Of a DNA stretch of 64,000 nt, positions 1-64,000 are shown in pieces. Origin of the DNA: Flavobacterium sp. WV_118_3. GTDB lineage: Bacteria > Bacteroidota > Bacteroidia > Flavobacteriales > Flavobacteriaceae. The notes beneath the pieces were generated by a model. That model ran no database searches. It was not told where the DNA came from and saw only the letters and a program-made list of their open reading frames with translations. The DNA is taken from positions 541,501 through 605,500 of the forward strand of contig NZ_CP156060.1 of assembly GCF_039778605.1 (NCBI RefSeq), given 5' to 3'. Position 1 is the stretch's first letter; each line of letters begins with the position of its first letter. A program made the translations under genes and the position numbers.

Positions 1-116
1 AGGATTTCCTTTAAAGGTACGGAAACAGAACCCGTTCCGATATTGATCAGAAAAAGTGCGATCAGGGTAATTCCCAGTAATCCGAATAGTAGTTTATGGC
101 GGTTGGTCGCGGTCAA
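1..116 (-). CDS. FecCD/BtuC-type ABC transporter permease, N-terminal fragment
   Basis: Only the first 38 or so codons lie in the window; the gene runs off its left edge. The translation has one hydrophobic segment followed by GSVSVPLKEI, the typical start of vitamin B12/iron-siderophore permeases, which form the membrane channel of an importer. An in-frame stop lies three codons upstream and no ATG is visible, so the TTG at 116-114, two bases after the upstream gene's stop, is the likely start. It lies directly downstream of the binding lipoprotein on the same strand, so the two probably form one import operon, here inferred to carry cobalamin because a B12 riboswitch and btuB-like receptor are adjacent. 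Confidence 0.7.
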   Translation of the reverse strand, partial: MTATNRHKLLFGLLGITLIALFLINIGTGSVSVPLKEI

Positions 117-117
117 A

Positions 118-1260
118 TTAGTTTAATTTTTGGAAAAAATACAGTTGGTAATCCGGTAGTAATTCCGGATGTACAATACGGATCATGTCTTTTAAAACCA
201 GATCCGGACGGGTTGGTGCCAGTTCAAAGTACATAAAACCTCCTTTCGGACCTCTTTTTAAAGCAAAGGAATAAACTTGTTTGTTTTTTAATGCTTTGAA
301 TTGTGCATAATGCGGATTGGCATCCAATAATTCTTTAATCGATGAATAATCGCCCGGCGCAATCCAGAAATCGGCATTCTGTGCCTTGTCAAAAACGGCT
401 TCAAACGAAACGGAAGCACTTCCGGTTCCTTTGGAATCTTTCCATAAATAATTGGCATTGGCATCTTTTAGGAAAACGGCCGCCCAACTGTCGCCTTGCG
501 GTAAATACCAGGTATCCTGATACATTGCACCGCTAAATACGGTGGGTTGTTTGGTGGCGTTTTTGGCAATGGCCTGTGCTTCGGTATAGTCTTTTTTGAT
601 GTTGTTAAACAGGGTTTCGGCTTCTTTGTTTTTTCCGAATAAAGCACCGATTAGCTTGATCCATTCGGCTTTTCCTAATGGAGTTTGTTCGGTCCAGTCG
701 CCGTTATACACGACTTTTAAACCGGCTTTCTCCAATGCGGAATAGGTTTTGTTATTACTGTCGATACTAAATCCAACGACAACACCCGGATCGAGGTCGA
801 TCATCACTTCGGTATTGAGGCTTTCGTTTTTACCGACTTCTTTTACTTTTTTTGTATCGATACGCGCCCGGGTTTTTTCGGAAGAAATATAATCCGTATT
901 CGGGAAACCAACCAGTTTGTCTTCCACGCCTAATAATTCCAATGCCGGAATATGAGTGGTTGAGGTTACCACAACCGATTGTACCGGTACTGATATAGTG
1001 GTGTATTTTAGAAGACTGTCCGGAATAATTCCGCCTTTTTCCTGTAAAATATAGGTAAAGCCTTCTTTTGCATCCGGCCACGGATTAGTCACTTTTACCA
1101 CGCTGTATCCATCGTAATGTTGAAGAGAAAGTCCTTTGGCATATTGAATGCTATTGGTTCCGGTAACAACCGCTTTTTCGGAAGTTTGTGTGTCTTTTTT
1201 ACAACTGGTAGCGGTTAGTAATCCCAGAGAAAGCAAAGCTAAAAGCGCTGTTTTTTTCAT
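118..1260 (-). CDS. ABC transporter substrate-binding lipoprotein, probably cobalamin-binding (BtuF-like)
   Basis: The protein is 380 residues from the ATG at 1260. The reading frame stays open further upstream, but only this start gives a proper lipoprotein signal (MKKTALLALL, then TATSC with the lipid-bearing cysteine). The mature part contains the periplasmic-binding-protein segments of the BtuF/FhuD class, such as IPALELLGVEDKLVGFP and IDLDPGVVVGF. It should capture its ligand in the periplasm and pass it to the permease encoded just downstream. The ligand is inferred to be vitamin B12 from the divergent riboswitch-led btuB-like operon; an iron-siderophore ligand is the alternative. Confidence 0.8.
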   Translation of the reverse strand: MKKTALLALLSLGLLTATSCKKDTQTSEKAVVTGTNSIQYAKGLSLQHYDGYSVVKVTNPWPDAKEGFTYILQEKGGIIPDSLLKYTTISVPVQSVVVTSTTHIPALELLGVEDKLVGFPNTDYISSEKTRARIDTKKVKEVGKNESLNTEVMIDLDPGVVVGFSIDSNNKTYSALEKAGLKVVYNGDWTEQTPLGKAEWIKLIGALFGKNKEAETLFNNIKKDYTEAQAIAKNATKQPTVFSGAMYQDTWYLPQGDSWAAVFLKDANANYLWKDSKGTGSASVSFEAVFDKAQNADFWIAPGDYSSIKELLDANPHYAQFKALKNKQVYSFALKRGPKGGFMYFELAPTRPDLVLKDMIRIVHPELLPDYQLYFFQKLN

Positions 1261-1283
1261 AATGATGACGGTTGCGGTTTCTG

Positions 1284-1291
1284 CAAAAATA
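1284..1291 (-). promoter_or_regulatory. -7 promoter element for the binding-lipoprotein operon
   Basis: On the minus strand this reads TATTTTTG, matching the Bacteroidota -7 consensus TAnnTTTG, 23 bases before the ATG at 1260. No clear TTG -33 element was seen, so this rests on a short motif and position. Confidence 0.35.
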
Positions 1292-1365
1292 AATTTATTT
1301 TCGATGTATTTTTGTGAGATGTGCAAAAAAAAGGTTTAAGGATTAGATAATTTCAATCTTACGAC

Positions 1366-1373
1366 TATCTTTG
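1366..1373 (+). promoter_or_regulatory. -7 promoter element of the B12-riboswitch operon
   Basis: TATCTTTG matches TAnnTTTG and sits about 15-20 bases ahead of the riboswitch, which is where the leader transcript should begin. The -33 TTG is not evident. Confidence 0.5.
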
Positions 1374-1389
1374 CAATGTATTATGGTTA

Positions 1390-1590
1390 TACTTAAGCCT
1401 TTCGCTGAGTATATTAAAAGGGAATCAAGTGCCGTCCGATATAATGGATACAATCTTGAGCTGTACCCGCAACTGTGAGCTTTGTTCTTCCGAAAAAACG
1501 GAGAATGCCTGTTGTTATGCTTCGACCACTGTAACGTATCGTTATGGGAAGGTGAACCACAGGACGCAAGCCAGGAGACCTGCCATAGTA
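1390..1590 (+). promoter_or_regulatory. Cobalamin (adenosylcobalamin-class) riboswitch
   Basis: The leader has the conserved B12-riboswitch blocks in order: AAAAGGGAATCAAGTGC near 1416, CTGTACCCGCAACTGTGA near 1461, CCACTG near 1525, GGGAAGGTG near 1546, and the B12 box AAGCCAGGAGACCTGCC at about 1568-1584. It ends about 45 bases before the btuB-like start, so coenzyme B12 binding would be expected to shut down translation or transcription of the uptake operon. The outer boundaries are approximate. It is on the plus strand and controls only the rightward operon. Confidence 0.93.
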
Positions 1591-1633
1591 AATAATAATT
1601 AAAAGCTTTCGGGAAAAAAGGCTTGTTAAGACT

Positions 1634-3460
1634 ATGAGATTAAAACTACTTTTCGTATTGCTGTTTTTGAGCCAGTTGCTATTGGCTCAGAACGATACTA
1701 TTAACCTGAACGAAGTGATCGTGTCGGACGTTCAGCTACGCGATAATACCGTGTCGCAAACGGTTTTAAAACTAAACGATTCGATTATACAGCAAAATCA
1801 ACCGGCTTTAACGTCTCTTTTAAATTATAATTCCGTGATCTATTTTAAGGAAAACGGATACGGAATGGTGTCGTCGGCTTCTTTTAGAGGGACTACAGCG
1901 CAACAAACGGCCGTGTTGTGGAATGGGATCAATATCAATTCCCAGCTATTGGGTCAAACGGATTTTAATACGGTTACTACGCGCGATTTTAATTCCATTT
2001 CGGTAAAATCGGGTGGTGGAAGTGTGGTCTACGGAAGTGGTGCCATCGGAGGAACGGTTCACTTAAATACCGACTTCCGGTTCCGCGAAGCATTCCAGAA
2101 TGAATTGTATCTGGGTTATGGTAGTTTTAATACGATCAATACACAGTATCGTCTGAATGCCGGAACTAAAAAGTGGAATACGCAGATCAGTTTTAGCCGG
2201 AACAGTTCGGATAACGATTATCCTTTTGTCGGATCGGACGAAAAAAATACCAATGGGGAATACTATAATGCGACGGTCAATGCCAATATCGGTTATAAGA
2301 TCAACGATAAAAACATCCTGAAATTATACAGTCAGTTTTACGAAGACGAACGGCATTTTTCGATTACTTCCGAAAATGCGATCCGAACCAAATACCGAAA
2401 TGCAAACAGTCGGAATTTATTAGTATGGACCAATAGCGCAGGGCAATTCACGTCGAATGTCAAAGCGGCTTTTCTAAAAGAACGCTATCAATATTACGAC
2501 AATATTCAAAGTGATAACTTTTCGTTTGGGGAAGTGCAGACCTTCATCGCTAAATACGATGTGGTATATGCCATCACCGAAAACATAAAACTGAACGCCA
2601 TTATCGATTATACGATCAACGATGGAGAAGGTGAAGGTATTGGTGAAGCCAAACGCAAAATAGGTTCCGGAGTAATACTGTTTAAACATAAGGTATCCGA
2701 TGCGTTTACCTACGAAGTAAGCGGACGAAAAGAAATCACTGATGCCTATCAAAGTCCGTTTTTGTTTTCGGCCGGAGCGACCTATGCCATTACCAACTGG
2801 TATAAAGTAAAACTAAACGGTTCCCATAATTTCCGTATTCCGACCTTTAATGACCTCTATTGGAAGCCGGGCGGAAACCTGAATCTTCGACCGGAAAGTG
2901 CCTATCAGGCCGACTTCGGACAGGAGTTTACCTTTGGCGGATTACAATTGACAGCCACAGCCTATTATATGAAAATAAAAGACATGTTGCGTTGGCTTCC
3001 TACGAGTGAAGGCTATTGGGCTCCGGTAAACACCGACAAAGTACAATCCTACGGAGCAGAAGTTTTATTGGATTACACTCATAAACTCGGATTGCACGAA
3101 TTGGGCTTAAAAGGAACCTATGCCTATACGGTGTCGGAAGATGAAAACACCAACAAGCAGCTTATTTATGTGCCTTATCACAAATTGACCGGAGCGGTAT
3201 CGTATGCCTTTAAAAATTTTGGAGCCTATTACCAGACCTTATATAATGGTGAAGTATTTACCTTATCGGACAACAATCCAAAATATATGGTAAAAGACTA
3301 TCTGGTGTCCAATTTTGGGATTGATTACCGTATCGGAAAGAAAAACACCTATCGCCTTGGCGCGCAGGTTCGAAACCTTACCAACGAAAAATATGAAAGT
3401 GTTGCCGGTCGCTTAATGCCAGGCAGAAATTATAACGTAACCCTAACTTTAATTTTTTAA
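1634..3460 (+). CDS. btuB: TonB-dependent vitamin B12 receptor (BtuB-like)
   Basis: This 608-residue outer-membrane protein has a signal peptide ending LLLAQ, an N-terminal plug (about residues 25-145, with NEVIVSD and SFRGTTAQQTAVLWNG) and a C-terminal 22-strand-type barrel ending in an aromatic-rich strand (NVTLTLIF). It is shorter than siderophore receptors and close to BtuB in length. It is the first gene after a cobalamin riboswitch and is followed five bases later by a BtuG-like lipoprotein. It should import cobalamin across the outer membrane using TonB energy. Substrate assignment rests mainly on the riboswitch and neighbours. Confidence 0.88.
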   Translation: MRLKLLFVLLFLSQLLLAQNDTINLNEVIVSDVQLRDNTVSQTVLKLNDSIIQQNQPALTSLLNYNSVIYFKENGYGMVSSASFRGTTAQQTAVLWNGININSQLLGQTDFNTVTTRDFNSISVKSGGGSVVYGSGAIGGTVHLNTDFRFREAFQNELYLGYGSFNTINTQYRLNAGTKKWNTQISFSRNSSDNDYPFVGSDEKNTNGEYYNATVNANIGYKINDKNILKLYSQFYEDERHFSITSENAIRTKYRNANSRNLLVWTNSAGQFTSNVKAAFLKERYQYYDNIQSDNFSFGEVQTFIAKYDVVYAITENIKLNAIIDYTINDGEGEGIGEAKRKIGSGVILFKHKVSDAFTYEVSGRKEITDAYQSPFLFSAGATYAITNWYKVKLNGSHNFRIPTFNDLYWKPGGNLNLRPESAYQADFGQEFTFGGLQLTATAYYMKIKDMLRWLPTSEGYWAPVNTDKVQSYGAEVLLDYTHKLGLHELGLKGTYAYTVSEDENTNKQLIYVPYHKLTGAVSYAFKNFGAYYQTLYNGEVFTLSDNNPKYMVKDYLVSNFGIDYRIGKKNTYRLGAQVRNLTNEKYESVAGRLMPGRNYNVTLTLIF

Positions 3461-3465
3461 AACAA

Positions 3466-4545
3466 ATGAAAATCAACAAATTACTTGGTTTAGGCCTTTT
3501 AACAGCGGTGTTTTTTGCCTCTTGTACCGATGAGGAAATCGTTTACAAAGAAGCACCGGCAGCGGTAGCAAAAGGAGCCTATGAAAAAGGTGTTTTGGTA
3601 GTGAACGAAGGAAATTTCGGTTCCCCGAATGCAGAGGTAAGCTATATCTCATCTGAATTCCCGACCTTATTCCAGAATAATATTTTCAATACGGTTAACC
3701 CAACAAAAGTTTTGGGAAATACAGCACAAAGTATTGGATTTAACGGTGACCTGGCGTATATCGTTTTAAACGGAAGCAACAAAATTGAGGTGGTAAACCG
3801 TTATACTTTCGAAAGTGTGGCAACCATCCAAACCGGATTACAAAACCCAAGATATATCGCTTTTGCCAATGGTAAAGGATATGTAACCAACTGGGGTGAT
3901 GCAGGTGTGGCTACCGATGACTATGTAGCGATTGTAAATCTTACAACCAATCAGATTGCAGGAAATATCGCTGTAGCTGAAGGGCCGGAGCAAATCGTAG
4001 CTTATAATAACAATTTATATGTAGCACATAAAGGAGGTTATGGTTTTAATGACAAAATTTCGTTGATCAATAGTTCTGATGTAGTACAGACTACGATTAC
4101 GGTTGGTGATGTGCCATCAGTTATCGAAATCAACAATAACGAATTATATGTACTATGTTCTGGAAAACCGGCTTGGTCGGGTACTGAAACATCTGCAAAA
4201 CTGGTAAAAGTAGACTTAGCAAGCAATGCAATAGCGCAGTCTTTCACTTTTGCTGCGGGTGAGCATCCGGCGCTTATGGATATCGATGCTGGTAGCATTT
4301 ACTTTATGAAAGGTAAAGGCGTGTATAAAAAAGACCTGGGAGCAGCGGCTTTACCAACTGCTCCAATTTTTACGGCAACAGCAACTACCGTGTATGGTTT
4401 TGCCGCACAAAATAGTAAATTCTATGTAGGTGACGCAATCGATTATGTAGCAAACGGAAAAGTAACCGTTTACGATGTTGCCGGCACACTACAGAAAACC
4501 TATACCGTTGGGGTAATGCCAAACGGTTTCTATTTCAATAATTAA
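3466..4545 (+). CDS. BtuG-like surface lipoprotein with DUF5074/YncE-type beta-propeller
   Basis: The 359-residue product has a lipoprotein signal (AVFFASC) followed by repeated beta-propeller blades (for example LAYIVLNGSNKIEVVNRYTF and PRYIAFANGKGYVTNW). Known BtuG proteins of Bacteroides are surface seven-bladed propellers that bind B12 very tightly and sit on BtuB. Position directly after the riboswitch-controlled receptor, with only a five-base gap, supports the same role here. It shares the motif VLVVNEGNFGSPNA and overall layout with the next gene, indicating a tandem duplication. Function is inferred from fold and context. Confidence 0.8.
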   Translation: MKINKLLGLGLLTAVFFASCTDEEIVYKEAPAAVAKGAYEKGVLVVNEGNFGSPNAEVSYISSEFPTLFQNNIFNTVNPTKVLGNTAQSIGFNGDLAYIVLNGSNKIEVVNRYTFESVATIQTGLQNPRYIAFANGKGYVTNWGDAGVATDDYVAIVNLTTNQIAGNIAVAEGPEQIVAYNNNLYVAHKGGYGFNDKISLINSSDVVQTTITVGDVPSVIEINNNELYVLCSGKPAWSGTETSAKLVKVDLASNAIAQSFTFAAGEHPALMDIDAGSIYFMKGKGVYKKDLGAAALPTAPIFTATATTVYGFAAQNSKFYVGDAIDYVANGKVTVYDVAGTLQKTYTVGVMPNGFYFNN

Positions 4546-4556
4546 TAGCGATTCGT

Positions 4557-5606
4557 ATGAAATGGAATAGCATAAAATGGAGTAACATACTAACACTGCT
4601 CCTTTTATATTTCGCTTTTGCTTCTTGTAGTAAAAGTGAAGATGTCGTAATAGAAACACCTTTAGAAGCCTATGATAATGGTGTTTTTATGTTGAACGAA
4701 GGAAATTTTATGACACCGAATGCTTCGGTATCGTTCCTGTCGAATAACTTCCAGGACTTTCAGGCGAGTATTTTTCCGGCGGTTAATCCGGGTAAGATCC
4801 TTGGTGATGTAGCACAAAGCATGACGCTTTATGGCGATAAGGCTTTTATTTTGATCAATAATTCTAATAAAATTGAAATAGTCAACCGTCATACGTTCGC
4901 TTCTTTGGGGGCGATTACCGACGGATTGAGTCAGCCGCGATATGCAGCTGCATTAAATGGTAAACTATATGTGACCAATGCTGTTTCGAAAAATGTAACG
5001 GTATACGATACGGAAACCTTTGTAAAATTAGCTACGATTCCGGTAAATAAAACCATCGAAAAAGTAGTGGCTGTTAACGGAAAAGTATACCTTCAGAATG
5101 CGGCCTACGGAAGCGGAAACGAAATCACGGTGATTGATGCCGCAACGAATACCATTAGCACCACGTTAACAGTAGTTGATGGTCTGAATGCTATCGAGGC
5201 CAAAGGAACACAGTTATATGCATTATGCGGGAATACCACCGAAACCAAACTATATGCAATTAATACAGCGAATAATCAGATTGTCGGAACGACTACGTTT
5301 CCGGTTTCTCTGGCAAATGCCCGTAATATGGATATCGATGGGGAAGTGGTTTATTTTACCAAAGGTAATGGGGTATACCGTGTAGGATTGAATGAAACAA
5401 CGGTAAGTGAAACACCAATTTTTACCGTAGCAGATAACGACTTTTCGACATTCTATGGGTTTGCAGCAATTAACGGACGAATTTATGTTTCGGACGCCAA
5501 AGGGTTTGTAGCCAGAAGTCAGGTTACCGTTTTTAGTACTACTGGTGCGGTATTAGTACAAAAGGAGACAGGAATAGGAACAAATGGTTTCTATCTCAAT
5601 AATTAA
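4557..5606 (+). CDS. Second BtuG-like beta-propeller lipoprotein
   Basis: This 349-residue lipoprotein (lipobox in LYFAFASC) is a diverged paralogue of its upstream neighbour: both have an NEGNF signature after the signal, NKIEVVNRHTF-type blades and a GFYxNN ending. The gap to the upstream gene is 11 bases, so they are one transcription unit. It probably binds cobalamin or a related corrinoid at the cell surface. Two distinct copies may divide ligand preference or act in series. It is followed by a weak hairpin with a T-rich tail. Confidence 0.75.
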   Translation: MKWNSIKWSNILTLLLLYFAFASCSKSEDVVIETPLEAYDNGVFMLNEGNFMTPNASVSFLSNNFQDFQASIFPAVNPGKILGDVAQSMTLYGDKAFILINNSNKIEIVNRHTFASLGAITDGLSQPRYAAALNGKLYVTNAVSKNVTVYDTETFVKLATIPVNKTIEKVVAVNGKVYLQNAAYGSGNEITVIDAATNTISTTLTVVDGLNAIEAKGTQLYALCGNTTETKLYAINTANNQIVGTTTFPVSLANARNMDIDGEVVYFTKGNGVYRVGLNETTVSETPIFTVADNDFSTFYGFAAINGRIYVSDAKGFVARSQVTVFSTTGAVLVQKETGIGTNGFYLNN

Positions 5607-5626
5607 AACTGAAATTATAAAAGTAG

Positions 5627-5655
5627 GCTACCCTTTATAGGTAGCTTATTTTTTA
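5627..5655 (+). terminator. Possible terminator after the second BtuG-like gene
   Basis: A 6-bp stem (GCTACC/GGTAGC) with a short loop is followed by TTATTTTTTAT. It is weak and could permit read-through into the T9SS protein gene. Confidence 0.5.
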
Positions 5656-5695
5656 TAAAAGTCGGCTACCGATTTACTTAAAAAAATACTACAAT

Positions 5696-6661
5696 ATGAA
5701 AAGAATACTACTCATCGCCTCATTGGGGCTAACAACAATTATAAATGCACAATCCTATGCGCCGCCAGCTGGGCAGGAAGGATCTACGGCAATTGCAGCC
5801 AGTAGTTCTCAGTTTGTGGCATGGGCAACTGGAGCGACAGTGGTTCAGGGGCCGCAAAATATTACGAATCCGAACGGGCCATTTGCAAATGTTGGTTCTG
5901 CAGAAGCGGCTACCGGTGCTCCAGATGGAAGTGGAATTGTAAGTTTGGGCGATGGCGGTAATGCAATATTAACATTTGCTCAGCCAATTGCCAACGGAGC
6001 AGGATTTGATTTCGCTGTTTTTGAAAACAGTTTTTCCGATACTTTTTTAGAGTTGGCTTTTGTGGAAGTGAGTTCAGATGGGGTTAATTTCTTCCGTTTC
6101 CCGGCGCATAGTGAAACACAAACGGCTACTCAGGTTGACGGATTCGGAAATATCGACTGCCGTTTTATCAATAACCTGGCAGGAAAATACAGAGCTAACT
6201 TCGGTACGCCGTTCGATTTGTCGGATATCCCGGATAATCCGTTGTTGAATAAAGACCGAATTACACATGTGAAAGTAATCGATGTGATTGGAACAATCGA
6301 TCCGCAATATGCAAGTCGCGACAGTTTTGGAAATATAGTGAACGATCCGTATCCAACACCGTTTGGTTCCGGTGGTTTCGATCTGGATGCAGTTGGAGTG
6401 ATCAATCAGGCCACATTGGGCGCAAAAGATTTTAACCCGGAGTTGTTTTCCGTGTATCCGAATCCGACCAGCGGCTTCGTAAACATTCGTTCTGAAAAAG
6501 AAACAACAATTGTAATTTACGATCTATACGGACGTATGGTAAAACAACTACAAAAAGGAGATCATAAACAAATTTCTGTATCCGATTTAACTCCGGGGAC
6601 GTATATGATCACTTTAGAAGCCGAAGCACGGAAAGAAGTTAAAAAGCTGATTGTACGATAA
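5696..6661 (+). CDS. T9SS-sorted secreted protein of the B12 locus
   Basis: The 321-residue product has a signal peptide (ending TTIINAQ), a central beta-rich domain with GSAEAATGAPDG and FDFAVFENSF, and a C-terminal type IX sorting domain (about residues 248-321, YPNPTSGFVNI through MITLEAE, ending KKLIVR). The sorting domain predicts export by T9SS and surface attachment or release. Its place at the end of the riboswitch operon suggests a surface cobalamin-related role; Bacteroides loci carry other surface B12-binding proteins (BtuH) at similar positions, but homology to BtuH could not be established by eye. Confidence 0.75.
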   Translation: MKRILLIASLGLTTIINAQSYAPPAGQEGSTAIAASSSQFVAWATGATVVQGPQNITNPNGPFANVGSAEAATGAPDGSGIVSLGDGGNAILTFAQPIANGAGFDFAVFENSFSDTFLELAFVEVSSDGVNFFRFPAHSETQTATQVDGFGNIDCRFINNLAGKYRANFGTPFDLSDIPDNPLLNKDRITHVKVIDVIGTIDPQYASRDSFGNIVNDPYPTPFGSGGFDLDAVGVINQATLGAKDFNPELFSVYPNPTSGFVNIRSEKETTIVIYDLYGRMVKQLQKGDHKQISVSDLTPGTYMITLEAEARKEVKKLIVR

Positions 6662-6682
6662 TAATACTACTTTTTTGAGAAC

Positions 6683-6722
6683 AAAAGCAGGCAGAAATAT
6701 TCGATTTCTGCCTGCTTTTTTT
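6683..6722 (+). terminator. Strong intrinsic terminator ending the B12 operon
   Basis: A 16-bp perfect stem (AAAAGCAGGCAGAAAT with its complement) around the loop ATTCG-like pentamer ends in a T tract, just after the T9SS protein gene. Confidence 0.9.
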
Positions 6723-6812
6723 ATTATTTTTAATAAATTTTAAAAACGGTTGTAACAAAACAAATCCGTGTTCGTCTTCATTATATAAACCAAAACTAAC
6801 CAACCCTAAATT

Positions 6813-7331
6813 ATGAATCAACAGGAGTTCATCAGAGTAATTTCTCCTTTTAAAGACAAACTGTTCCGGATGGCAAAACGTTTGCTTGTGAGTACTGAAG
6901 AAGCGGAAGATGCGACTCAGGAAGTTTTGGTGAAATTATGGAAAAATAACCACGTACTGTCGAATTATAATAGTGTAGAAGCGTTTGCAATGACGATGAC
7001 TAAAAATTATTGTCTGGATCAGTTAAAATCGAAAAGAGCATCCAATTTGCAAATTGTTCACAATAACTATTCCGATGGTACGGCAAGTGCTCAAAGACAA
7101 CTGGAAGATAAAGATAGCTGGAATTGGGTCGAAAAAATAATGGAAGACCTCCCGGAACAACAACGGTTAATTCTCCAGTTACGGGATGTGGAAGAATATG
7201 AATTCTCGGAAATCGCTAAAATTATGGACATGAACGAAACAGCAGTTCGGGTAGCGTTATCGAGAGCAAGAAAAATAATAAGAGAACAATTGGTTAAAAA
7301 ACACAATTATGGAATTCAATTCAATGGATAG
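6813..7331 (+). CDS. ECF-type RNA polymerase sigma factor
   Basis: This 172-residue protein has sigma region 2 (about residues 10-75, with AEDATQEVLVKLWK) and region 4 (about 115-165, with LPEQQRLILQLRDVEEYEFSEI and a following helix-turn-helix). It lacks regions 1 and 3, as ECF factors do. Its 3' end overlaps the next gene by 23 bases, a typical arrangement for a sigma factor with its membrane anti-sigma partner. It probably directs its own operon, including the two DUF4252 genes. Confidence 0.92.
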   Translation: MNQQEFIRVISPFKDKLFRMAKRLLVSTEEAEDATQEVLVKLWKNNHVLSNYNSVEAFAMTMTKNYCLDQLKSKRASNLQIVHNNYSDGTASAQRQLEDKDSWNWVEKIMEDLPEQQRLILQLRDVEEYEFSEIAKIMDMNETAVRVALSRARKIIREQLVKKHNYGIQFNG

Positions 7332-7746
7332 GTTAATCGAAAAATACTTTTCAGGTGAAACCAGTATTGCCGAAGAAAAAGAGTTGAAAAACTACTTTAT
7401 GCAGCCCGATGTGGCGCCACATCACGAGCAGTATCGCGCAATGTTGGGCTATTTCGCCCAGGCAAAAGACGAACAGTTTACAAAAACAGTTCCACTAAAA
7501 CCCAGAAAACGTAACTATGTAGCGTGGATTTCTGTAGCTGCGAGCGTCGCGCTTTTGTTTGGACTTTTCACCTTCCTGAACCAAAAACCTCAGGAACAGG
7601 ACCTCGGATCATTCGAAAACCCGGAAGTCGCTTATAAGGAAACGCAAAAAGCACTCGAAATGGTGTCGCAAAATGTTAATCTCGGCGTAAAAGGTATGGG
7701 GTACATGAAAGAATACGAAAAAACCACCAAAACAATTTTTAAATAA
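7309..7746 (+). CDS. Probable anti-sigma factor, single-pass membrane protein
   Basis: The 145-residue product has a short cytoplasmic N-terminal part (RLIEKYFSGETSIAEEKELKNYF, quoted in spirit as residues 8-28), one transmembrane helix at about residues 70-92 (WISVAASVALLFGLFTFL) and a short exported tail. This layout and the overlap with the sigma gene match Bacteroidota anti-sigma factors. The ATG at 7309 and one at 7324 are both possible starts. Direct sigma binding is inferred, not visible. Confidence 0.7.
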   Translation: MEFNSMDRLIEKYFSGETSIAEEKELKNYFMQPDVAPHHEQYRAMLGYFAQAKDEQFTKTVPLKPRKRNYVAWISVAASVALLFGLFTFLNQKPQEQDLGSFENPEVAYKETQKALEMVSQNVNLGVKGMGYMKEYEKTTKTIFK

Positions 7747-7771
7747 AAACCAACAAGTAACAAAAAACAGT

Positions 7772-8311
7772 ATGAAAACAATAGTTAAAAAAATAGTAGT
7801 AGCGATCGCTTTAATAATCATGCCAAGTATGGTATTGGCACAATCGCCTTTTGAAAAATTTGCCGATCAGGACGATGTCACGTCTGTAGTGGTAAATAAG
7901 AAAATGTTTGAAATGATGAGTAAAGTAAAAATGGATGCCTCCGACAAGCAAACGCAGGTGTACATTAACTTACTAAAAAAACTGGATAACCTGAAAGTGT
8001 ATACAACGACTAGTGCGAAACCCGCTTCAGAAATGAAAAGCAGTGTGACGGCCTATTTAAAAGCGAATCCGTTGGAAGAACTGATGCGGGTTAATGATAA
8101 CGGTAAAAACGTAAAAATCTACGTAAAATCAGGAGCAACCAGCAGTCAGATTAAAGAGCTCTTAATGTATATCGAAGGCGGAAGCGGAAAAGGTAATGAA
8201 ACCGTATTGATGTCGTTAACCGGTAATTTCGATTTAGATGAAATTTCAGCCTTAACCGAGAAAATGAAACTTCCGGGCGGTGAAACTTTAAAGAAAGCAT
8301 CACAGAAATAA
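7772..8311 (+). CDS. DUF4252 domain exported protein
   Basis: This 179-residue protein has a signal peptide (ending MVLAQ) and a DUF4252-type body: an N-terminal FEKFADQDDVTSVVVNKKMF segment followed by an alternating alpha/beta region. In Bacteroidota such proteins are regularly found behind an ECF sigma/anti-sigma pair, as here, 25 bases after the anti-sigma gene. Molecular function is unknown; a role in the sigma factor's envelope response is inferred. Confidence 0.75.
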   Translation: MKTIVKKIVVAIALIIMPSMVLAQSPFEKFADQDDVTSVVVNKKMFEMMSKVKMDASDKQTQVYINLLKKLDNLKVYTTTSAKPASEMKSSVTAYLKANPLEELMRVNDNGKNVKIYVKSGATSSQIKELLMYIEGGSGKGNETVLMSLTGNFDLDEISALTEKMKLPGGETLKKASQK

Positions 8312-8325
8312 TATAAATCAGAATT

Positions 8326-8355
8326 CCTGTTCATCTTTGGTGAACAGGTTTTTTT
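8326..8355 (+). terminator. Intrinsic terminator between the DUF4252 genes
   Basis: An 8-bp stem CCTGTTCA/TGAACAGG with loop TCTTTGG-like heptamer is followed by seven or more T residues. It probably attenuates transcription into the second DUF4252 gene. Confidence 0.75.
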
Positions 8356-8373
8356 AACATTAATACGGATATT

Positions 8374-8913
8374 ATGAAAAGAATAGGCACCTTATTGGTC
8401 GTACTTTCATTAGCACTGACCGGTTGTGAAACCAAACCGAGTTTACAGAAATATTTTGTAGAAAATTCGGATAATAAAGAATTTTTAGCGGTCGATATTT
8501 CTCCGAGCATTATCAATGTGGATAAAGTAGCTCTTTCGACGGAAGAGAAAAAAGCCCTGGAATCCTTTAAAAAAATGAATGTACTGGCTTTTAAAGCCGA
8601 TGGTAAAAACCAGCAGGAATTTGATGTGGAACGCAGTAAAGTAAAAGAAATTTTAAAAGATCCGACGTATCAGGAATTGGTAAAAGCCGGAAATGGAAAA
8701 GATGGTGCTGCGATTTACTTTGTGGGCGATACCGACCATATCAGTGAGTTTGTATTGTACGGATGTAAGAGCGAAAACGGATTTGCCGTAGCGCGAATTA
8801 TTGGTGACAATATGAATCCAAACGATGTAATGGCCTTATTCGGATTGATGAAAAAAGGAAACATCGATATGGAGCAGTTAAAACCATTACAACAATTAAT
8901 GGGGAAACCCTAA
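8374..8913 (+). CDS. DUF4252 domain lipoprotein
   Basis: The 179-residue product is a lipoprotein (LALTGC lipobox) with the same length and general layout as the preceding DUF4252 protein (KALESFKKMNVLAFKADG, then an alpha/beta body ending in MALFGLMKKG-type helices). The pair looks like an old duplication with one soluble exported and one lipid-anchored form. Function is not known. Confidence 0.72.
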   Translation: MKRIGTLLVVLSLALTGCETKPSLQKYFVENSDNKEFLAVDISPSIINVDKVALSTEEKKALESFKKMNVLAFKADGKNQQEFDVERSKVKEILKDPTYQELVKAGNGKDGAAIYFVGDTDHISEFVLYGCKSENGFAVARIIGDNMNPNDVMALFGLMKKGNIDMEQLKPLQQLMGKP

Positions 8914-8917
8914 AAAT

Positions 8918-8943
8918 AAAAAAAGCCCGTCAGGGCTTTTTTT
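8918..8943. terminator. Bidirectional terminator between convergent genes
   Basis: AGCCC/GGGCT stem flanked by an A tract on the left and a T tract on the right can serve the plus-strand sigma operon and the minus-strand iron operon. Confidence 0.8.
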
Positions 8944-10102
8944 ATTTCTTTTTAAAATTTCGGCCATACCAGATTAAAAAGCCGGTTACCGGAAGCATAC
9001 CACAAATAAAACAGACGATAAACGCCAGTATTTTTCCGGGAATTCCCAGAATTGCCCCTACGTGAATATCATAGTTGGCGGTGATCAGTTTCTCTCCAAA
9101 ATTTTTAGCACTGTGATCCCGTTGTAATAATAGTTTACCGGTATACTGATCAACTTGTAAATTGTGATGGATATAATACGCACCGTCTATTTGTTGTATA
9201 TATACGTTGATCACATCAGTTGCGCCGGCTGGTTTCCCATAATTATAGGCACTTGCCGATGGGTATTTTTCCCGACAAATTACCAGTGTTTTATCCAATG
9301 CCGAAATTGTTCCCGGTTTTGTTACGATCGATTTTTCGGTTTTAACATCCGGTGGCGTGGTCGTTCCCGAACCGGCAACATAAACGATCGCCTGAAACCA
9401 GGTAAAAGCCCATACCATTCCGGTAAACGCAATGATAATCGCGATCGAAGCAATATAAAAACCCAGAATATTGTGCAGATCGTAATTTTTACGTTTCCAT
9501 TGTGTGGTGGCTTTCCACTGAAACCAAACCCGCTGTTTGCGAGCAGCTTTGTTTTTGGGCCACCATAAAATGATACCGGTAATCAGCATAATTACAAAAG
9601 TAAAAGTACCCCAGCCGATGATGGGTTGTCCGATTTCTGTTTCCAACAGCAAGCTCCAGTGTAGCATTTTTACAATATTGAAAAAATCGGTGGTTTCATC
9701 ATAAACACCCAAAACCTTCCCGGTATACGGATTCACATAAACCGTCTGGTAATATTCGATATTCCCAAAATGAAAAATAGAATCAGGCTTGTCTTTTCGT
9801 TTATAACTGCGAAAGGTCCAGGCTTTATCCGGATCGTTATAGATAACAATGGAGGCATTTTTAATACGTTCTCCAATTTGCTGTTGGGTCGTTTCCCATA
9901 ACTGACTAACCGGAAGTGTCTTTTCGGCTTTTTCGGTTACATATAGTACATCTTTCCGAAGCCAATTGGAAATTTCTTCGTTAAATACAAAAATGCAGCC
10001 GGTTACGGAAAGAAAAAGTACAATGATGCCAGAAGCCAGTCCCAGCCACAAATGCATTTTTCCAATCCAATATTTAAAGTCTCTTTTCTTCTTTTTAGCC
10101 AT
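8942..10102 (-). CDS. PepSY-associated transmembrane protein (iron-uptake associated)
   Basis: The 386-residue protein has four predicted membrane helices (near residues 17-35, 160-178, 210-232 and 355-378) and two periplasmic PepSY-type stretches (YVNPYTGKVLGVYD and VDQYTGKLLLQRD). Conserved histidines in the helices (KMHLWLGLASG, LHWSLL, LHNILGFYIA, YDIHVGAILG) resemble haem-binding ferric-siderophore reductases of the FsrB/PiuB type. It is the last gene of a minus-strand set with a siderophore receptor, so a role in iron release from the siderophore in the inner membrane is likely but inferred. Confidence 0.8.
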   Translation of the reverse strand: MAKKKKRDFKYWIGKMHLWLGLASGIIVLFLSVTGCIFVFNEEISNWLRKDVLYVTEKAEKTLPVSQLWETTQQQIGERIKNASIVIYNDPDKAWTFRSYKRKDKPDSIFHFGNIEYYQTVYVNPYTGKVLGVYDETTDFFNIVKMLHWSLLLETEIGQPIIGWGTFTFVIMLITGIILWWPKNKAARKQRVWFQWKATTQWKRKNYDLHNILGFYIASIAIIIAFTGMVWAFTWFQAIVYVAGSGTTTPPDVKTEKSIVTKPGTISALDKTLVICREKYPSASAYNYGKPAGATDVINVYIQQIDGAYYIHHNLQVDQYTGKLLLQRDHSAKNFGEKLITANYDIHVGAILGIPGKILAFIVCFICGMLPVTGFLIWYGRNFKKK

Positions 10103-10124
10103 CCTGAAAAACGTTTTTTAGCAA

Positions 10125-10844
10125 TTAGTTTGGTAAGGTATAAACAGCACTATGCCAGATAAACTGATAGTCTTTGCCATCATAATTTCCGGGTGTTTCT
10201 TCTTTTTGAGTAGCTTCCACCACATATTGCGTTTTAAACGGCGTTTTAAACGTTAGCGTTCCGTTTTTGTCGGTTTTTATTTTTCGGGACCATTGATCCG
10301 GGATAAATAAATCGATTTCTTTTTCGGAAAACGGTTCGTTTTTATAGGTGATTTTTAGCGTTACTTCACCTGCTTTTTTAGAAATGTCGGCTATCGATAA
10401 ACCCGATGGATTTTGAGAAACACTATCCGCTAAACCATTTCCAACGGTTGTTTTGGCTGTAGCATGATAATGGGTTTTAAAAATTCCGAAATTGTATTTG
10501 GTAAAATCAATAACCTCGATTTTATCATTATCCAGAATAAAAGTATAGGTTCCGTTGGTTTTCGGTGTAAAGGAAGCCTTGTAGAAAAGATCCGACGGTG
10601 TTACATCCAGTTTTGTTTTTTCACCGTTTGGCGCGATTGCCCAAAGTGTGAAACGTTTCATCTTATTAAAAGTATCACTGCCTACTTTTTCGCGAACATC
10701 ATGTCCGTATTCGCCAAAATAAACCCGAACTTCCTGTGGCGTATTGATTTTTCCTTTTGAGGTGGTTTCGATCCACATAAAATGGGCAAAGCTTTTGGTA
10801 GCACCCAGAATAAAAAGTGTAAAAATTAAAATCAGATTTCTCAT
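10125..10844 (-). CDS. DUF4198 periplasmic protein
   Basis: This 239-residue protein has a signal peptide (ending KSFA) and mature start HFMWIETTSKG, the usual opening of DUF4198 proteins, followed by two Ig-like beta domains (GTYTFILDND, and a carboxypeptidase-regulatory-like part with KEIDLFIPDQW and GTLTFKTPF). The family is often encoded beside TonB receptors and metal transport genes. The N-terminal histidine suggests metal binding, which is inference. It sits 22 bases upstream of the PepSY gene and is probably cotranscribed. Confidence 0.75.
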   Translation of the reverse strand: MRNLILIFTLFILGATKSFAHFMWIETTSKGKINTPQEVRVYFGEYGHDVREKVGSDTFNKMKRFTLWAIAPNGEKTKLDVTPSDLFYKASFTPKTNGTYTFILDNDKIEVIDFTKYNFGIFKTHYHATAKTTVGNGLADSVSQNPSGLSIADISKKAGEVTLKITYKNEPFSEKEIDLFIPDQWSRKIKTDKNGTLTFKTPFKTQYVVEATQKEETPGNYDGKDYQFIWHSAVYTLPN

Positions 10845-10909
10845 AACATACGAGTTTAACGGTTAAAATAGAAAGGAGCCAACTCAAAGGAGTAGCTCTT
10901 TTTGTGGGA

Positions 10910-10938
10910 AACCTGCCAAATCAGAAATCTGGCAGGTT
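10910..10938 (-). other. Intergenic hairpin, possible weak terminator or attenuator
   Basis: A perfect 9-bp stem (AACCTGCCA/TGGCAGGTT) with an 11-base loop lies between the siderophore receptor and the DUF4198 gene. There is no good T tract on the minus strand, so it may stabilise mRNA ends or attenuate rather than terminate. Confidence 0.45.
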
Positions 10939-10986
10939 ATAGGATATGGCATTTTAAAAATACCCTGTATAACAAACTAAAATCAA

Positions 10987-13362
10987 TTAGAATTTATAGG
11001 TTAATCCAGCCGTAATCGAACGCAATGTTTGCGGACTAACGGTTGACCATCCCGAATAATATTTTTCATTCGAAATATTATTCATTTTCAAAATGATATT
11101 GAATCGATCGGCAGTATAGGATAAAGCCGTATTAATTACCGTATAGCTTGGAAGGACAAAAGTCCCGATATTCGAACGGTTTAATGTTTTTTGATCACTG
11201 GCATAATTTCCACCAAAACCAAAACCAAATCCTTTAATGCTACCTTCGGTAAACGTATAATTAGCCCAAAGATTTACCAGTGTTTCCGGACCGGCACTTT
11301 CCGGGCGCAATCCTAAATATCCTGATGTTTCAAGGTCTTTGGTTACTTCGGCATTGTTGGTGCTAAAACCGGCAATAATGTTTAATCCTTCAACCGGATT
11401 GGCTACTACGCTCACTTCAAGACCTTTACTTTTGATTTCGCCTCCTTGTGTATAGGTTGCAGGACCATTACCCACATTCATTACGATATTACTTACCGTA
11501 ATGTTGTAATAACTCACGGTAGCACTTAGTTTATTGTTAAAAAAGCTGGATTTAACACCAAACTCATATTGGTTTGCTTTTTCAGGATCGAAAGTACGGT
11601 AGCCTTCGCGCTCGTTGGTTACCGAGTTAGTGATAGCTTGCGGTAATACGTTTTTAAATCCGTTCATATAATTGGCAAAAACGGATAATTTGTCCTGAAT
11701 CGGTTGGTATACTAAACCGAATTTCGGTGAAAAAGCGGTTTGTCCTTTCTTTTCGTCTCCTACTTCTCCTATAAAATGATCCACACGTAAACTTCCCATC
11801 GCCGATAATGCAGGTGTAATATTGATGACATCCGAAATATAAGCGGCATACGTTTCAGTTTCGGCATTCGATCGTGTAAAGTCGGTAGTTGCCAAAGCGG
11901 TATCGGCAGCCAATTGGGTTAGGTTTCCGGTATCCTGGCTATTGGATAAGGTTACCACACCCAAAGCGGCCCATCCGGCACCGTTGTCTTTTTGAATACC
12001 ATTATAATAATCCAAACCTACGACCATACGGTTGCGTAAACCGGCAATTTTAAAATCACCGATAAAGTTTTGCTGGATATCGGTGCTATTGGTTTGTGCA
12101 TTGGCTTTGGTAATATAGCGGGTAAACGAATCGTCTGTTCCACTGCTATATAAATAAGAATAATAACCGTCCGATTTGGCTGTACTTCTGGAAATAGCCG
12201 TTTGTGAAGTCCACGAATCCGATAGTTTGTATAGCATTTGCGCCTGTAAACTAAAGGTCGGATTGCTAATGGATAGTGCGTTTGACGTAAATGAATTTTT
12301 ATAATTTTTGTCAAACAGTTTAATATCGGTAAACGGAAGAGGGGAGTTTCTATTTAAGAACAACATCGGTGCATAGGATCCTTCCGAATTTAAAAATTCT
12401 GTATTGATCATAAATGTTAAGCGATCGGATGCTTTATAGGTTAACGACGGAGCGATAAAAAAGGATTTGCTATAACCGGCATCCTGAAAAGAATCTCCAT
12501 TTTGATAGGCGGCATTAACACGTAAAAAGGTATCATTGTTTTTGCCCAGTGGGGTGTTTATATCAGCGGTTACACGGTTAAGTCCGTATGTTCCGGCCTG
12601 GTACGACAATTCGCCACCAAAGGTTTCGTATGGTTTTTTGGTTACGACATTAATCAAACCACCATAGGAAATCAGGCTGCTTCCGTATAACGTTCCGGAA
12701 GGTCCTTTGATCACTTCAATACTTTCGATATTGGAAAAATCAATTTTACCATTGTTGATATACGGTAAACCGTTTAACATGGTGGGTTGTACCGAAAAAC
12801 CACGCATAGAAAAATATTCGGCTCCATCACCGCCACGACCGGTCGATTCCCATAAACGGGTGATCCCGGTGGCATTTTTTAGCGCTTCGTTAAAGTTGGT
12901 CACAACCTGTTCTTTTAATAATTCTGCCGGAACGGATACATAAACCTGTGGGTTTTCAATATCCTTTAACGGCATTTTCGATACGGTTGTACTGCTTCGT
13001 TTCGTGAATTTGTTTGTTTTTTTCTCGTTGATCACAACATCGTCCAATTCGTTTACAACTTCTTTTAGAATGATGTTGGGTAGTGTGCTTTGTGCTGCGT
13101 TTAGGGTAATCTTGGTTTCGGTTCTTTTATAGCCTACCATGGTTACGCGTAGGGTGTAGGTGCCGTAATTCAGATTGGAAATGGTGTACTGACCTTCGTA
13201 ATTGGTCGACGTTCCGATCGAGGTTTTCAGTACGCTTATACTGGCATTTGGGAGTGCTACTCCGGATTCATTTTGAACAACCCCTTTTATAGTTCCTTTG
13301 TTTTGAGCAAATGTTACCAGAGAAAATAGACTCCATAATAACACTAGGATTTGTCTGTTCAT
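10987..13362 (-). CDS. TonB-dependent siderophore receptor
   Basis: The 791-residue outer-membrane receptor has a signal peptide (ending LVTFAQ), a carboxypeptidase-regulatory-like domain (about residues 22-110, GTIKGVVQNESGVALPNAS), a plug (about 125-240, with SMRGFSVQPTMLNGLPYIN and GPSGTLYGSS) and a long beta-barrel ending in SITAGLTYKF. The SxRGF and KGPSGxLYG motifs are typical of ferric-siderophore receptors of the FhuA/FoxA type. It leads the iron-related genes to its left and has a good promoter. Confidence 0.92.
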   Translation of the reverse strand: MNRQILVLLWSLFSLVTFAQNKGTIKGVVQNESGVALPNASISVLKTSIGTSTNYEGQYTISNLNYGTYTLRVTMVGYKRTETKITLNAAQSTLPNIILKEVVNELDDVVINEKKTNKFTKRSSTTVSKMPLKDIENPQVYVSVPAELLKEQVVTNFNEALKNATGITRLWESTGRGGDGAEYFSMRGFSVQPTMLNGLPYINNGKIDFSNIESIEVIKGPSGTLYGSSLISYGGLINVVTKKPYETFGGELSYQAGTYGLNRVTADINTPLGKNNDTFLRVNAAYQNGDSFQDAGYSKSFFIAPSLTYKASDRLTFMINTEFLNSEGSYAPMLFLNRNSPLPFTDIKLFDKNYKNSFTSNALSISNPTFSLQAQMLYKLSDSWTSQTAISRSTAKSDGYYSYLYSSGTDDSFTRYITKANAQTNSTDIQQNFIGDFKIAGLRNRMVVGLDYYNGIQKDNGAGWAALGVVTLSNSQDTGNLTQLAADTALATTDFTRSNAETETYAAYISDVINITPALSAMGSLRVDHFIGEVGDEKKGQTAFSPKFGLVYQPIQDKLSVFANYMNGFKNVLPQAITNSVTNEREGYRTFDPEKANQYEFGVKSSFFNNKLSATVSYYNITVSNIVMNVGNGPATYTQGGEIKSKGLEVSVVANPVEGLNIIAGFSTNNAEVTKDLETSGYLGLRPESAGPETLVNLWANYTFTEGSIKGFGFGFGGNYASDQKTLNRSNIGTFVLPSYTVINTALSYTADRFNIILKMNNISNEKYYSGWSTVSPQTLRSITAGLTYKF

Positions 13363-13397
13363 TCTATCTTTTTATTTAGATTGATTAAATTTTAATG

Positions 13398-13428
13398 CAA
13401 AATTAAAAGGCAAGCTTGGAATAGACAA
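13398..13428 (-). promoter_or_regulatory. Promoter of the siderophore receptor gene
   Basis: On the minus strand TTG (13428-13426), a 20-base spacer, then TAATTTTG (13405-13398) matches the Bacteroidota consensus TTG-N17-23-TAnnTTTG. The ATG at 13362 lies about 36 bases downstream. Confidence 0.7.
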
Positions 13429-13826
13429 ATTAATTTAGAATAAATAAAGTATATTGTATAAGTTGTTGTTTGTGAGTTGTTTATTGTTTTTGTTGCCTGC
13501 ATTTTTGTGAAAAATTATAAGATTTTTTTTCTAAAAATTGTAATACGGTTTTTTAAAGCTGTGACAATTATTTTCTTTTTTGTCGAGTTATGTTACTTTG
13601 TTGTGTTTTAAATAGTAGGAAAAAACTTTAATAATGGTTTCTTTTTGCGGGTAATCAGGTTTATGTCACTTATTAGTGATATAATTTTAAGATTTAAATT
13701 TTGATTGGAGTGCTAAAAAAAAACGTCATCTTAAACGATAATTTCCTTATTTTTTAGGGAGTTTATTTTATTTTCGGATATAAATCGGGATCGTAATAAA
13801 TTAAATGGTAATTCCTAAAAAAAAAC

Positions 13827-13860
13827 TACATTTGTAAAAAATAAATACTTGATAACTCAA
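13827..13860 (+). promoter_or_regulatory. Candidate MarR promoter and operator
   Basis: TACATTTG at 13827-13834 fits the -7 consensus; 14 bases further on, TTGATAACTCAA (13849-13860) is an inverted repeat TTGA-N4-TCAA ten bases before the MarR start. Such a position would suit autorepression. The half-sites are short, so chance is possible. Confidence 0.4.
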
Positions 13861-13870
13861 ATATATTTCA

Positions 13871-14293
13871 ATGATAAATAAAGATTTGAATTTCTTACTT
13901 AACATGGCTAAAGTGCAATCGATCGTATCCCGAAAATTCGATTCGCTGAGTGTTCATGGTATCGGATTTAGCGATTTTATGATACTCTATGTACTGTATA
14001 ATGCGCCCGGACAAAGGATGCGCCGAATTGATCTGGCCGAAAGAATCGGATTAACAGCTTCCGGTGTAACCCGCTTGCTGGCTCCGCTGGAGAAAATCGG
14101 ACTGGTGGCACGGGAAGTCAACGAACGGGATGCGCGGGTGAGTTATGTCGTGATTACTGAAAATGGTGAAAAGCTATTCGAAGAAGCAAAAGTAACCGCC
14201 GAACAAATTGCCAATACTTTACTACCCGCTAAAAAAGGGAAATCCATACAGTTGATGGCGGAGTTGCTGGCCGAACTGGGAGGGAATCTGTAA
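13871..14293 (+). CDS. MarR family transcriptional regulator
   Basis: The 140-residue protein has the MarR winged helix-turn-helix: the recognition region MRRIDLAERIGLTASGVTRL at about residues 55-75, followed by the wing EKIGLVAREVNERDARVSYV with the family's DxR signature (ERDAR). The preceding N-terminal helices form the dimer domain. It probably regulates the alpha/beta hydrolase that begins 48 bases downstream in the same direction, and perhaps itself. Confidence 0.9.
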   Translation: MINKDLNFLLNMAKVQSIVSRKFDSLSVHGIGFSDFMILYVLYNAPGQRMRRIDLAERIGLTASGVTRLLAPLEKIGLVAREVNERDARVSYVVITENGEKLFEEAKVTAEQIANTLLPAKKGKSIQLMAELLAELGGNL

Positions 14294-14340
14294 TCGGGTT
14301 TTAGCTAAAAAAATAGAATAAAAGAAAAGTTTATACTAAG

Positions 14341-15237
14341 ATGAATACAATTTCAATACATAATGTCGAATTGTGCTACACCGTTTTAGGCGAAAATAAT
14401 CCGGAAAGTATCGTGTTGATTCCCGGTCTGGGTAGCCAGTTAATTCGTTGGGACGAGGCTTTTTGCCAGTTATTGATTCAAAAGGGGTTTCAGGTAATCC
14501 GTTTGGATAACCGGGATTCGGGCGCTTCCGTTTATAAACCCGATTCTAAAAATGATTATGAAGGTGATCTTGAAAAAGCGTTTGAAAAAGTGAAAAGGGT
14601 TGGCCCTCCGTATTCGTTAAACGATATGGCAGCCGATGTGATTGCCTTATTGGATCATCTGAAAATCGATAAGACACATATTGTTGGGCGTTCGATGGGC
14701 GGCATTATCGGGCAATTGCTAGGCGCCAATTATCCGGAAAGAGTACGGTCGTTAACCATCATTATGGCAACATCTTTAAATCCGAATTTGCCACCGGTCG
14801 CACCGGATGTTATGGCTATGATGACAAAACCGGTGGTCGATGCATCCATAGATCACGAGGCCTATATTACGCACGCACTGACTTTTGCAAAGCGTATTGC
14901 AGGAACTGCTTTTCCATTGGATGAAGAACAGGAACGCAAGATGATTGAAGCCGAATTAAAACGCTCCCAACCCGGGAATAGTGTTTTAAGACAATTGCTG
15001 GCCATGGGATCCTGGAGCTATCAGGAAGCAATTTTAAACAAAATAATGGTACCCACACAAATTATTCACGGTACGGAAGATCCGATTTTTCATCCGGAAT
15101 GTGCCAAGGATTTAGCCCGTTCTATTCCGGATGCCAAACTTCAGTTGATAAATGGAATGGGACATGCTATTCCACCGGAATGTTATACTGGTGTGACTGA
15201 GTTAATTGTCGCAAATACCAAGCGCCAAAAGAAATAG
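14341..15237 (+). CDS. Alpha/beta hydrolase
   Basis: This 298-residue enzyme shows the alpha/beta hydrolase core: oxyanion region IPGLGSQLIRWD near residue 27, strand and nucleophile elbow HIVGRSMGGIIGQLL (Ser near residue 119), the acid in IIHGTEDPIFHPECA and catalytic His in INGMGHAIPPE. It lacks a signal peptide and is cytoplasmic. Substrate cannot be told; esterase or haloperoxidase-like activities are family options. It is likely controlled by the adjacent MarR protein. Confidence 0.85.
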   Translation: MNTISIHNVELCYTVLGENNPESIVLIPGLGSQLIRWDEAFCQLLIQKGFQVIRLDNRDSGASVYKPDSKNDYEGDLEKAFEKVKRVGPPYSLNDMAADVIALLDHLKIDKTHIVGRSMGGIIGQLLGANYPERVRSLTIIMATSLNPNLPPVAPDVMAMMTKPVVDASIDHEAYITHALTFAKRIAGTAFPLDEEQERKMIEAELKRSQPGNSVLRQLLAMGSWSYQEAILNKIMVPTQIIHGTEDPIFHPECAKDLARSIPDAKLQLINGMGHAIPPECYTGVTELIVANTKRQKK

Positions 15238-15342
15238 TTGTCTAAAAACGGCCGCAGACCATCTGTGTCTGTAAAAATAAGTTTTTCTGTATCTGTAACT
15301 ATTGGTAGTGCCGATATAGCTTTGTGGTATAAATCAAATGTT

Positions 15343-15723
15343 ATGAATCGTATCGTTACCGATAAAGCAACGTGGAGTATAACGGAAGTATATGCCACGG
15401 ATATAAGACAATTAAAAGATTCCTTTAATGAATGGAATGGCCGACCAAAGGATATGTCGGTTGGGACGTCGTTCGGAATTCCGTTTTTGCAACTGAAAAA
15501 TAATACCAGGCCTATTGCTTTTGCCAGTCTGATCGTAAATGAAAATGGAGCGATAGGATATAAAATAGATCAGAAGTCTTCCGGAAATCCGGAAATACAA
15601 ACGGAATGGGAAAAGCAGGTTGCTATGGAATTTTTGGAAAAAAAAGCCGCTTTTAAAGATGTCGGTTCCTTACAATCGGGGATTTTATGTCTTTTAAATT
15701 GGTTGGATTATAGCTGCAATTAA
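15343..15723 (+). CDS. Hypothetical protein
   Basis: The 126-residue product starts at the ATG at 15343. The frame is open back to a TTG at 15238, but the extra 35 codons overlap promoter-like sequence (TAGCTTTG at 15317-15324) and begin right at the hydrolase stop. I do not recognise the family. The sequence is mixed alpha/beta (ASLIVNENGAIGYKIDQ, then a helical part) without signal or membrane segment. It lies just before a MocR-type regulator on the same strand. Confidence 0.55.
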   Translation: MNRIVTDKATWSITEVYATDIRQLKDSFNEWNGRPKDMSVGTSFGIPFLQLKNNTRPIAFASLIVNENGAIGYKIDQKSSGNPEIQTEWEKQVAMEFLEKKAAFKDVGSLQSGILCLLNWLDYSCN

Positions 15724-15735
15724 AGCGTTTAACAA

Positions 15736-15743
15736 TACATTTG
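15736..15743 (+). promoter_or_regulatory. -7 promoter element of the MocR-type gene
   Basis: TACATTTG matches TAnnTTTG exactly and ends 14 bases before the ATG at 15758. It covers the alternative GTG at 15743, which argues that the ATG is the real start and that the leader is very short. Confidence 0.5.
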
Positions 15744-15757
15744 TGAAAAGTAGTCCG

Positions 15758-17173
15758 ATGAAAACAGAAGCGTTATACCAGAAAATAGCGAGAACCATAG
15801 CCGAACAGATTCAAAGTGAAACCTTACAACAAGGTGATAAATTACCGTCGATCCGAAGTGCTCAGAAACTGTATAATGTGAGTATTAATACAGTTAAACT
15901 GGCCTATCTGGAGTTGGAAAGTCATTCATTGATTGAACCAAGACCCAAATCGGGCTACTTTGTAAGTCAGACGTCGCAGCGAAAACTGGCATTACCGAGT
16001 GTTACCCGAATTAAAGCTACGGAAAAGAAAGAAACCGCTCAGGATTTAGTCGACAAAGTTTTCGGAACGATAGCCAATGAAGACGTAACACAGTTTGCTC
16101 TGGGTATTCCGGGAAAAAATTTCCTTCCGTTGGCAAAACTAAATAAGGCAATTATCAAAGCAGTAAAAGACCGGGACGATAGCGCGACATCCTACGAACC
16201 CGTTCAGGGAAGTGAACATTTGCGTCGGGAAATTGCAAAATGGGCCTTGGTCTTGGAAGGTAAAATTACCGAAGAGGATCTGGTGATTACTTCCGGTGCG
16301 ATCAACGCGATTTATAACGGACTGATGGCGGTTACCAAACCAGGCGATGCCGTGGCGATCGAAACGCCGGCCTATTTTGGAGTGCTTCGGGCGATTCAAC
16401 TGTTAGGATTACGCGCTATTGAAGTACCCACACATCCGGTTTTGGGTGTCGATCTCGACGCGTTAAAAGAAATCCTGCCACAGGTAGCTGCCTGTTGTTT
16501 TGTGACGAATTTTAATAATCCGATGGGATTTCAGATGCCCGATGAAAATAAAAAAGAACTGGTTCGATTGATCACTCATTATAATGTGCCACTGATTGAG
16601 GACGATATCTATGGTAACCTCTTTTTCGGAGCCGAACGTCCCAAGCCTTGTAAATACTACGATGAAGCCGGATTGGTAATGTGGTGTGGCTCGGTTTCCA
16701 AGTCGATGGCACCGGGTTATCGGGTTGGATGGGTAGCACCGGGACAGTTTAAAGATAAAATTATCCGCCAGAAAATAGGACAAACGGTTTGTTCACCATC
16801 CTTATTTCCGGATGTTATTGCACACTTTCTGGAACACGGAAGATATGATCATCATTTACGAACCTTCCGACAAAAATTGTATGCCAATTATTTACAGATT
16901 CAGCGTGCGGTTGAAACGTATTTTCCGGATAATACCAAAATTTCGCAGCCTAAAGGTGGTTTTATGCTTTGGTTGGAACTGGATAAGCGGATTTGTACGG
17001 AAGATTTGTACGAACAGGCTTTAAAGCAAAAAATGAATTTTGCACCGGGAAGAATGTTTTCGCAATACAATCAATATAACAATTGTATGCGCCTCAATTA
17101 TGCGATGGAATGGACCGATCGCGTCGAAAACGATTTAAAGAAACTGGGGACTATGGTTAAAAACAGTATTTAA
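15758..17173 (+). CDS. MocR-type regulator: GntR helix-turn-helix fused to aminotransferase-like domain
   Basis: The 471-residue protein has an N-terminal GntR winged helix (about residues 1-70, QGDKLPSIRSAQKLYNVSIN) and a class I/II aminotransferase domain (about 100-470) with PLP-site motifs ETPAYFGVL, CFVTNFNNPMGFQMP, DDIYGNLFF and the Schiff-base lysine in GSVSKSMAPGYRVGW. MocR proteins are PLP-responsive transcription regulators rather than ordinary transaminases. No dedicated vitamin B6 or amino-acid gene is adjacent, so the target is unknown. Confidence 0.88.
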   Translation: MKTEALYQKIARTIAEQIQSETLQQGDKLPSIRSAQKLYNVSINTVKLAYLELESHSLIEPRPKSGYFVSQTSQRKLALPSVTRIKATEKKETAQDLVDKVFGTIANEDVTQFALGIPGKNFLPLAKLNKAIIKAVKDRDDSATSYEPVQGSEHLRREIAKWALVLEGKITEEDLVITSGAINAIYNGLMAVTKPGDAVAIETPAYFGVLRAIQLLGLRAIEVPTHPVLGVDLDALKEILPQVAACCFVTNFNNPMGFQMPDENKKELVRLITHYNVPLIEDDIYGNLFFGAERPKPCKYYDEAGLVMWCGSVSKSMAPGYRVGWVAPGQFKDKIIRQKIGQTVCSPSLFPDVIAHFLEHGRYDHHLRTFRQKLYANYLQIQRAVETYFPDNTKISQPKGGFMLWLELDKRICTEDLYEQALKQKMNFAPGRMFSQYNQYNNCMRLNYAMEWTDRVENDLKKLGTMVKNSI

Positions 17174-17183
17174 CGATCGTATG

Positions 17184-17534
17184 CTATTGCCGTAGAATTT
17201 TTTCCATTGCTTTTCCTTTGGCCAGTTCGTCAATTAGCTTGTCGAGATAACGAATTTTTTGCATCAGCGGATCTTCCATAGTTTCGACCCGGTAACCACA
17301 GATTATACCGGTAATTTTAGAAGCATTCGGATTGAATTGCGGTGCCTGTGCAAAGAAGGTTTCAAAATCGGTTTTGTTGTCGAGAAGCTGTTGTAAACTT
17401 TGCGGATCATATCCGGTAAGCCAGAATATAATTGTATCGACTTCGTCTTTTGTACGCCCTTTTTTTTCCGCTTTCTGAATATAATGCGGATAAACACTCG
17501 CAAATGCCATTTTGTATACTCTTGAGTTGTCCAT
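17184..17534 (-). CDS. DUF2200 family protein
   Basis: The 116-residue cytoplasmic protein matches the DUF2200 layout: [31 protein letters not shown], and [19 protein letters not shown] followed by a helical end. The family has no assigned function. It is convergent with the MocR-type gene, 10 bases away, and starts with ATG at 17534. Confidence 0.8.
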
Positions 17535-17863
17535 TTGAGTAGTTTTTTTATTGCGTTTGTAAATATCGGACTTTCTCGAAACAGTTCTTTAAAAAAGCTT
17601 TCGAAACCTTTATATAATTTTTGTGATAAAGTAAGATTGTTTTTTTCATCTTCCGAATTGTTAAAGCGACCAAAGAGGTCACTGTCAAATTTTAAAACAA
17701 TTAAGATTACATTGACAGGTATGATAATGCCTGGTTTCTCTAAGAGAGTTAAAAATTAAACGTTGTTTGTCAACTCTAATGTTATAGTATTTTGTTAAAT
17801 TAAAAGTACAAAGGAATACATATCCGGCAATTAAGGGTAAGATGATTAAATCAAGACGAGGCA
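17535..17863. other. 329-bp intergenic region without supported genes
   Basis: This A/T-rich stretch holds only a 74-codon plus-strand frame with no ribosome-binding site and no recognisable features. I see no terminator, repeat or RNA gene. Confidence 0.5.
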
Positions 17864-18079
17864 TTAATCCGAATGTGAAAAATATTTTTTATTGGCGCTT
17901 TTATAAATTTTTACAGCTTTATCCAATTTGTTCAATAACGCTAAAGCTTCTTTGTCATCATTAAATAAATCTTCACTTTTCATATAAAAGGCACCGGAAG
18001 AAGTAACATTGACTTTTTCAATATCCGAATTTTTTTTTCGTTTCATCCATTCTGATACGATATTTTTGAAAATGCTCAT
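17864..18079 (-). CDS. Small hypothetical protein
   Basis: The 71-residue basic/acidic protein (MSIFKNIVSEWMKRKKNS at its start, then KSEDLFNDDKEALALLNKLD) has no signal or membrane segment. It has an ATG and AAGG-like sequence eight bases upstream. I do not recognise the family and its reality rests on codon-like composition and a sensible start. Confidence 0.45.
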   Translation of the reverse strand: MSIFKNIVSEWMKRKKNSDIEKVNVTSSGAFYMKSEDLFNDDKEALALLNKLDKAVKIYKSANKKYFSHSD

Positions 18080-18213
18080 ATGCCTTGAATTTTAATTTAC
18101 GTAATAAGGAATTAAATAGTTTTGAGCAACAATTTTTCAATAGATTCATTTATTAAATACAGAACAAACCGGCTAAAGTCCAAATTTGTCCTGCTTTTAC
18201 TTTTTTAAAGAAA

Positions 18214-19371
18214 TTAATGATCACTAAACATTTCCAACATAATCGTTAAGGCATTATCAGAATGCATCCGTTCGCCATTTTCAAGGGATTCCTGAGCGGC
18301 TTTGGCGGCTCTTTTCCGCATATTGGTTTCATAGGCGGTTATCGCTTCCTGTATGCTGTCGTATTTATTTGAAGTCAGGCATTCGCTTAATTCCAGCGCA
18401 TCAAGCATCGCCATATTAGCACCTTCACCGGCAAATGGCGGCATGACATGAGCGGCATCGCCGAGAAGCGTCAGATTGGATTGCGCTTCCCAGGTCTGAT
18501 CCAAAGGCATACAATAAATAGGACGCGGGATAACCGTAGCAGGACTTTCAAACAGTTCGTTCCATTTGGAGTCCCATCCAACATATTCCGTTTGAAACCA
18601 TTCCTGTAATTGTGCCGTATCGAAATAATCCAAACCATTGGTGGTCGCCCAGTTTTCCGGAACTTTAAGACTGGCGTAAAAGGTTAATTCACCATTGCCT
18701 TTCATCCCCATAAGCAGGCATTTTTCTTTTCCAAAAGCCATGATTTTGCCATCATTTAATAAGGTATGTATAGTCGGAACCGCTTTTTCGGCATTTGGAA
18801 TCGTAAACTCCACCATGGTAATACCGGAGTAAAAAGCCTTGATATCCGTAAGGTACGGACGTATTTTCGAATTGGCACCATCACCGGCAACAACAAGATC
18901 GGCATAGGCAGTCGCACTATTGTTAAAATACAATAACCAGCCTTCGTGTTGTTTTTCCATTCGGATAAAATGACGATCCCAGATCACGGTTCCCGGTTGT
19001 AAAGAATCCAAAAGCATGTTGCGCAGCGGACCGCGGTCGATCTCCGGTCGGAAATGGGCATGACCAAAGTTTTCTTCCGGTTTGGCATCGTGATCACTAT
19101 AGACGATTTCAGCCTTTTCGTTCAGGATCAGCTTTTTGTCGGCTCCGGGACGGAAATTTTGCTTAAAAGCCTCGAATAAACCGGCTTGGTATATGGCCGC
19201 AAGACCCGATCCTTCGTGTAAATCTAAAGGAGAACCCTGTAAACGGGCTTCCTGATTATAATCGCGTTCGTATACGGTTACGCTTGCGCCCTGAAGTTGT
19301 AATAGTCGCGCTAAGGTTAGCCCTCCGGGACCACCACCTATGATGGCGATTTGTTTATCTTTTAGTTTCAT
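18214..19371 (-). CDS. TetX-like FAD-dependent monooxygenase
   Basis: This 385-residue flavoprotein has the FAD Rossmann start IAIIGGGPGGLTLARLLQ, the family's G-x-LDLHEGSG segment, LRNMLLDSL with TVIWDRHF, and the second FAD motif LLGDAAHVMPPFAGEGAN. These segments and the total length closely resemble the tetracycline-inactivating monooxygenase Tet(X) (about 388 residues), including the C-terminal AAQESLENGERM helix. It should be an NAD(P)H-dependent aromatic hydroxylase; whether it accepts tetracyclines cannot be told from sequence reading. An AraC regulator is encoded just upstream on the same strand. Confidence 0.85.
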   Translation of the reverse strand: MKLKDKQIAIIGGGPGGLTLARLLQLQGASVTVYERDYNQEARLQGSPLDLHEGSGLAAIYQAGLFEAFKQNFRPGADKKLILNEKAEIVYSDHDAKPEENFGHAHFRPEIDRGPLRNMLLDSLQPGTVIWDRHFIRMEKQHEGWLLYFNNSATAYADLVVAGDGANSKIRPYLTDIKAFYSGITMVEFTIPNAEKAVPTIHTLLNDGKIMAFGKEKCLLMGMKGNGELTFYASLKVPENWATTNGLDYFDTAQLQEWFQTEYVGWDSKWNELFESPATVIPRPIYCMPLDQTWEAQSNLTLLGDAAHVMPPFAGEGANMAMLDALELSECLTSNKYDSIQEAITAYETNMRKRAAKAAQESLENGERMHSDNALTIMLEMFSDH

Positions 19372-19397
19372 ATCCTACATTTAATGTGGATACAAAG

Positions 19398-20153
19398 CTA
19401 TCGCTGTTTTAAAACGGATACTAGTATAAATCGGTCGTTTTGGTTTTTGAACAGTTCGCCCGGAACAACACCCGAAAATTTTTTGATTTCCTTTATAAAA
19501 TGATTCTGATCGGTAAAGTTTAATTCCGGAAATAATTTACCCTGAGCGATATGTTCCAGAGAAGCCCGGAAGCGTAAAATAGTACAAAAGGCTTTTAACG
19601 AAAGTCCGAATTGCCGATTAAAATAACGGTTAATCTGTCGACTGTTCCATGTAATTTTTTCCGAAAGTTCCGCGACGCTCATTTCGCCTTTGGATGTATA
19701 GATAAGCTCAAAAAGCTGGTGTTTCCGGGCATCTGTTTTTTGGGGTAAACGCTCGGTTATTTTCTGAGTAGCTTTTATATAAAAACTCTCAAAATCGAGC
19801 AAGTCAACGGTACCAAAATCCCAAAAATCATCCGGAAGACTTGTAGCGGTGTTCAGTAATGACGCGATAGATTGCTGTAGGATATATTCAACGCCCAAGG
19901 GTTTAAAGCTAATTACAAAAGTACGCATTTGTGGCGAAACGCTCCTTTGTTCAGGATAGGTCTCCAGTCCGAGAAGTAAGGTGCGAAAAGGTGCGGTTCC
20001 CGTTTGCGAAAAAAACAGATCAACCCGGCCATCGGGCATGACAACGACTTCTTTTTCCTGATCGGATGGATTGAAAAACATCCCGATGCTTTCGATATAA
20101 TCGGCGAGTGCAGGCTCCGGTTCTCGGAATTGGTACTGGAAATCCTTGTCCAT
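19398..20153 (-). CDS. AraC family transcriptional regulator
   Basis: The 251-residue protein has an N-terminal AraC-associated sensor part (PALADYIESIG, VVVMPDGRVDLFF, ISFKPLGVEYIL) and a C-terminal two-helix-turn-helix DNA-binding domain (about residues 150-240, MSVAELSEKITWNSRQINRYF and the shortened second unit NFTDQNHFIKEIKKFSGVVP). It lies 26 bases upstream of the TetX-like monooxygenase and probably regulates it. The domain set matches the large group of AraC regulators with a DUF6597-like N-terminus. Confidence 0.88.
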   Translation of the reverse strand: MDKDFQYQFREPEPALADYIESIGMFFNPSDQEKEVVVMPDGRVDLFFSQTGTAPFRTLLLGLETYPEQRSVSPQMRTFVISFKPLGVEYILQQSIASLLNTATSLPDDFWDFGTVDLLDFESFYIKATQKITERLPQKTDARKHQLFELIYTSKGEMSVAELSEKITWNSRQINRYFNRQFGLSLKAFCTILRFRASLEHIAQGKLFPELNFTDQNHFIKEIKKFSGVVPGELFKNQNDRFILVSVLKQR

Positions 20154-20350
20154 GGCTTTTGTTCGGTGTTAGGATACAGGTTTAAAAGTAGCAAATTATC
20201 AATTATAATAAATCGCCCGAATAAAGTTTTAATCAAATGAAAATACGGCAATGATAAAAAAATGACCATGAAAGGTTCTGTCTTGTACCAGGAGTAAGCT
20301 CGTTATTTTTAGTAGTATGGTCTATTTTTATAATAGTATAAAGGAAGGAA

Positions 20351-20536
20351 ATGAAATTTGAAAAACTAAATAGGGTTGTACTTAGTGATTTGGAAATGAA
20401 AAGTATAGAAGGAGGACGAATACCTTGGCGTAAATTGTATAAATGGGCCCAAAGAGCCGGTGTTTTTATTGCGCTTGCAGATGCTGCAGATCGGTTCGTT
20501 GAAGGTTGGAATGCAGTTGAATGTGATTGTAAATGA
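20351..20536 (+). CDS. Double-glycine-leader peptide, bacteriocin-like precursor
   Basis: The 61-residue peptide has a classical GG-type leader: LSDLEMKSIEGG at residues 11-22, matching the pattern L-S-x-x-E-hydrophobic-x-x-I-x-GG recognised by peptidase-containing ABC exporters. The predicted core of 39 residues starts RIPWRKLYKW, has a small-residue hydrophobic helix (AGVFIALADAA) and ends with CDCK. A strong ribosome-binding site (AAGGAAGG) precedes the ATG. The next gene, a CPBP membrane protease, overlaps its 3' end, suggesting coupled translation. No exporter gene is nearby. Confidence 0.7.
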   Translation: MKFEKLNRVVLSDLEMKSIEGGRIPWRKLYKWAQRAGVFIALADAADRFVEGWNAVECDCK

Positions 20537-21131
20537 CACTATCCCAAAAAGAGCGCTATTTATTGCGATTTTTTGCATTCATATTTCCTTTATTGTAGCT
20601 ATAGAATTGGCTATACGTTATTTTAATATTGATGGTGTCCATTCAGATCGTCTTATGACCTATTTGGAGTCGCCATTGGAATTACTGTTTGTAGTAACTG
20701 TTTTGGCTCCCATAGTAGAGGAAATTGCTTTTCGATATGCGTTAGTAAAAAGTAACTACTCTTATTTAGGACTCCTATTTGGAGTTGTTTTTGCTTTTGT
20801 CGCGAATTTTAATTCGTATTTATTCGTTTTGATGATGCTGTTAAACGTTTTGGCTTTTATTGTATTTCGTTTTTCAAATAAGAAAATACTCCCTAAAATT
20901 TTTCTTGTAAGCTATGTTTTAATTTTTGCAATTTCACATAGTTCTAATTATACTGTAGCCTCACTCCAGGAACTTCCGGTATATGCATTGGTAATTCAGT
21001 TTTTTCCTCAAATGGTACTGGGAATGGTATTAACCTATATTAGGTTGTCTTCAAAAATGTTTTTAAATGTAATTATGTATCATGCATTATATAATCTGGT
21101 TTTTGTTGGGTTAGCACTAATGCAGCTTTAA
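20511..21131 (+). CDS. CPBP family intramembrane metalloprotease (bacteriocin-immunity type)
   Basis: From the ATG at 20511 (preceded by GAAGG) the product has 206 residues and about six hydrophobic helices. Motif 1 is VEEIAFRY (E70, E71, R75 by my count), motif 2 the histidine in FAISHSSNY, and motif 3 the histidine/asparagine in VIMYHALYNL, the standard CPBP/Abi catalytic set. Such proteins act as CAAX-type proteases and, in lactic acid bacteria, as immunity proteins for class II bacteriocins. Being sandwiched between two GG-leader peptide genes supports immunity or peptide maturation here. The frame extends to 20460 but that start lacks a ribosome-binding site. Confidence 0.8.
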   Translation: MQLNVIVNDTIPKRALFIAIFCIHISFIVAIELAIRYFNIDGVHSDRLMTYLESPLELLFVVTVLAPIVEEIAFRYALVKSNYSYLGLLFGVVFAFVANFNSYLFVLMMLLNVLAFIVFRFSNKKILPKIFLVSYVLIFAISHSSNYTVASLQELPVYALVIQFFPQMVLGMVLTYIRLSSKMFLNVIMYHALYNLVFVGLALMQL

Positions 21132-21140
21132 AAAATAGAA

Positions 21141-21308
21141 ATGGAAAATTTTAAGGAGTTGTCAATAGAGGAGTTAAAAACAATAAGAGGAGGGGATTGG
21201 ATTCGGGATTTTGGAAGCAGTTGTCATAAGTTATGGTATATATGTAAAGATGTTTTGGACTATTTAAATGAAGTTGGTAAGGGAGGAAAAATGCATTCTG
21301 CAGGGTAA
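21141..21308 (+). CDS. Second double-glycine-leader peptide, bacteriocin-like precursor
   Basis: This 55-residue peptide is easily missed because of its size. Its leader MENFKELSIEELKTIRGG (residues 1-18) is a textbook GG leader. The predicted 37-residue core begins DWIRDFGSSC, carries two cysteines seven residues apart (CHKLWYIC) that could form a disulphide, and is glycine-rich near its end (GKGGKMHSAG). It starts nine bases after the CPBP stop codon, on the same strand, and is followed by a hairpin with a T tract. It shares no obvious core sequence with the first peptide, so the pair could be a two-component bacteriocin. Confidence 0.7.
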   Translation: MENFKELSIEELKTIRGGDWIRDFGSSCHKLWYICKDVLDYLNEVGKGGKMHSAG

Positions 21309-21330
21309 AGTGAACGGGATGTAATAGAAT

Positions 21331-21361
21331 ACCTTGTTTAAAAGTAGTAAGGTGTTTTTTT
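21331..21361 (+). terminator. Terminator of the GG-peptide cluster
   Basis: Stem ACCTT/AAGGT with a 13-base loop is followed by seven T residues. The stem is short but the T tract is good. Confidence 0.55.
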
Positions 21362-21578
21362 GTTGCAGGATTTGAGGAAGGTTTTGATATTAGGGGAATT
21401 AGTAGCATTGTGGGACGCAAGGTTTTTTTAGGGTACTTAAAAACGATTTAATAGCTATAGTGTAATGTTTTTTTTAAAATAGTGATTAAAAATTAACAAA
21501 AAATTAAAATAATAATATAAAGTGTATTTTTATAAGAAAATTTAACATTTTTATGAGATTTTATTTTGTAGTAAAATT

Positions 21579-21607
21579 TTGGCATGAATTTTATTACTAT
21601 ACTTTTG
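21579..21607 (+). promoter_or_regulatory. Promoter of the PAP2 phosphatase pair
   Basis: TTG (21579-21581), an 18-base spacer and TACTTTTG (21600-21607) match the Bacteroidota consensus. It lies inside the longer open frame and therefore supports the ATG at 21628 as the start. The rest of 21362-21578 is A/T-rich with nothing I can support. Confidence 0.75.
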
Positions 21608-21627
21608 GCACACTTTTACAAACAACA

Positions 21628-22617
21628 ATGAATAGGTTTATCCCTTTACTTTTATTTTTCTCCGGATGCGTTTTTTCGCAATCGGATTCACTATCCATAC
21701 TTAACAAACGCTTTGAAAATAGAAAAACGCAAACCTATACCATCGATGCGAATACCGAGAGAATTTACTATCAGCCCAAATGGCACGAACCGATAACCAA
21801 TTTGTGGCACGATTTTAAAGATACCAATCGCGATTTTATTGCCGATGATCATGCCTGGTATTTGGGAGGCGCTTTGGCTGCTACGGCAGTAATGATTCCA
21901 TTGGATCAGAATATTATTGATGAATCCAGAAGATGGGCCGATAAAATAGGATTATCGCCCGATAATAAATACGGGAACTTAGGACCGCTGAGTAATATTC
22001 CCCAGAATACCGGTGCAGCTTTTTATCTGGTGGGTAACGGAACTACGGTATTGTTATTGTCGGCCGGTTTTATGACGCATGCCCTTTTTACAAACGATTA
22101 CCGTGCTTATGCCACTGCTTCGGGGATGCTCGAGAGTATGGCACTATCAGGATTTTATATCCAGGTGCTTAAACGAACTACCGGAAGAGAAAGCCCTTTT
22201 ATCGCTCGTGAAAACGGTAATCCGGGTGGCGATTGGAATCCGTTTCCTTCTTTTGCAGCTTATGGCGAAAATACGCCTACTTACGACGCTTTTCCGTCCG
22301 GCCACCTGGCCACTATTATGTCGGCTTTTACGGTGATTACCACAAATTATCCCGAGGTGAAATGGCTAAAACCGGTTGGTTATTCGGCGATCGGACTGTT
22401 GAGTTTCCAAATGGTTCAAAGTGAAGTACACTGGATATCCGACTATCCTTTAGCCTTGCTAATCGGGTATTTCAGTGGTAAAAATATTGCCCGAAACCGT
22501 TTTGTCGATCGCAAGAAAAATGGTCAGGTAAGCCTCCAAAAAAAATATGATCTCCGGATTACCGGAAACTACCACCGCTATGGCTTTCAAACCTTAGGCC
22601 TTAAAATGACATTCTAA
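21628..22617 (+). CDS. PAP2 superfamily phosphatase, periplasmic
   Basis: The 329-residue product has a signal peptide (CVFSQ) and the three PAP2 motifs: KRTTGRESPF, FPSGHLATIMSAF with the catalytic His, and SEVHWISDYPLALLIG with the second His and Asp. Motif 1 departs slightly from KxxxxxxRP. It should remove phosphate from lipid or nucleotide pyrophosphates in the envelope; undecaprenyl-pyrophosphate and phosphatidate are family substrates. The start is set by the promoter just upstream; its last bases overlap the next gene, a second PAP2 protein. Confidence 0.85.
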   Translation: MNRFIPLLLFFSGCVFSQSDSLSILNKRFENRKTQTYTIDANTERIYYQPKWHEPITNLWHDFKDTNRDFIADDHAWYLGGALAATAVMIPLDQNIIDESRRWADKIGLSPDNKYGNLGPLSNIPQNTGAAFYLVGNGTTVLLLSAGFMTHALFTNDYRAYATASGMLESMALSGFYIQVLKRTTGRESPFIARENGNPGGDWNPFPSFAAYGENTPTYDAFPSGHLATIMSAFTVITTNYPEVKWLKPVGYSAIGLLSFQMVQSEVHWISDYPLALLIGYFSGKNIARNRFVDRKKNGQVSLQKKYDLRITGNYHRYGFQTLGLKMTF

Positions 22618-23387
22618 TGAGAAAAATTTACCATTTACTGTACTGTATCATAGCGGTATTATGCCTTCCTGTTTCAGGCTTTGCAGAAACAGTATCCGAT
22701 ACTTTGGTACAATCCAATATGCTGATACCATCGGATACCTTGCTAAAAAAGGATTGTTTTTCGTACAAACAACTCATTATTCCATCAGCGTTGATTATTG
22801 GCGGTACCTTGCTTCGACATTCCGGAATTAATAACGATGTAAAGGAGTTTAGAGATCGGAATTTCGGATCGTTTCAAACTTCATTCGACGATTATTTTCA
22901 GTACAGTTCGGTGGCGCTCACATTTGGGGGCAATTATATCGGGTTCAAATCGGAGCATAGCAATGCCCGTATGCTCTCCAATTTGTTGGTGTCAAAATTG
23001 CTGCTAACGGCTATTGCTTTGCCGTTAAAAAATAATATAGGCGATTTAAGACCTGATAATTCCGCTTGTAATGCGTTCCCGTCCGGACATACCGCAGCTG
23101 CTTTTACCTGTGCAACCTTACATTTTTTAGAATACAGAAATAGTAATATCTGGTTTGCCAGTGCCGGTTTTTTGGTGGCAACTACTACCGGAACGCTACG
23201 TATACTCAACGACCGCCATTGGTTGAGCGATATAACGGCAGGTGCCGGATTAGGCATGGCTACAGCGGTTATTACTTATTATTTTAATCCGTTGACGTTT
23301 GAATTTAAAAAAGAAAACCGACTGTGTTTTAGTCCGACGTATATCGATAGTAAAGCCGGATTGGCATTGAACTACAGTTTTAAATAA
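22617..23387 (+). CDS. PAP2 superfamily phosphatase
   Basis: The 256-residue protein has a signal peptide (VSGFA) and PAP2 motifs KNNIGDLRPD, FPSGHTAAAFTCATLHF and LNDRHWLSDITAGAGLG with both histidines and the aspartate present. It overlaps the preceding PAP2 gene by a base, so translation is coupled. The two proteins are different in length and in motif 1, suggesting separate substrates rather than a recent duplication. An envelope lipid-phosphate role is inferred from the family. Confidence 0.85.
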   Translation: MRKIYHLLYCIIAVLCLPVSGFAETVSDTLVQSNMLIPSDTLLKKDCFSYKQLIIPSALIIGGTLLRHSGINNDVKEFRDRNFGSFQTSFDDYFQYSSVALTFGGNYIGFKSEHSNARMLSNLLVSKLLLTAIALPLKNNIGDLRPDNSACNAFPSGHTAAAFTCATLHFLEYRNSNIWFASAGFLVATTTGTLRILNDRHWLSDITAGAGLGMATAVITYYFNPLTFEFKKENRLCFSPTYIDSKAGLALNYSFK

Positions 23388-23798
23388 ATTTCTCAACACA
23401 ATTCCAATTAAAAAAACTACTGCCCGGAAATAAAACCGGATTTATTGCAAATACTCTTGTTTCGTGAAATTTTAGTCAGGATTTGTGCTATTTTAATACC
23501 TCCTCTTTGCCGTACATTTGCTATGTCGACAATAGATTTATTTTACTACTGCTTGGTTTATAGGTAGTTATGTTGTTGTTTTTTGTGCTCATTTTTATTT
23601 TGGCTTCTACCATCAGTTGAAAATTCCTTTTTCAACACTGTACAGCTGTTTGTAGCTTTTTAGTTTCGTATTTACTATTCGGATTTTCGGATCAAAAAAG
23701 AAGTTGCTTTTGTGAACGGTATTCCAGAATCACTACAGTTTTGGATCGTAGTATTGCTGCTGTAACGAATACACCTCAAATTTCAAACGCTTTTTATA
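23388..23798. other. 411-bp intergenic region with one promoter-like motif
   Basis: No credible gene is present. TACATTTG at 23513-23520 matches the -7 consensus, but it is almost 280 bases before the next start. I see no hairpin terminator for the PAP2 pair. Confidence 0.5.
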
Positions 23799-24605
23799 AT
23801 GCGCATACAAACAACCATAACAAAAACACTTTTCCTGTTTTTTGCATTCAATATGGGATCGCTTCATACGATCCAGGCTCAATTAAGTCCACCGGGATTG
23901 GGAAAAACAAAAAGGGCTTTCTGGTCGGCGGTTGGTATAAAGCGCAAGCTGGATTCCGTCGGAAAAAAAGAAACAATGACTTATTTCGGGCTGGGACGAA
24001 AGAGCGATCCGGATCATTCCGGATTACTCGAAAACCAGGCGATCTTGGTTTTGAACCACGAAGTATACCGCAATTTTGCTCCGAATCAGCAGTATAGTTA
24101 TGCGATGAGTTATCGCCGACAGGATAATTACGAAACGAAAGCACCTTATCGTTTTGAAGACGTCGAACAGGAATTCCGAATATACGGACGTTATGCTTAT
24201 ACGTTACATTTGAGTGATCAGTGGCAATGGAAAAACACCGCCCGTCTGGAATTCCGGAAGTTTTATACGGCTGATTTTAGTAAGGCCGATGAAAACTTTC
24301 AGTTCCGAACCCGACTCAAAACGCAGTTAACTTATACTTTGTCTACCAAAACAAAGCAGGCGCTGACTTTAAGTGCCGAAGGTCTTTTTGCAATAAGCCG
24401 CTATAATGATGGCGATAAAAACGGCTCGAAGTTGGCGTATAAAGAAGCACGATTGGGCTTGTATTATTGGTTTCAGATTCCCAAAACACCGCTTGCGATG
24501 GATATCGGTTATGTGAATAACCTGATTAATGGATATCGTGACGCAAAATCCGGTGTGCATTATCTGGCGGTTGATCTGATCTGGACGATTCCGTACCGGC
24601 GTTAG
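23799..24605 (+). CDS. DUF2490 family outer-membrane-like protein
   Basis: The 268-residue product has a signal peptide (ending TIQAQ) and a beta-strand-rich body with alternating aromatic residues (YSYAMSYRRQDNY, FRIYGRYAYTLHL, GLYYWFQIP, VDLIWTIPY), as in DUF2490 proteins, which look like small outer-membrane barrels. A central RTRLKTQLTYTLSTKTKQAL segment is typical. Function is unknown. It is a single gene with no adjacent same-strand partner. Confidence 0.75.
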   Translation: MRIQTTITKTLFLFFAFNMGSLHTIQAQLSPPGLGKTKRAFWSAVGIKRKLDSVGKKETMTYFGLGRKSDPDHSGLLENQAILVLNHEVYRNFAPNQQYSYAMSYRRQDNYETKAPYRFEDVEQEFRIYGRYAYTLHLSDQWQWKNTARLEFRKFYTADFSKADENFQFRTRLKTQLTYTLSTKTKQALTLSAEGLFAISRYNDGDKNGSKLAYKEARLGLYYWFQIPKTPLAMDIGYVNNLINGYRDAKSGVHYLAVDLIWTIPYRR

Positions 24606-24756
24606 TCTTCCATAAATTTGTGTTTCCGCTAATCTTTAGGTGTATTGCCCATGATTTTTTGCAGTGCATTTTGAATGAGCAGTACACAGCTTGCTATTGC
24701 TTTATGTAGAACTCTTTATACAGTAAAAACTTAATCTTCAATTTTAATAAATGCTA

Positions 24757-24789
24757 TTGTGAAAAGGGATGTTTTTTTGTATAGATTTG
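24757..24789 (+). promoter_or_regulatory. Promoter of the 24.8-27.4 kb gene group
   Basis: TTG (24757-24759), a 22-base spacer and TAGATTTG (24782-24789) fit the Bacteroidota promoter consensus, 44 bases ahead of the first gene. Confidence 0.65.
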
Positions 24790-24832
24790 TCATTTAGAGT
24801 AGTCTATTTAATTCTTTTTTATAAAAATTATA

Positions 24833-25402
24833 ATGAAAAAAGCAAAAATAACAGTCTTTTCTCTTCTCGTTATTGTGATTCTAATCACGGCGTATTTTGT
24901 TTTTATCAAAACGGATTTTTACATCCCAAAACCAAAACGTATTGTGAATGAAAAGGGATTAACAGCGTCTATCGTAAAGGAAGTTGCGAAAATGGGCACC
25001 ACTAAGGATACTCTTTTTTTGATTGTTTACAATCCTTCGCTTATTTGTGGGAGCCAAATATATCCCCGATCGCGATTCAGTGAAAAGATGGATGCTTTTG
25101 AATATGGAGTCAAGTCGCAATATTATTTTGATCAAGAGAAAAGTTTTCCAGCTGTTTATCACGATAATGGCATGACGATTGTTACCGGAAGAAGTTCAAC
25201 CGGCCCGGAAGGTTGTGGTTGTTTTAGATCGGCGGTAGTAAATTTTGAACACGAAAAGATGAGCGAAAAGCAGGTTTATGAAGTGCAATATAAGGCGATG
25301 GGAAAAGATAAAGTCGAAATTGCGATTACTAACTTTAATACCAATGAAGAATTACAAGTAATGGACTTTGTTCTAAATGCTAACCATTGGGATTTGAAAT
25401 AA
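24833..25402 (+). CDS. Hypothetical membrane-anchored protein
   Basis: The 189-residue protein has an N-terminal membrane anchor (about residues 8-25, FSLLVIVILITAYFVFI) and an extracytoplasmic domain containing the cysteine-rich segment GPEGCGCFRSAVVNF and LICGSQIYPRSRF. I do not recognise the family. It ends one base before the next gene, so the two are translationally linked. Three cysteines in the exported part could bind a metal or form a disulphide. Confidence 0.6.
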   Translation: MKKAKITVFSLLVIVILITAYFVFIKTDFYIPKPKRIVNEKGLTASIVKEVAKMGTTKDTLFLIVYNPSLICGSQIYPRSRFSEKMDAFEYGVKSQYYFDQEKSFPAVYHDNGMTIVTGRSSTGPEGCGCFRSAVVNFEHEKMSEKQVYEVQYKAMGKDKVEIAITNFNTNEELQVMDFVLNANHWDLK

Positions 25403-25403
25403 G

Positions 25404-26939
25404 ATGAAAAAAATTATATTGTGTATTATCGTAATGCTATGGTGCCAATTTTCTGTTGGTCAGCAAACCTATACCGTTACTGAAGGCCAATTGTATTGTA
25501 TCAGTCCGGCTAAAGGAATCGTGATCAAAAAGGGATCGCGCTATTATACGTTAGAAATTGAAGTCGATTTTGAAGGAAAGCAGGAAATAATGAAGTCGGT
25601 TTTAAAACCTATAAAAAAGAATGAAGCCGAAGCTTTATCCAAACACGAAAATTCCATTTCGTATGATCAAATAGATGGCCGTTACGATTTTAAAAAACTT
25701 CAGGAATTGCAATTCACGTATACGGAAGATGACACGAATATGACATCTTATGAGATCCGTAAATTCCGCCAATTCAATCCGGGGTATTTTGCGATTTTTG
25801 CCATTAAACAGGAGAATGATACGGTAAACACCTATTTAAAAGAATGGTTACCGTGTATTTTTATTCAGTTTGATCAAAAACGAATACTCTATACCTACGA
25901 TAACGTAACGTTATATCTGATTCCCACTCCGAATAAAATCCAACTCTTCGGGCTTCATGATCCGTCTGTTCCCGAATTAAAAGTTGAAAAAAAGGCTTTG
26001 ACCAAAGATGAGATTTATGCGTTTTCAAGCAATGCTTTTGCCGAATTGAACAAAAACTATTTTAGAATCGATACGTTACCTAATAAAAAGCTACAGTTGA
26101 AAAATCGTTTTAATGAAATATTGATTTCTAAAAATTATGATGCGATTGATTTGAGGGGGACGTCGATAATAGGGCATACCGGAAAAACGATGGATTTATA
26201 TAATTTGGCTTTAAAAAAACTAAATCAGGATCCACTCAAAGCGGTAAATTTCAATCCGTGGAGTATACAGATGATCGAAAACAATACGCTTAAATCGATC
26301 GACAGGACCGGACAGGAACTAAAAACAAAATTTAATTATCCGTTTCATCTTGTTTATGAACCCACAACAAAGGAATATTTCTATGAATTAGTCATAACTA
26401 AAAGGAATGATAATTTTACGCTAAAAATGCGCAATCTGGATCATATTGCTCACGAGGATCAATACACGGTTTCGGATAGTATTTCGTTGCAAAATACGAG
26501 TGAAATTCTGGAAATCTGTTTAAAAAACAAAATGAAGGATACGGTAAAAAGCAGTGTCGATTTTAGCATTTATAATAGACCTTATCAAAAAGGAAGGATT
26601 AGTATGCATGTACCATTCGACGATGTTATCGTTACTTTTTTAAGGAAAGACGGGACATTTGGAATCAATTACCTGCATTACTTTTTGAAACCGGAAAATA
26701 AAAATCAGTATTTCGAAGATGACCAACCATTTACCGGGTATCAAAAGGTACAAGCCATAGTGTATAAAGCACCGTTCTACCAAATAAAAAAGAACGATTT
26801 GTACTTACTTTATCCGATACAAAAGGAATTTCGATATAAAAAAATAGCGGATTTCCAGGGTTATTTTGCCCGTTATGAACGCGCAAACGGAGAAAAAGGC
26901 TGGCTGGATTTTAAAGGGAATGAATATAGAGACGACTAA
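25404..26939 (+). CDS. Hypothetical exported protein with WG-like C-terminal segment
   Basis: This 511-residue protein has a signal peptide (ending FSVGQ) and no membrane helix afterwards. The body is beta-rich and contains several tyrosine/phenylalanine-rich short repeats; the end (YFARYERANGEKGWLDFKG) resembles a WG repeat, the beta motif found in many Bacteroidota surface proteins. Function is unknown. It follows the anchored protein gene by one base, so the two probably act together in the envelope. Confidence 0.6.
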   Translation: MKKIILCIIVMLWCQFSVGQQTYTVTEGQLYCISPAKGIVIKKGSRYYTLEIEVDFEGKQEIMKSVLKPIKKNEAEALSKHENSISYDQIDGRYDFKKLQELQFTYTEDDTNMTSYEIRKFRQFNPGYFAIFAIKQENDTVNTYLKEWLPCIFIQFDQKRILYTYDNVTLYLIPTPNKIQLFGLHDPSVPELKVEKKALTKDEIYAFSSNAFAELNKNYFRIDTLPNKKLQLKNRFNEILISKNYDAIDLRGTSIIGHTGKTMDLYNLALKKLNQDPLKAVNFNPWSIQMIENNTLKSIDRTGQELKTKFNYPFHLVYEPTTKEYFYELVITKRNDNFTLKMRNLDHIAHEDQYTVSDSISLQNTSEILEICLKNKMKDTVKSSVDFSIYNRPYQKGRISMHVPFDDVIVTFLRKDGTFGINYLHYFLKPENKNQYFEDDQPFTGYQKVQAIVYKAPFYQIKKNDLYLLYPIQKEFRYKKIADFQGYFARYERANGEKGWLDFKGNEYRDD

Positions 26940-26974
26940 AAAAAAGAAATACAAAATGATATAAATATTTCAAA

Positions 26975-27412
26975 ATGAGATTGTTGATTCATAACGCAAA
27001 ATCCGAACATCTTCCGTATGAAGAGATTCGGGAGGCTTTTAAAGCGTTCCTTTTTACGCAAAATGAATATCTGGGAATTGGGAATTGTATAAAAAGAGCC
27101 TCCGAAAAGTATGCAGTTGTTCATATCCGGATGGTAAAAGATTCGGATACTTTTGTCTGGGATGTTCCGGAAAACAAAATCCCGATAGAATATATGGATG
27201 CGATTTTATCGACTCTAAAAAGTATTATGAACATCCCAAAGGGGATGGCTCCGTTTAGCAGTTATGGTTTTAGTTATCAGGTTGTTGATGGTTCCTGGCA
27301 TCCGACCGATTCGAGTATGAAGACGTTTGAAATTGCTACTTTTATGGCCATAGCGAATATTATTGGATTTGAACATGAAAAAATACGGGTTTACCAACGG
27401 GATAAATCCTAA
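26975..27412 (+). CDS. Stand-alone protein resembling elongation factor G domain IV
   Basis: The 145-residue cytoplasmic protein has no signal. Its second half aligns by eye with domain IV of EF-G: IPIEYMDAILSTLKSIMN matches the EF-G helix after IPGEYIPAV, and VVDGSWHPTDSSMKTFEIA matches the conserved loop region HFGSYHDVDSSELAFKLA, including the DGS-H-DSS residues. EF-G domain IV enters the ribosomal decoding site; this protein lacks GTPase and other EF-G domains. It follows two envelope-protein genes by 35 bases. A translation-related or mimic role is inference. Confidence 0.6.
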   Translation: MRLLIHNAKSEHLPYEEIREAFKAFLFTQNEYLGIGNCIKRASEKYAVVHIRMVKDSDTFVWDVPENKIPIEYMDAILSTLKSIMNIPKGMAPFSSYGFSYQVVDGSWHPTDSSMKTFEIATFMAIANIIGFEHEKIRVYQRDKS

Positions 27413-27618
27413 AAAACGATCCTGAAAATGAATTATTTGATTTCTTTAAAAAAAGACATTCGAATAGGAACCGGGATTAAAAGAGGATGCCAAACAGGTT
27501 CCGTTTCTTCAGCATTTAGCGACCAATAGCCTATTTATAGTCCTTATGTAATCATAGCGGGAATCTGTTTATTTTTGTCCCGGATAGCACTTGTATTGAT
27601 TTGAATCCTTTTTATGCC

Positions 27619-28641
27619 ATGAAAAAAATTATTGTTTCCACCCTGATCAGTTCGATACTCACATCGTGCTCGCCTAAAGTACCTGCTGTTTTTGTCGATA
27701 AAGAAGCCGAAGTCTATAGAAAACTCGAAAGCGTTCCAGATAGTGTCAGAGTAGGAGAAATAACCATTTTGAATCTTTTTAAAAATCAGATTTTAGCCCA
27801 TCGAAATGTCCCATACGACAGTGTAAGGATTGTCGAAAAGGTATATCAGCCACATCAAGCGTTATGGGATGATTGTTATGGGGCAATTTTTGGAGACGAA
27901 AATGCGTCAAAATTTAATACGCCAGCAGGTATGATCCAATGGAACAAAACCTTGTATAGGGATAATAAAGCCTTTATGGACCATCGGGTTTCGGAAATCC
28001 TGAAAATGGATATGGATAAAACACTTCGGGACAATTTAGTAAAGTTTGAAAAAATGGTTCCGTATAGACCCAAAGCACGAATCAGTATTCTTTTTACGCC
28101 CATTACGGGTATTGGTTTTGGTGGTTGTAATGCCGGGCAATTTGCTTTTGAATTGAACAATAAAACGCTCGATGTACAGTATGCTGTCGAAAAAGGATTG
28201 CCTCACGAATTAAATCATCTGGTTTATGAAAAATTTAGAGGAAATGATGCTGAGGGAACCACGGCTTTAAGTCAGGCGATAGATGAAGGTTTTGCGTGTT
28301 ATTTTACCTATGTTTTTTTCGATAAAAAAATAACTGAATATGAGGCGGTCGAAAATATGACCCAAGCTGATTGGGATTGGTTTTTAAAGCACGAAAAAGA
28401 AATCTTTACCAAAGTAAAACTGTATTTTTCCGATACCTCAGGAAATAATCCACTGTTGCGAAACGATAAGTTAAAATTATTTCCCGACGCGCCCAAAACG
28501 CTGAATTATTGGTTGGGTTTCCGGATTGTCTCAAAATATGTGGAAAAACACGGTGCCAATTCCTGGCGCGATATTTATACCTTAAAAGCAACGGAAGTTC
28601 TCGAAAGAAGCGGCTACGAAAGTTATATTCAAAAATTATAA
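27619..28641 (+). CDS. Lipoprotein with HExxH zinc-metalloprotease motif (DUF2268-like)
   Basis: From the ATG at 27619 the product has 340 residues and a lipoprotein signal (SSILTSC). A zinc-protease motif HELNH occurs at about residues 197-201, followed 20-odd residues later by DEGFACYF, whose glutamate suits a third ligand; this pattern matches the DUF2268 group of predicted Zn-proteases. It should be anchored facing the periplasm or surface. The frame is open to a TTG at 27601, but only the ATG gives the lipoprotein signal. The 190 bases before it hold no supported gene. Confidence 0.75.
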   Translation: MKKIIVSTLISSILTSCSPKVPAVFVDKEAEVYRKLESVPDSVRVGEITILNLFKNQILAHRNVPYDSVRIVEKVYQPHQALWDDCYGAIFGDENASKFNTPAGMIQWNKTLYRDNKAFMDHRVSEILKMDMDKTLRDNLVKFEKMVPYRPKARISILFTPITGIGFGGCNAGQFAFELNNKTLDVQYAVEKGLPHELNHLVYEKFRGNDAEGTTALSQAIDEGFACYFTYVFFDKKITEYEAVENMTQADWDWFLKHEKEIFTKVKLYFSDTSGNNPLLRNDKLKLFPDAPKTLNYWLGFRIVSKYVEKHGANSWRDIYTLKATEVLERSGYESYIQKL

Positions 28642-28675
28642 AGGGGCTGACTCCTTTTTGAGACAGCCCCTTTTT
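28641..28675 (+). terminator. Intrinsic terminator after the metalloprotease lipoprotein
   Basis: A long stem (AAGGGGCTGACTC with GAGACAGCCCCTTTTT, nearly complementary) ends in a T tract. Confidence 0.85.
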
Positions 28676-28713
28676 GTCTGTGAAGAGGAAGGAAATAGGT
28701 TTATCCTTTCTAT

Positions 28714-29856
28714 TTAGGCTTTACGCTCCAGATAGTTCCGCGTCAGTATCATCGTAAAGGCCAATAAACCGAATACTAATGTCAACCACGGGGTGTATTG
28801 AACGCCTTTGGTGGCGATCATCCATCCGCCTACGGTGGTACCCACTGTAATCCCCATATTACCAAAGGAAGTCGCAAGACTGTTGGCAAATTCCAACGAT
28901 TCCGGCACCGACGAAATCATATAAGTAGACGCATTTAGAAAACTCGGCGAATATAAAAATCCCCAAAGAATTATGACCAAAAACACGGCGATGGGATGGG
29001 TGCCTGAAAAATGCAGTAATACCGGAATCAGAATGGTTCCCGACAAAAATAAGGCGGTAGTATTCGCAACATTTTGGTTTAGCATTTTTCCCGAAACGCG
29101 ATTGGCGATAATTCCGATAATCCCAAATACAAACAACATATAACTTACCATAGTGCTATCCATACCTTTGGCTTTGTTGAGGTATTCCGCAAAGTAACTA
29201 TAGGTGGAAAACCATCCGGCGATCATAAAAAAATTCATCGCGGTACTCACGATAAAAACAGGTTGGGTCAGTATTTTTAACTGACTCCCATAGGACTTTT
29301 TTTCCGCAACAGGTAGGTTGGGCAGTACGTAATAGATCGCCAACAGCGCAATAGTACTTACAATAGTTTGGATAATAAACGAATATTCCCAGGAGAATTT
29401 ACTGGCCAACCACGTGGCAAACGGAACGGTAGAAACCATAGCAATGGCTACACCACTAAACACGATGCTCATCAATTCGTTCTCCTGTTTTTTATCACCT
29501 TTTGAAACGGCTACAGACAAGGCGGTGGCAATATAAACCGGTTGTAGAAATGCCGGGAGTATCCGAACCAGCATCAACAGCCAGAAAGGAGGTGAAAATG
29601 AAGATACGATTCCCGTAAACAGAAAAATAAGGATAGCAGTAATCATGACTTTTTTGCGGTCTAAGCCGGAGGTTAATAAGGCCATAAAAGGACCGGTCAA
29701 TGCGATGACTAATGCAAAAGCACTAAGTAACATGCCTGCTTTGTCGATACTGATGTTATAATATGTGGCTATTTGTGGCAATATGCCGATAACACCAAAT
29801 TCGGTAGTGATGACGGCGATAAACCCTAAGCAGCCTATATATGCGTATTTTTTCAT
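28714..29856 (-). CDS. MFS transporter, DHA1/AraJ-like
   Basis: The 380-residue protein has about twelve hydrophobic helices. It shows the DHA1 pattern: TTEFGVIGILPQIA in helix 1, MALLTSGLDRKKVMI in the loop 2-3 signature and a second-half repeat (FLSGTILIPVLLHF). It overlaps the upstream hydrolase gene by four bases, so both are one operon. Likely an efflux pump for a small molecule handled by the same operon; the substrate is unknown. Confidence 0.85.
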   Translation of the reverse strand: MKKYAYIGCLGFIAVITTEFGVIGILPQIATYYNISIDKAGMLLSAFALVIALTGPFMALLTSGLDRKKVMITAILIFLFTGIVSSFSPPFWLLMLVRILPAFLQPVYIATALSVAVSKGDKKQENELMSIVFSGVAIAMVSTVPFATWLASKFSWEYSFIIQTIVSTIALLAIYYVLPNLPVAEKKSYGSQLKILTQPVFIVSTAMNFFMIAGWFSTYSYFAEYLNKAKGMDSTMVSYMLFVFGIIGIIANRVSGKMLNQNVANTTALFLSGTILIPVLLHFSGTHPIAVFLVIILWGFLYSPSFLNASTYMISSVPESLEFANSLATSFGNMGITVGTTVGGWMIATKGVQYTPWLTLVFGLLAFTMILTRNYLERKA

Positions 29857-30773
29857 TTTGAAGCATTATATCGGTTTGTGAAATCAGCTACATCCTGCAT
29901 AAGCACTTTGGCATCTTTGATGAATTTACCCATTTGAAAGAAACCGTGTGTGGTTCCTTCATACTGTTTTAGCGTTGTCGTTACGCCTTTGGCTTTTAAT
30001 TTTTCGGCATAGCGGATGGCTTCATCTTTTAACGGGTCAAATTCGGCAACGGCGATTAATGTTGGCGGGACCGCTTCCAGATCCTCGGCTAACAGCGGAA
30101 CCGCATCGGGGTTATTTCGGTCGTTGGCATTTGGCAAATACCATTCCCATGCCTGAATGCCGCCTTTTAAATCCAATAGCGGGCCATTTTGAAATTCTAT
30201 CCAGGAAGCTGTGTTCAGACGGTTATCGGTTACCGGATAAATCAGTAGCTGTGCCATAACTTTTTCCCGGAATTTTCGGGTAACGGTTGCCGCCAAAGCC
30301 CCTCCGGCACTATCACCGGCTATTATTATTCTGTTGGGGTTGATTTGGAGTAAGGCGGCATTGTCAATAATCCATTTTGTGGCAAATTCGCAATCGTTTA
30401 AACCTGCCGGAAATGGATATTCCGGTGCCAGTCGATAGGCGACACTAATAATCGTAGATTGCGTTAAATTCGTTAGCTGGCGTAAAGGGGTATCGTGGGT
30501 TTCCAGACTTCCGGCATTAAACCAGCCTCCGTGAAAATAAATCATAACGGGTTGTTGGTCGCTATGGTTCGGACGGTAAATCCGTAAGCGAATGGAATCA
30601 TTGTCTTTTACTGCTACTTGTTCTTCGATTTGAAAAACGGCTTCTTTTTCTCCGGCTAAAGGGATAAACTTTTCATAAAAAGCCCTGCCGGTTTCCCAGG
30701 GAGTTCGATTTTCGGACACTTCTATATTTTGAATATAGGCCAATGCTTTTTCGGTTTGTTCTGATACGATCAT
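29853..30773 (-). CDS. Alpha/beta hydrolase of the hormone-sensitive lipase type
   Basis: The 306-residue enzyme contains the HSL-family oxyanion motif HGGWFNAGS (about residue 84), the nucleophile elbow IIAGDSAGGALAA with catalytic Ser, the Asp in AVAEFDPLKDEA and His in EGTTHGFFQM. The ATG at 30773 is preceded by AAAAGAAAG and fits; the frame is open to a TTG at 30800 inside the promoter region. Esterase or amidase action on a xenobiotic or natural ester is likely. It is cotranscribed with the MFS gene and divergent from an HxlR regulator. Confidence 0.85.
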   Translation of the reverse strand: MIVSEQTEKALAYIQNIEVSENRTPWETGRAFYEKFIPLAGEKEAVFQIEEQVAVKDNDSIRLRIYRPNHSDQQPVMIYFHGGWFNAGSLETHDTPLRQLTNLTQSTIISVAYRLAPEYPFPAGLNDCEFATKWIIDNAALLQINPNRIIIAGDSAGGALAATVTRKFREKVMAQLLIYPVTDNRLNTASWIEFQNGPLLDLKGGIQAWEWYLPNANDRNNPDAVPLLAEDLEAVPPTLIAVAEFDPLKDEAIRYAEKLKAKGVTTTLKQYEGTTHGFFQMGKFIKDAKVLMQDVADFTNRYNASK

Positions 30774-30817
30774 AATACTTTCTTTTAGAATTGTTCCCAA
30801 AATTATTAGCTAATATT

Positions 30818-30848
30818 TAAATTTGTAGGGTACACATCCAATTGTATG
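30818..30848 (+). promoter_or_regulatory. Candidate HxlR operator and promoter between divergent genes
   Basis: CATCCAATTGTATG at 30835-30848 is a near-palindrome (CAT-N-CAATTG-N-ATG, 12 of 14 positions paired). TAAATTTG at 30818-30825 matches the -7 consensus for the rightward gene, and on the other strand TAATTTTG (30805-30798) could serve the hydrolase operon. A position between divergent genes suits an HxlR-type site; the assignment is inferred. Confidence 0.45.
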
Positions 30849-30869
30849 GTACAAACAAATTTGTAAGTA

Positions 30870-31244
30870 ATGGCGAAAAGAAAGGAAAATTCAACCAATA
30901 TGTTGAATGAGAATTATATAGTGGAAAGTTGTAATCTGACGTATGCCGTATGTAAAATCGGAGGCCGGTGGAAGTTGTTAATCCTTTGTCGACTGGAAAA
31001 TGGGAAATTGCGTTTTAGTGAATTGCGCAATCAAATCACGGGAATTACGGAGCGTATGCTTACGTTACAACTCCGTGAATTGGAAAAAGAAGGCCTGGTC
31101 AAAAGAACCGTTCATGCCCAGGTTCCACCACGGGTAGATTATGAGTTGACCGATATTGCTCAGGAATTGGTTCCGATATGGAGTCAATTGAGCCAATGGG
31201 CCGAAAAGCATAAAGCATTACTTCTCAAAAACGAACTTGTTTAA
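30870..31244 (+). CDS. HxlR family transcriptional regulator
   Basis: The 124-residue protein has the HxlR winged helix: VCKIGGRWKLLILCRLENGKLRFSELRNQI, ITERMLTLQLRELEKEGLVKR and VDYELTDIAQELVPI. A conserved cysteine (YAVCKIGG) is where several HxlR proteins sense reactive electrophiles. It is transcribed divergently from the hydrolase-MFS operon and most likely represses it. Starts at 30870 or the ATG at 30900 are both possible. Confidence 0.9.
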   Translation: MAKRKENSTNMLNENYIVESCNLTYAVCKIGGRWKLLILCRLENGKLRFSELRNQITGITERMLTLQLRELEKEGLVKRTVHAQVPPRVDYELTDIAQELVPIWSQLSQWAEKHKALLLKNELV

Positions 31245-31451
31245 TACCATTTTTAGCAAAAGCGATCTTTCATTTTGCACCAAAACTAATGACGGATTGG
31301 GAATAGTTGTGGTTCTTATACTATATTCTGGCAAAACCTGATTGCGATATAGTGTCTTAAATCCTGGATTCGTGGTGTTACATTTGGTTTGTAGTAAGAC
31401 AATACATACATTTGGTTACTAGTCAGCATTCCATAAATAAGACACTCGACC

Positions 31452-32885
31452 ATGAATTTGAAAATACTAATTCCGTTTTTATTTTTTGCAATCCATTTCA
31501 GTTGTGGACAACATGATCCATTGCTGGATAAAAAGTTAAAAAAAGATAGTATTGCTGCAGAATTTACGCAGCTATACAACCTGACCAATGCGATTCATCC
31601 CGGACAGTTTATGTTTTGTTCGAAAAAAGAATTTGATCAAACCTATTTGGACTTAAAGAATTCGATCAAAGGTGATCTTTCTATTGTAGAGTATTACAAG
31701 CTCACCGCTACACTAATGGCCAAAATAAAAGATGGACATACTACTGTCGACAGAGGACAAATTATGGCATTGTTAAAAGAAAAACCTGTTTTTCCATTTT
31801 GTATTTATCAGATTGGAGTTAATTATTATTTTGATCGTTCTGTAAAGGAAAACCAAAGTTATACGGGCTTACAAATTCTTTCGATAAACGGAAAAGAGAT
31901 TCAGACCATCGTAAAGGAGATCAAAAAATATATTCATCTTGAAGGTCGAAATGAAACCGGATTAAATACGAAATTTAAGAATTTCCCTTTTTATTATTTT
32001 ATATACGACCAAAGTGAAAAGTTTGAAGTGACATTTCTGGACCAGGAGAACCAAAAGCAGCAAGTAGTATTCAATGGAATTACTTTGGATCGTTTCACTA
32101 AAAGTACCGCGGAAACGATTCCTCCTTTGACGACTGAAATTAGAAAAGATAAAATTGCGGTTCTCCAATTTCATTCTTTTGAAAATGGGTATAATGAAGC
32201 CGATCGAGCGGTCGCACAAAAGCAATTGGATATTTTTTTTGCCAGGCTCGACAGTCTGAAAACTAAAAATCTAATTATTGATTTACGCGATAACAGTGGT
32301 GGCGCTGCGGAAATAGCCAATTATTTGTTTTCTTATTTAGTTGATCAACCTTATTACTATTTTGATTATGTGGGGGCCAAGTATAATAGTGTGAAAAACT
32401 GGAAGCATTATGCGCAATATCCTGAAAGTATTGAAGAAATAAATGTAGCGGAAACAACACCAATAAACGGACTAAATTGCACCACAGCAACTGGTAGCGC
32501 CAATGATTTTTGGTGGTTTAAAAAACAACAGAGCAAATCCAATGTATATAAAGGACAGATTAGTGTTTTGATAAATGGCGGTTGTTTTTCCACCACGGGA
32601 CATTTATTAGCCTTGCTACGGGAATATAAAATTGGAAAATTTTACGGCGAATATTCACAAGGAAGCAATTACAGTAATGCCGGTGGTCGTGCATTTGTTT
32701 TGCCTTATTCTAAAACATTGGTATGGATACCTACTTTTCAGTACAAAATGAAAACTCCAAATTTTAGAAATGATCCCAAAGGCATAAAACCGGACGTCGA
32801 AATACCGCTTCAGGCAGATGATTTAAAGACGGGTTTTGACAGACAAATGGATTTTGTACTACGAAAAATGGAAACGGAAAAATAA
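31452..32885 (+). CDS. S41 family peptidase lipoprotein
   Basis: The 477-residue protein begins with a lipoprotein-type signal (FAIHFSCGQ). Its C-terminal part is a tail-specific protease domain: NLIIDLRDNSGGAAEIANYL for the core strand and SVLINGGCFSTTGHLLALLRE carrying the presumed nucleophilic serine, then GEYSQGSNYSNAGG and PDVEIPLQADD. An N-terminal helical region precedes a reduced PDZ-like part (GLQILSINGKEIQ). It should degrade or trim proteins in the envelope. No partner genes are adjacent. Confidence 0.8.
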   Translation: MNLKILIPFLFFAIHFSCGQHDPLLDKKLKKDSIAAEFTQLYNLTNAIHPGQFMFCSKKEFDQTYLDLKNSIKGDLSIVEYYKLTATLMAKIKDGHTTVDRGQIMALLKEKPVFPFCIYQIGVNYYFDRSVKENQSYTGLQILSINGKEIQTIVKEIKKYIHLEGRNETGLNTKFKNFPFYYFIYDQSEKFEVTFLDQENQKQQVVFNGITLDRFTKSTAETIPPLTTEIRKDKIAVLQFHSFENGYNEADRAVAQKQLDIFFARLDSLKTKNLIIDLRDNSGGAAEIANYLFSYLVDQPYYYFDYVGAKYNSVKNWKHYAQYPESIEEINVAETTPINGLNCTTATGSANDFWWFKKQQSKSNVYKGQISVLINGGCFSTTGHLLALLREYKIGKFYGEYSQGSNYSNAGGRAFVLPYSKTLVWIPTFQYKMKTPNFRNDPKGIKPDVEIPLQADDLKTGFDRQMDFVLRKMETEK

Positions 32886-32917
32886 AATTGTCGTAATCAT
32901 TGAGGTTAATCATAGTA

Positions 32918-33121
32918 TCAAGGGGTTATTTGTGATAAGTCAATACCGATTTTTTCGAATTCAAGGATCCCTTTTTCAGTAACATAGAAGTTCTTGTCTT
33001 CGGGTGTCTCCTTGGCCAGCCAGCCAAGAACAATAAATTGTTTTAGAAGTAGGCTTCCAAGCTTGCCACCAACATGTTCATAGCACAATTTTGCAGGTAT
33101 TTTGTCTGTTTTTCCTTTCAT
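32918..33121 (-). CDS. Small protein resembling the C-terminal part of ArsR-type regulators
   Basis: From the ATG at 33121 the protein has 67 residues. LCYEHVGGKLGSLLLKQFI, LGWL and the ending FYVTEKGILEFEKIGIDL match the segment that follows the helix-turn-helix in some ArsR-family regulators (CYDHxxGxLG ... TxxG...GID). The DNA-binding half is absent, so this is either a stand-alone sensor/dimerisation domain, known as a small family in Bacteroidota, or a remnant. Role unknown. Confidence 0.6.
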   Translation of the reverse strand: MKGKTDKIPAKLCYEHVGGKLGSLLLKQFIVLGWLAKETPEDKNFYVTEKGILEFEKIGIDLSQITP

Positions 33122-33360
33122 GATAAGGTTTTTTAAAATGCACGAAATCAAATGTAGTGAAAGCCCGCGAGCAGCGATGTGATTTTCGTCATGTTTTTTC
33201 CTCTTCCTTCACTTTTAAGTTTTTTGGGATAATGCCAAAAACAAATGGAGTTTTTCTAAACAGCACCTTAGAAAAATTAAAAAAATGGGTAACCATTTTT
33301 TGCGGATCTGTTGGGTTTACTTTTATCAGGGAAGGCCTGTGTTCAAGAGGGTATAAAAGA

Positions 33361-33390
33361 AAAAAAGTCAAACATTAGTTTGACTTTTTT
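33361..33390. terminator. Terminator of the first tRNA-Lys gene
   Basis: AGTCAAAC/GTTTGACT, an 8-bp stem flanked by A and T tracts, is directly 3' of the tRNA on the minus strand. A near-identical hairpin lies at 35081-35100. Confidence 0.75.
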
Positions 33391-33391
33391 G

Positions 33392-33464
33392 TGACCCGGC
33401 TGGGATTCGAACCCAGGACCCCATCATTAAAAGTGATGTGCTCTACCAGCTGAGCTACCGAGTC
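33392..33464 (-). tRNA. tRNA-Lys (anticodon TTT)
   Basis: The reverse complement folds as a 73-nt tRNA: acceptor GACTCGG/CCGGGTC, D-loop GCTCAGCTGGTAGAGC, anticodon loop ACTTTTAAT with TTT, and T-loop GGGTTCGAATCCC. CCA is not encoded. It is identical over its length to the two copies at 46588 and 46695. Confidence 0.97.
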
Positions 33465-33864
33465 TATAATATAAGTTTGTTTTGTTTCTTTTTGATCAGT
33501 GAAACCGGAAGGTTTAAAGCTTCCTACTGAATTGCAACGTCCGATATTTAGATATCTTTTGTTGTTTTTAACGGGTGCAAAGAAAGGAATTTTTATTCGT
33601 TTGAACTAATAAAAAATGCTTTTTTTGACTTTAATTTTTTGAAAAAATACAGAGAGCAAGTCTGTAGGTTGTTAACCGTTTCAATATGAAAGAACTACTG
33701 GTTTTGGAATAAGGGCTATTTTTTGTCATTTTTCGACTGCGATACTTTTTAAAGTGTAAAAGCGTACTTAAAACGAGTAAAAATACACTTGTTTTTTTGT
33801 GCCGACTCCTAAAATGATCCGTCAAATACCAATTCTCGAATGATCAATACAAATGATGCGATCG
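33465..33864. other. 400-bp AT-rich intergenic region
   Basis: Between tRNA-Lys and the ATPase gene I find no supported gene, terminator or repeat; only poor minus-strand frames of 60-65 codons without start signals occur. Confidence 0.5.
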
Positions 33865-34377
33865 CTATTCGGAAATTCCAGCGAGTACCTGATTCCTACG
33901 ATTCGATAAGGTACCACGCACTTGTGTCACTTCTATTCCGAGATCGTCAATCCATTCAAGGAGTAAATCGTTAACCTGACTTCTAAGTTTTGGCAAATCG
34001 GACTCATGACCGGCTATCAAATCCGGCTTTTCAATCGGAACAAATACAAAAAGGTCAATTTCGCTAAGTAGGGATTGCATTGTTTGATACAGCGATTGGA
34101 TATTTTTCCGTGGATTCAGAACATGAATATAAGCTAAGATGTCAAGAACGCAACGATCGAATAAGACATCGTCTTCGCTTTTTGGAATCCTTTTGGCTGA
34201 ATAATTAAACTGTTCTATAAAATCATCAATAGTGGGTTTTTCTGAAAATTCATACCCGGAGGCTTCCAACTGACGGTACGGTTCTGGTTCAAAAGTGTAC
34301 TCGGGAAGATGCTTTAACAGTTCCTCGACTAATGTCGTTTTGCCTACATTGTGAGCGCCGAATATTGCTATTCTCAT
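33865..34377 (-). CDS. Small P-loop ATPase (NadR/AAA_28-like kinase)
   Basis: The 170-residue protein begins with a Walker A motif IFGAHNVGKTTLVEELLKHL and contains DDVLFDRCVLDILAYIHVL and IDLFVFVPIEKPDLI, the middle and Walker-B-like segments of the NadR-ribosylnicotinamide-kinase/AAA_28 group. Such proteins phosphorylate small molecules, often nucleosides, but the substrate is not evident. It overlaps the upstream DUF5367 gene by four bases, so the two are cotranscribed. Confidence 0.7.
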   Translation of the reverse strand: MRIAIFGAHNVGKTTLVEELLKHLPEYTFEPEPYRQLEASGYEFSEKPTIDDFIEQFNYSAKRIPKSEDDVLFDRCVLDILAYIHVLNPRKNIQSLYQTMQSLLSEIDLFVFVPIEKPDLIAGHESDLPKLRSQVNDLLLEWIDDLGIEVTQVRGTLSNRRNQVLAGISE

Positions 34378-34778
34378 GCTTTAGTTTCTTGTTTCTTTCT
34401 TAAAAGTCCGAAAATTAAAACAATAGCGTAGGCAAACATTAGCCAGGAAGCAAATGTTTTACTGTAGATTTCGGGCATATTGGGAAAGAAAGATTCAAAA
34501 AACTGTATGCATACGGTGTCTAGTAGCATGCCGGGTAAAACCATAAGGGCAGCCGATTTTATGCTTTCAAGATGGTCTAGTTTGAATTTATTAAAAACCG
34601 TGGTCGCAACGAAACCGAGTGCCGGAATCAGAATGATGTATAAAATGATCATGACTAATGCGTTATCGACCATAAAAAAATGCTGACCGGCGATCCGAAA
34701 CAATATCGTGGCGACTAGCCAGACTAAAAAACCAACAATAAAACTAAGCAACGGGTAATTCTCTTTAGATGTTTTCAT
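34374..34778 (-). CDS. DUF5367 family membrane protein
   Basis: The 134-residue protein has four hydrophobic segments (FIVGFLVWLVATILF, LVMIILYIILIPALGFVAT, AALMVLPGMLLDTVCIQ, WLMFAYAIVLIFGLL), matching DUF5367. No function is known for the family. It precedes, and overlaps by four bases, the P-loop ATPase gene. Confidence 0.75.
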   Translation of the reverse strand: MKTSKENYPLLSFIVGFLVWLVATILFRIAGQHFFMVDNALVMIILYIILIPALGFVATTVFNKFKLDHLESIKSAALMVLPGMLLDTVCIQFFESFFPNMPEIYSKTFASWLMFAYAIVLIFGLLRKKQETKA

Positions 34779-34983
34779 TGTGAATGAATAAAATTTTACG
34801 CTTTAGCTGCGCCGATTCCTTGAGTATAAATATAAGAATTTTCCGGTTGTAAATTCAGCTATTTGATGATTATTACCGATTTTGGATATGGTAATCAGGA
34901 GAAAAATATTGGATTTTTGATCAACTAAGAATTGGAAGATAAAAAAAATGGTACAACTGTAGCCGATCTACATTTGTACCATT

Positions 34984-35068
34984 TGGTGACCACGATGGGA
35001 TTCGAACCCATACGTCTTGCGACACCACCCCCTCAAGATGGCGAGTCTACCAATTTCTCCACGTGGCC
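34984..35068 (-). tRNA. tRNA-Leu (anticodon GAG)
   Basis: The reverse complement shows acceptor GGCCACG/CGTGGTC, an anticodon stem CCATC/GGTGG with loop TTGAGGG (anticodon GAG), a long variable arm as expected for leucine, T-loop GGTTCGAATCC and an encoded CCA end (34984-34986). Confidence 0.95.
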
Positions 35069-35074
35069 ATAAAA

Positions 35075-35107
35075 TAAAAAAGTCAAACTACTGTTTGACT
35101 TTTTTTT
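35075..35107. terminator. Original chromosomal tRNA-Lys terminator, now separated from its tRNA
   Basis: AGTCAAAC/GTTTGACT stem with A and T tracts sits directly before a 16-bp tRNA-Lys 3'-end fragment. In the uninterrupted chromosome it would have followed a full tRNA-Lys; the element now divides the two. Confidence 0.7.
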
Positions 35108-35123
35108 GTGACCCGGCTGGGAT
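35108..35123. repeat. Left attachment repeat (attL core)
   Basis: GTGACCCGGCTGGGAT is identical to 46587-46602 and corresponds to the last 15 bases of tRNA-Lys plus one. After it the sequence departs from tRNA. This is the truncated side. Confidence 0.85.
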
Positions 35124-35168
35124 CACTTTATGTTGTCAAAAAGCACGGTTTTACTAGTGTTGTAAAAA

Positions 35169-35463
35169 TGGGTAACCAAAAGGGTAACCATAAAATTTAG
35201 TTTTTTATGTGCTATTTTAAAGAACTTCTTTCTGTTGTTGCAAATATAAGCAAAATTTCTAATCATACTTGAAATGGTTACCCAATTTGTATTTTCGGTT
35301 ACCCATTTGTTAAAAGTGGTTACCCATTTTATTTGTTGTCAAAAACAGACATCTCCATTTATAAAATTTCATAAAATAATGTTGTTTGGAAACTGATAAT
35401 TTTGATTTTTTCTTATTTCCAAGTCAATTTTTGGTTACCCAATTTAGTGTTTCTGGTTACCCA
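35169..35463. repeat. Left-end cluster of GGTTACCCA sites
   Basis: Seven copies of a 9-10-bp motif occur: inverted orientation at 35169-35178 and 35181-35190 (TGGGTAACCA, AGGGTAACCA), and direct orientation at 35275-35284, 35296-35305, 35317-35326, 35432-35441 and 35454-35463. The number and mixed orientations resemble arm-type integrase or excision-factor sites near attL. Two of these head a longer direct repeat (35317-35360 and 35454-35495) ending in ACAGACATCTCCATT. Confidence 0.85.
35317..35360 (+). repeat. Longer direct repeat, first copy (second at 35454-35495)
   Basis: Both copies read TGGTTACCCATTTTATT, one variable base, GTTGTC, A-rich, then ACAGACATCTCCATT, with three or so differences in about 43 bases. 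Spacing is 137 bases. Probably a duplicated protein-binding module of the recombination region. Confidence 0.8.
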
Positions 35464-35656
35464 TTTTATTAGTTGTCGAAACAGACATCTCCATTATTCA
35501 CCATAATAAATAATCAAAAGGTGAAAAATAGATATACTAACTTAGTATAGATTTAGAGGTACGAAAAATCTTAAATATAGCTGATGAAAGAATGTCGCAA
35601 AAATTAACTTAACTATTACTCTACTTTTTATTTGTATATTCACAGGCTAAGTCTTA

Positions 35657-36010
35657 TTGATCATCGAAGTAGATTATAGGAAGCCGAACAGAAAATTATC
35701 AGCTGTAGAGGAGAAGTGGATATTGGGAGAAATCAACAAGGATGTATATGAAAAATGGCGATTGGAGTATGGTAGTCAAATTTCAGAATTGAAAGCCCAA
35801 ATGGAAAAAGAATGCATTTTGCTAGAAACTACTGATGGTATTCTTGACCGGAATTTAGGTCCGCTTCTTGATATAAACAAGATTTACGAAAAAGCTACTT
35901 TATTATAAAAGAGGGAGTTGATAAAATTGTTGTTTGATGATAGTTTATGTTATTGTAATGGGATTTTCTGTACTAGCTTCTCATTAATAACAAAATCTAG
36001 AATGCACTAA
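35657..36010 (+). pseudogene. Remnant of a large serine recombinase, C-terminal part
   Basis: The 83-codon frame (35657-35908) has the end region of Bacteroidota serine recombinases: VEEKWILGEINKDVYEKW, then a coiled coil and LLDINKIYEKA. After the TAA at 35906 the same frame continues with KRELIKLLFDDSLCY and NGIFCTSF, which resembles the usual recombinase ending, until 36010. The catalytic and zinc-ribbon parts are absent, so it is a decayed fragment of an older recombinase. Confidence 0.6.
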
Positions 36011-36118
36011 ATAAAATACATAAAAGATTATAGTGAATCAAGCATCAATTCATCACCTCCCAAATACCCGATAATATAAAAATCCTTTTCTTTTCTATCT
36101 AAAATAATAGTCTTAAAT

Positions 36119-36135
36119 TTAACACCAAATGTTAA
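36119..36135. promoter_or_regulatory. Inverted repeat, candidate operator of the XRE regulator
   Basis: TTAACA-CCAAA-TGTTAA is a perfect 6-bp inverted repeat 14 bases before the XRE start. Controller proteins of restriction systems bind such sites to autoregulate; here that is inferred. Confidence 0.5.
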
Positions 36136-36149
36136 TCAAATAACATACA

Positions 36150-36347
36150 ATGAAAATCAATAGGTTAAAAATAATCCTTGCAGAAAAAAGCAAAACCAAT
36201 AAATGGCTGGCTGAAAAACTAAGCAAAAGTGAAGTAACGGTATCCCGTTGGGTCACCAATGAAGTACAGCCTTCAGTAGAAACTTTGGCAGAGATTGCCC
36301 AATTGTTAAAAATTGATGTAAGAGAATTGTTGAATTCAACCAAATAA
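36150..36347 (+). CDS. XRE-type helix-turn-helix regulator (possible C protein)
   Basis: The 65-residue protein is almost entirely a Cro/C1-type helix-turn-helix: KSKTNKWLAEKLSKSEVTVSRW is the two-helix unit, ending with LAEIAQLLKIDVRELL. Its size and position two bases before a methylase gene match controller (C) proteins that time methylase and nuclease expression. A palindrome lies upstream of the start. Confidence 0.85.
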   Translation: MKINRLKIILAEKSKTNKWLAEKLSKSEVTVSRWVTNEVQPSVETLAEIAQLLKIDVRELLNSTK

Positions 36348-36349
36348 TT

Positions 36350-38548
36350 ATGAGCATTATACAACAAGGAATAGGTAAAAAACTGATTAAAATATCAGAG
36401 GATCAAAAAACGATAACCTATATTCATCAAAATAAAAATAGAAACTATAACAATCCAGAAGAAAAAGTTCAAGCAGAAGCTTTTTTAAAATTAGTATTGC
36501 AGTACAAATACAAACCAGAACGTATAAAACAATATGTATCTGTAACTATGGGCTCTGGTATCAAAGAGGCAGATATCGTGGTATATAATGATGATGCTTG
36601 TGAGCAACCACATATTTTGGTAGAATGTAAAAAACCGAATGTAAGTCAGCAAGAATTTTTACAGGCTGTAGAACAAGCGTATAGTTATGCCTATGCAATG
36701 CCTAACGAGGTAAAATATGTATGGGTGACCAATGGAGATAATAATGAGTATTTTGAAGTAGATAAATCTAAACATACTCGCATTACCCAGCCTGATATAC
36801 CGCAATTTGGAGTAAAAAAATTAGCTCATTATAAATTTGTATACGATGCCGAAAGTTTGAAACAAATAGAAGGCAAACAAGATTATTTTGATTTGATAGA
36901 AATTGGGGAGGATGATCTTACAAGAAGATTTAAGCAAGCCCACGATGCTCTTTGGGGAGGCGGACAGCTAAACCCTTCAGAAGCATTTGATGAATTGGAC
37001 AAACTTATTTTCTGTAAAATATGGGATGAGAAAAAGGATCGAAAACCAGGACAATCTTACGATTTTCAAATCATAACGGTAGATACAGAAGCCGTACCGA
37101 GCTATACGAAATTAAGTCCTTTGCAAATAGAAACCGAAAAGAGAAGAATAGAAAACCAGCAACTAAAGGAGCGTGTTGAAAGTTTGTATGAAGAAGGAAG
37201 AGAAAGAGACAGAGAAGTTTTTAGAGATAACATACGCCTAAGTGCCGAAAAAATAAGAACTGTAGTAGGCTACTTACAAGATGTAAATATTGGTGAAACA
37301 GACTTAGATGCAAAAGGACGAGCTTTTGAAACCTTTATGGGTACATTTTTTAGAGGAAATTTTGGTCAGTATTTTACCCCTCGACCTATAGTGGAGTTTA
37401 CAGTGAAAGTGTTGCCCATTACCAATCATTCTTTAGTGTTAGATACTTCTTGCGGTAGTGGTGGCTTTTTGCTGTATGCCCTCAATAAGGTACGTAAGCA
37501 AGCCGATGAATTATATCCTAATCATAAAAACGATGTAAGGCAAAGTCAAAAACACCGTAAATTTTGGCACGACTTTGCTGAGAAAAACCTCTATGGAATA
37601 GAAATAAATGAGCAGATTTCTCGTGCTGCTAAAATGAATATGATTATTCATGACGATGGACATACCAACGTCATTACATCTGACGGATTGCTCACACCCG
37701 AAGCCATCGAAAGAAACACCGAAAACAAAGGATTTCAGTACAACAGGTTTGATTTCATCATTACCAATCCGCCTTTTGGTAGTATTGTACGACAAACAGA
37801 AAAAGCTTATCTCAAAACCTTTCAACTCGGCAAAAAAGAAGAAGACTGGTTAGCTGTAGTTGCCAAACCCGAAACGTACCGAGAAAATCAAAGTACCGAA
37901 GTATTGTTTATAGAACAATGTTACCGCTTTTTAAAACCAAACGGCTATTTGGCTATTGTGATACCAGACGGCATACTTACCAACAGTAGTTTACAATATG
38001 TGCGTACTCATATCGAAGAAACCTTCCGCATAGTAGCCGTAGTTTCTCTGCCCCAAACGGCATTTGCCGCTAATGGTGCTGGCGTAAAAAGTTCGGTTTT
38101 GTTTTTAAGAAAATACGATGAAACCCAAACAGAGCAGATTAGAAACATTAAACAAAAAACGCGTTTCAACCTCTTAGATACCAATCACTACAAAACACTG
38201 ATTGCTGACTGGGATAAAGAGAAAAAACAAGCTATAAAAGAACTGGAAAAGCAATACAAAAACGACTACCCTGAAAAAGATAAAAAAGAAATTACGGAAT
38301 TAATGCAGGAAGACAAAACCGAAATTAATAGCCGATTTGCGGACCAATTACAAGAATTAAAAGAAAGCCTACAATTGCAATATCAGCAAGAAAATGAAAG
38401 ACAATTGCCAGATTATCCCATTTTTATGGCAATAGCCGAAGATATAGGATACGACGCTACAGGTAAAAAAACCAATGTAAACGAGCTGGATAGTATTTCC
38501 ACAGAGTTAGAAAAATTTATTAACGCAATTGAAAATAACGAAATATGA
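36350..38548 (+). CDS. hsdM: Type I-like DNA methylase with N-terminal HsdR_N nuclease-like domain
   Basis: The 732-residue protein is a fusion. Residues 1-150 resemble the HsdR N-terminal PD-(D/E)xK domain, with D75 (KEADIVVY) and E92-x-K94 (ILVECKKP). Residues 290-640 are an N6-adenine methylase: motif I LDTSCGSGGFLLYAL (about 365) and motif IV TNPPFGS (about 473). The C-terminal part is helical and charged and may contact HsdS. Methylation of adenine at a site set by the HsdS protein is expected. The next gene overlaps it by four bases. Whether the nuclease-like part cuts is unknown. Confidence 0.85.
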   Translation: MSIIQQGIGKKLIKISEDQKTITYIHQNKNRNYNNPEEKVQAEAFLKLVLQYKYKPERIKQYVSVTMGSGIKEADIVVYNDDACEQPHILVECKKPNVSQQEFLQAVEQAYSYAYAMPNEVKYVWVTNGDNNEYFEVDKSKHTRITQPDIPQFGVKKLAHYKFVYDAESLKQIEGKQDYFDLIEIGEDDLTRRFKQAHDALWGGGQLNPSEAFDELDKLIFCKIWDEKKDRKPGQSYDFQIITVDTEAVPSYTKLSPLQIETEKRRIENQQLKERVESLYEEGRERDREVFRDNIRLSAEKIRTVVGYLQDVNIGETDLDAKGRAFETFMGTFFRGNFGQYFTPRPIVEFTVKVLPITNHSLVLDTSCGSGGFLLYALNKVRKQADELYPNHKNDVRQSQKHRKFWHDFAEKNLYGIEINEQISRAAKMNMIIHDDGHTNVITSDGLLTPEAIERNTENKGFQYNRFDFIITNPPFGSIVRQTEKAYLKTFQLGKKEEDWLAVVAKPETYRENQSTEVLFIEQCYRFLKPNGYLAIVIPDGILTNSSLQYVRTHIEETFRIVAVVSLPQTAFAANGAGVKSSVLFLRKYDETQTEQIRNIKQKTRFNLLDTNHYKTLIADWDKEKKQAIKELEKQYKNDYPEKDKKEITELMQEDKTEINSRFADQLQELKESLQLQYQQENERQLPDYPIFMAIAEDIGYDATGKKTNVNELDSISTELEKFINAIENNEI

Positions 38549-40065
38549 TATTGAGAGGTATTATTGATAATTCTTTAAACGGACAACTTTGTATCAGAGG
38601 TTTTGCACCTATAAAAGAGCTGGCTAATATATCCAAAGCGGATTATTCTTACCAAAGAAATCCGATACAAGATAGAGAGGATATAAGTGATTTTTTAAAA
38701 AACGAAACGTACCTTTTTTTTCCGGAAGTGATATTAAGCTATAAAATAAAGCATGATTTTTCCAAATCGAAAGACACTTTAACCCCTTTACAAAAAATAC
38801 AGTCAAATAAAAGTTTTAAATCTAACATAGACCAAACCAGTTTTAAAATAAAAAAGATTGATTATAAAAGCATTGCAGATGCAAAAGGTGTTACAACCTT
38901 GTCAGTTGTGGAAATTGAAATTAACAATTTGGCAGACAAACCATTTCATAGAATAGATGGTAACCACAGATTAAAAGCAGCGGAGGAGTCCACAGCAGAG
39001 AAAGTGGATAGAATGGTTGCTCCTTTTTGTATCATCTTGGGACAAGAATTTTACGAAAATGGGGCTATCGTTACAAATACTGAAACCGAAAATTTTGATA
39101 AGGCAATCAAAGTATTTTTTCACAATATCAATACTAAAACAATTCCTTTAACTTCTGAAGAAAATTTAAAAGTTATTATAGATGATAAACTAACATTTCC
39201 TGATACTGAATTGCAAGAACTTTTAGGCGATTATGCTTTGCTGACAAGAACATTGATTGATAAAGTTTCACCTGAGTATTTTGAAGGAATACAACACATT
39301 ATATCAGGTAAGTATCGCACCTACTACAATTCAATTTTCTGGATTTTATTAGAACGTGGAGAAGATAAAGACACCTTAGTAGAAAAAGTTTTTAACTCTT
39401 TAAAGGCAATTGATTTGCTTTACAGTGAAAATGATAGTCTTAAAGCAAATTCTAGTTTTGGTTTATTGACAGCCTTCTTATATTATCACGTGCAAGGAAA
39501 TAAAGCCAAATTTGATTTTTTTAAAGATTGGATTTTAAACAATCATATTTTTGAAATTCAAGAGGTTAAAGATGCTTCTTTAGTCAATATTTTTGACAAA
39601 ATTTCTGCCAGAAGCATTAGCGTTTTTGTAGCAATGCCTTATTATGACGGAAGTACTGAAATTATGAAAACCTATAATGATGCCTATAATCGGGTTATAA
39701 GTAAAATTACAGCCAACTTTCCACATATTTCTATCAGCTTATTACCAATAATGACGCACAGAGGAGAAACAAGAGACATTATAAATAATATGATCAACGA
39801 GATACAAAGTTGTAGCGTGTTCATTGCTGATATTACAGGAGGCAATCCAAATGTTGGCTACGAATTAGGAATTGCAAGAGCTTTGAAAAAGCCAACTATC
39901 ATTGTACGTCAATTGGGCGATACGGTAAAAGTACCATTTGACTATGAACACGATGTAAGAAACCCGTATAATGAAAAGGCAATTAGCACTTTAGAAGATG
40001 AAGTGTATAATAACCTAATAGGTATTTTGTCTAGTAATTATGGATATGTAATTGAAAATATATAA
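38545..40065 (+). CDS. DGQHR/DndB-like domain fused to nucleoside-deoxyribosyltransferase/TIR-like domain
   Basis: The 506-residue protein has two parts. Residues 1-340 include HRIDGNHRLKAAEES (D138-R142), a variant of the DGQHR motif of DndB-like/ParB-fold regulators, with FFHNINTKTIPLTSEENLK further on. Residues 353-506 hold SISVFVAMPYYDG, VFIADITGGNPNVGYELGIARAL (Glu about 440) and PTIIVRQLG, the fold of nucleoside 2-deoxyribosyltransferases and TIR-like NADases. It sits between the methylase and specificity genes, four bases overlapping the first. Role is unknown; a DNA-status sensor coupled to nucleotide cleavage is one inference. Confidence 0.7.
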   Translation: MILRGIIDNSLNGQLCIRGFAPIKELANISKADYSYQRNPIQDREDISDFLKNETYLFFPEVILSYKIKHDFSKSKDTLTPLQKIQSNKSFKSNIDQTSFKIKKIDYKSIADAKGVTTLSVVEIEINNLADKPFHRIDGNHRLKAAEESTAEKVDRMVAPFCIILGQEFYENGAIVTNTETENFDKAIKVFFHNINTKTIPLTSEENLKVIIDDKLTFPDTELQELLGDYALLTRTLIDKVSPEYFEGIQHIISGKYRTYYNSIFWILLERGEDKDTLVEKVFNSLKAIDLLYSENDSLKANSSFGLLTAFLYYHVQGNKAKFDFFKDWILNNHIFEIQEVKDASLVNIFDKISARSISVFVAMPYYDGSTEIMKTYNDAYNRVISKITANFPHISISLLPIMTHRGETRDIINNMINEIQSCSVFIADITGGNPNVGYELGIARALKKPTIIVRQLGDTVKVPFDYEHDVRNPYNEKAISTLEDEVYNNLIGILSSNYGYVIENI

Positions 40066-40066
40066 A

Positions 40067-41467
40067 ATGTACAATCTTCCCACACATACCGACCCCAATA
40101 AAATTTTTATCATCAACCGTTCTGAATTAGTTGATAGATGGGATGGAGATATGGTACTGTACAATAAAATATTGCATAATTTTAAGTATGATATTGTCTC
40201 TTTAAAAAATTTATTAATAAAAAATCCGCAATATGGAGCCAATGAAAGTGGTATAATAAGAACTTCCTTTCTTGAACCAAGATATATCAGAATAACAGAT
40301 ATTGACGAATATGGGTTACTTAAAAACGAAATTGGAGTAACGGCTCAAAATATTGAGAGTAGGTTTATTTTAGATAATGATGATATACTTTTTGCTCGTA
40401 GTGGCAATACGGTTGGAAAAGCATATATCCACAAAAAAGATACTGTAAACTATGATTGCTTTTTTGCTGGTTATATGATACGATTTGTTGTTGATAAATC
40501 TAAAATTTTACCAGATTATCTTTTTACTTATACTCAACTAGGGGTGTATAAAAATTGGGTGAAAGCTATTCAAAGAACTGCAGGACAACCAAATATAAAT
40601 GCTGAGGAATATAAATCTTTGCAAATTCCATTGCCTGGCATTAATATTCAGAAAGATATTGTTTCAATATTTCAATCTGCGTATACAAAAAAGCAAGAAA
40701 AAGAAGCCAAAGCACAACAACTATTAAACAGTATAGACACCTATCTGTTGGGCGAATTGGGTATTTCCTTGCCCGAAAAAGACAATAGTTTACAAAATCG
40801 AATATTTACAACTTCTTTTAGCGAAGTTACAGGTGGCAGGTTGGATCCAGATTATAATAGTAAATATGATTTTTTGATAAATCAAGATGCGAATTTCCCT
40901 TTCAATACTTTGGGAAGTTTAATTGTTAAACCACCTCAATATGGTGCAAATGAAGAAGCGGAAGAGTATAGTTTAGAAAATGCAATTAGATATATCAGAA
41001 TAACAGATATTGATGAAATTGGTGAATTAAAGGATTATGGAAAAAAAACAGCTAAAAACACCAATAACATTTATGAATTAAAATATAACGATATTCTTTT
41101 TGCTCGAAGTGGGTCTGTTGGTAGATGTTACATACACAAAAAGGTAGAAGAAAAAGCAATTTTCGCAGGTTATTTGATTCGATTTGTCTTAAATATTGCT
41201 AAAATCAATCCTGACTTTTTGTTTTTTTATTGCAATTCAAAAATTTATAAATATTGGGTTAGTGCAATAGAACGTCCTGCTGTACAGTCAAATATTAATT
41301 CTGAAGAGTATAAATCACTACCAATCCCGCTTCCTCCACTTGAAAAGCAAAACGAAATAGCACAGCATATTCAAGATATGCGTAGCAAAGCTAAAGTCTT
41401 GCAAGCCGATGCAAAAAATGTTTTGGAACAAGCCAAACAACAAGTAGAAAAAATGATAATAGGCTAA
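40067..41467 (+). CDS. hsdS: Type I restriction specificity subunit HsdS
   Basis: The 466-residue protein starts at the ATG one base after the previous stop. It has two target-recognition domains (about residues 45-205 and 275-455) joined by helices. The halves are strikingly alike: QYGANE, RYIRITDIDE, DILFARSG-VG--YIHKK, FAGY-IRFV, EEYKSL-IPLP occur in both. Normally the two halves differ and read different sequences; this similarity predicts a nearly symmetric DNA target. It should guide the methylase of the operon. Confidence 0.9.
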   Translation: MYNLPTHTDPNKIFIINRSELVDRWDGDMVLYNKILHNFKYDIVSLKNLLIKNPQYGANESGIIRTSFLEPRYIRITDIDEYGLLKNEIGVTAQNIESRFILDNDDILFARSGNTVGKAYIHKKDTVNYDCFFAGYMIRFVVDKSKILPDYLFTYTQLGVYKNWVKAIQRTAGQPNINAEEYKSLQIPLPGINIQKDIVSIFQSAYTKKQEKEAKAQQLLNSIDTYLLGELGISLPEKDNSLQNRIFTTSFSEVTGGRLDPDYNSKYDFLINQDANFPFNTLGSLIVKPPQYGANEEAEEYSLENAIRYIRITDIDEIGELKDYGKKTAKNTNNIYELKYNDILFARSGSVGRCYIHKKVEEKAIFAGYLIRFVLNIAKINPDFLFFYCNSKIYKYWVSAIERPAVQSNINSEEYKSLPIPLPPLEKQNEIAQHIQDMRSKAKVLQADAKNVLEQAKQQVEKMIIG

Positions 41468-41482
41468 ACTCATTAGTAAACT

Positions 41483-42829
41483 ATGATAACGCAAGATAAA
41501 GTAAAACAAATTCATACTATTTGGGATAACTATGTTTCATCTAATAAGAGAGTGCTGGATACTAAAGGGAATGAATTTGATAATATAGATGAAGCAAGAT
41601 TAAACGCAATTGTTGAACTTAAGAAATTTATTGAACAGTTTCGATCTGGAGCAATAAATGTATTTGAATTCAAGACCAATGTAGATAGCTTTAATAAAAG
41701 GAATAATCTTTGGGGTTTCACAGCGACTAAAGGTCAAATGTTTTTCAATCAATTAGTTAAAAACAGTGAATCTGATATAGAAAAATTATCTAAATTACTA
41801 AAAGAATGTCTTTATCTACCATCCAATTTAGAAGAGGCTCTTTCAAAGATAGATGTATTAGAAAAATATAGTTTTGGAATATCGTCAAAAGCTAAGGATA
41901 AGAGAAAAGCACCTAATTCTGGCTCTATTGGATATTTCCTGTCTTATTTTTGGCAGATACAGGATAATAGAGCTTGGCCAATTTTATATACTTCTCTGAT
42001 AAATGCATACAAAGAGCTAGATTTTTGGGAGGAAAAAGAAAATCAAGTACAGACGTATCGCTTTTTTTATGACTTAAACGAACAGATAAAGGTTGTTTTA
42101 AACAAGTACACAGGTAAGGAAATCAATAACTGGGATGCAGAACACGCATTTTGGAATTTTAAAGGTAATCCTAATAAAACAACAAATGTTACTCCTTCAA
42201 TTAAAAAGAAGAAACCTATTATTGTTGAAGTAGAAGAAGAAAAAATCATTGCTGCAAATGCTTCATTTGAGTTGTCAGACTACCTGATCCCTAAAGTTTC
42301 AAGATTAGTTGAATTAGGAAATAACAATGAAAATTCTTCTTCTTCCAAAGGGTTTGCGTATGAAAAATTAGTTGCCGAAATATTTAAACAGCTAGATTTT
42401 GAAGTAGAAGTTCTAGGGCAAGGTACAAGAAGAAATCCCGATGCCATCATAAGGCATAGGGAAGAAAACACTGCGTTTTTGATAGATGCAAAAGCATATT
42501 CAAATGGTTATAGCTTAGGGATAGATGATAGAGCAATTAAAGAATATATCAATCACTATTGTCCAAAATTGCAGAAAGAAGGTTATAAAAAAATAGGTTT
42601 TATTATCGTAAGTAATTCGTTTAAATCTAATTTTGATGGATTTATTAATGAAATTACATGGAATACAGACATTAAAAGATTTATACTATTATCATCAGAA
42701 GCATTATTATACCTTTTAGCATATAAAACAAAAGACAGAATTCCTCCGGCTACTATTATTGAAACATTAATAAGTTTTGGTAATCCTATCGAATCTAAAA
42801 ATATTATAGAGGAATTTGATGATGTATAA
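41483..42829 (+). CDS. Restriction endonuclease with FokI-like C-terminal cleavage domain
   Basis: The 448-residue protein has a helical/winged N-terminal part (about residues 1-270, with FWQIQDNRAWPILYTSLINAY) and a C-terminal nuclease domain. The active site reads RRNPDAII (D320) and FLIDAKAYSNGYSL (D335-x-K337), which closely resembles the FokI catalytic stretch DTKAYSGGYNL, followed by FIIVSNSFKSNFDGFINEI, like FokI's FVSGHFKGNYKAQL. It starts 16 bases after hsdS. It should cut DNA, probably as a dimer, with targeting from its own N-terminus or the HsdS-methylase complex. Confidence 0.75.
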   Translation: MITQDKVKQIHTIWDNYVSSNKRVLDTKGNEFDNIDEARLNAIVELKKFIEQFRSGAINVFEFKTNVDSFNKRNNLWGFTATKGQMFFNQLVKNSESDIEKLSKLLKECLYLPSNLEEALSKIDVLEKYSFGISSKAKDKRKAPNSGSIGYFLSYFWQIQDNRAWPILYTSLINAYKELDFWEEKENQVQTYRFFYDLNEQIKVVLNKYTGKEINNWDAEHAFWNFKGNPNKTTNVTPSIKKKKPIIVEVEEEKIIAANASFELSDYLIPKVSRLVELGNNNENSSSSKGFAYEKLVAEIFKQLDFEVEVLGQGTRRNPDAIIRHREENTAFLIDAKAYSNGYSLGIDDRAIKEYINHYCPKLQKEGYKKIGFIIVSNSFKSNFDGFINEITWNTDIKRFILLSSEALLYLLAYKTKDRIPPATIIETLISFGNPIESKNIIEEFDDV

Positions 42830-42907
42830 ATTTTTTAGACACCTATATACTTGAATGTACCAAGTAAAAATTCATACATATCATATTAACATTCAAACAT
42901 CAATACA

Positions 42908-43030
42908 ATGAAAACGTTATCCGAATATGTATTAGAAAGATTTACTGAAACCTCAAATGCAAATACAGTAAATGAAACATCTGAAAATAATCATCAGGTG
43001 GATAAAAATAAAAATACTGAGGAAGAGTAA
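42908..43030 (+). CDS. Small hypothetical protein ending the restriction-like operon
   Basis: The 40-residue peptide begins MKTLSEYVLERF and is then Asn/Thr/Glu-rich with an acidic end (NKNTEEE). It is 79 bases after the nuclease gene and 20 bases before a strong terminator, so it belongs to the same transcript. I do not recognise it; it has no signal peptide. A modulator of the nuclease or an inert leftover are both possible. Confidence 0.5.
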   Translation: MKTLSEYVLERFTETSNANTVNETSENNHQVDKNKNTEEE

Positions 43031-43049
43031 GTATCATTTATTAAAACTT

Positions 43050-43089
43050 AACAACCGCTCAATCGTAATGATTGAGCGGTTGTTGCTTT
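43050..43089 (+). terminator. Strong terminator of the methylase/nuclease operon
   Basis: A perfect 14-bp stem (AACAACCGCTCAAT with ATTGAGCGGTTGTT), 7-base loop, then GCTTT. Confidence 0.85.
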
Positions 43090-43613
43090 ATGGGAGGAAA
43101 TGCGTACTAATAATTGGTGGCAATTATATACATGATTACCATTATAAATGTGACTACGGTCAAAGTCAATACCTATTTTTCTGCAATAGGAATTATAACC
43201 TGATTATTGGATAAAAGCTTATTGTATTTAAAAAAAAGGGCGTAGCTTATGATATGTGGGATTAGGAGAAAAGTAAAAACTTTGTATCGTTCCATCTTTA
43301 ATTGAAATGTCGCATATAACTGATTTAACGTGTTTCGGGCTCTTTATTAACATCAGTCAAAATAACTTTGGAGTGTTAGCGTGTGCCCATTTTTAGTGTG
43401 CCCTTTACTTGGATTAGAAGAAATGTTCTTATACTCTAAATTTTTCCGATGAAATATTAAAATCGAAAAGGTTAAACTTTTTAAATTAATTGGAAGAAGG
43501 AAGATATCCTTTATTGTAGGATGTTGTTTAAAGGAAGAAGGATAAGTTGTGGCATTTTCTGAAATGATTGTGAATTTCCATATTGTGAACCCAAGAACAG
43601 GGTTTATTTGAAG
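43090..43613. other. 524-bp intergenic region before the IS481 element
   Basis: No supported gene. Notable only are TAACTTTG near 43362 (promoter-like) and a close double GTGTGCCC around 43381-43405. Frames in it lack starts and resemblance. Confidence 0.45.
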
Positions 43614-44850
43614 TAGTCAAGACTTAATCTGACAGTTGCAATAAATTAACAACTGAAAAATAGATTAGAGTTATGACTACACAAGAAAAAATCATCAAAA
43701 ACAAACTGGGTGTTTTAGAGCTTGCCCAGCACTTAGGGAATGTATCAAGAGCCTGCAAAGTAATGGGCTATTCCAGAGATAGCTTTTATAGATTCAAGGA
43801 ATTGTATGACCAAGGAGGAGAACTTGCACTTCAGGAACTTTCTAGAAGGAAGCCAATTCTAAAGAACCGAGTAGAAGAGCATATTGAACAAGCAGTTGTG
43901 GACTTGGCTATAGATCAACCCGCTTTAGGCCAATTACGCGTATCTAATGAGCTAAAAAAACAAGGCATATTAATATCTCCCGGAGGAGTTAGGAGTATAT
44001 GGATGAGGCATGATCTGCAGACCTTCAAGCTTGGATTAAAAGCCTTAGAGGCAAAGTCTGCACAGGAAGGTATTGTGTTAACGGAAGCTCAGCTTGTAGC
44101 TCTGGAAAGAGCTAAAGAAGAGAAAAAGGCACACGGCGAGATAGAAACTCATCATCCGGGATATTTGGGTGCTCAGGACACGTACTATGTTGGGAATATT
44201 AAGGGAGTTGGACATATATATCAGCAGACTTTCATTGATACATATTCTAAAGTCGCTTTTACAAAGCTGTATGATCGTAAGAATGCATTAGTTGCCGCAG
44301 ATATGCTCAATGATCAGGTAGTACCATTTTTCGAACAACATGACTTAAGATTGTTAAGAATATTAACCGATCGAGGAACAGAATACTGCGGGGTAAGAGA
44401 CCAGCATGAATATCAGCTCTATTTAGCCATCGAAGATATAGATCACACGAAAACCAAAGCAAAAAGCCCTCAAACAAATGGTATTTGCGAACGTTTCCAT
44501 CGTACTATTCAGGATGAGTTTTATGCAGTTGCATTCAGAAAGAAAGTATACCGAAGCATTCAGGAACTCCAAAACGACCTTGATCGTTGGATGATTTACT
44601 ATAATCAGGATCGTACCCATACTGGAAAGTATTGCTTTGGAAAGACACCCATGCAGACCTTCAATGATACAATTAATTTGGCAAAAGAAAAGATGCTGGA
44701 GACACTAAAAGAAGATCAACTTGTTACTTATCCGGTACAAGAAAATAAGCAACAAGTTGAATCTATAGATTTTGCAGAAACATTACTATATTCGAATAGG
44801 CAATCTGACAATTTTTAAAGACAACCAACTGTCAGATCAAGTAGTGGCTA
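43614..44850 (+). mobile_element. IS481-family insertion sequence
   Basis: Terminal inverted repeats of about 25 bp (43614-43638 and 44826-44850) share ATCTGACAGTTG and outer TAG-CA...ACTT with about 20 of 25 matches. They flank a complete transposase gene. The outermost base is uncertain and no target duplication could be identified. The IS lies inside the tRNA-Lys island. Confidence 0.75.
43673..44818 (+). CDS. IS481-family transposase
   Basis: The 381-residue protein has an N-terminal helix-turn-helix (about residues 10-60, LAQHLGNVSRACKVMGYS) and an integrase catalytic core with DDE residues in GAQDTYYVGN, ILTDRGTEYCG and NGICERFHRTIQDEF. Length and motifs match IS481. The frame is intact, so the element may be active. 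It starts 35 bases inside the left terminal repeat. Confidence 0.9.
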   Translation: MTTQEKIIKNKLGVLELAQHLGNVSRACKVMGYSRDSFYRFKELYDQGGELALQELSRRKPILKNRVEEHIEQAVVDLAIDQPALGQLRVSNELKKQGILISPGGVRSIWMRHDLQTFKLGLKALEAKSAQEGIVLTEAQLVALERAKEEKKAHGEIETHHPGYLGAQDTYYVGNIKGVGHIYQQTFIDTYSKVAFTKLYDRKNALVAADMLNDQVVPFFEQHDLRLLRILTDRGTEYCGVRDQHEYQLYLAIEDIDHTKTKAKSPQTNGICERFHRTIQDEFYAVAFRKKVYRSIQELQNDLDRWMIYYNQDRTHTGKYCFGKTPMQTFNDTINLAKEKMLETLKEDQLVTYPVQENKQQVESIDFAETLLYSNRQSDNF

Positions 44851-45020
44851 TTACACCTTAACGAAAAAGGCATTTAATAATTTTTTTTAATCAAGAAACT
44901 GACTATTAGTCAATTTCTTGATTTTATGCAGAACTTGAATGTTGTATAATGTATTTTTACCATTAGTGAAAATTTATTAAGTAAATCTTCTACGAACAAG
45001 GGACTATTACAATATATGTA

Positions 45021-46310
45021 TTATCCTATAGTTTTAAGTTCGCCAGTATCTGTAAACAGATCTTCCCTTACTCTTTTCAAATTGCGACTAATTCGATTTT
45101 TACGAATTTTTGCATATTTCTGAGTCGTACGTATGCTTTTATGTCCAAGTAATTTACTTACGTCTTCTAAAGGCATGTCGCTATTAAGCATAAGATCTGC
45201 AAATGTATGCCTAGCTAGGTGTGTATGTAAACGTTTATTTATTCCACAAATATTAGCTATCTCTTTAAGGTATCTATTATAACGACTGTTATTATCCACA
45301 GGAAGTAAAAGTCCTTTTTTCAAGCATGACGGATGACTTTCATATTTTTCGATGATTTTTTGTGCTAATGGTAGCAAAGGAACCATCTCATTTACGTCCG
45401 TTTTATCTCTTTGTTTCGCTATCCACTTTTCACCGTTAAGACCAACTTCTTTTATACATTCTTTTGATAACTTATAGAGATCTGCATAAGAAAAGCCCGT
45501 AAAGCATTGAAAAATGAAGACATCCCGGATTTCCTCTAAAACTTTTGCAGGCATAGATTTTTGTAGCATTCTATTTATCTGTGAGAGTTCAAGAGGAATA
45601 ACTTCTGGATCTTCAGCATTGCAAACAAATTCTTGGATGGGATTACTTTTTATAAGTTCATTTTTAGCACACCTTTTTAGAATTTGTCTAGTCTTTTTGA
45701 TATAGCCTTTTGCTGTATTCTCAGCGAGTATTACATCGGCTTCGAGAGTTAAATAATCAAACAATGATTCTGCAAAACTGTATTTTATAGAGGTTAACTC
45801 TAAATCAGGTTGACCATATTTAACACATATAAAATTAGCGACTTTATTCCTTGCCGTGTTCCAATGTGTATGTGTACCATTTGATCTTTTCCCTTTATCC
45901 ACCTTTAACTTAAAATTTTTTATATAATTATCGAAAGCTTCGAGAATTGTTCGAATACCAGTTGAGGTGTCTGTTCTTTGGTGTGCAAGAGGATCTTTAC
46001 CATTATAAACATTTTTTAACATTATCGGAGTAACCTCGTCAAAAGTGGTCGTTAAACTCATAAAATGTCGATATAGGTCAATCTCAGCTTCCTTAACCTT
46101 CTTATTCGTTCTTTGAGATTCCAAAGTACCCGCCGTGTCCTTTTTATTTATTACATCCCAATTATTTGGATGTACTTTTGATTGCATAGAAATCTCTTCA
46201 GACCTACTATTAATTGTCACTCGAGCATAAAGTGGTGCCTTACCATCTTTCTTGGTCGCCTTAGCTTTAAAAAGCCAAAATAAAATCGAAAGTTTTTGAT
46301 TGTTTTTCAT
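45021..46310 (-). CDS. Tyrosine recombinase (integrase) of the island
   Basis: The 429-residue protein has an N-terminal arm-binding domain (residues 1-100, FWLFKAKATKKDGKAPLYARV), a SAM-like core-binding domain (about 110-220) and a catalytic domain with H364-x-x-R367 (THLARHTFAD), LGHKSIRTTQKY and Y399 as nucleophile. At the position of the first catalytic arginine it has Ser (S274, in FTGFSYADL), as in the CTnDOT integrase. It lies next to attR and should integrate and excise the element. Confidence 0.92.
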   Translation of the reverse strand: MKNNQKLSILFWLFKAKATKKDGKAPLYARVTINSRSEEISMQSKVHPNNWDVINKKDTAGTLESQRTNKKVKEAEIDLYRHFMSLTTTFDEVTPIMLKNVYNGKDPLAHQRTDTSTGIRTILEAFDNYIKNFKLKVDKGKRSNGTHTHWNTARNKVANFICVKYGQPDLELTSIKYSFAESLFDYLTLEADVILAENTAKGYIKKTRQILKRCAKNELIKSNPIQEFVCNAEDPEVIPLELSQINRMLQKSMPAKVLEEIRDVFIFQCFTGFSYADLYKLSKECIKEVGLNGEKWIAKQRDKTDVNEMVPLLPLAQKIIEKYESHPSCLKKGLLLPVDNNSRYNRYLKEIANICGINKRLHTHLARHTFADLMLNSDMPLEDVSKLLGHKSIRTTQKYAKIRKNRISRNLKRVREDLFTDTGELKTIG

Positions 46311-46407
46311 TTCCCAACATTTTTAAGTTATCAATTATTTCTTTCGGCTAAAACCGAAAACAAATTGAAATTCCTTAAAACCACACATTTACAAGTTCAA
46401 GAAAATT

Positions 46408-46455
46408 CGGTTACCCAATTTAAGAAACATATTTGGTAACCAAAAGGGTAACCAT
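46408..46455. repeat. Right-end GGTTACCCA sites
   Basis: CGGTTACCCA at 46408-46417, and GGTAACCAAAAGGGTAACCAT at 46435-46455, the latter identical over 21 bases to 35171-35191 at the left end. Probable arm-type recombinase sites, between the integrase gene and attR. The remaining part of 46311-46587 shows no gene. Confidence 0.85.
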
Positions 46456-46528
46456 ATTACTTAAATTAATATGGTTTTTCTTAGTTTATTTTTTACTAGA
46501 AATGTGCTTTGGAAATAATTTTAAATAG

Positions 46529-46555
46529 AAAAAGCACACTATTAGTGTGCTTTTT
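46529..46555. terminator. Element-borne terminator next to attR
   Basis: AGCACAC/GTGTGCT stem with A and T tracts. On the minus strand it replaces the original terminator downstream of the reconstituted tRNA-Lys. Confidence 0.75.
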
Positions 46556-46565
46556 CTGACAATCT

Positions 46566-46581
46566 GTGATCCCGCTGGGAT
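46566..46581. repeat. Imperfect copy of the attachment core
   Basis: GTGATCCCGCTGGGAT differs from the att core in two positions and lies 5 bases from the true copy at 46587. It may be a scar of a previous integration event. Confidence 0.6.
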
Positions 46582-46586
46582 TCAGC

Positions 46587-46602
46587 GTGACCCGGCTGGG
46601 AT
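46587..46602. repeat. Right attachment repeat (attR core)
   Basis: GTGACCCGGCTGGGAT, identical to attL at 35108-35123, here continuous with a complete tRNA-Lys gene. The element thus restores the tRNA 3' end. Confidence 0.85.
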
Positions 46603-46660
46603 TCGAACCCAGGACCCCATCATTAAAAGTGATGTGCTCTACCAGCTGAGCTACCGAGTC
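46588..46660 (-). tRNA. tRNA-Lys (anticodon TTT), integration target
   Basis: 73-nt tRNA, identical to the copies at 33392 and 46695. Its 3' end is supplied by the island's attachment repeat. Confidence 0.97.
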
Positions 46661-46694
46661 TGTGCTTTCAAGAAATAAATTTAGGTCATTTTTG

Positions 46695-46767
46695 TGACCC
46701 GGCTGGGATTCGAACCCAGGACCCCATCATTAAAAGTGATGTGCTCTACCAGCTGAGCTACCGAGTC
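46695..46767 (-). tRNA. tRNA-Lys (anticodon TTT)
   Basis: 73-nt tRNA with anticodon TTT in the loop ACTTTTAAT, 34 bases upstream of the other copy in the same transcript. No CCA is encoded. Confidence 0.97.
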
Positions 46768-46895
46768 TGTAATCATTTCCTGATTGCGGGTGCAAATATA
46801 AGGCCTATTTTTTATTATCCAAGACTTTTTTGGTTTAAATTTGTGTTTTTTTTAAAGCCAATTTTTAAGTTTCTGTTAACGAGACATTTATTGAT

Positions 46896-47414
46896 ATGTA
46901 TAAAATTATTCTTATAGGTTATATGGGATCGGGGAAGTCAACAATTGGGAAATTATTGTCGCAAAAGACTTCGATTCCGGCTTTCGATCTGGATCAAATT
47001 ATTGAAGAAGCAACCCAAAAAACCATCCCGGAATTATTTTCCGAATCCGGGGAAATCAAATTTCGTAAACTCGAACACGAAAAACTCAAATCGTTTATCG
47101 CCGAAAACGATAATTTTATACTAAGCCTTGGCGGTGGCGCTCCCTGCTATGCCAATAATCACGAGTTTTTACAATTGGATGGAATTACATCGGTTTATTT
47201 GAAAGCTTCCATAAAAGAGCTGCTGGCGCGTTTGGAAAATGAACGCCACAACCGACCGTTATTAGCCGGATTAAATGATCAAGAAGTAGAGGAGTTTATT
47301 GCAAAGCACCTTTTCGACAGGAGCTATTTTTACCATCAGGCCAAACATGTCGTATCGGTCGATGGTAAAAATCCTGACGCTATTGTAAATGAGATAAAAG
47401 GGCTTTTAGCTTAA
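46896..47414 (+). CDS. aroK: Shikimate kinase
   Basis: The 172-residue enzyme phosphorylates shikimate with ATP in aromatic amino-acid synthesis. It shows Walker A GYMGSGKSTIGKLL, the shikimate-binding FDLDQIIEEA and SGEIKFRKLEHEKL (Arg), LSLGGGAPC, and the lid ENERHNRPLLAG. Length fits the family. It overlaps the convergent phosphoribosyltransferase gene by nine bases. Confidence 0.95.
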   Translation: MYKIILIGYMGSGKSTIGKLLSQKTSIPAFDLDQIIEEATQKTIPELFSESGEIKFRKLEHEKLKSFIAENDNFILSLGGGAPCYANNHEFLQLDGITSVYLKASIKELLARLENERHNRPLLAGLNDQEVEEFIAKHLFDRSYFYHQAKHVVSVDGKNPDAIVNEIKGLLA

Positions 47415-47900
47415 ATAAGCATATTCTTCCGACTCTTCGAAAACCACTTGTATGTGTTCCAATAGGGAAGTCGATAAGGATAATCCTTTAAAATCGGCTT
47501 TTACCGGGTATTTTTTATGATTTCGGTCTACCAGTACTGCGGTTTTAAATTTCTTTAACGGTACGTCAAGGAAATGCTTTACGCCGTAGATCAAAGTAGT
47601 GCCGGAGTTTAGGACATCGTCGATTAATACCAGATTTTTGTTTGCGTATTCCGCCGGAGTTAACGAAGTCTGTATGGCTTCCTGTGGTTGTGTTTTGTTT
47701 ATTTTAACCTCACACAGTACAATGTTAAGATCGGAAATCTGTTTTAGTTCGCGGGCTATTTTCTGCGCAAAAATATAACCGTTGGCTGCAATTCCGGCCA
47801 AAACCACTTCTTGTTCGTCGGCAAAGGTTTCGTAGATCTGATATGCGATTCGCTTGGTTTTATGATTAATTTCCTGTTGTGTCAGAATGATATTCTTCAT
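47406..47900 (-). CDS. Phosphoribosyltransferase, PyrR-like
   Basis: The 164-residue protein has the PRPP-binding loop VLIDDVLNSGTTLIYGV, the hallmark of type I phosphoribosyltransferases, and an N-terminal RIAYQIYETF with GIAANGYIFAQKIA as in PyrR/uracil and hypoxanthine enzymes. The base accepted cannot be decided by reading. The C-terminal half contains VDRNHKKYPVKADFKG, as in PyrR. It starts at the ATG at 47900. Confidence 0.85.
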   Translation of the reverse strand: MKNIILTQQEINHKTKRIAYQIYETFADEQEVVLAGIAANGYIFAQKIARELKQISDLNIVLCEVKINKTQPQEAIQTSLTPAEYANKNLVLIDDVLNSGTTLIYGVKHFLDVPLKKFKTAVLVDRNHKKYPVKADFKGLSLSTSLLEHIQVVFEESEEYAYLS

Positions 47901-47918
47901 GGTTGTTGTGTTGTTGTG

Positions 47919-48503
47919 TTATTTTTTTTCAAAGATAAAAAACAGTTCCCGATCCTGTCTTGGTTTTATCGAATTGTGTGCTCTTTCCAGTGTTTTAATT
48001 GTAAAAGTATCCGAAAATAGCTTGCGGTATTCGGTTTCGCTTCCGCCAAATGGAGGTCCGGCTTCGGTTAGTGGAAAATCAAATAATAATCCTGCTATTT
48101 TGCCACCCGGATTTAGAATTTCGTGCATTTTGGCAGCATATTGAGGACGTAATTCCGGTGACAACGCGCAAAAAAAAGTTTGTTCCAATACGAGATCAAA
48201 AGTGTGCTTTAACTCAAAAAAATCACCCTGAATTAATTGCGCATCCGGAAAATCCGGATTTCGTAATTTAATGTTCTCTAATGGTGTTGGTGCCAGATCA
48301 ATCACATAGACATTATGAAAACCCTGCGAAAAAAGATAATCCAGTTCATGGGCATTGCCGGCACCCGGAATTAATATCGTCAGGTTTTTATCTGTTATTT
48401 GATCAATATACGCTTTCATCGGAGCAGTCACCGAACCGGTGTCCCAGGGGGCTTCGTCGTTTTGGTAACGGTTTTCCCAGTAGTCTTTGTTAAATGTTGT
48501 CAT
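47919..48503 (-). CDS. TPMT-family SAM-dependent methyltransferase
   Basis: From the ATG at 48503 the protein has 194 residues: YWENRYQNDEAPWDTGSV, the SAM motif ILIPGAGNAHELDYLF, VYVIDLAPTPLENIK and LVLEQTFFCALSPELR, typical of thiopurine-methyltransferase-like bacterial enzymes. The frame runs to 48683, but the extra part overlaps the S4-protein gene and lacks homology-like features. It overlaps that gene by 14 bases, so the two are cotranscribed. Substrate unknown. Confidence 0.85.
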   Translation of the reverse strand: MTTFNKDYWENRYQNDEAPWDTGSVTAPMKAYIDQITDKNLTILIPGAGNAHELDYLFSQGFHNVYVIDLAPTPLENIKLRNPDFPDAQLIQGDFFELKHTFDLVLEQTFFCALSPELRPQYAAKMHEILNPGGKIAGLLFDFPLTEAGPPFGGSETEYRKLFSDTFTIKTLERAHNSIKPRQDRELFFIFEKK

Positions 48504-48885
48504 CTTCAAAATCAATAGAGGGTTCGTCGGTATAATCGTCAATGTCGCGACGGTCTTTTTTAGTTGGTCGTCCGGTACCTTTAGCTCTATAGTGTTCTTT
48601 GGAAAGACGAAGTAATTCCAGGTGTTCAAAAGCCTCAGCCGGTGTTTCGTCTTTACGGTAAATATCGACCAGTTTTGGACCAACCCGATTCGCGGGAATG
48701 TCTAAAACGGTTAAAATATAGTTGATCTGGTCTCTGCGTAAGGTAATTTTATCGGTAGGAAAAACTTCCCGTGAAGGTTTGGCAGCCTGCCCATTTACGG
48801 TGATATGTCCTTTTTTACATGCCTCTGTAGCAATGTTTCTCGTTTTGTAGTAGCGGACACACCACAAATATTTATCCACTCTCAT
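48490..48885 (-). CDS. S4-domain RNA-binding protein (Hsp15/HslR-like)
   Basis: The 131-residue protein starts with the S4 domain MRVDKYLWCVRYYKTRNIAT, AAKPSREVFPTDKITLRRD, the pattern of Hsp15, which binds stalled 50S subunits. The C-terminal tail is charged (GRPTKKDRRDID). The ATG at 48885 puts the S4 domain at the start; a TTG four codons up is the alternative. Confidence 0.85.
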   Translation of the reverse strand: MRVDKYLWCVRYYKTRNIATEACKKGHITVNGQAAKPSREVFPTDKITLRRDQINYILTVLDIPANRVGPKLVDIYRKDETPAEAFEHLELLRLSKEHYRAKGTGRPTKKDRRDIDDYTDEPSIDFEDDNI

Positions 48886-48965
48886 ATGAAAATTCAAAAT
48901 TCGATGTTAATATTAAAACAAAAATAAAGGAAAATTGTATCTTGCACCGTTAAATTTTAGTAATA

Positions 48966-49871
48966 ATGAATAGATTCTTTAAGATAGTGGGAAGTGCATT
49001 GTTAATGGCTACTCTTTTTGCCTGTGACGATAATGGTAATTCTACTGTTGAAGTCCGGGATTACGGTCAACAATTTGCTTCAGATATCGTAGCTATTGAA
49101 AATTATTTGAAAACACATTATATTGAGGTAACTCATAATGTGAATGGTGATGTGAATGAAACAACTATCACGGCTATCCCTGACGGCGGTTCGCAGGTTT
49201 CTATCTGGGATCAGACAACCTATCCGTTACAAACTAAAATTGTAAAACTGCACAATATAGAATATAAGGTATATTATCTGAAACTTGCTGCAGGTACAGG
49301 AGATGCACCTTGTGGTATTGATAAAGTATATACGTCTTATCGAGGATTGTTACTAACGGACGGTCAGTTTGATTATGCGCCAAATGCAACTGAAATTAAC
49401 CTTTTGGGAGCTATTAAAGGTTGGGAATATATCTTCCCGGAATTTAAAAGAGGGACGTCTGTTGAAAATCCGGATGGAACTTTAGGTTATAAAGATTACG
49501 GAGCCGGTGTGGTATTCCTGCCTTCCGGTTTAGGATATTATTCCAGTTATGTGGGAAGTATTCCGGAATATTCGCCATTGGTGTTTACATTTAAGTTGTT
49601 CGATATCCAGTTCCTGGATCAGGATGGAGACGGTGTTTTATCGCGTTACGAATACGGTTTTGATGCCAATGGTGCCTTAATCGATACGGATGGCGATGGT
49701 GTAGCCGATGTTTTTGATATCGATGATGATAACGATGGGGTTTTAACTAAAGATGAAATCCGTATACCGGGATCAACAACCGGAGCACAATATTCATTTG
49801 ATCAAATTCCAACCTGTGACACTCCGAATAGTAACGGTAAAAAGAGACATTTAGACCCAAGTTGTCACTAG
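48966..49871 (+). CDS. FKBP-type peptidyl-prolyl isomerase lipoprotein with calcium-binding repeats
   Basis: The 301-residue lipoprotein (ATLFAC lipobox) has an FKBP-like central domain (about residues 110-215, YTSYRGLLLTDGQFDYA and KGWEYIFPEFKRG, VVFLPSGLGYYSS). After it come Asp-rich DxDGDG repeats (DQDGDGVLSRYEYG, DTDGDGVADVFDID, DDDNDGVLTKDEI), typical calcium-binding loops. Folding catalysis of envelope proteins is expected; the gliding protein GldI belongs to a related group. Its 3' end lies 11 bases from an IS3 insertion. Confidence 0.82.
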   Translation: MNRFFKIVGSALLMATLFACDDNGNSTVEVRDYGQQFASDIVAIENYLKTHYIEVTHNVNGDVNETTITAIPDGGSQVSIWDQTTYPLQTKIVKLHNIEYKVYYLKLAAGTGDAPCGIDKVYTSYRGLLLTDGQFDYAPNATEINLLGAIKGWEYIFPEFKRGTSVENPDGTLGYKDYGAGVVFLPSGLGYYSSYVGSIPEYSPLVFTFKLFDIQFLDQDGDGVLSRYEYGFDANGALIDTDGDGVADVFDIDDDNDGVLTKDEIRIPGSTTGAQYSFDQIPTCDTPNSNGKKRHLDPSCH

Positions 49872-49926
49872 TAAATAGAAGTGAGTCGTCCTAAAATAGG
49901 TTGACAGATTTTAGAATAAAAATATA

Positions 49927-50757
49927 TTAACCAGTCAGGTTTTCTGGCTGGTTTTTTTGATGTATAAAGTTAGGTGTTTTCATTTTCAGACTCAAATGTG
50001 GTCTTTTATTATTATAGGTTTGTATTGCTGTTTTTATGAGTTTTTCTAATGTTTGTCCGTCTTTACATTTATAAATCAAAAATTCGTTTTTTAAAATTCC
50101 GTTTATTCTCTCAGCTAACGCATTCTGATAACAATCATATCCGTCGGTCATAGAGGGCGTAATACCGTTTTTAGCTAATACTTTCTGATAAATTTTAGAA
50201 CAATATTGTAATCCTCTATCGGAGTGATGTATCAGTGGTAATGTTGATTTCCTATTCAGTACAGCCATTTTTAATGCCTGTACCACATTTTCAGAACTCA
50301 TATCATCACTGAGTTTGTATCCCATTATTTTTCTACTATAAGCATCAGTAACTAAAGATAGATAATGCGTTTTCTGATGTGATTTGATATAAGTAATATC
50401 ACTAACGTATACCTGTTCGGGACGGTTAATTTCACATTCTTTCAAAAGATTTTCGTACTTGTGTAGCCAATGTTTAGAATAGGTAGTTTTAGCGTAACTC
50501 TTCATTGGTTTAACAAGTAACTTCTCCCTTCTTAGATAATCAAATAAAGCATCACGACCTATCTTTACACCCTGTTGATCAAATTGCTTCGAAAGTAGAT
50601 AATATAGTTTACGTGTTCCTATACGTGGCATTTCCAATCGCAAAGAAAGAACCAGATGCTTTACTTTGAGTAAGGCAGATTCCCGATGGAAGATTCTTTT
50701 TTGTTCCTGATATATAGCTTGTCTACTCATCCCAAACAATCGGCAACTTTTGGACAA
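49927..50757 (-). CDS. IS3 transposase OrfB (catalytic part)
   Basis: The 276-residue frame has an N-terminal helical part and the DDE core: VYVSDITYIK, IHHSDRGLQYCS and NALAERINGILKNEF. It begins with a TTG, but is probably made as a fusion with OrfA: the frame is open back to the slippery A6G at 50805-50811, in the -1 frame of OrfA. No internal stop is seen, so the IS may be active. Confidence 0.9.
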   Translation of the reverse strand: MSKSCRLFGMSRQAIYQEQKRIFHRESALLKVKHLVLSLRLEMPRIGTRKLYYLLSKQFDQQGVKIGRDALFDYLRREKLLVKPMKSYAKTTYSKHWLHKYENLLKECEINRPEQVYVSDITYIKSHQKTHYLSLVTDAYSRKIMGYKLSDDMSSENVVQALKMAVLNRKSTLPLIHHSDRGLQYCSKIYQKVLAKNGITPSMTDGYDCYQNALAERINGILKNEFLIYKCKDGQTLEKLIKTAIQTYNNKRPHLSLKMKTPNFIHQKNQPENLTG

Positions 50758-50759
50758 AC

Positions 50760-51152
50760 TTATTCCTGCTCCTTCCCGGAGTCGGAAGATGGTTTGGGAG
50801 AAAACTTTTTTCGGATCTGAGTTCCGTACTGACTATCAGAAATGTCGATCATCGTATTGAGAATCGTATTTCGAAGTTTCTCATCGGCCAGTTCTTTCTC
50901 TAATCGTTTAATAATTTGAGCCGGGGTTTCTTTAGATTTAGACATAAATAACAGATTTGGTTTACTCCAGTCTAAGTTACCATATTTTCGAAGCCAAACC
51001 AAAACAGTACTTCTTCCCTGGATTCCATAAACAGATTGAGCCTGCCTATAAGTCATTTCACCTTGTTCAACTCGGGTAATTACAGCTAATTTAAAAGCCA
51101 TGTTGTAATCCTTTTGACTACGCTTAATAGCCTTGCTTTCTTTGTCTTTCAT
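50760..51152 (-). CDS. IS3 transposase OrfA (DNA-binding part)
   Basis: The 130-residue protein has the IS3 helix-turn-helix (about residues 18-65, FKLAVITRVEQGEMTYRQAQ and RSTVLVWLRKYG) and a helical leucine-zipper-like part (QIIKRLEKELADEKLRNTIL). Near its end the codons CGA AAA AAG form a slippery sequence (50805-50811). A -1 slip there yields the OrfAB fusion, which is the standard way IS3 elements make transposase. Confidence 0.88.
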   Translation of the reverse strand: MKDKESKAIKRSQKDYNMAFKLAVITRVEQGEMTYRQAQSVYGIQGRSTVLVWLRKYGNLDWSKPNLLFMSKSKETPAQIIKRLEKELADEKLRNTILNTMIDISDSQYGTQIRKKFSPKPSSDSGKEQE

Positions 51153-51200
51153 AATAAAGTCGATTTGGTGTCAACTTATTTCAGGACGGGACAAAGTTAT

Positions 51201-51234
51201 AAAAAAAGCCTCCGCAAATGTGGAGGCTTTTTTT
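51201..51234. terminator. Bidirectional terminator beyond the transketolase genes
   Basis: AAAAAAAGCCTCC and GGAGGCTTTTTTT form a strong stem around GCAAATGT. It lies after the transketolase genes on the minus strand. Confidence 0.9.
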
Positions 51235-51249
51235 ATGCTTGATCTGTAA

Positions 51250-52203
51250 TTATTTTCGTTTTACCACTTTTTCAGCAGCAGCGGTAATCGCTTCGTTGTT
51301 AAGTTTGTATTTCTCCATTAACTGATCCGGAGTTCCGCTTTCGCCAAAACTGTCTTGAACAGCAACGTATTCTTGTGGTGCAGGGTGGTGTAGCGATAGG
51401 GTACGGGCAACGCTTTCGCCTAAACCGCCAAGCATGTTGTGCTCTTCGGCTGTTACCACACATCCGGTTTTAGCAACCGACTTTAGAATTGCTTCTTCGT
51501 CCAATGGTTTAATGGTGTGGATGTTGATCACTTCTGCACTGATTCCTTTTGCTTCCAAAGCTTCGGCAGCTACCAATGCTTCCCATACTAAGTGTCCGGT
51601 AGCGATAATGGTTACGTCAGTACCTTCGTTTAGTAAAACCGCTTTTCCAATTTCGAAAGTTCCGTTTTCCGGTGTGAAGTTTGGAACAGACGGACGGCCA
51701 AAACGCAAATATACCGGACCGTGATGATCGGCAATAGCTAAAGTGGCTGCTTTGGTCTGGTTATAATCGCAAGTATTGATCACAGTCATTCCCGGTAACA
51801 TTTTCATCAAACCGATATCCTCCAGAATCTGGTGGGTAGCTCCGTCTTCTCCTAATGTCAAACCAGCGTGCGAAGCACAGATTTTTACGTTTTTATCGGA
51901 ATAGGCTACCGACTGACGAATCTGATCGTAAACGCGTCCGGTAGAGAAATTGGCAAATGTTCCGGTAAATGGAATTTTACCGCCAATGGTCATTCCCGCT
52001 GCGATTCCGATCATGTTTGCCTCGGCAATTCCGATCTGGAAGAAGCGCTCCGGATGGTTCTTTTTAAAATCATCCATCTTTAACGATCCGATCAAATCGG
52101 CGCAAAGAGCCACTACATTTTCATTCTTTTGTCCTAATTCGGTTAATCCTGCTCCGAAACCGGAACGGGTATCTTTATTTCCTGTGTTGGTATATTTTTT
52201 CAT
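51250..52203 (-). CDS. Transketolase, C-terminal subunit
   Basis: The 317-residue subunit has the pyrimidine-binding domain ([18 protein letters not shown], with the Glu that activates thiamine) and the C-terminal domain ([26 protein letters not shown]). With the preceding gene it makes a split transketolase of the pentose phosphate pathway, as is usual in this phylum. The two genes are 41 bases apart and ordered N-terminal first. Confidence 0.93.
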
Positions 52204-52244
52204 TGTCGACTTTTAATTAAATAAGGTTGTAACGGAACGGCGGT

Positions 52245-53093
52245 TTAATAATCGCCTAAAGTTTCAGGGTTTTGTGCCAGAGCGCTTTCCAATTGCGCAT
52301 CGTTAGGCGCTTTTCCGTGCCATGCGTGCGTATGCATCATAAAATCAACTCCATTACCCATTTCGGTGTGTAGTAATACGCAAACTGGTTTTCCTTTTCC
52401 TGTTCTCGATTTGGCCTCTGTCATTCCCGAAATGATCGCTTCGATGTTGTTCCCTTCTTTAATTTCCAAAACATCCCATCCAAATGCTGTGAATTTAGCA
52501 TTCAAATCACCCAATGATAAAACTTCTTCGGTAGTACCGTCAATTTGTTTTCCGTTAAGGTCTACGGTAGCAATATAGTTGTCTACTTTTTTAGCAGAAG
52601 CATACATTGCTGCTTCCCAGATCTGACCTTCCTGTAATTCACCGTCACCGTGTAAACTGTAAACGATATGGTTGTCTCCGCTTAATTTTTTAGTTAAGGC
52701 AGCACCAATAGCTACCGACATTCCCTGTCCTAATGATCCGGATGCTACGCGAATGCCCGGCAATCCTTCATGTGTAGTCGGATGTCCCTGTAAACGGGAA
52801 TTGATCAAACGGAAAGTAGCTAATTCTGATACCGGAAAATAACCGCTTCGTGCTAGTACGCTGTAGAATACAGGAGAAATATGTCCGTTAGAAAGGAAGA
52901 ATAGATCTTCTCCGATACCATCCATATCAAAACCTTCTTTGCGGTCCATCAGGTGTTGGTATAAGGTTACAAGGAATTCTGTACATCCAAGTGAACCTCC
53001 AGGGTGGCCTGAATTTACGGCATGAACCATACGAAGGATATCTCTTCTAACCTGAATTGTTAAGTCGTTTAATTGTTGAGTGTTAGGCTTCAT
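52245..53093 (-). CDS. Transketolase, N-terminal subunit
   Basis: The 282-residue subunit binds the thiamine diphosphate pyrophosphate: GHPGGSLGCTEFL, GHISPVFYSVLA, the GSLGQGMSVAIGAAL loop and GDGELQEGQIWEAAM with the metal-binding segment through NLNGKQIDG-type residues. It forms a heteromeric enzyme with the downstream subunit and transfers two-carbon units between sugar phosphates. Confidence 0.93.
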   Translation of the reverse strand: MKPNTQQLNDLTIQVRRDILRMVHAVNSGHPGGSLGCTEFLVTLYQHLMDRKEGFDMDGIGEDLFFLSNGHISPVFYSVLARSGYFPVSELATFRLINSRLQGHPTTHEGLPGIRVASGSLGQGMSVAIGAALTKKLSGDNHIVYSLHGDGELQEGQIWEAAMYASAKKVDNYIATVDLNGKQIDGTTEEVLSLGDLNAKFTAFGWDVLEIKEGNNIEAIISGMTEAKSRTGKGKPVCVLLHTEMGNGVDFMMHTHAWHGKAPNDAQLESALAQNPETLGDY

Positions 53094-53266
53094 TTTTTAT
53101 GTAAAAGTTATACTAGGACAAAAATAGCTTTATTTTAAAGATGTACCAAACTCTTTTTCTCTTTATAAATGTAGACCAATAATAAATTAGAGATTGTCGT
53201 GTGATGTCTGATCGAAATGTAGTACTTTTAGTTACTTTTTATAACATTCTATTTCCTGTCAACAAA

Positions 53267-54466
53267 ATGAAACGATTTTTAACGATCTATCTGGATTCGT
53301 ACCGGGGATTGTCGCGTCCGGCATGGATGCTGGCTTTGGTTATTTTTATCAACAGAAGTGGCGCGATGGTGTTGCCTTTTTTGGGGATTTATATGACACA
53401 GGCCTTGCATTTTTCGATGAAAGAAGCCGGAACCGTATTGAGTTGTTTCGGGTTAGGTGCCGTTACGGGATCGTGGTTGGGTGGTTGGCTAACAGACAAA
53501 GTCGGACATTTTAAAGTGCAGACAACCAGTTTGTTGTTGTCGGTTCCAATGTTTTGTATATTGCCTTTTTTTAAAACAGTGGAAACGCTGGCGGTTGGAA
53601 TTTTTATTCTGAGTGTGATTACAGATTCCTTCCGTCCGGCTAATTCCGTTTCGGTGGCCTATTATGCCAAACCGGAAAACATTACCCGTGCTTTTTCGTT
53701 AAACCGAATGGCGATTAATCTTGGCTTTTCCATTGGCCCGGCATTGGGCGGTTTGCTGGCACTTATTTCGTACGACTGGCTTTTCTACGGCAATGCTATT
53801 GGTGCCATTGTAGCGGGAGCTTTGTTTTTCTTTTATTTTCGAAATCGAAAAGGAAATGAAAATGTACTTAAAAAAGAATCGAACGTTGCCGAAAAAGAGA
53901 TTTCACCGTATAAAGACAAGCAATTTATCTGGTTTAATATCCTTACGGCTTTATATGCTATTTGCTTCTTTCAGTTGCTGAGTACGTTGCCGTTGTTTTA
54001 TAAGGAAATCCATAAATTGACGGAAGCCGATATCGGAATGTTACTGGCCTATAGCGGTATCGTGGTTTTTGCGTTGGAAATGTTACTGGTGCATCTTGCC
54101 GAACGAAAAATGACATCGGCTCAGGTGATCATCATGGGAACCCTTTTGTGTGGTTTGTCGTTTGCGATGTTGGTCTTACCGGGTAAATTCGTGCTATTAT
54201 ATGTTTCCATGTTTGTGTTGTGTATTTCTGAAATATTGGTGATGCCTTTTGTGGCTACGGTAACCGTGCAACGTTCCGGAGCTTCAAATCGCGGGGCGTA
54301 TATGGGATTCGGTGCTTTGGCTTATGCTGTAGCGCATATCGTTTCACCCTATTGCGGAACACGTCTGGCATCGGCTCATGGATTCGATACGCTTTGGTTG
54401 GTAACCGGAGGAATAACGATTCTTACTGCTGTTGGCTTTTATGTCGTGATGAAAAAAATGGAATAA
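53267..54466 (+). CDS. MFS transporter
   Basis: The 399-residue protein from the ATG at 53267 has about twelve hydrophobic helices, with the family's loop signature GSWLGGWLTDKVGHFKVQ between helices 2 and 3 and NRMAINLGFSIGPALGGLLA in helix 5. The frame extends to 53201 but this start is followed directly by a typical N-terminus (LSRPAWMLALVIFINRSG). Similar to drug or sugar exporters; substrate unknown. It is a single gene. Confidence 0.85.
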   Translation: MKRFLTIYLDSYRGLSRPAWMLALVIFINRSGAMVLPFLGIYMTQALHFSMKEAGTVLSCFGLGAVTGSWLGGWLTDKVGHFKVQTTSLLLSVPMFCILPFFKTVETLAVGIFILSVITDSFRPANSVSVAYYAKPENITRAFSLNRMAINLGFSIGPALGGLLALISYDWLFYGNAIGAIVAGALFFFYFRNRKGNENVLKKESNVAEKEISPYKDKQFIWFNILTALYAICFFQLLSTLPLFYKEIHKLTEADIGMLLAYSGIVVFALEMLLVHLAERKMTSAQVIIMGTLLCGLSFAMLVLPGKFVLLYVSMFVLCISEILVMPFVATVTVQRSGASNRGAYMGFGALAYAVAHIVSPYCGTRLASAHGFDTLWLVTGGITILTAVGFYVVMKKME

Positions 54467-54537
54467 GACACCGGATGGCAGATGAAATAATCGTTAATAT
54501 TTTCTAAGTAACCTCCTGTTCAATTGTCGAATTCGAT

Positions 54538-54545
54538 TATCTTTG
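54538..54545 (+). promoter_or_regulatory. -7 element of tgt
   Basis: TATCTTTG matches TAnnTTTG 20 bases before the tgt ATG. No clear -33 TTG at the right distance was found. Confidence 0.5.
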
Positions 54546-54564
54546 CCGATTGTAAAAAGTAATT

Positions 54565-55695
54565 ATGAAGTTCGATTTAGTACACAAAGACCCGTTGTCA
54601 AAAGCAAGAGCGGGAAGTATAACTACCGATCACGGTGTAATTGAAACACCGATATTTATGCCAGTAGGAACGGTGGCTTCCGTAAAAGGAGTACACCAAC
54701 GTGAATTGAAAAACGATATTAATCCCGATATTATTTTAGGAAATACCTATCATTTATACCTGCGTCCGCAAACGGAGATTCTTGAAAAGGCCGGCGGTTT
54801 GCATAAATTCATGAACTGGGATCGTAATATTCTTACAGATAGTGGCGGTTATCAGGTGTATTCACTTTCTTCAAATCGTAAAATTAAAGAAGAAGGGGTG
54901 AAGTTTAAATCGCATATCGATGGTTCGTATCACTTCTTTTCACCCGAAAATGTAATGGAAATCCAACGTACGATCGGTGCTGATATCATCATGGCTTTTG
55001 ATGAGTGTACACCATATCCGTGTGATTACCGTTACGCCAAACGTTCGATGCATATGACGCACCGTTGGTTGGATCGTTGTATTGCACATTTGGATAAATT
55101 ACCGTTTAAATACGGCTACGAACAGACATTTTTCCCAATTGTTCAGGGAAGTACCTATAAAGATTTACGCCAACAATCGGCAGAATATATCGCTAGTGTT
55201 GGCGCACAAGGGAATGCTATCGGCGGACTTTCGGTTGGGGAACCGGCAGAAGAAATGTATGCGATGACCGAAGTGGTAACGGCTATTTTGCCGGAAGATA
55301 AACCGCGTTACCTGATGGGCGTAGGAACACCAATTAATATTTTGGAAAACATCGCGTTGGGTATCGATATGTTCGACTGTGTGATGCCAACCCGTAATGC
55401 GCGTAACGGAATGTTGTTTACGGCGAACGGTTCCATCAATATCAAAAACAAAAAATGGGAAGCTGATTTCTCTCCTATCGATGAGATGGGGATTACTTTT
55501 GTAGATACCGAATATTCAAAAGCCTATTTACGCCATTTGTTTGCGGCCAATGAATACCTGGGGAAACAAATTGCAACGATTCACAATCTGGGCTTTTATA
55601 TGTGGTTGGTTCGCGAAGCCAGAGAACATATCATAACTGGTGATTTTTATCAATGGAAAGAAAAAATGGTAAAACAAATGAGCCAACGTTTATAA
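54565..55695 (+). CDS. tgt: Queuine tRNA-ribosyltransferase (tRNA-guanine transglycosylase)
   Basis: The 376-residue enzyme replaces guanine-34 by a queuosine precursor in certain tRNAs. It has LGNTYHLYLRPQTE, LTDSGGYQVYSLS with a catalytic Asp, GGLSVGEP, and the nucleophilic DCVMPTRNARNG. The zinc-binding C-x-C-x2-C cluster near residue 305 is absent (it reads EMGITFVDTEYSKAYL), although the following His in TIHNL remains. This variant seems usual in Bacteroidota. Confidence 0.93.
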   Translation: MKFDLVHKDPLSKARAGSITTDHGVIETPIFMPVGTVASVKGVHQRELKNDINPDIILGNTYHLYLRPQTEILEKAGGLHKFMNWDRNILTDSGGYQVYSLSSNRKIKEEGVKFKSHIDGSYHFFSPENVMEIQRTIGADIIMAFDECTPYPCDYRYAKRSMHMTHRWLDRCIAHLDKLPFKYGYEQTFFPIVQGSTYKDLRQQSAEYIASVGAQGNAIGGLSVGEPAEEMYAMTEVVTAILPEDKPRYLMGVGTPINILENIALGIDMFDCVMPTRNARNGMLFTANGSINIKNKKWEADFSPIDEMGITFVDTEYSKAYLRHLFAANEYLGKQIATIHNLGFYMWLVREAREHIITGDFYQWKEKMVKQMSQRL

Positions 55696-55728
55696 TCCGA
55701 ACGACAACTTTAATTTTCGATAACCCGG

Positions 55729-56805
55729 ATGAAAATAATTGACAAATATATTTTAAAACGTTATCTGGTAACATTTTCGGTAATGTTATTGATGTTTATC
55801 CCGATTGGGATTGTAATCGACGTTTCCGAAAAGATCAATAAAATGCTGGCGAACAAAGTTCCGCTAACAGCGATTTTAAAATACTATTACGACTTTACAA
55901 TATATTTTGCCAACCTGCTTTTTCCGATATTCCTGTTTTTATCGGTAATCTGGTTTACGTCCAAGTTGGCCAATAATACCGAAATTATAGCCATTTTGAG
56001 TTCCGGTATTTCGTTTACCCGCTTTTTGCGACCCTATATTATTGGAGCGACGCTGGTGTCGTTGTTTTCCTTGGTAATGGGTTTCTTTCTGGTGCCTAAA
56101 GCCAGTCAGGGGTTTAATGATTTCCGCTACAATTACCTGTCAAATAGTCCTACCGTCAGGGAAAACCAGGACGTTTACAGGCAAATCAGTAAAGACGAAT
56201 TTATCTACGTTAGTAATTTTAATTACGAATCGAAGATCGCTTTTAATTTTACTTACGAAAAATTCAAAGGGGATCAGTTGGAATATAAAATTAATGCCAG
56301 CCGGATTAAATGGAACCCGGAAGATAGTACCTATACCTTGTATAATTATTCCAAACGAACGATTGGAGAATTGGACGATAAACTGGAAAAACGCGATCAG
56401 ATGAAGATGAAAATGGAGTTTGATCTGGAAGATCTTACGCCGGTGGTCTATGTGGCCGAAACCATGAATCTGGGCGAGTTAAACCGCTTTATCGAAAAAG
56501 AAAAACAACGGGGTTCCCCCAATATCAATACCTATCTGGTGGTAAAATACAAAAAATTCAGTATCCCGGTTTCAGCTTTTATCCTTACGATCATTGCGGT
56601 TTCCGTTTCCTCTATGAAACGAAGAGGAGGGATGGGAGTGAATCTGGCCTTGGGGATCGCTATTGCCTTTACCTTTATTTTCTTTGATAAGATCTTTGCG
56701 ACGCTGGCCGAAAAATCCAGTGTGCCGCCGTTGGTAGCCGTCTGGTTCTCCAATGTCGTATTCGGAATCTTAGCTATTTATCTCCTCAGAAATGCCAAAC
56801 GATAA
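55729..56805 (+). CDS. LptF/LptG-type permease of lipopolysaccharide export
   Basis: The 358-residue protein has three N-terminal helices (FSVMLLMFIPIGIVIDV, YFANLLFPIFLFLSVIWF, GATLVSLFSLVMGFFLV), a periplasmic jellyroll domain (about residues 130-265) and three C-terminal helices, the LptF/LptG (YjgP/YjgQ) layout. It should move LPS from the inner membrane with LptBC. A single LptF/G-like gene rather than a pair is visible here. It overlaps the next gene by 14 bases. Confidence 0.88.
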   Translation: MKIIDKYILKRYLVTFSVMLLMFIPIGIVIDVSEKINKMLANKVPLTAILKYYYDFTIYFANLLFPIFLFLSVIWFTSKLANNTEIIAILSSGISFTRFLRPYIIGATLVSLFSLVMGFFLVPKASQGFNDFRYNYLSNSPTVRENQDVYRQISKDEFIYVSNFNYESKIAFNFTYEKFKGDQLEYKINASRIKWNPEDSTYTLYNYSKRTIGELDDKLEKRDQMKMKMEFDLEDLTPVVYVAETMNLGELNRFIEKEKQRGSPNINTYLVVKYKKFSIPVSAFILTIIAVSVSSMKRRGGMGVNLALGIAIAFTFIFFDKIFATLAEKSSVPPLVAVWFSNVVFGILAIYLLRNAKR

Positions 56806-57679
56806 TATTAAAAGTTACCTACATCTCCATTTAATTGTTTTTATCTGGGGATTCACGGCTATTTTAGGAGGATTGATTTCATTGGATGCGTTACCATTGG
56901 TGTGGTATCGTATGATGATCGCTTTGCTGTTGCTTTTCCTGTTTCTGTTAGTTCGTAAAAGACCTATTGGAGCCTCGGGAAAAATATTGGCGGGTTTTCT
57001 GCTCGGCGGACTTGTGATTGCCTTGCATTGGCTTACGTTTTTTATGGCGATTAAAGTCTCTAATATCTCTGTAACACTCGCCTGTTTGTCTACAGGTGCC
57101 TTTTTTGCCTCCTTTCTGGAACCGATATTCTACGGTCGGAAAATGATCTGGTACGAGGTGTTGTTCGGTCTTATCGTAATTGTTGGACTGGGAATTATCT
57201 TTAATGTGGAAGGCGATCATATAGAAGGAATTGTTCTGGCACTGACATCCGCTTTTTTATCGGCATTATTTTCGGTGATCAACGGAAAATTCGCTCAAAA
57301 ACACGAAGCTTCCGTGATTACATTTTATGAATTGTTAGGCGGTGTTGGGTTTTTAACCCTCTATATGTTGTTTAGCGGTTATTTTACACCATCGTTTTTT
57401 GAATTGTCGCTATCCGATTGCATCTGGCTTTTGGTGTTGGGATCGATTTGTACAGCTTATGCCTTCCTGGCTTCGGTAAAAGTAATGAAATACCTGAGCC
57501 CGTATACCGTAATGCTAACCATTAATCTGGAGCCGATTTACGGGATAATTCTGGCGGTTCTGGTTTTTCAGGATAAAGAAAAAATGAGCCCGTCGTTTTA
57601 TGTCGGAGCGGCTATAATCCTGCTTACGGTAATCCTGAACGGCATAGCCAAGAACTATAAAAAAATAAAAACAAATTAA
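56792..57679 (+). CDS. EamA/DMT superfamily transporter
   Basis: The 295-residue protein has ten hydrophobic helices in two EamA repeats (FIWGFTAILGGLIS, SVTLACLSTGAFFASFLEPI, then TFYELLGGVGFLTLY and INLEPIYGIILAVLVF). The family exports metabolites or amino acids. It overlaps the upstream permease by 14 bases, so translation is probably coupled though functions need not be linked. Confidence 0.85.
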   Translation: MPNDNIKSYLHLHLIVFIWGFTAILGGLISLDALPLVWYRMMIALLLLFLFLLVRKRPIGASGKILAGFLLGGLVIALHWLTFFMAIKVSNISVTLACLSTGAFFASFLEPIFYGRKMIWYEVLFGLIVIVGLGIIFNVEGDHIEGIVLALTSAFLSALFSVINGKFAQKHEASVITFYELLGGVGFLTLYMLFSGYFTPSFFELSLSDCIWLLVLGSICTAYAFLASVKVMKYLSPYTVMLTINLEPIYGIILAVLVFQDKEKMSPSFYVGAAIILLTVILNGIAKNYKKIKTN

Positions 57680-57710
57680 TAAATTGTTACTACAATATAA
57701 AATGATAATT

Positions 57711-57718
57711 TATCTTTG
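57711..57718 (+). promoter_or_regulatory. -7 element of accA
   Basis: TATCTTTG matches the Bacteroidota -7 consensus, 33 bases before the ATG. A TTG lies 24 bases upstream, slightly too far. Confidence 0.5.
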
Positions 57719-57750
57719 TAGGCAAACTAAACCCAAAAAGGTATAAAAAA

Positions 57751-58704
57751 ATGGAATATTTAGATTTTGAACTTCCTATTAAAGAACTTGAAGATCAACT
57801 GGATAAATGCCAGATCATCGGCCTTGAATCGGATGTTGACGTATCAAATACTTGCAAGCAAATCGAGAAAAAATTAGAAGAAACCAAAAGGAATATCTAT
57901 AAAAATCTAACGGCATGGCAACGCGTTCAGTTGTCCAGACATCCAAGCAGACCTTATACTATGGATCACGTTAGAGCCCTTTGTGGGGACACTTTTCTGG
58001 AACTTTTCGGTGACAGAGGAGTAAAAGACGATAAAGCAATGATTGGTGGTTTGGGTAAAATCGGTGGGCAGTCGTTTATGATTGTCGGACAACAAAAAGG
58101 ATACAATACCAAAACCAGACAATACCGTAACTTCGGTATGGCCAATCCGGAAGGATATCGTAAAGCACTTCGTTTGATGAAAATGGCGGAGAAGTTCGGA
58201 ATTCCTGTAGTGACTTTAGTGGATACTCCGGGTGCTTACCCAGGATTGGAAGCCGAAGAAAGAGGACAAGGAGAAGCAATCGCCAGAAATATTTTCGAAA
58301 TGATCCGTCTTAAAGTGCCGATCATCACGGTTATCGTTGGTGAAGGAGCTTCCGGTGGAGCTTTGGGAATTGGTGTTGGTGATAAAGTATACATGTTGGA
58401 AAATACCTGGTACTCGGTTATCTCTCCGGAATCCTGTTCGTCTATCCTATGGAGAAGCTGGGAATACAAAGAGCAGGCGGCCGAAGCTTTAAAACTGACA
58501 TCGTATGATATGAAAAAACAAAAACTTATCGACGATATTATCCCGGAACCGCTTGGCGGCGCACATTACGACCGTGATACAACTTTCAAAACCGTTGAAC
58601 AATATATCATGAAAGGATATAATGAGTTAAAAGACTTATCAACAGAAGAATTGATTGCACAGCGTATGGATAAATACAGCAAAATGGGTGAGTTCAAAGA
58701 ATAA
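57751..58704 (+). CDS. accA: Acetyl-CoA carboxylase carboxyltransferase subunit alpha
   Basis: The 317-residue subunit carries out carboxyl transfer to acetyl-CoA in fatty-acid synthesis. It shows the N-terminal helical part, [70 protein letters not shown] sequence (read [16 protein letters not shown]) and CSSILWRSW, at the normal family length. Single gene, with its own promoter-like element and terminator. Confidence 0.96.
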
Positions 58705-58728
58705 ATTCAATTACTTACAAATACAATC

Positions 58729-58760
58729 ATCCGAAGTCTTACAACTTCGGATTTTTTTTT
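58729..58760 (+). terminator. Intrinsic terminator after accA
   Basis: Stem ATCCGAAGT/ACTTCGGAT-like, loop CTTACA, then nine T residues. Confidence 0.88.
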
Positions 58761-58847
58761 GACTTATTAACATTTTTGGATGGTTATGAACATCCGATTG
58801 CTCACAATTCAAATTCGTATTACCTAAAAAATGGCTACCTTAGCAGT

Positions 58848-60392
58848 ATGGAAAACCTCAAAAATATAAACCCTATTCGTGTAGATAAAACTACCATCAT
58901 TAATCTGGAAAAAGGGAAGTTGCCGCCTCAGGCATTAGACCTGGAAGAAGCGGTTTTGGGCGCGATGATGATCGATAAAAAAGGTGTGGACGAGGTTATT
59001 GATATCTTACAACCCGATGCTTTTTATAAAGACGCGCACAAGTATATTTTCGAAGCCATCGTGGAACTTTTTAACGACACCCAACCGATCGACTTATTAA
59101 CGGTATCGGCGCAGTTAAAGAAAAATGGAAAACTCGAATTGTCCGGTGGAGATTTCTACCTGATCCAGTTAACCCAGAAAATTTCATCTTCGGCACACAT
59201 CGAATTTCACTCGCGTATTATTCTGCAAAAATACATCCAGCGAAGTCTGATTAAAATCTCAAACGAGATTATCGAAGAAAGTTACGACGAAACGACCGAT
59301 GTATTCGATTTGCTGGATAAAGCCGAGTCCAAACTGTATGAAGTTACACAGGGAAATATCAAACGTAGTTCCGAAACGGCGCAGAGTTTGGTAATTCAGG
59401 CAAAAAAAAGAATCGAGGAAATCTCAAACAAAGAAGGATTGAGTGGAATCCCGACCGGATTTCATGATCTGGATAAATTAACATCCGGTTGGCAGCCTTC
59501 GGATTTGATCATTATTGCGGCACGTCCGGGTATGGGTAAAACAGCTTTCGTACTTTCGATGGCTCGTAATATGGCTATCGATGCCGGTGCACCTGTAGCT
59601 TTATTTTCACTGGAGATGTCATCCGTACAGCTGATCACCCGTTTGATTTCCTCCGAAACCGGTTTGTCTTCCGAAAAACTGCGTACCGGTAAACTTGAAA
59701 AACATGAATGGGAACAGCTTTCCATCAAGGTAAAAGACCTCGAAAAAGCACCCTTATATATCGACGATACCCCGTCACTTTCCATTTTCGACCTTCGCGC
59801 CAAGGCAAGACGTCTGGCTTCACAATATGGAATCAAAATGATCGTTATCGATTACCTTCAGTTAATGACTGCCGGTGGTGGTGGAAAAGGCGGCGGAAAC
59901 CGAGAGCAGGAAATCTCGACCATTTCCCGAAACTTAAAAGCCCTTGCAAAAGAGTTAAATGTACCGGTAATTGCCCTCTCGCAGTTATCGCGTGCCGTTG
60001 AAACCCGTGGAGCGAGTAAACGTCCGTTACTTTCCGACTTAAGGGAGTCCGGAGCGATCGAGCAGGATGCCGATATCGTATCCTTTATTTACCGTCCGGA
60101 ATATTATAAAATTGACGAATGGGACGACGAAGAGCGTTCGCCAACACAAGGTCAGGCTGAGTTTATTGTAGCAAAACACCGTAACGGTGGATTGGATAAT
60201 ATCCGTCTGAAATTTATCGGTAATCTCGGTAAGTTCGACAACCTGGACGACTTTAGTTCGCCATTCGACGAATTGCCTTCCCGTATGAATATGGATGAAA
60301 CGGCATTTATCACCAAAAACCTGCCATCAGCCAACGAAGCATTTGGTAGTAACATGAATAGCTTTGACGACGACAGTGATGTCCCGTTTTAA
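58848..60392 (+). CDS. dnaB: Replicative DNA helicase
   Basis: The 514-residue hexameric helicase has the N-terminal primase-interaction domain (about residues 25-130, PPQALDLEEAVLGAMMID) and the RecA-like motor: IPTGFHDLDKLTSGWQPSDLI, Walker A AARPGMGKTAFVLSM, Walker B IVIDYLQLMTAGG, and SQLSRAVETRGASKRPLLSD. The ATG at 58848 gives the standard N-terminus; the frame is open upstream to a TTG. Confidence 0.96.
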   Translation: MENLKNINPIRVDKTTIINLEKGKLPPQALDLEEAVLGAMMIDKKGVDEVIDILQPDAFYKDAHKYIFEAIVELFNDTQPIDLLTVSAQLKKNGKLELSGGDFYLIQLTQKISSSAHIEFHSRIILQKYIQRSLIKISNEIIEESYDETTDVFDLLDKAESKLYEVTQGNIKRSSETAQSLVIQAKKRIEEISNKEGLSGIPTGFHDLDKLTSGWQPSDLIIIAARPGMGKTAFVLSMARNMAIDAGAPVALFSLEMSSVQLITRLISSETGLSSEKLRTGKLEKHEWEQLSIKVKDLEKAPLYIDDTPSLSIFDLRAKARRLASQYGIKMIVIDYLQLMTAGGGGKGGGNREQEISTISRNLKALAKELNVPVIALSQLSRAVETRGASKRPLLSDLRESGAIEQDADIVSFIYRPEYYKIDEWDDEERSPTQGQAEFIVAKHRNGGLDNIRLKFIGNLGKFDNLDDFSSPFDELPSRMNMDETAFITKNLPSANEAFGSNMNSFDDDSDVPF

Positions 60393-60401
60393 AAATAGTA
60401 A

Positions 60402-60428
60402 AAGGTCTGTTGCGGCAGACTTTTTTTT
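60402..60428 (+). terminator. Intrinsic terminator after dnaB
   Basis: A GTCTG/CAGAC stem with loop TTGCGG-like is followed by eight T residues. Confidence 0.75.
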
Positions 60429-60477
60429 ATGCCTTTTTGTTTTTGAAATAGTTTATCTTTGAAAATAAAAAACAAGA

Positions 60478-61743
60478 ATGCGTCTTCGAAATATCCTATA
60501 TAGCATCGTACTAATGTTGATTTCCTTGTCGGCAAAAGCGGCTTTTATTTTATTGCCGATGGAAGCCGAAGGACAGCAAAATCATCTGAAAGCCTACGGA
60601 ATTACCTATTGGGCATTGGACAAACACTATAAAGTGAGTTGGTTGCTCAATTATCGCGGCGGTTCGTTTTTGTTGCCGGATGCGTCGGAAATCCGAAAAG
60701 AATGCCAGATCCGAGGGGTTACTTTTGAAGTGCTTTCCGATGGACAAACCAATGGGATTTTAGAAGATATCAGTTCGCCTTCTCAGAATATGGAAACCGT
60801 AGTTCTCGAAAAAGCACCCAAAATTGCCGTGTATACGCCAAAGGGTAAACAACCCTGGGACGACGCGGTGACACTGGTGTTGACCTATGCCGAGATTCCG
60901 TTTACCGCAATCTATGACGAAGAAGTACTGAGTGATGCTTTGTTGTTATACGATTGGTTACACTTACATCACGAGGACTTTACCGGACAATATGGTAAGT
61001 TTTTTGGAGCCTATCGCAACGCACCCTGGTATATCGAACAGAAAAGAGATGCCGAAGCATTGGCTAAAAAACTTGGCTTCGGTAAAGTTTCACAGGAAAA
61101 ACTCGCCGTAGCTAATAAAATCCGTGATTTTGTGATTGGTGGTGGTTTTATGTTTGCCATGTGTTCGGCGACCGATAGTTTTGACATCGCCTTATCAGCT
61201 GAAGGTGTGGATATTTGCGAACCGATGTTCGACGGCGACGATAGTGACGCGAATTACCAATCGCGAATCGATTATAATAAAAGCTTTGCCTTTAAAGATT
61301 TTATTCTGGAAAGAAATCCGATGATTTATGAATTTTCGGATATCGATATGTCGCGCAAACGAAAAGTACTACCGGATAATGATTATTTTTCACTGATGGA
61401 ATATTCGGCCAAATGGGATCCGATTCCAAGTATGTTGTGCCAGAATCATACCCAACTGATCAAAGGCTTTATGGGACAAACAACTGCTTTCGACAGCGAA
61501 CGAATCAAATCGAGCGTATTGGTGATGGGCGAAAACAAAGCCAATGGCGAAGCGCGTTATATTCATGGGACGCGAGGAAAAGGAATGTTTACGTTTTACG
61601 GCGGTCATGATCCGGAAGATTACGAACACCGCGTGGGTGACGCGCCTACAGTGTTGGATTTGCATCCGAATTCTCCCGGTTATCGTCTCATTTTAAATAA
61701 TGTATTATTCCCGGCGGCCCGAAAGAAAAAATTAAAAACTTAA
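60478..61743 (+). CDS. Exported protein usually labelled asparagine synthetase B
   Basis: The 421-residue product has a signal peptide (ending SAKAA) and no asparagine-synthetase active-site features: an N-terminal nucleophile cysteine and the ATP-pyrophosphatase SGGxDS are both missing. Its layout (LLNYRGGSFLLPD, TYAEIPFTAIYDEE, GGGFMFAMCSATDSFD, HGTRGKGMFTFYGGHDPEDYEH) is more like glutamine-amidotransferase-fold proteins. Bacteroidota genomes commonly carry this family under the asparagine synthetase B name. The real function is unknown. Confidence 0.75.
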   Translation: MRLRNILYSIVLMLISLSAKAAFILLPMEAEGQQNHLKAYGITYWALDKHYKVSWLLNYRGGSFLLPDASEIRKECQIRGVTFEVLSDGQTNGILEDISSPSQNMETVVLEKAPKIAVYTPKGKQPWDDAVTLVLTYAEIPFTAIYDEEVLSDALLLYDWLHLHHEDFTGQYGKFFGAYRNAPWYIEQKRDAEALAKKLGFGKVSQEKLAVANKIRDFVIGGGFMFAMCSATDSFDIALSAEGVDICEPMFDGDDSDANYQSRIDYNKSFAFKDFILERNPMIYEFSDIDMSRKRKVLPDNDYFSLMEYSAKWDPIPSMLCQNHTQLIKGFMGQTTAFDSERIKSSVLVMGENKANGEARYIHGTRGKGMFTFYGGHDPEDYEHRVGDAPTVLDLHPNSPGYRLILNNVLFPAARKKKLKT

Positions 61744-61780
61744 CTTTTTATACGTCCGATTTTAGAGCACAACGGTAGAA

Positions 61781-61809
61781 AGTCTTCCTAAACAGGAGGG
61801 CTTTTTTTT
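61781..61809 (+). terminator. Intrinsic terminator
   Basis: AGTCTTCCT with AGGAGGGCT form a stem containing G-U pairs, followed by eight T residues. Confidence 0.75.
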
Positions 61810-61977
61810 GTGCAATTTGTATAACATTTTTTTCTTAAATGTTTGATTATTTACTGTTTGTTTATGATTTGATTACTTTTGTATAACAAAGTGTGATAAT
61901 TTGCGATTATTTTTAACGGAATCATTGAAAATAAAAATTAATAGTATTATTTTTACACGGAACTTAATCACTTGAAT

Positions 61978-62310
61978 ATGGCTAAAAATACGATTACTTT
62001 GGACACTGCTCGGGAGTGGGCGGAAAGATGGAAGAAAAAAAAAGGTGACTATGTAGGGCACCATAAATTAAAGGCGTTTTTAATCCCGGGAATTGACGTT
62101 ACGCAGGTAATGAGCGAATGTGGCGTTACCAATGTTAGAGCCTACCTTGGAGTTGACGAAGATCATGTGGAAAAACTAATGATCGTTGGTGTCGATGCCG
62201 ATGGAAATGATATGATCGATGAAAGCAAAGGTTTTTATATCTATGATTTTTCAGAGCCTTGCCCTAGTACGTGTAATAAAAAAGCTCCCTTTATTAGTGA
62301 AGGAGAATAA
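61978..62310 (+). CDS. Hypothetical protein of the two-component operon
   Basis: The 110-residue acidic cytoplasmic protein starts MAKNTITLDTAREWAERW and has a central KAFLIPGIDVTQVMSECGVTN followed by VDADGNDMIDESKGFYIYDF and a Cys-containing end (CPSTC). I do not recognise a domain. It lies 11 bases before the membrane protein of the sensor-kinase cluster and is likely in that operon. The ATG at 61978 is preferred to a TTG two codons up. Confidence 0.65.
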   Translation: MAKNTITLDTAREWAERWKKKKGDYVGHHKLKAFLIPGIDVTQVMSECGVTNVRAYLGVDEDHVEKLMIVGVDADGNDMIDESKGFYIYDFSEPCPSTCNKKAPFISEGE

Positions 62311-62321
62311 AAACGCTGCTT

Positions 62322-62957
62322 TTGATTAATTATATTATTTATTTAGGGTATCTGTTTTCGGGAATCAATCTGCTGTTGTATTTAAAAAATTACCGGAAGG
62401 AAGAAAAAGCCTATAAAATAGTTACCCTTTATTTGCTGGTTATCGCAATAATCCAGTTTTTTACCAGCTTGCTTAAAAACAACGGAATCCATAATTTGTT
62501 CCTGTCCCATTTCTATTTTATCCTGCAAATGGTGTTTTTAAGTTTCTTTTATCTGGAAATTCTGGAGCAAAAAGTGCAACGACGAATCGTACGAACTTGT
62601 TTAATGACCTGTTTGTGCGTTCTTGGAATACAATATCTGACGGATAAAGAGCTGTTTTTTCGCTTTAATCTGTTCGAAATTTTTATCACGTCATATCTGA
62701 TCATTATTTATTCGATGTTTCATTTTTATAACCTGTTAAATACCGAAAAGCGCTATTACTATATCAATACCGGAATCTTGGTGTATTTGTTTGGAAGTAC
62801 GGTGTTGTTTTTATCCGGAAATCTGATCAATACCTTACAACTCGAATCCCGAAATGTGGTTTGGCTGTTAAATGCAACCCTGGTGGTGATCTATCAACTG
62901 TTTATCTTTATCGAATGGCGTAAGCGTTCCCTGAAAAAAAACGAAGACTATGAATAA
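62322..62957 (+). CDS. Membrane protein adjacent to the sensor kinase
   Basis: The 211-residue protein consists of about six hydrophobic helices (YLLVIAIIQFFTSLL, LFLSHFYFILQMVFLSFFYL, LLNATLVVIYQLFIF). It has no ATG near its start; a TTG at 62322 is used. It overlaps the histidine kinase gene by eight bases. It may be the signal-receiving membrane partner of the kinase, which itself has a single helix; that is inference. Confidence 0.65.
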   Translation: MINYIIYLGYLFSGINLLLYLKNYRKEEKAYKIVTLYLLVIAIIQFFTSLLKNNGIHNLFLSHFYFILQMVFLSFFYLEILEQKVQRRIVRTCLMTCLCVLGIQYLTDKELFFRFNLFEIFITSYLIIIYSMFHFYNLLNTEKRYYYINTGILVYLFGSTVLFLSGNLINTLQLESRNVVWLLNATLVVIYQLFIFIEWRKRSLKKNEDYE

Positions 62958-63747
62958 TCTCAATCCAAAAGATATGGAAATCATCAGTGCGGTACTCTAT
63001 ACGTTTGTCGCGTTTGTACTGATGATTATCGCCATATTGTTTTTTGTGTATTATTCCCGGAAAAAAATCATCCAAAAGGAACTTGAAAAAAAAGATCTTG
63101 AAATCGATTACCAGAAAAAACTATTGCAGGCTACCATTCTTACACAGGAAAAAGAACGGGAACGGATTGCTCAGGATTTGCACGATGATATCAGTTCCAA
63201 GCTAAATATCATTGCGTTAAACAGTCACTTGCTAACGTCAACGGGTTTATCGTCAGCAGAAGTACAGGAAATAACCGGGAATATTATTACGACTACTGGT
63301 GTCGTATTGGAAAGTTCCCGTACGATAGCACACAATTTGTTACCGCCAATATTAGATAAGTTTGGGTTACATGCGGCCATCGACGAACTTTGTCAGCAAA
63401 GTAGTGGTGGCACCATCAAGATTGAATATAAAAACGATACAAAACAGCGGACTTTTGATGCCATTCCGGTCGAACAGCACTTACATATTTTTAGAATTTT
63501 ACAAGAATTGATCAACAATTCGCTGCGGCATGGAAAAGCAACCCGCATTATGATTGTTTTTAATAAAGATAACAACGGTTGTTATTGCAATTATTCCGAT
63601 AACGGTAGCGGTTTTGATACCAGGGATATTAAAAAACTGGCTGGCTTGGGTATGAAAAATATCGAAAGTCGGGTTGCAATGTTGGAAGGAGAACTACGCG
63701 TAGAAAGCGAAATTAATAAGGGAATTCATGTCACAATAAATTTTTAG
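62950..63747 (+). CDS. Sensor histidine kinase, HisKA_3 type
   Basis: The 265-residue kinase has an N-terminal membrane helix (about residues 10-33, ISAVLYTFVAFVLMIIAILF), a coiled coil, the phospho-accepting H in RIAQDLHDDISSKL, and an ATPase domain with QELINNSLRHGKAT (N box), DNGSGFD (G1) and GLGMKNIESRVAML. It pairs with the response regulator that follows five bases later. The HisKA_3 class usually couples to NarL/LuxR-type regulators. Confidence 0.92.
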   Translation: MNNLNPKDMEIISAVLYTFVAFVLMIIAILFFVYYSRKKIIQKELEKKDLEIDYQKKLLQATILTQEKERERIAQDLHDDISSKLNIIALNSHLLTSTGLSSAEVQEITGNIITTTGVVLESSRTIAHNLLPPILDKFGLHAAIDELCQQSSGGTIKIEYKNDTKQRTFDAIPVEQHLHIFRILQELINNSLRHGKATRIMIVFNKDNNGCYCNYSDNGSGFDTRDIKKLAGLGMKNIESRVAMLEGELRVESEINKGIHVTINF

Positions 63748-63752
63748 CACCT

Positions 63753-64000
63753 ATGATCAAAATTATTTTAGTCGACGATGAAGCCTTATTCCGAAAAGGA
63801 ATAGCTTTTATCCTGCAACGGGAAAAAAACTTCGAAATACTTTTTGAAGCTTCCAATGGCGGGGAACTGATTGATTACCTGAATCTGAACGAGCAACGTT
63901 TGCCCGATATTATTTTGATGGATCTTAAAATGCCGATGGTTAACGGTGTCGAAGCGACCAAATTCATTCATCGCCGGTATCCGCAAATCAAAATTATCGC
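63753..64000 (+). CDS. Response regulator, N-terminal part (cut by window end)
   Basis: 82 codons are visible: the receiver domain opens IKIILVDDEALFRKG, and IILMDLKMPMVNGVEA carries the phospho-acceptor aspartate. The C-terminal output domain (probably LuxR-type) is outside the window. Confidence 0.9.
   Translation, partial: MIKIILVDDEALFRKGIAFILQREKNFEILFEASNGGELIDYLNLNEQRLPDIILMDLKMPMVNGVEATKFIHRRYPQIKII

Follow-up and report, generated by a model that had tools for sequence, protein, structure and literature searches.

Guards of the PrrC type, PrrC being an anticodon nuclease, are embedded in type I restriction-modification (RM) operons. In type IIB RM, BsaXI and BcgI have a nuclease-methylase fusion, a separate specificity (S) subunit and no translocase, features that they share with the M and S genes of the operon described here, and BsaXI activity has been rebuilt from its RM and S subunits (PMC9159934). 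Two glycosidases are also close in fold to a component of this operon: MilB is an hmCMP N-glycosidase and DNPH1 an hmdUMP hydrolase (PMC4081090, PMC10603095).

The operon lies in the window (the whole 64,000-nucleotide stretch of Flavobacterium sp. WV_118_3 DNA that was analysed) and is housed in an 11.5-kb mobile element at tRNA-Lys, with the following features.

35108..35123, strand., left boundary of the integrated element, where 16 bases of the tRNA-Lys 3' end are repeated
36150..36347, + strand, XRE-type regulator of 65 aa (Pfam HTH_3, 8.4e-9)
36350..38548, + strand, M, type IIB-like RM subunit
38545..40065, + strand, N, ParB/Srx-like plus NDT/TIR-like protein
40067..41467, + strand, S, HsdS-type specificity subunit
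41483..42829, + strand, F, FokI-like nuclease in a variable slot
43673..44818, + strand, rve/IS-type transposase within the element (Pfam rve_3, HTH_29)
45021..46310, - strand, tyrosine recombinase (integrase) of the element (Phage_integrase, 8.3e-16)
46587..46660, - strand, tRNA-Lys, integration site and right boundary, sharing the repeat with 35108

Copies of the 16-base repeat are found at 35108, 46587, 46694 and 33391. The genes XRE, M, N, S and F run from 36150 to 42829 almost without gaps, separated in turn by a 2-base gap, a 4-base overlap, a 1-base gap and a 15-base gap, and S has an alternative open TTG start at 40052. An earlier note on this DNA had described five packed genes in an integrated island behind an XRE regulator, and XRE, M, N, S and F are all found; its 4-base overlap and 1-base gap agree with our measurements, whereas its last gap, given as 16 bases, measures 15.

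The M polypeptide consists of an N-terminal PD-(D/E)xK nuclease domain (D75, E92, K94; HSDR_N_2, 6.2e-18) fused to an N6-adenine methylase (NPPF at 473-476; N6_Mtase, 7e-38), which bears out the HsdR_N-like domain previously proposed for this HsdM. Its best solved relative is the type IIB enzyme RM.BsaXI (E 1.5e-43, residues 11-712 of 732). S matches Methylase_S (1.1e-23) in two stretches, and its two target-recognition halves are 45% identical (99 of 221 columns). Because the similarity to RM.BsaXI spans almost all of M, M and S, judged from their sequences, most likely constitute a BsaXI/BcgI-like enzyme. The nuclease residues of BsaXI are E73, D90, E105 and K107 (PMC11997821); D75, E92 and K94 of M match three of them, and E73 lies opposite Tyr62 in a region where the alignment is uncertain. 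The BsaXI paddle region has no match in M.

As the earlier note had claimed, no helicase or translocase family, and no HsdR family, is among the matches listed for M, N, S and F (for PADLOC, the best 25 of 45 for M and the best 25 of 111 for S). With the HsdR of locus L073 as query, relatives were found in five type I loci only, and none in the window or in the 73 loci described below, a search that other HsdR families could escape. A type I RM assignment was rejected for the window operon, for which an HsdR motor subunit was not found among the matches listed. An operon lacking a motor is nothing new, type IIB enzymes already having that layout, and modification and cleavage steered by HsdS in the absence of translocation, as the earlier note inferred, is the known scheme of BcgI and BsaXI. 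The novel part is N, not the absent motor.

By sequence and predicted fold, N comprises a ParB/Srx-like domain of the DGQHR/DndB/GmrS type (residues 1-346) and an NDT/TIR-like glycosidase domain (residues 355-499) with E440 at the nucleophile position. A DndB-like/NDT-like fusion had been noted within the operon, and N indeed has both likenesses, but both scores fall under their cut-offs: just below for the NDT domain (27.9 versus 28.8 bits), and as a weak match for DGQHR (0.00082, 19.2 versus 58.85 bits), such that N was rejected as a member of the DGQHR/DndB family (TIGR03187, PF14072) by curated cut-off. A PADLOC TIR effector is matched at 2.1e-5. Of 52 N-terminal regions, 12 have a DndB match at E up to 1 (best 2.5e-7; that of the window is absent among the matches listed) and 12 have a GmrSD_N match (best 7.9e-4), and ParB and BrxU are among the fold matches. 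The Q37-R38 pair and F192/N196 (FxxxN) are each kept in 81 of 81 rows; the pentapeptide reads DGNHR, versus DGQHR in the family, and RIDGNHRL had itself served as search pattern. When MilB, DNPH1, NDT and TIR were compared, MilB and DNPH1 were the closest folds to the glycosidase-like domain. The nucleophile-position Glu is kept in all 80 readable rows. The catalytic Asp (D80 of DNPH1, D78 of MilB) is not conserved at position 415 of N, picked by its spacing to the Glu, where E, D, R, V and others occur, and Asn in the window. N is predicted to break down nucleotides, likely as a second-line phage defence, and its substrate and trigger are likewise predictions.

With N alone as query, 80 loci were collected, and M and S are also present in 73 of them. 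These M+S+N loci span 10 named phyla, frequently show 4-base overlaps, and are ordered M-N-S (22), M-S-N (42) or with inserted genes (9). In five loci N lies downstream of a type I hsdR, in a separate type I clade, and two loci end at contig boundaries. At least 1003 matches to N exist, the 120 listed spanning at least 95% of N, and among the matches listed the family has no more than a domain name. Related M-S pairs that do not have N are also found, and in one close M-S pair KwaA-KwaB (Kiwa) sits in the expected place of N. The gene-order recurrence by which the earlier note proposed to check its operon is thus far above chance. Its suggestion of a real, undescribed module stands insofar as the set recurs and a description of this operon was not found in the literature searched; the mechanism that it inferred, however, is the known type IIB one, and the constant third partner is N.

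The separate FokI-like nuclease of that note is real but is a rare accessory and not the defining part, F being present in 2 of 81 operons (the window and L003 only). Its C-terminal nuclease matches FokI_cleav_dom (PF09254; 1.9e-9, 37.7 bits versus a gathering score of 25) and Mrr_cat (7.6e-5), the N-terminal part has no Pfam match above cut-off, and PD and DAK are kept in three of three aligned rows. In place of F, other operons end with GmrSD (L046), McrBC proteins (L041, L057), Mrr (L056, L070) or others.

We give about even chances to the explanation that M and S form a type IIB-like RM enzyme with N as its likely second-line effector. An M2S enzyme would assemble, methylate the host site and make double-strand cuts beside unmethylated sites, and because the two halves of S are alike its target would be split and near-palindromic. 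N as a whole would probably be NTP-gated. A nucleotide or DNA signal would be detected by its ParB/GmrS-like domain, and its NDT/TIR-like domain would respond by breaking N-glycosidic bonds in NAD+ or a different ribonucleotide. N would be off while restriction works and be switched on by infection or restriction failure, and the ensuing loss of nucleotides or NAD+ would halt phage growth, as RM-embedded guards of the PrrC type do by a different route and NDT/TIR-type NADases do elsewhere. F, or the unrelated nucleases in its slot, may be an optional further barrier to DNA that gets past M+S. A bolder proposal, tentative and held at somewhat under even chances, is of a widespread undescribed restriction class, present in 10 named phyla. 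Here a type IIB enzyme, or at times a type I enzyme, would be permanently coupled to an NTP-gated glycosidase of ParB fold, which would degrade NAD+ or ribonucleotides when restriction acts or is defeated. Such a three-gene operon would unite restriction with abortive infection, and its third layer (FokI-like, GmrSD, McrBC, Mrr) would be exchangeable.

N could instead sanitise the nucleotide pool in the manner of MilB and DNPH1, its nearest folds, hydrolysing modified nucleoside monophosphates that the phage makes, for example hydroxymethylated pyrimidines; phage DNA would therefore be unmodified and exposed to M+S. The same idea has been proposed for DndB (PMC10853773), and the GmrSD, McrBC and Mrr proteins of some operons belong to families targeting modified DNA. 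We nevertheless consider it unlikely, given that the general-acid Asp is not conserved and that F361 of N, invariant in 81 rows, maps by motif spacing (our own mapping) to MilB F17, whose change to Tyr switches MilB from CMP to dCMP; F361 at this position points to ribo-, not deoxyribonucleotides. Slightly less doubtful is that N mainly regulates the RM enzyme or helps to assemble it, as a DndB-like repressor or ParB-like clamp whose C-terminal domain would only bind a ligand. The DndB and GmrSD_N matches of the N-terminal regions are consistent with such a role, but the nucleophile-position Glu persists while other parts of its domain diverge.

That the operon is a plain type IIB RM system, with N and F as defence-island passengers, would accord with the rebuilding of BsaXI from two subunits and with the M-S pairs that occur separately from N. 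The recurrence of M+S+N across phyla, often with overlapping genes, and the presence of N in the type I clade make this quite improbable. Least probable is that the operon represents a divergent form of MADS (methylation-associated defence system). The resemblance of M to NCBIfam MAD2 (5.4e-94) and of S to MAD5 (3.8e-30) scores far under the cut-offs (315.7 versus 720 bits and 105.1 versus 400 bits), and for XRE, N and F there is no hit to any mad model at E 0.1. MADS membership was rejected on this basis, the likeness to M and S being distant.

If a type IIB-like enzyme with N as effector is correct, many RM operons would be defences built in layers, in which restriction at specific sequences is firmly joined to an effector that cuts metabolites. 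The PrrC idea, so far one of tRNA cleavage, would come to include the depletion of nucleotides or NAD+. The view of DndB-like proteins as nucleotide-degrading backups (PMC10853773) would become directly testable, and a function would be assigned to the ParB-like plus NDT-like protein family.

Unlike BsaXI and BcgI, this operon adds N, plus F in the window. N resembles DndB/DGQHR and GmrS (DUF262), of ParB/Srx fold, in its QR pair, FxxxN and DG(N)HR marks, the last reading DGNHR in place of DGQHR, but it is fused to a glycosidase-like domain and linked to a base methylase. The fold and nucleophile-position Glu are shared with MilB, DNPH1, nucleoside 2-deoxyribosyltransferase and TIR-like proteins, whereas N, unlike MilB and DNPH1, lacks a conserved general-acid Asp and sits in a restriction operon; the NDT-like effector of Retron-Eco1 resembles N by family name alone. 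Like N, the putative effector here, PrrC is encoded by a gene nested among hsd genes, with a nucleotide-sensing domain proposed; unlike PrrC, N is predicted to cut nucleotides, and its partner is type IIB-like.

The operon XRE-M-N-S-F is the main cargo of an 11.5-kb element, since apart from the recombinase, the transposase and small opposite-strand ORFs that overlap listed genes, the only other ORFs of at least 80 aa in the element are two small ones on the + strand (83 and 80 aa). Intergenic spacing along the operon is 2, -4, 1 and 15 bases; of the tight packing described in an earlier note, the 4-base overlap and the 1-base gap are confirmed, and the last gap is corrected from 16 to 15 bases.

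Features of the element and operon (window positions)
35108: tRNA-Lys 3' end, duplicated here over 16 bases
36150-42829, + strand: operon XRE-M-N-S-F (all five genes)
First operon gene, + strand: XRE regulator, 65 aa
Second, + strand: M, nuclease-methylase, 732 aa
Third, + strand: N, ParB/GmrS-like and NDT/TIR-like protein, 506 aa
Fourth, + strand: S, specificity subunit, 466 aa counted from ATG 40067
Fifth, + strand: F, FokI-like nuclease, 448 aa
43673-44818: IS-type transposase
45021-46310: tyrosine recombinase
46587: tRNA-Lys

Words of GGTTACCCA are repeated at both sides of the element (35250-35480 and near 46406-46473), and are possibly recombinase arm sites.

The conserved surprise of the operon is N. 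A search of genome contigs with an N profile found 140 relatives; among its best 80 loci, M, S and N occur together in 73, arranged as M-N-S in 22, M-S-N in 42 and M-S-N with inserted genes in 9; two loci of the 80 (L066 and L069) are cut off at a contig end. The recurrence that the earlier note proposed as a check is found for the set of M, S and N, with the 73 loci spanning 10 phyla (one locus unnamed) and the 79 N rows of named phylum spanning 11, many loci being metagenome bins whose individual names may be wrong. A 4-base overlap joins S to N in 32 of 43 cases and M to N in 14 of 23. Full-length N was found in 3 of 395 sampled genomes of Bacteroidota, the window's phylum, each time adjoined by M and S. 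Three of 20 loci around M matches carry a close M, accompanied by N in two of them and not in L113, and N is absent from all 17 loci with a more distant M; G168, the fifth genome to carry a close M, is cut short by a contig edge. On a Leisingera plasmid, an ORF annotated as N-6 DNA methylase (L082:6864-9107), apparently a deletion remnant, runs part of M straight into the second part of N.

In five of the 80 loci, N directly follows the hsdR of a type I system. Three of these (L073, L074, L077) have hsdM in the visible stretch, and hsdS-like genes are present in all five, although L076 and L078 are truncated. The type I-linked N proteins form one clade (support 99), and gene order requires 4 changes on the tree, versus a shuffled mean of 24.8.

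M combines an HSDR_N_2 nuclease with an N6-adenine methylase, and its best solved relative is the type IIB enzyme RM.BsaXI (residues 11-712, E 1.5e-43), a likeness to be read with caution because Tyr62 of M aligns with BsaXI E73 and the match ends ahead of the paddle. An alignment of 69 M rows, made up of the window's M and matches longer than 590 aa with shorter fragments excluded, has NPPF in every row. D75 stands in each of the 67 rows that have a letter there, while E92 and K94 are kept in 67 of 68. Given this relationship, the absence of a motor, pointed out in the earlier note, is the type IIB arrangement and no new principle. A near-palindromic target is predicted for the window's M and S from the 45% identity of the two S halves and from BsaXI with TRD1 duplicated, which cleaves near AC N5 GT sites (PMC9159934).

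F has a FokI-type cleavage domain and 552 relatives at E <= 0.001, with several named FokI C-terminal domain proteins among the 120 listed. As an operon part, F stands in 2 of 81 operons: it occurs in the window and in L003, a Nonlabens bin of identical five-gene order with an HTH_3 regulator.

Operon-end genes in other operons (representatives, no tally)
L046: GmrSD
L041: AAA_5 protein and McrBC protein
L057: relatives of both L041 proteins
L056, L070: Mrr
L015: PDC-S18
L021: Schlafen/AlbA
L006: HD-CE
L033: RhuM
L049: T5orf172 nuclease

GmrSD, McrBC and Mrr, which terminate M-S-N operons in L046, L041, L057, L056 and L070, are modification-dependent restriction families. Elsewhere (L168:7163-11232), a Fic-family gene (SoFic), a classical HsdM (HsdM_N, N6_Mtase) and a relative of F (52% identical) are consecutive, and neither HsdS nor HsdR lies in between.

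By homology, M and S would methylate the host site and cut unmethylated DNA in type IIB manner, and N, co-produced with them, would serve as a backup. Its ParB/GmrS-like half may sense a nucleotide or DNA cue, after which its NDT/TIR-like half would destroy NAD+ or ribonucleotides. Related effectors with such activities are on record in Swarozyc (DUF4062 TIR-like NADases; PMC13174449, preprint) and Retron-Eco1 (an NDT-like effector; PMC12887533). For DndB, a role in backing up phosphorothioation by degrading nucleotides has been put forward (PMC10853773), and NDT domains have been proposed to be conflict toxins acting on DNA (PMC3710099).

The earlier note took the operon to be a candidate undescribed defence system, and no description of this operon was found in the literature searched, which covered few subscription papers, although the motor-less scheme is already known from type IIB. 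Part of the idea of N as an effector may also be in print, because a 2023 paper on nucleotide-targeting effectors reportedly treats ParB domains as nucleotide-degrading effectors. The operon is therefore best seen as a new variation on a known theme, in which type IIB-like restriction gains in N a glycosidase-like partner of its own.

The KwaA-KwaB pair of Kiwa (1.7e-70 and 2.2e-117) follows M-S in one gene run at L113:5507-10702, where M is 58% identical, occupying the position at which N stands in other operons. This replacement suggests, but does not prove, that the N slot is a place for a second-line effector.
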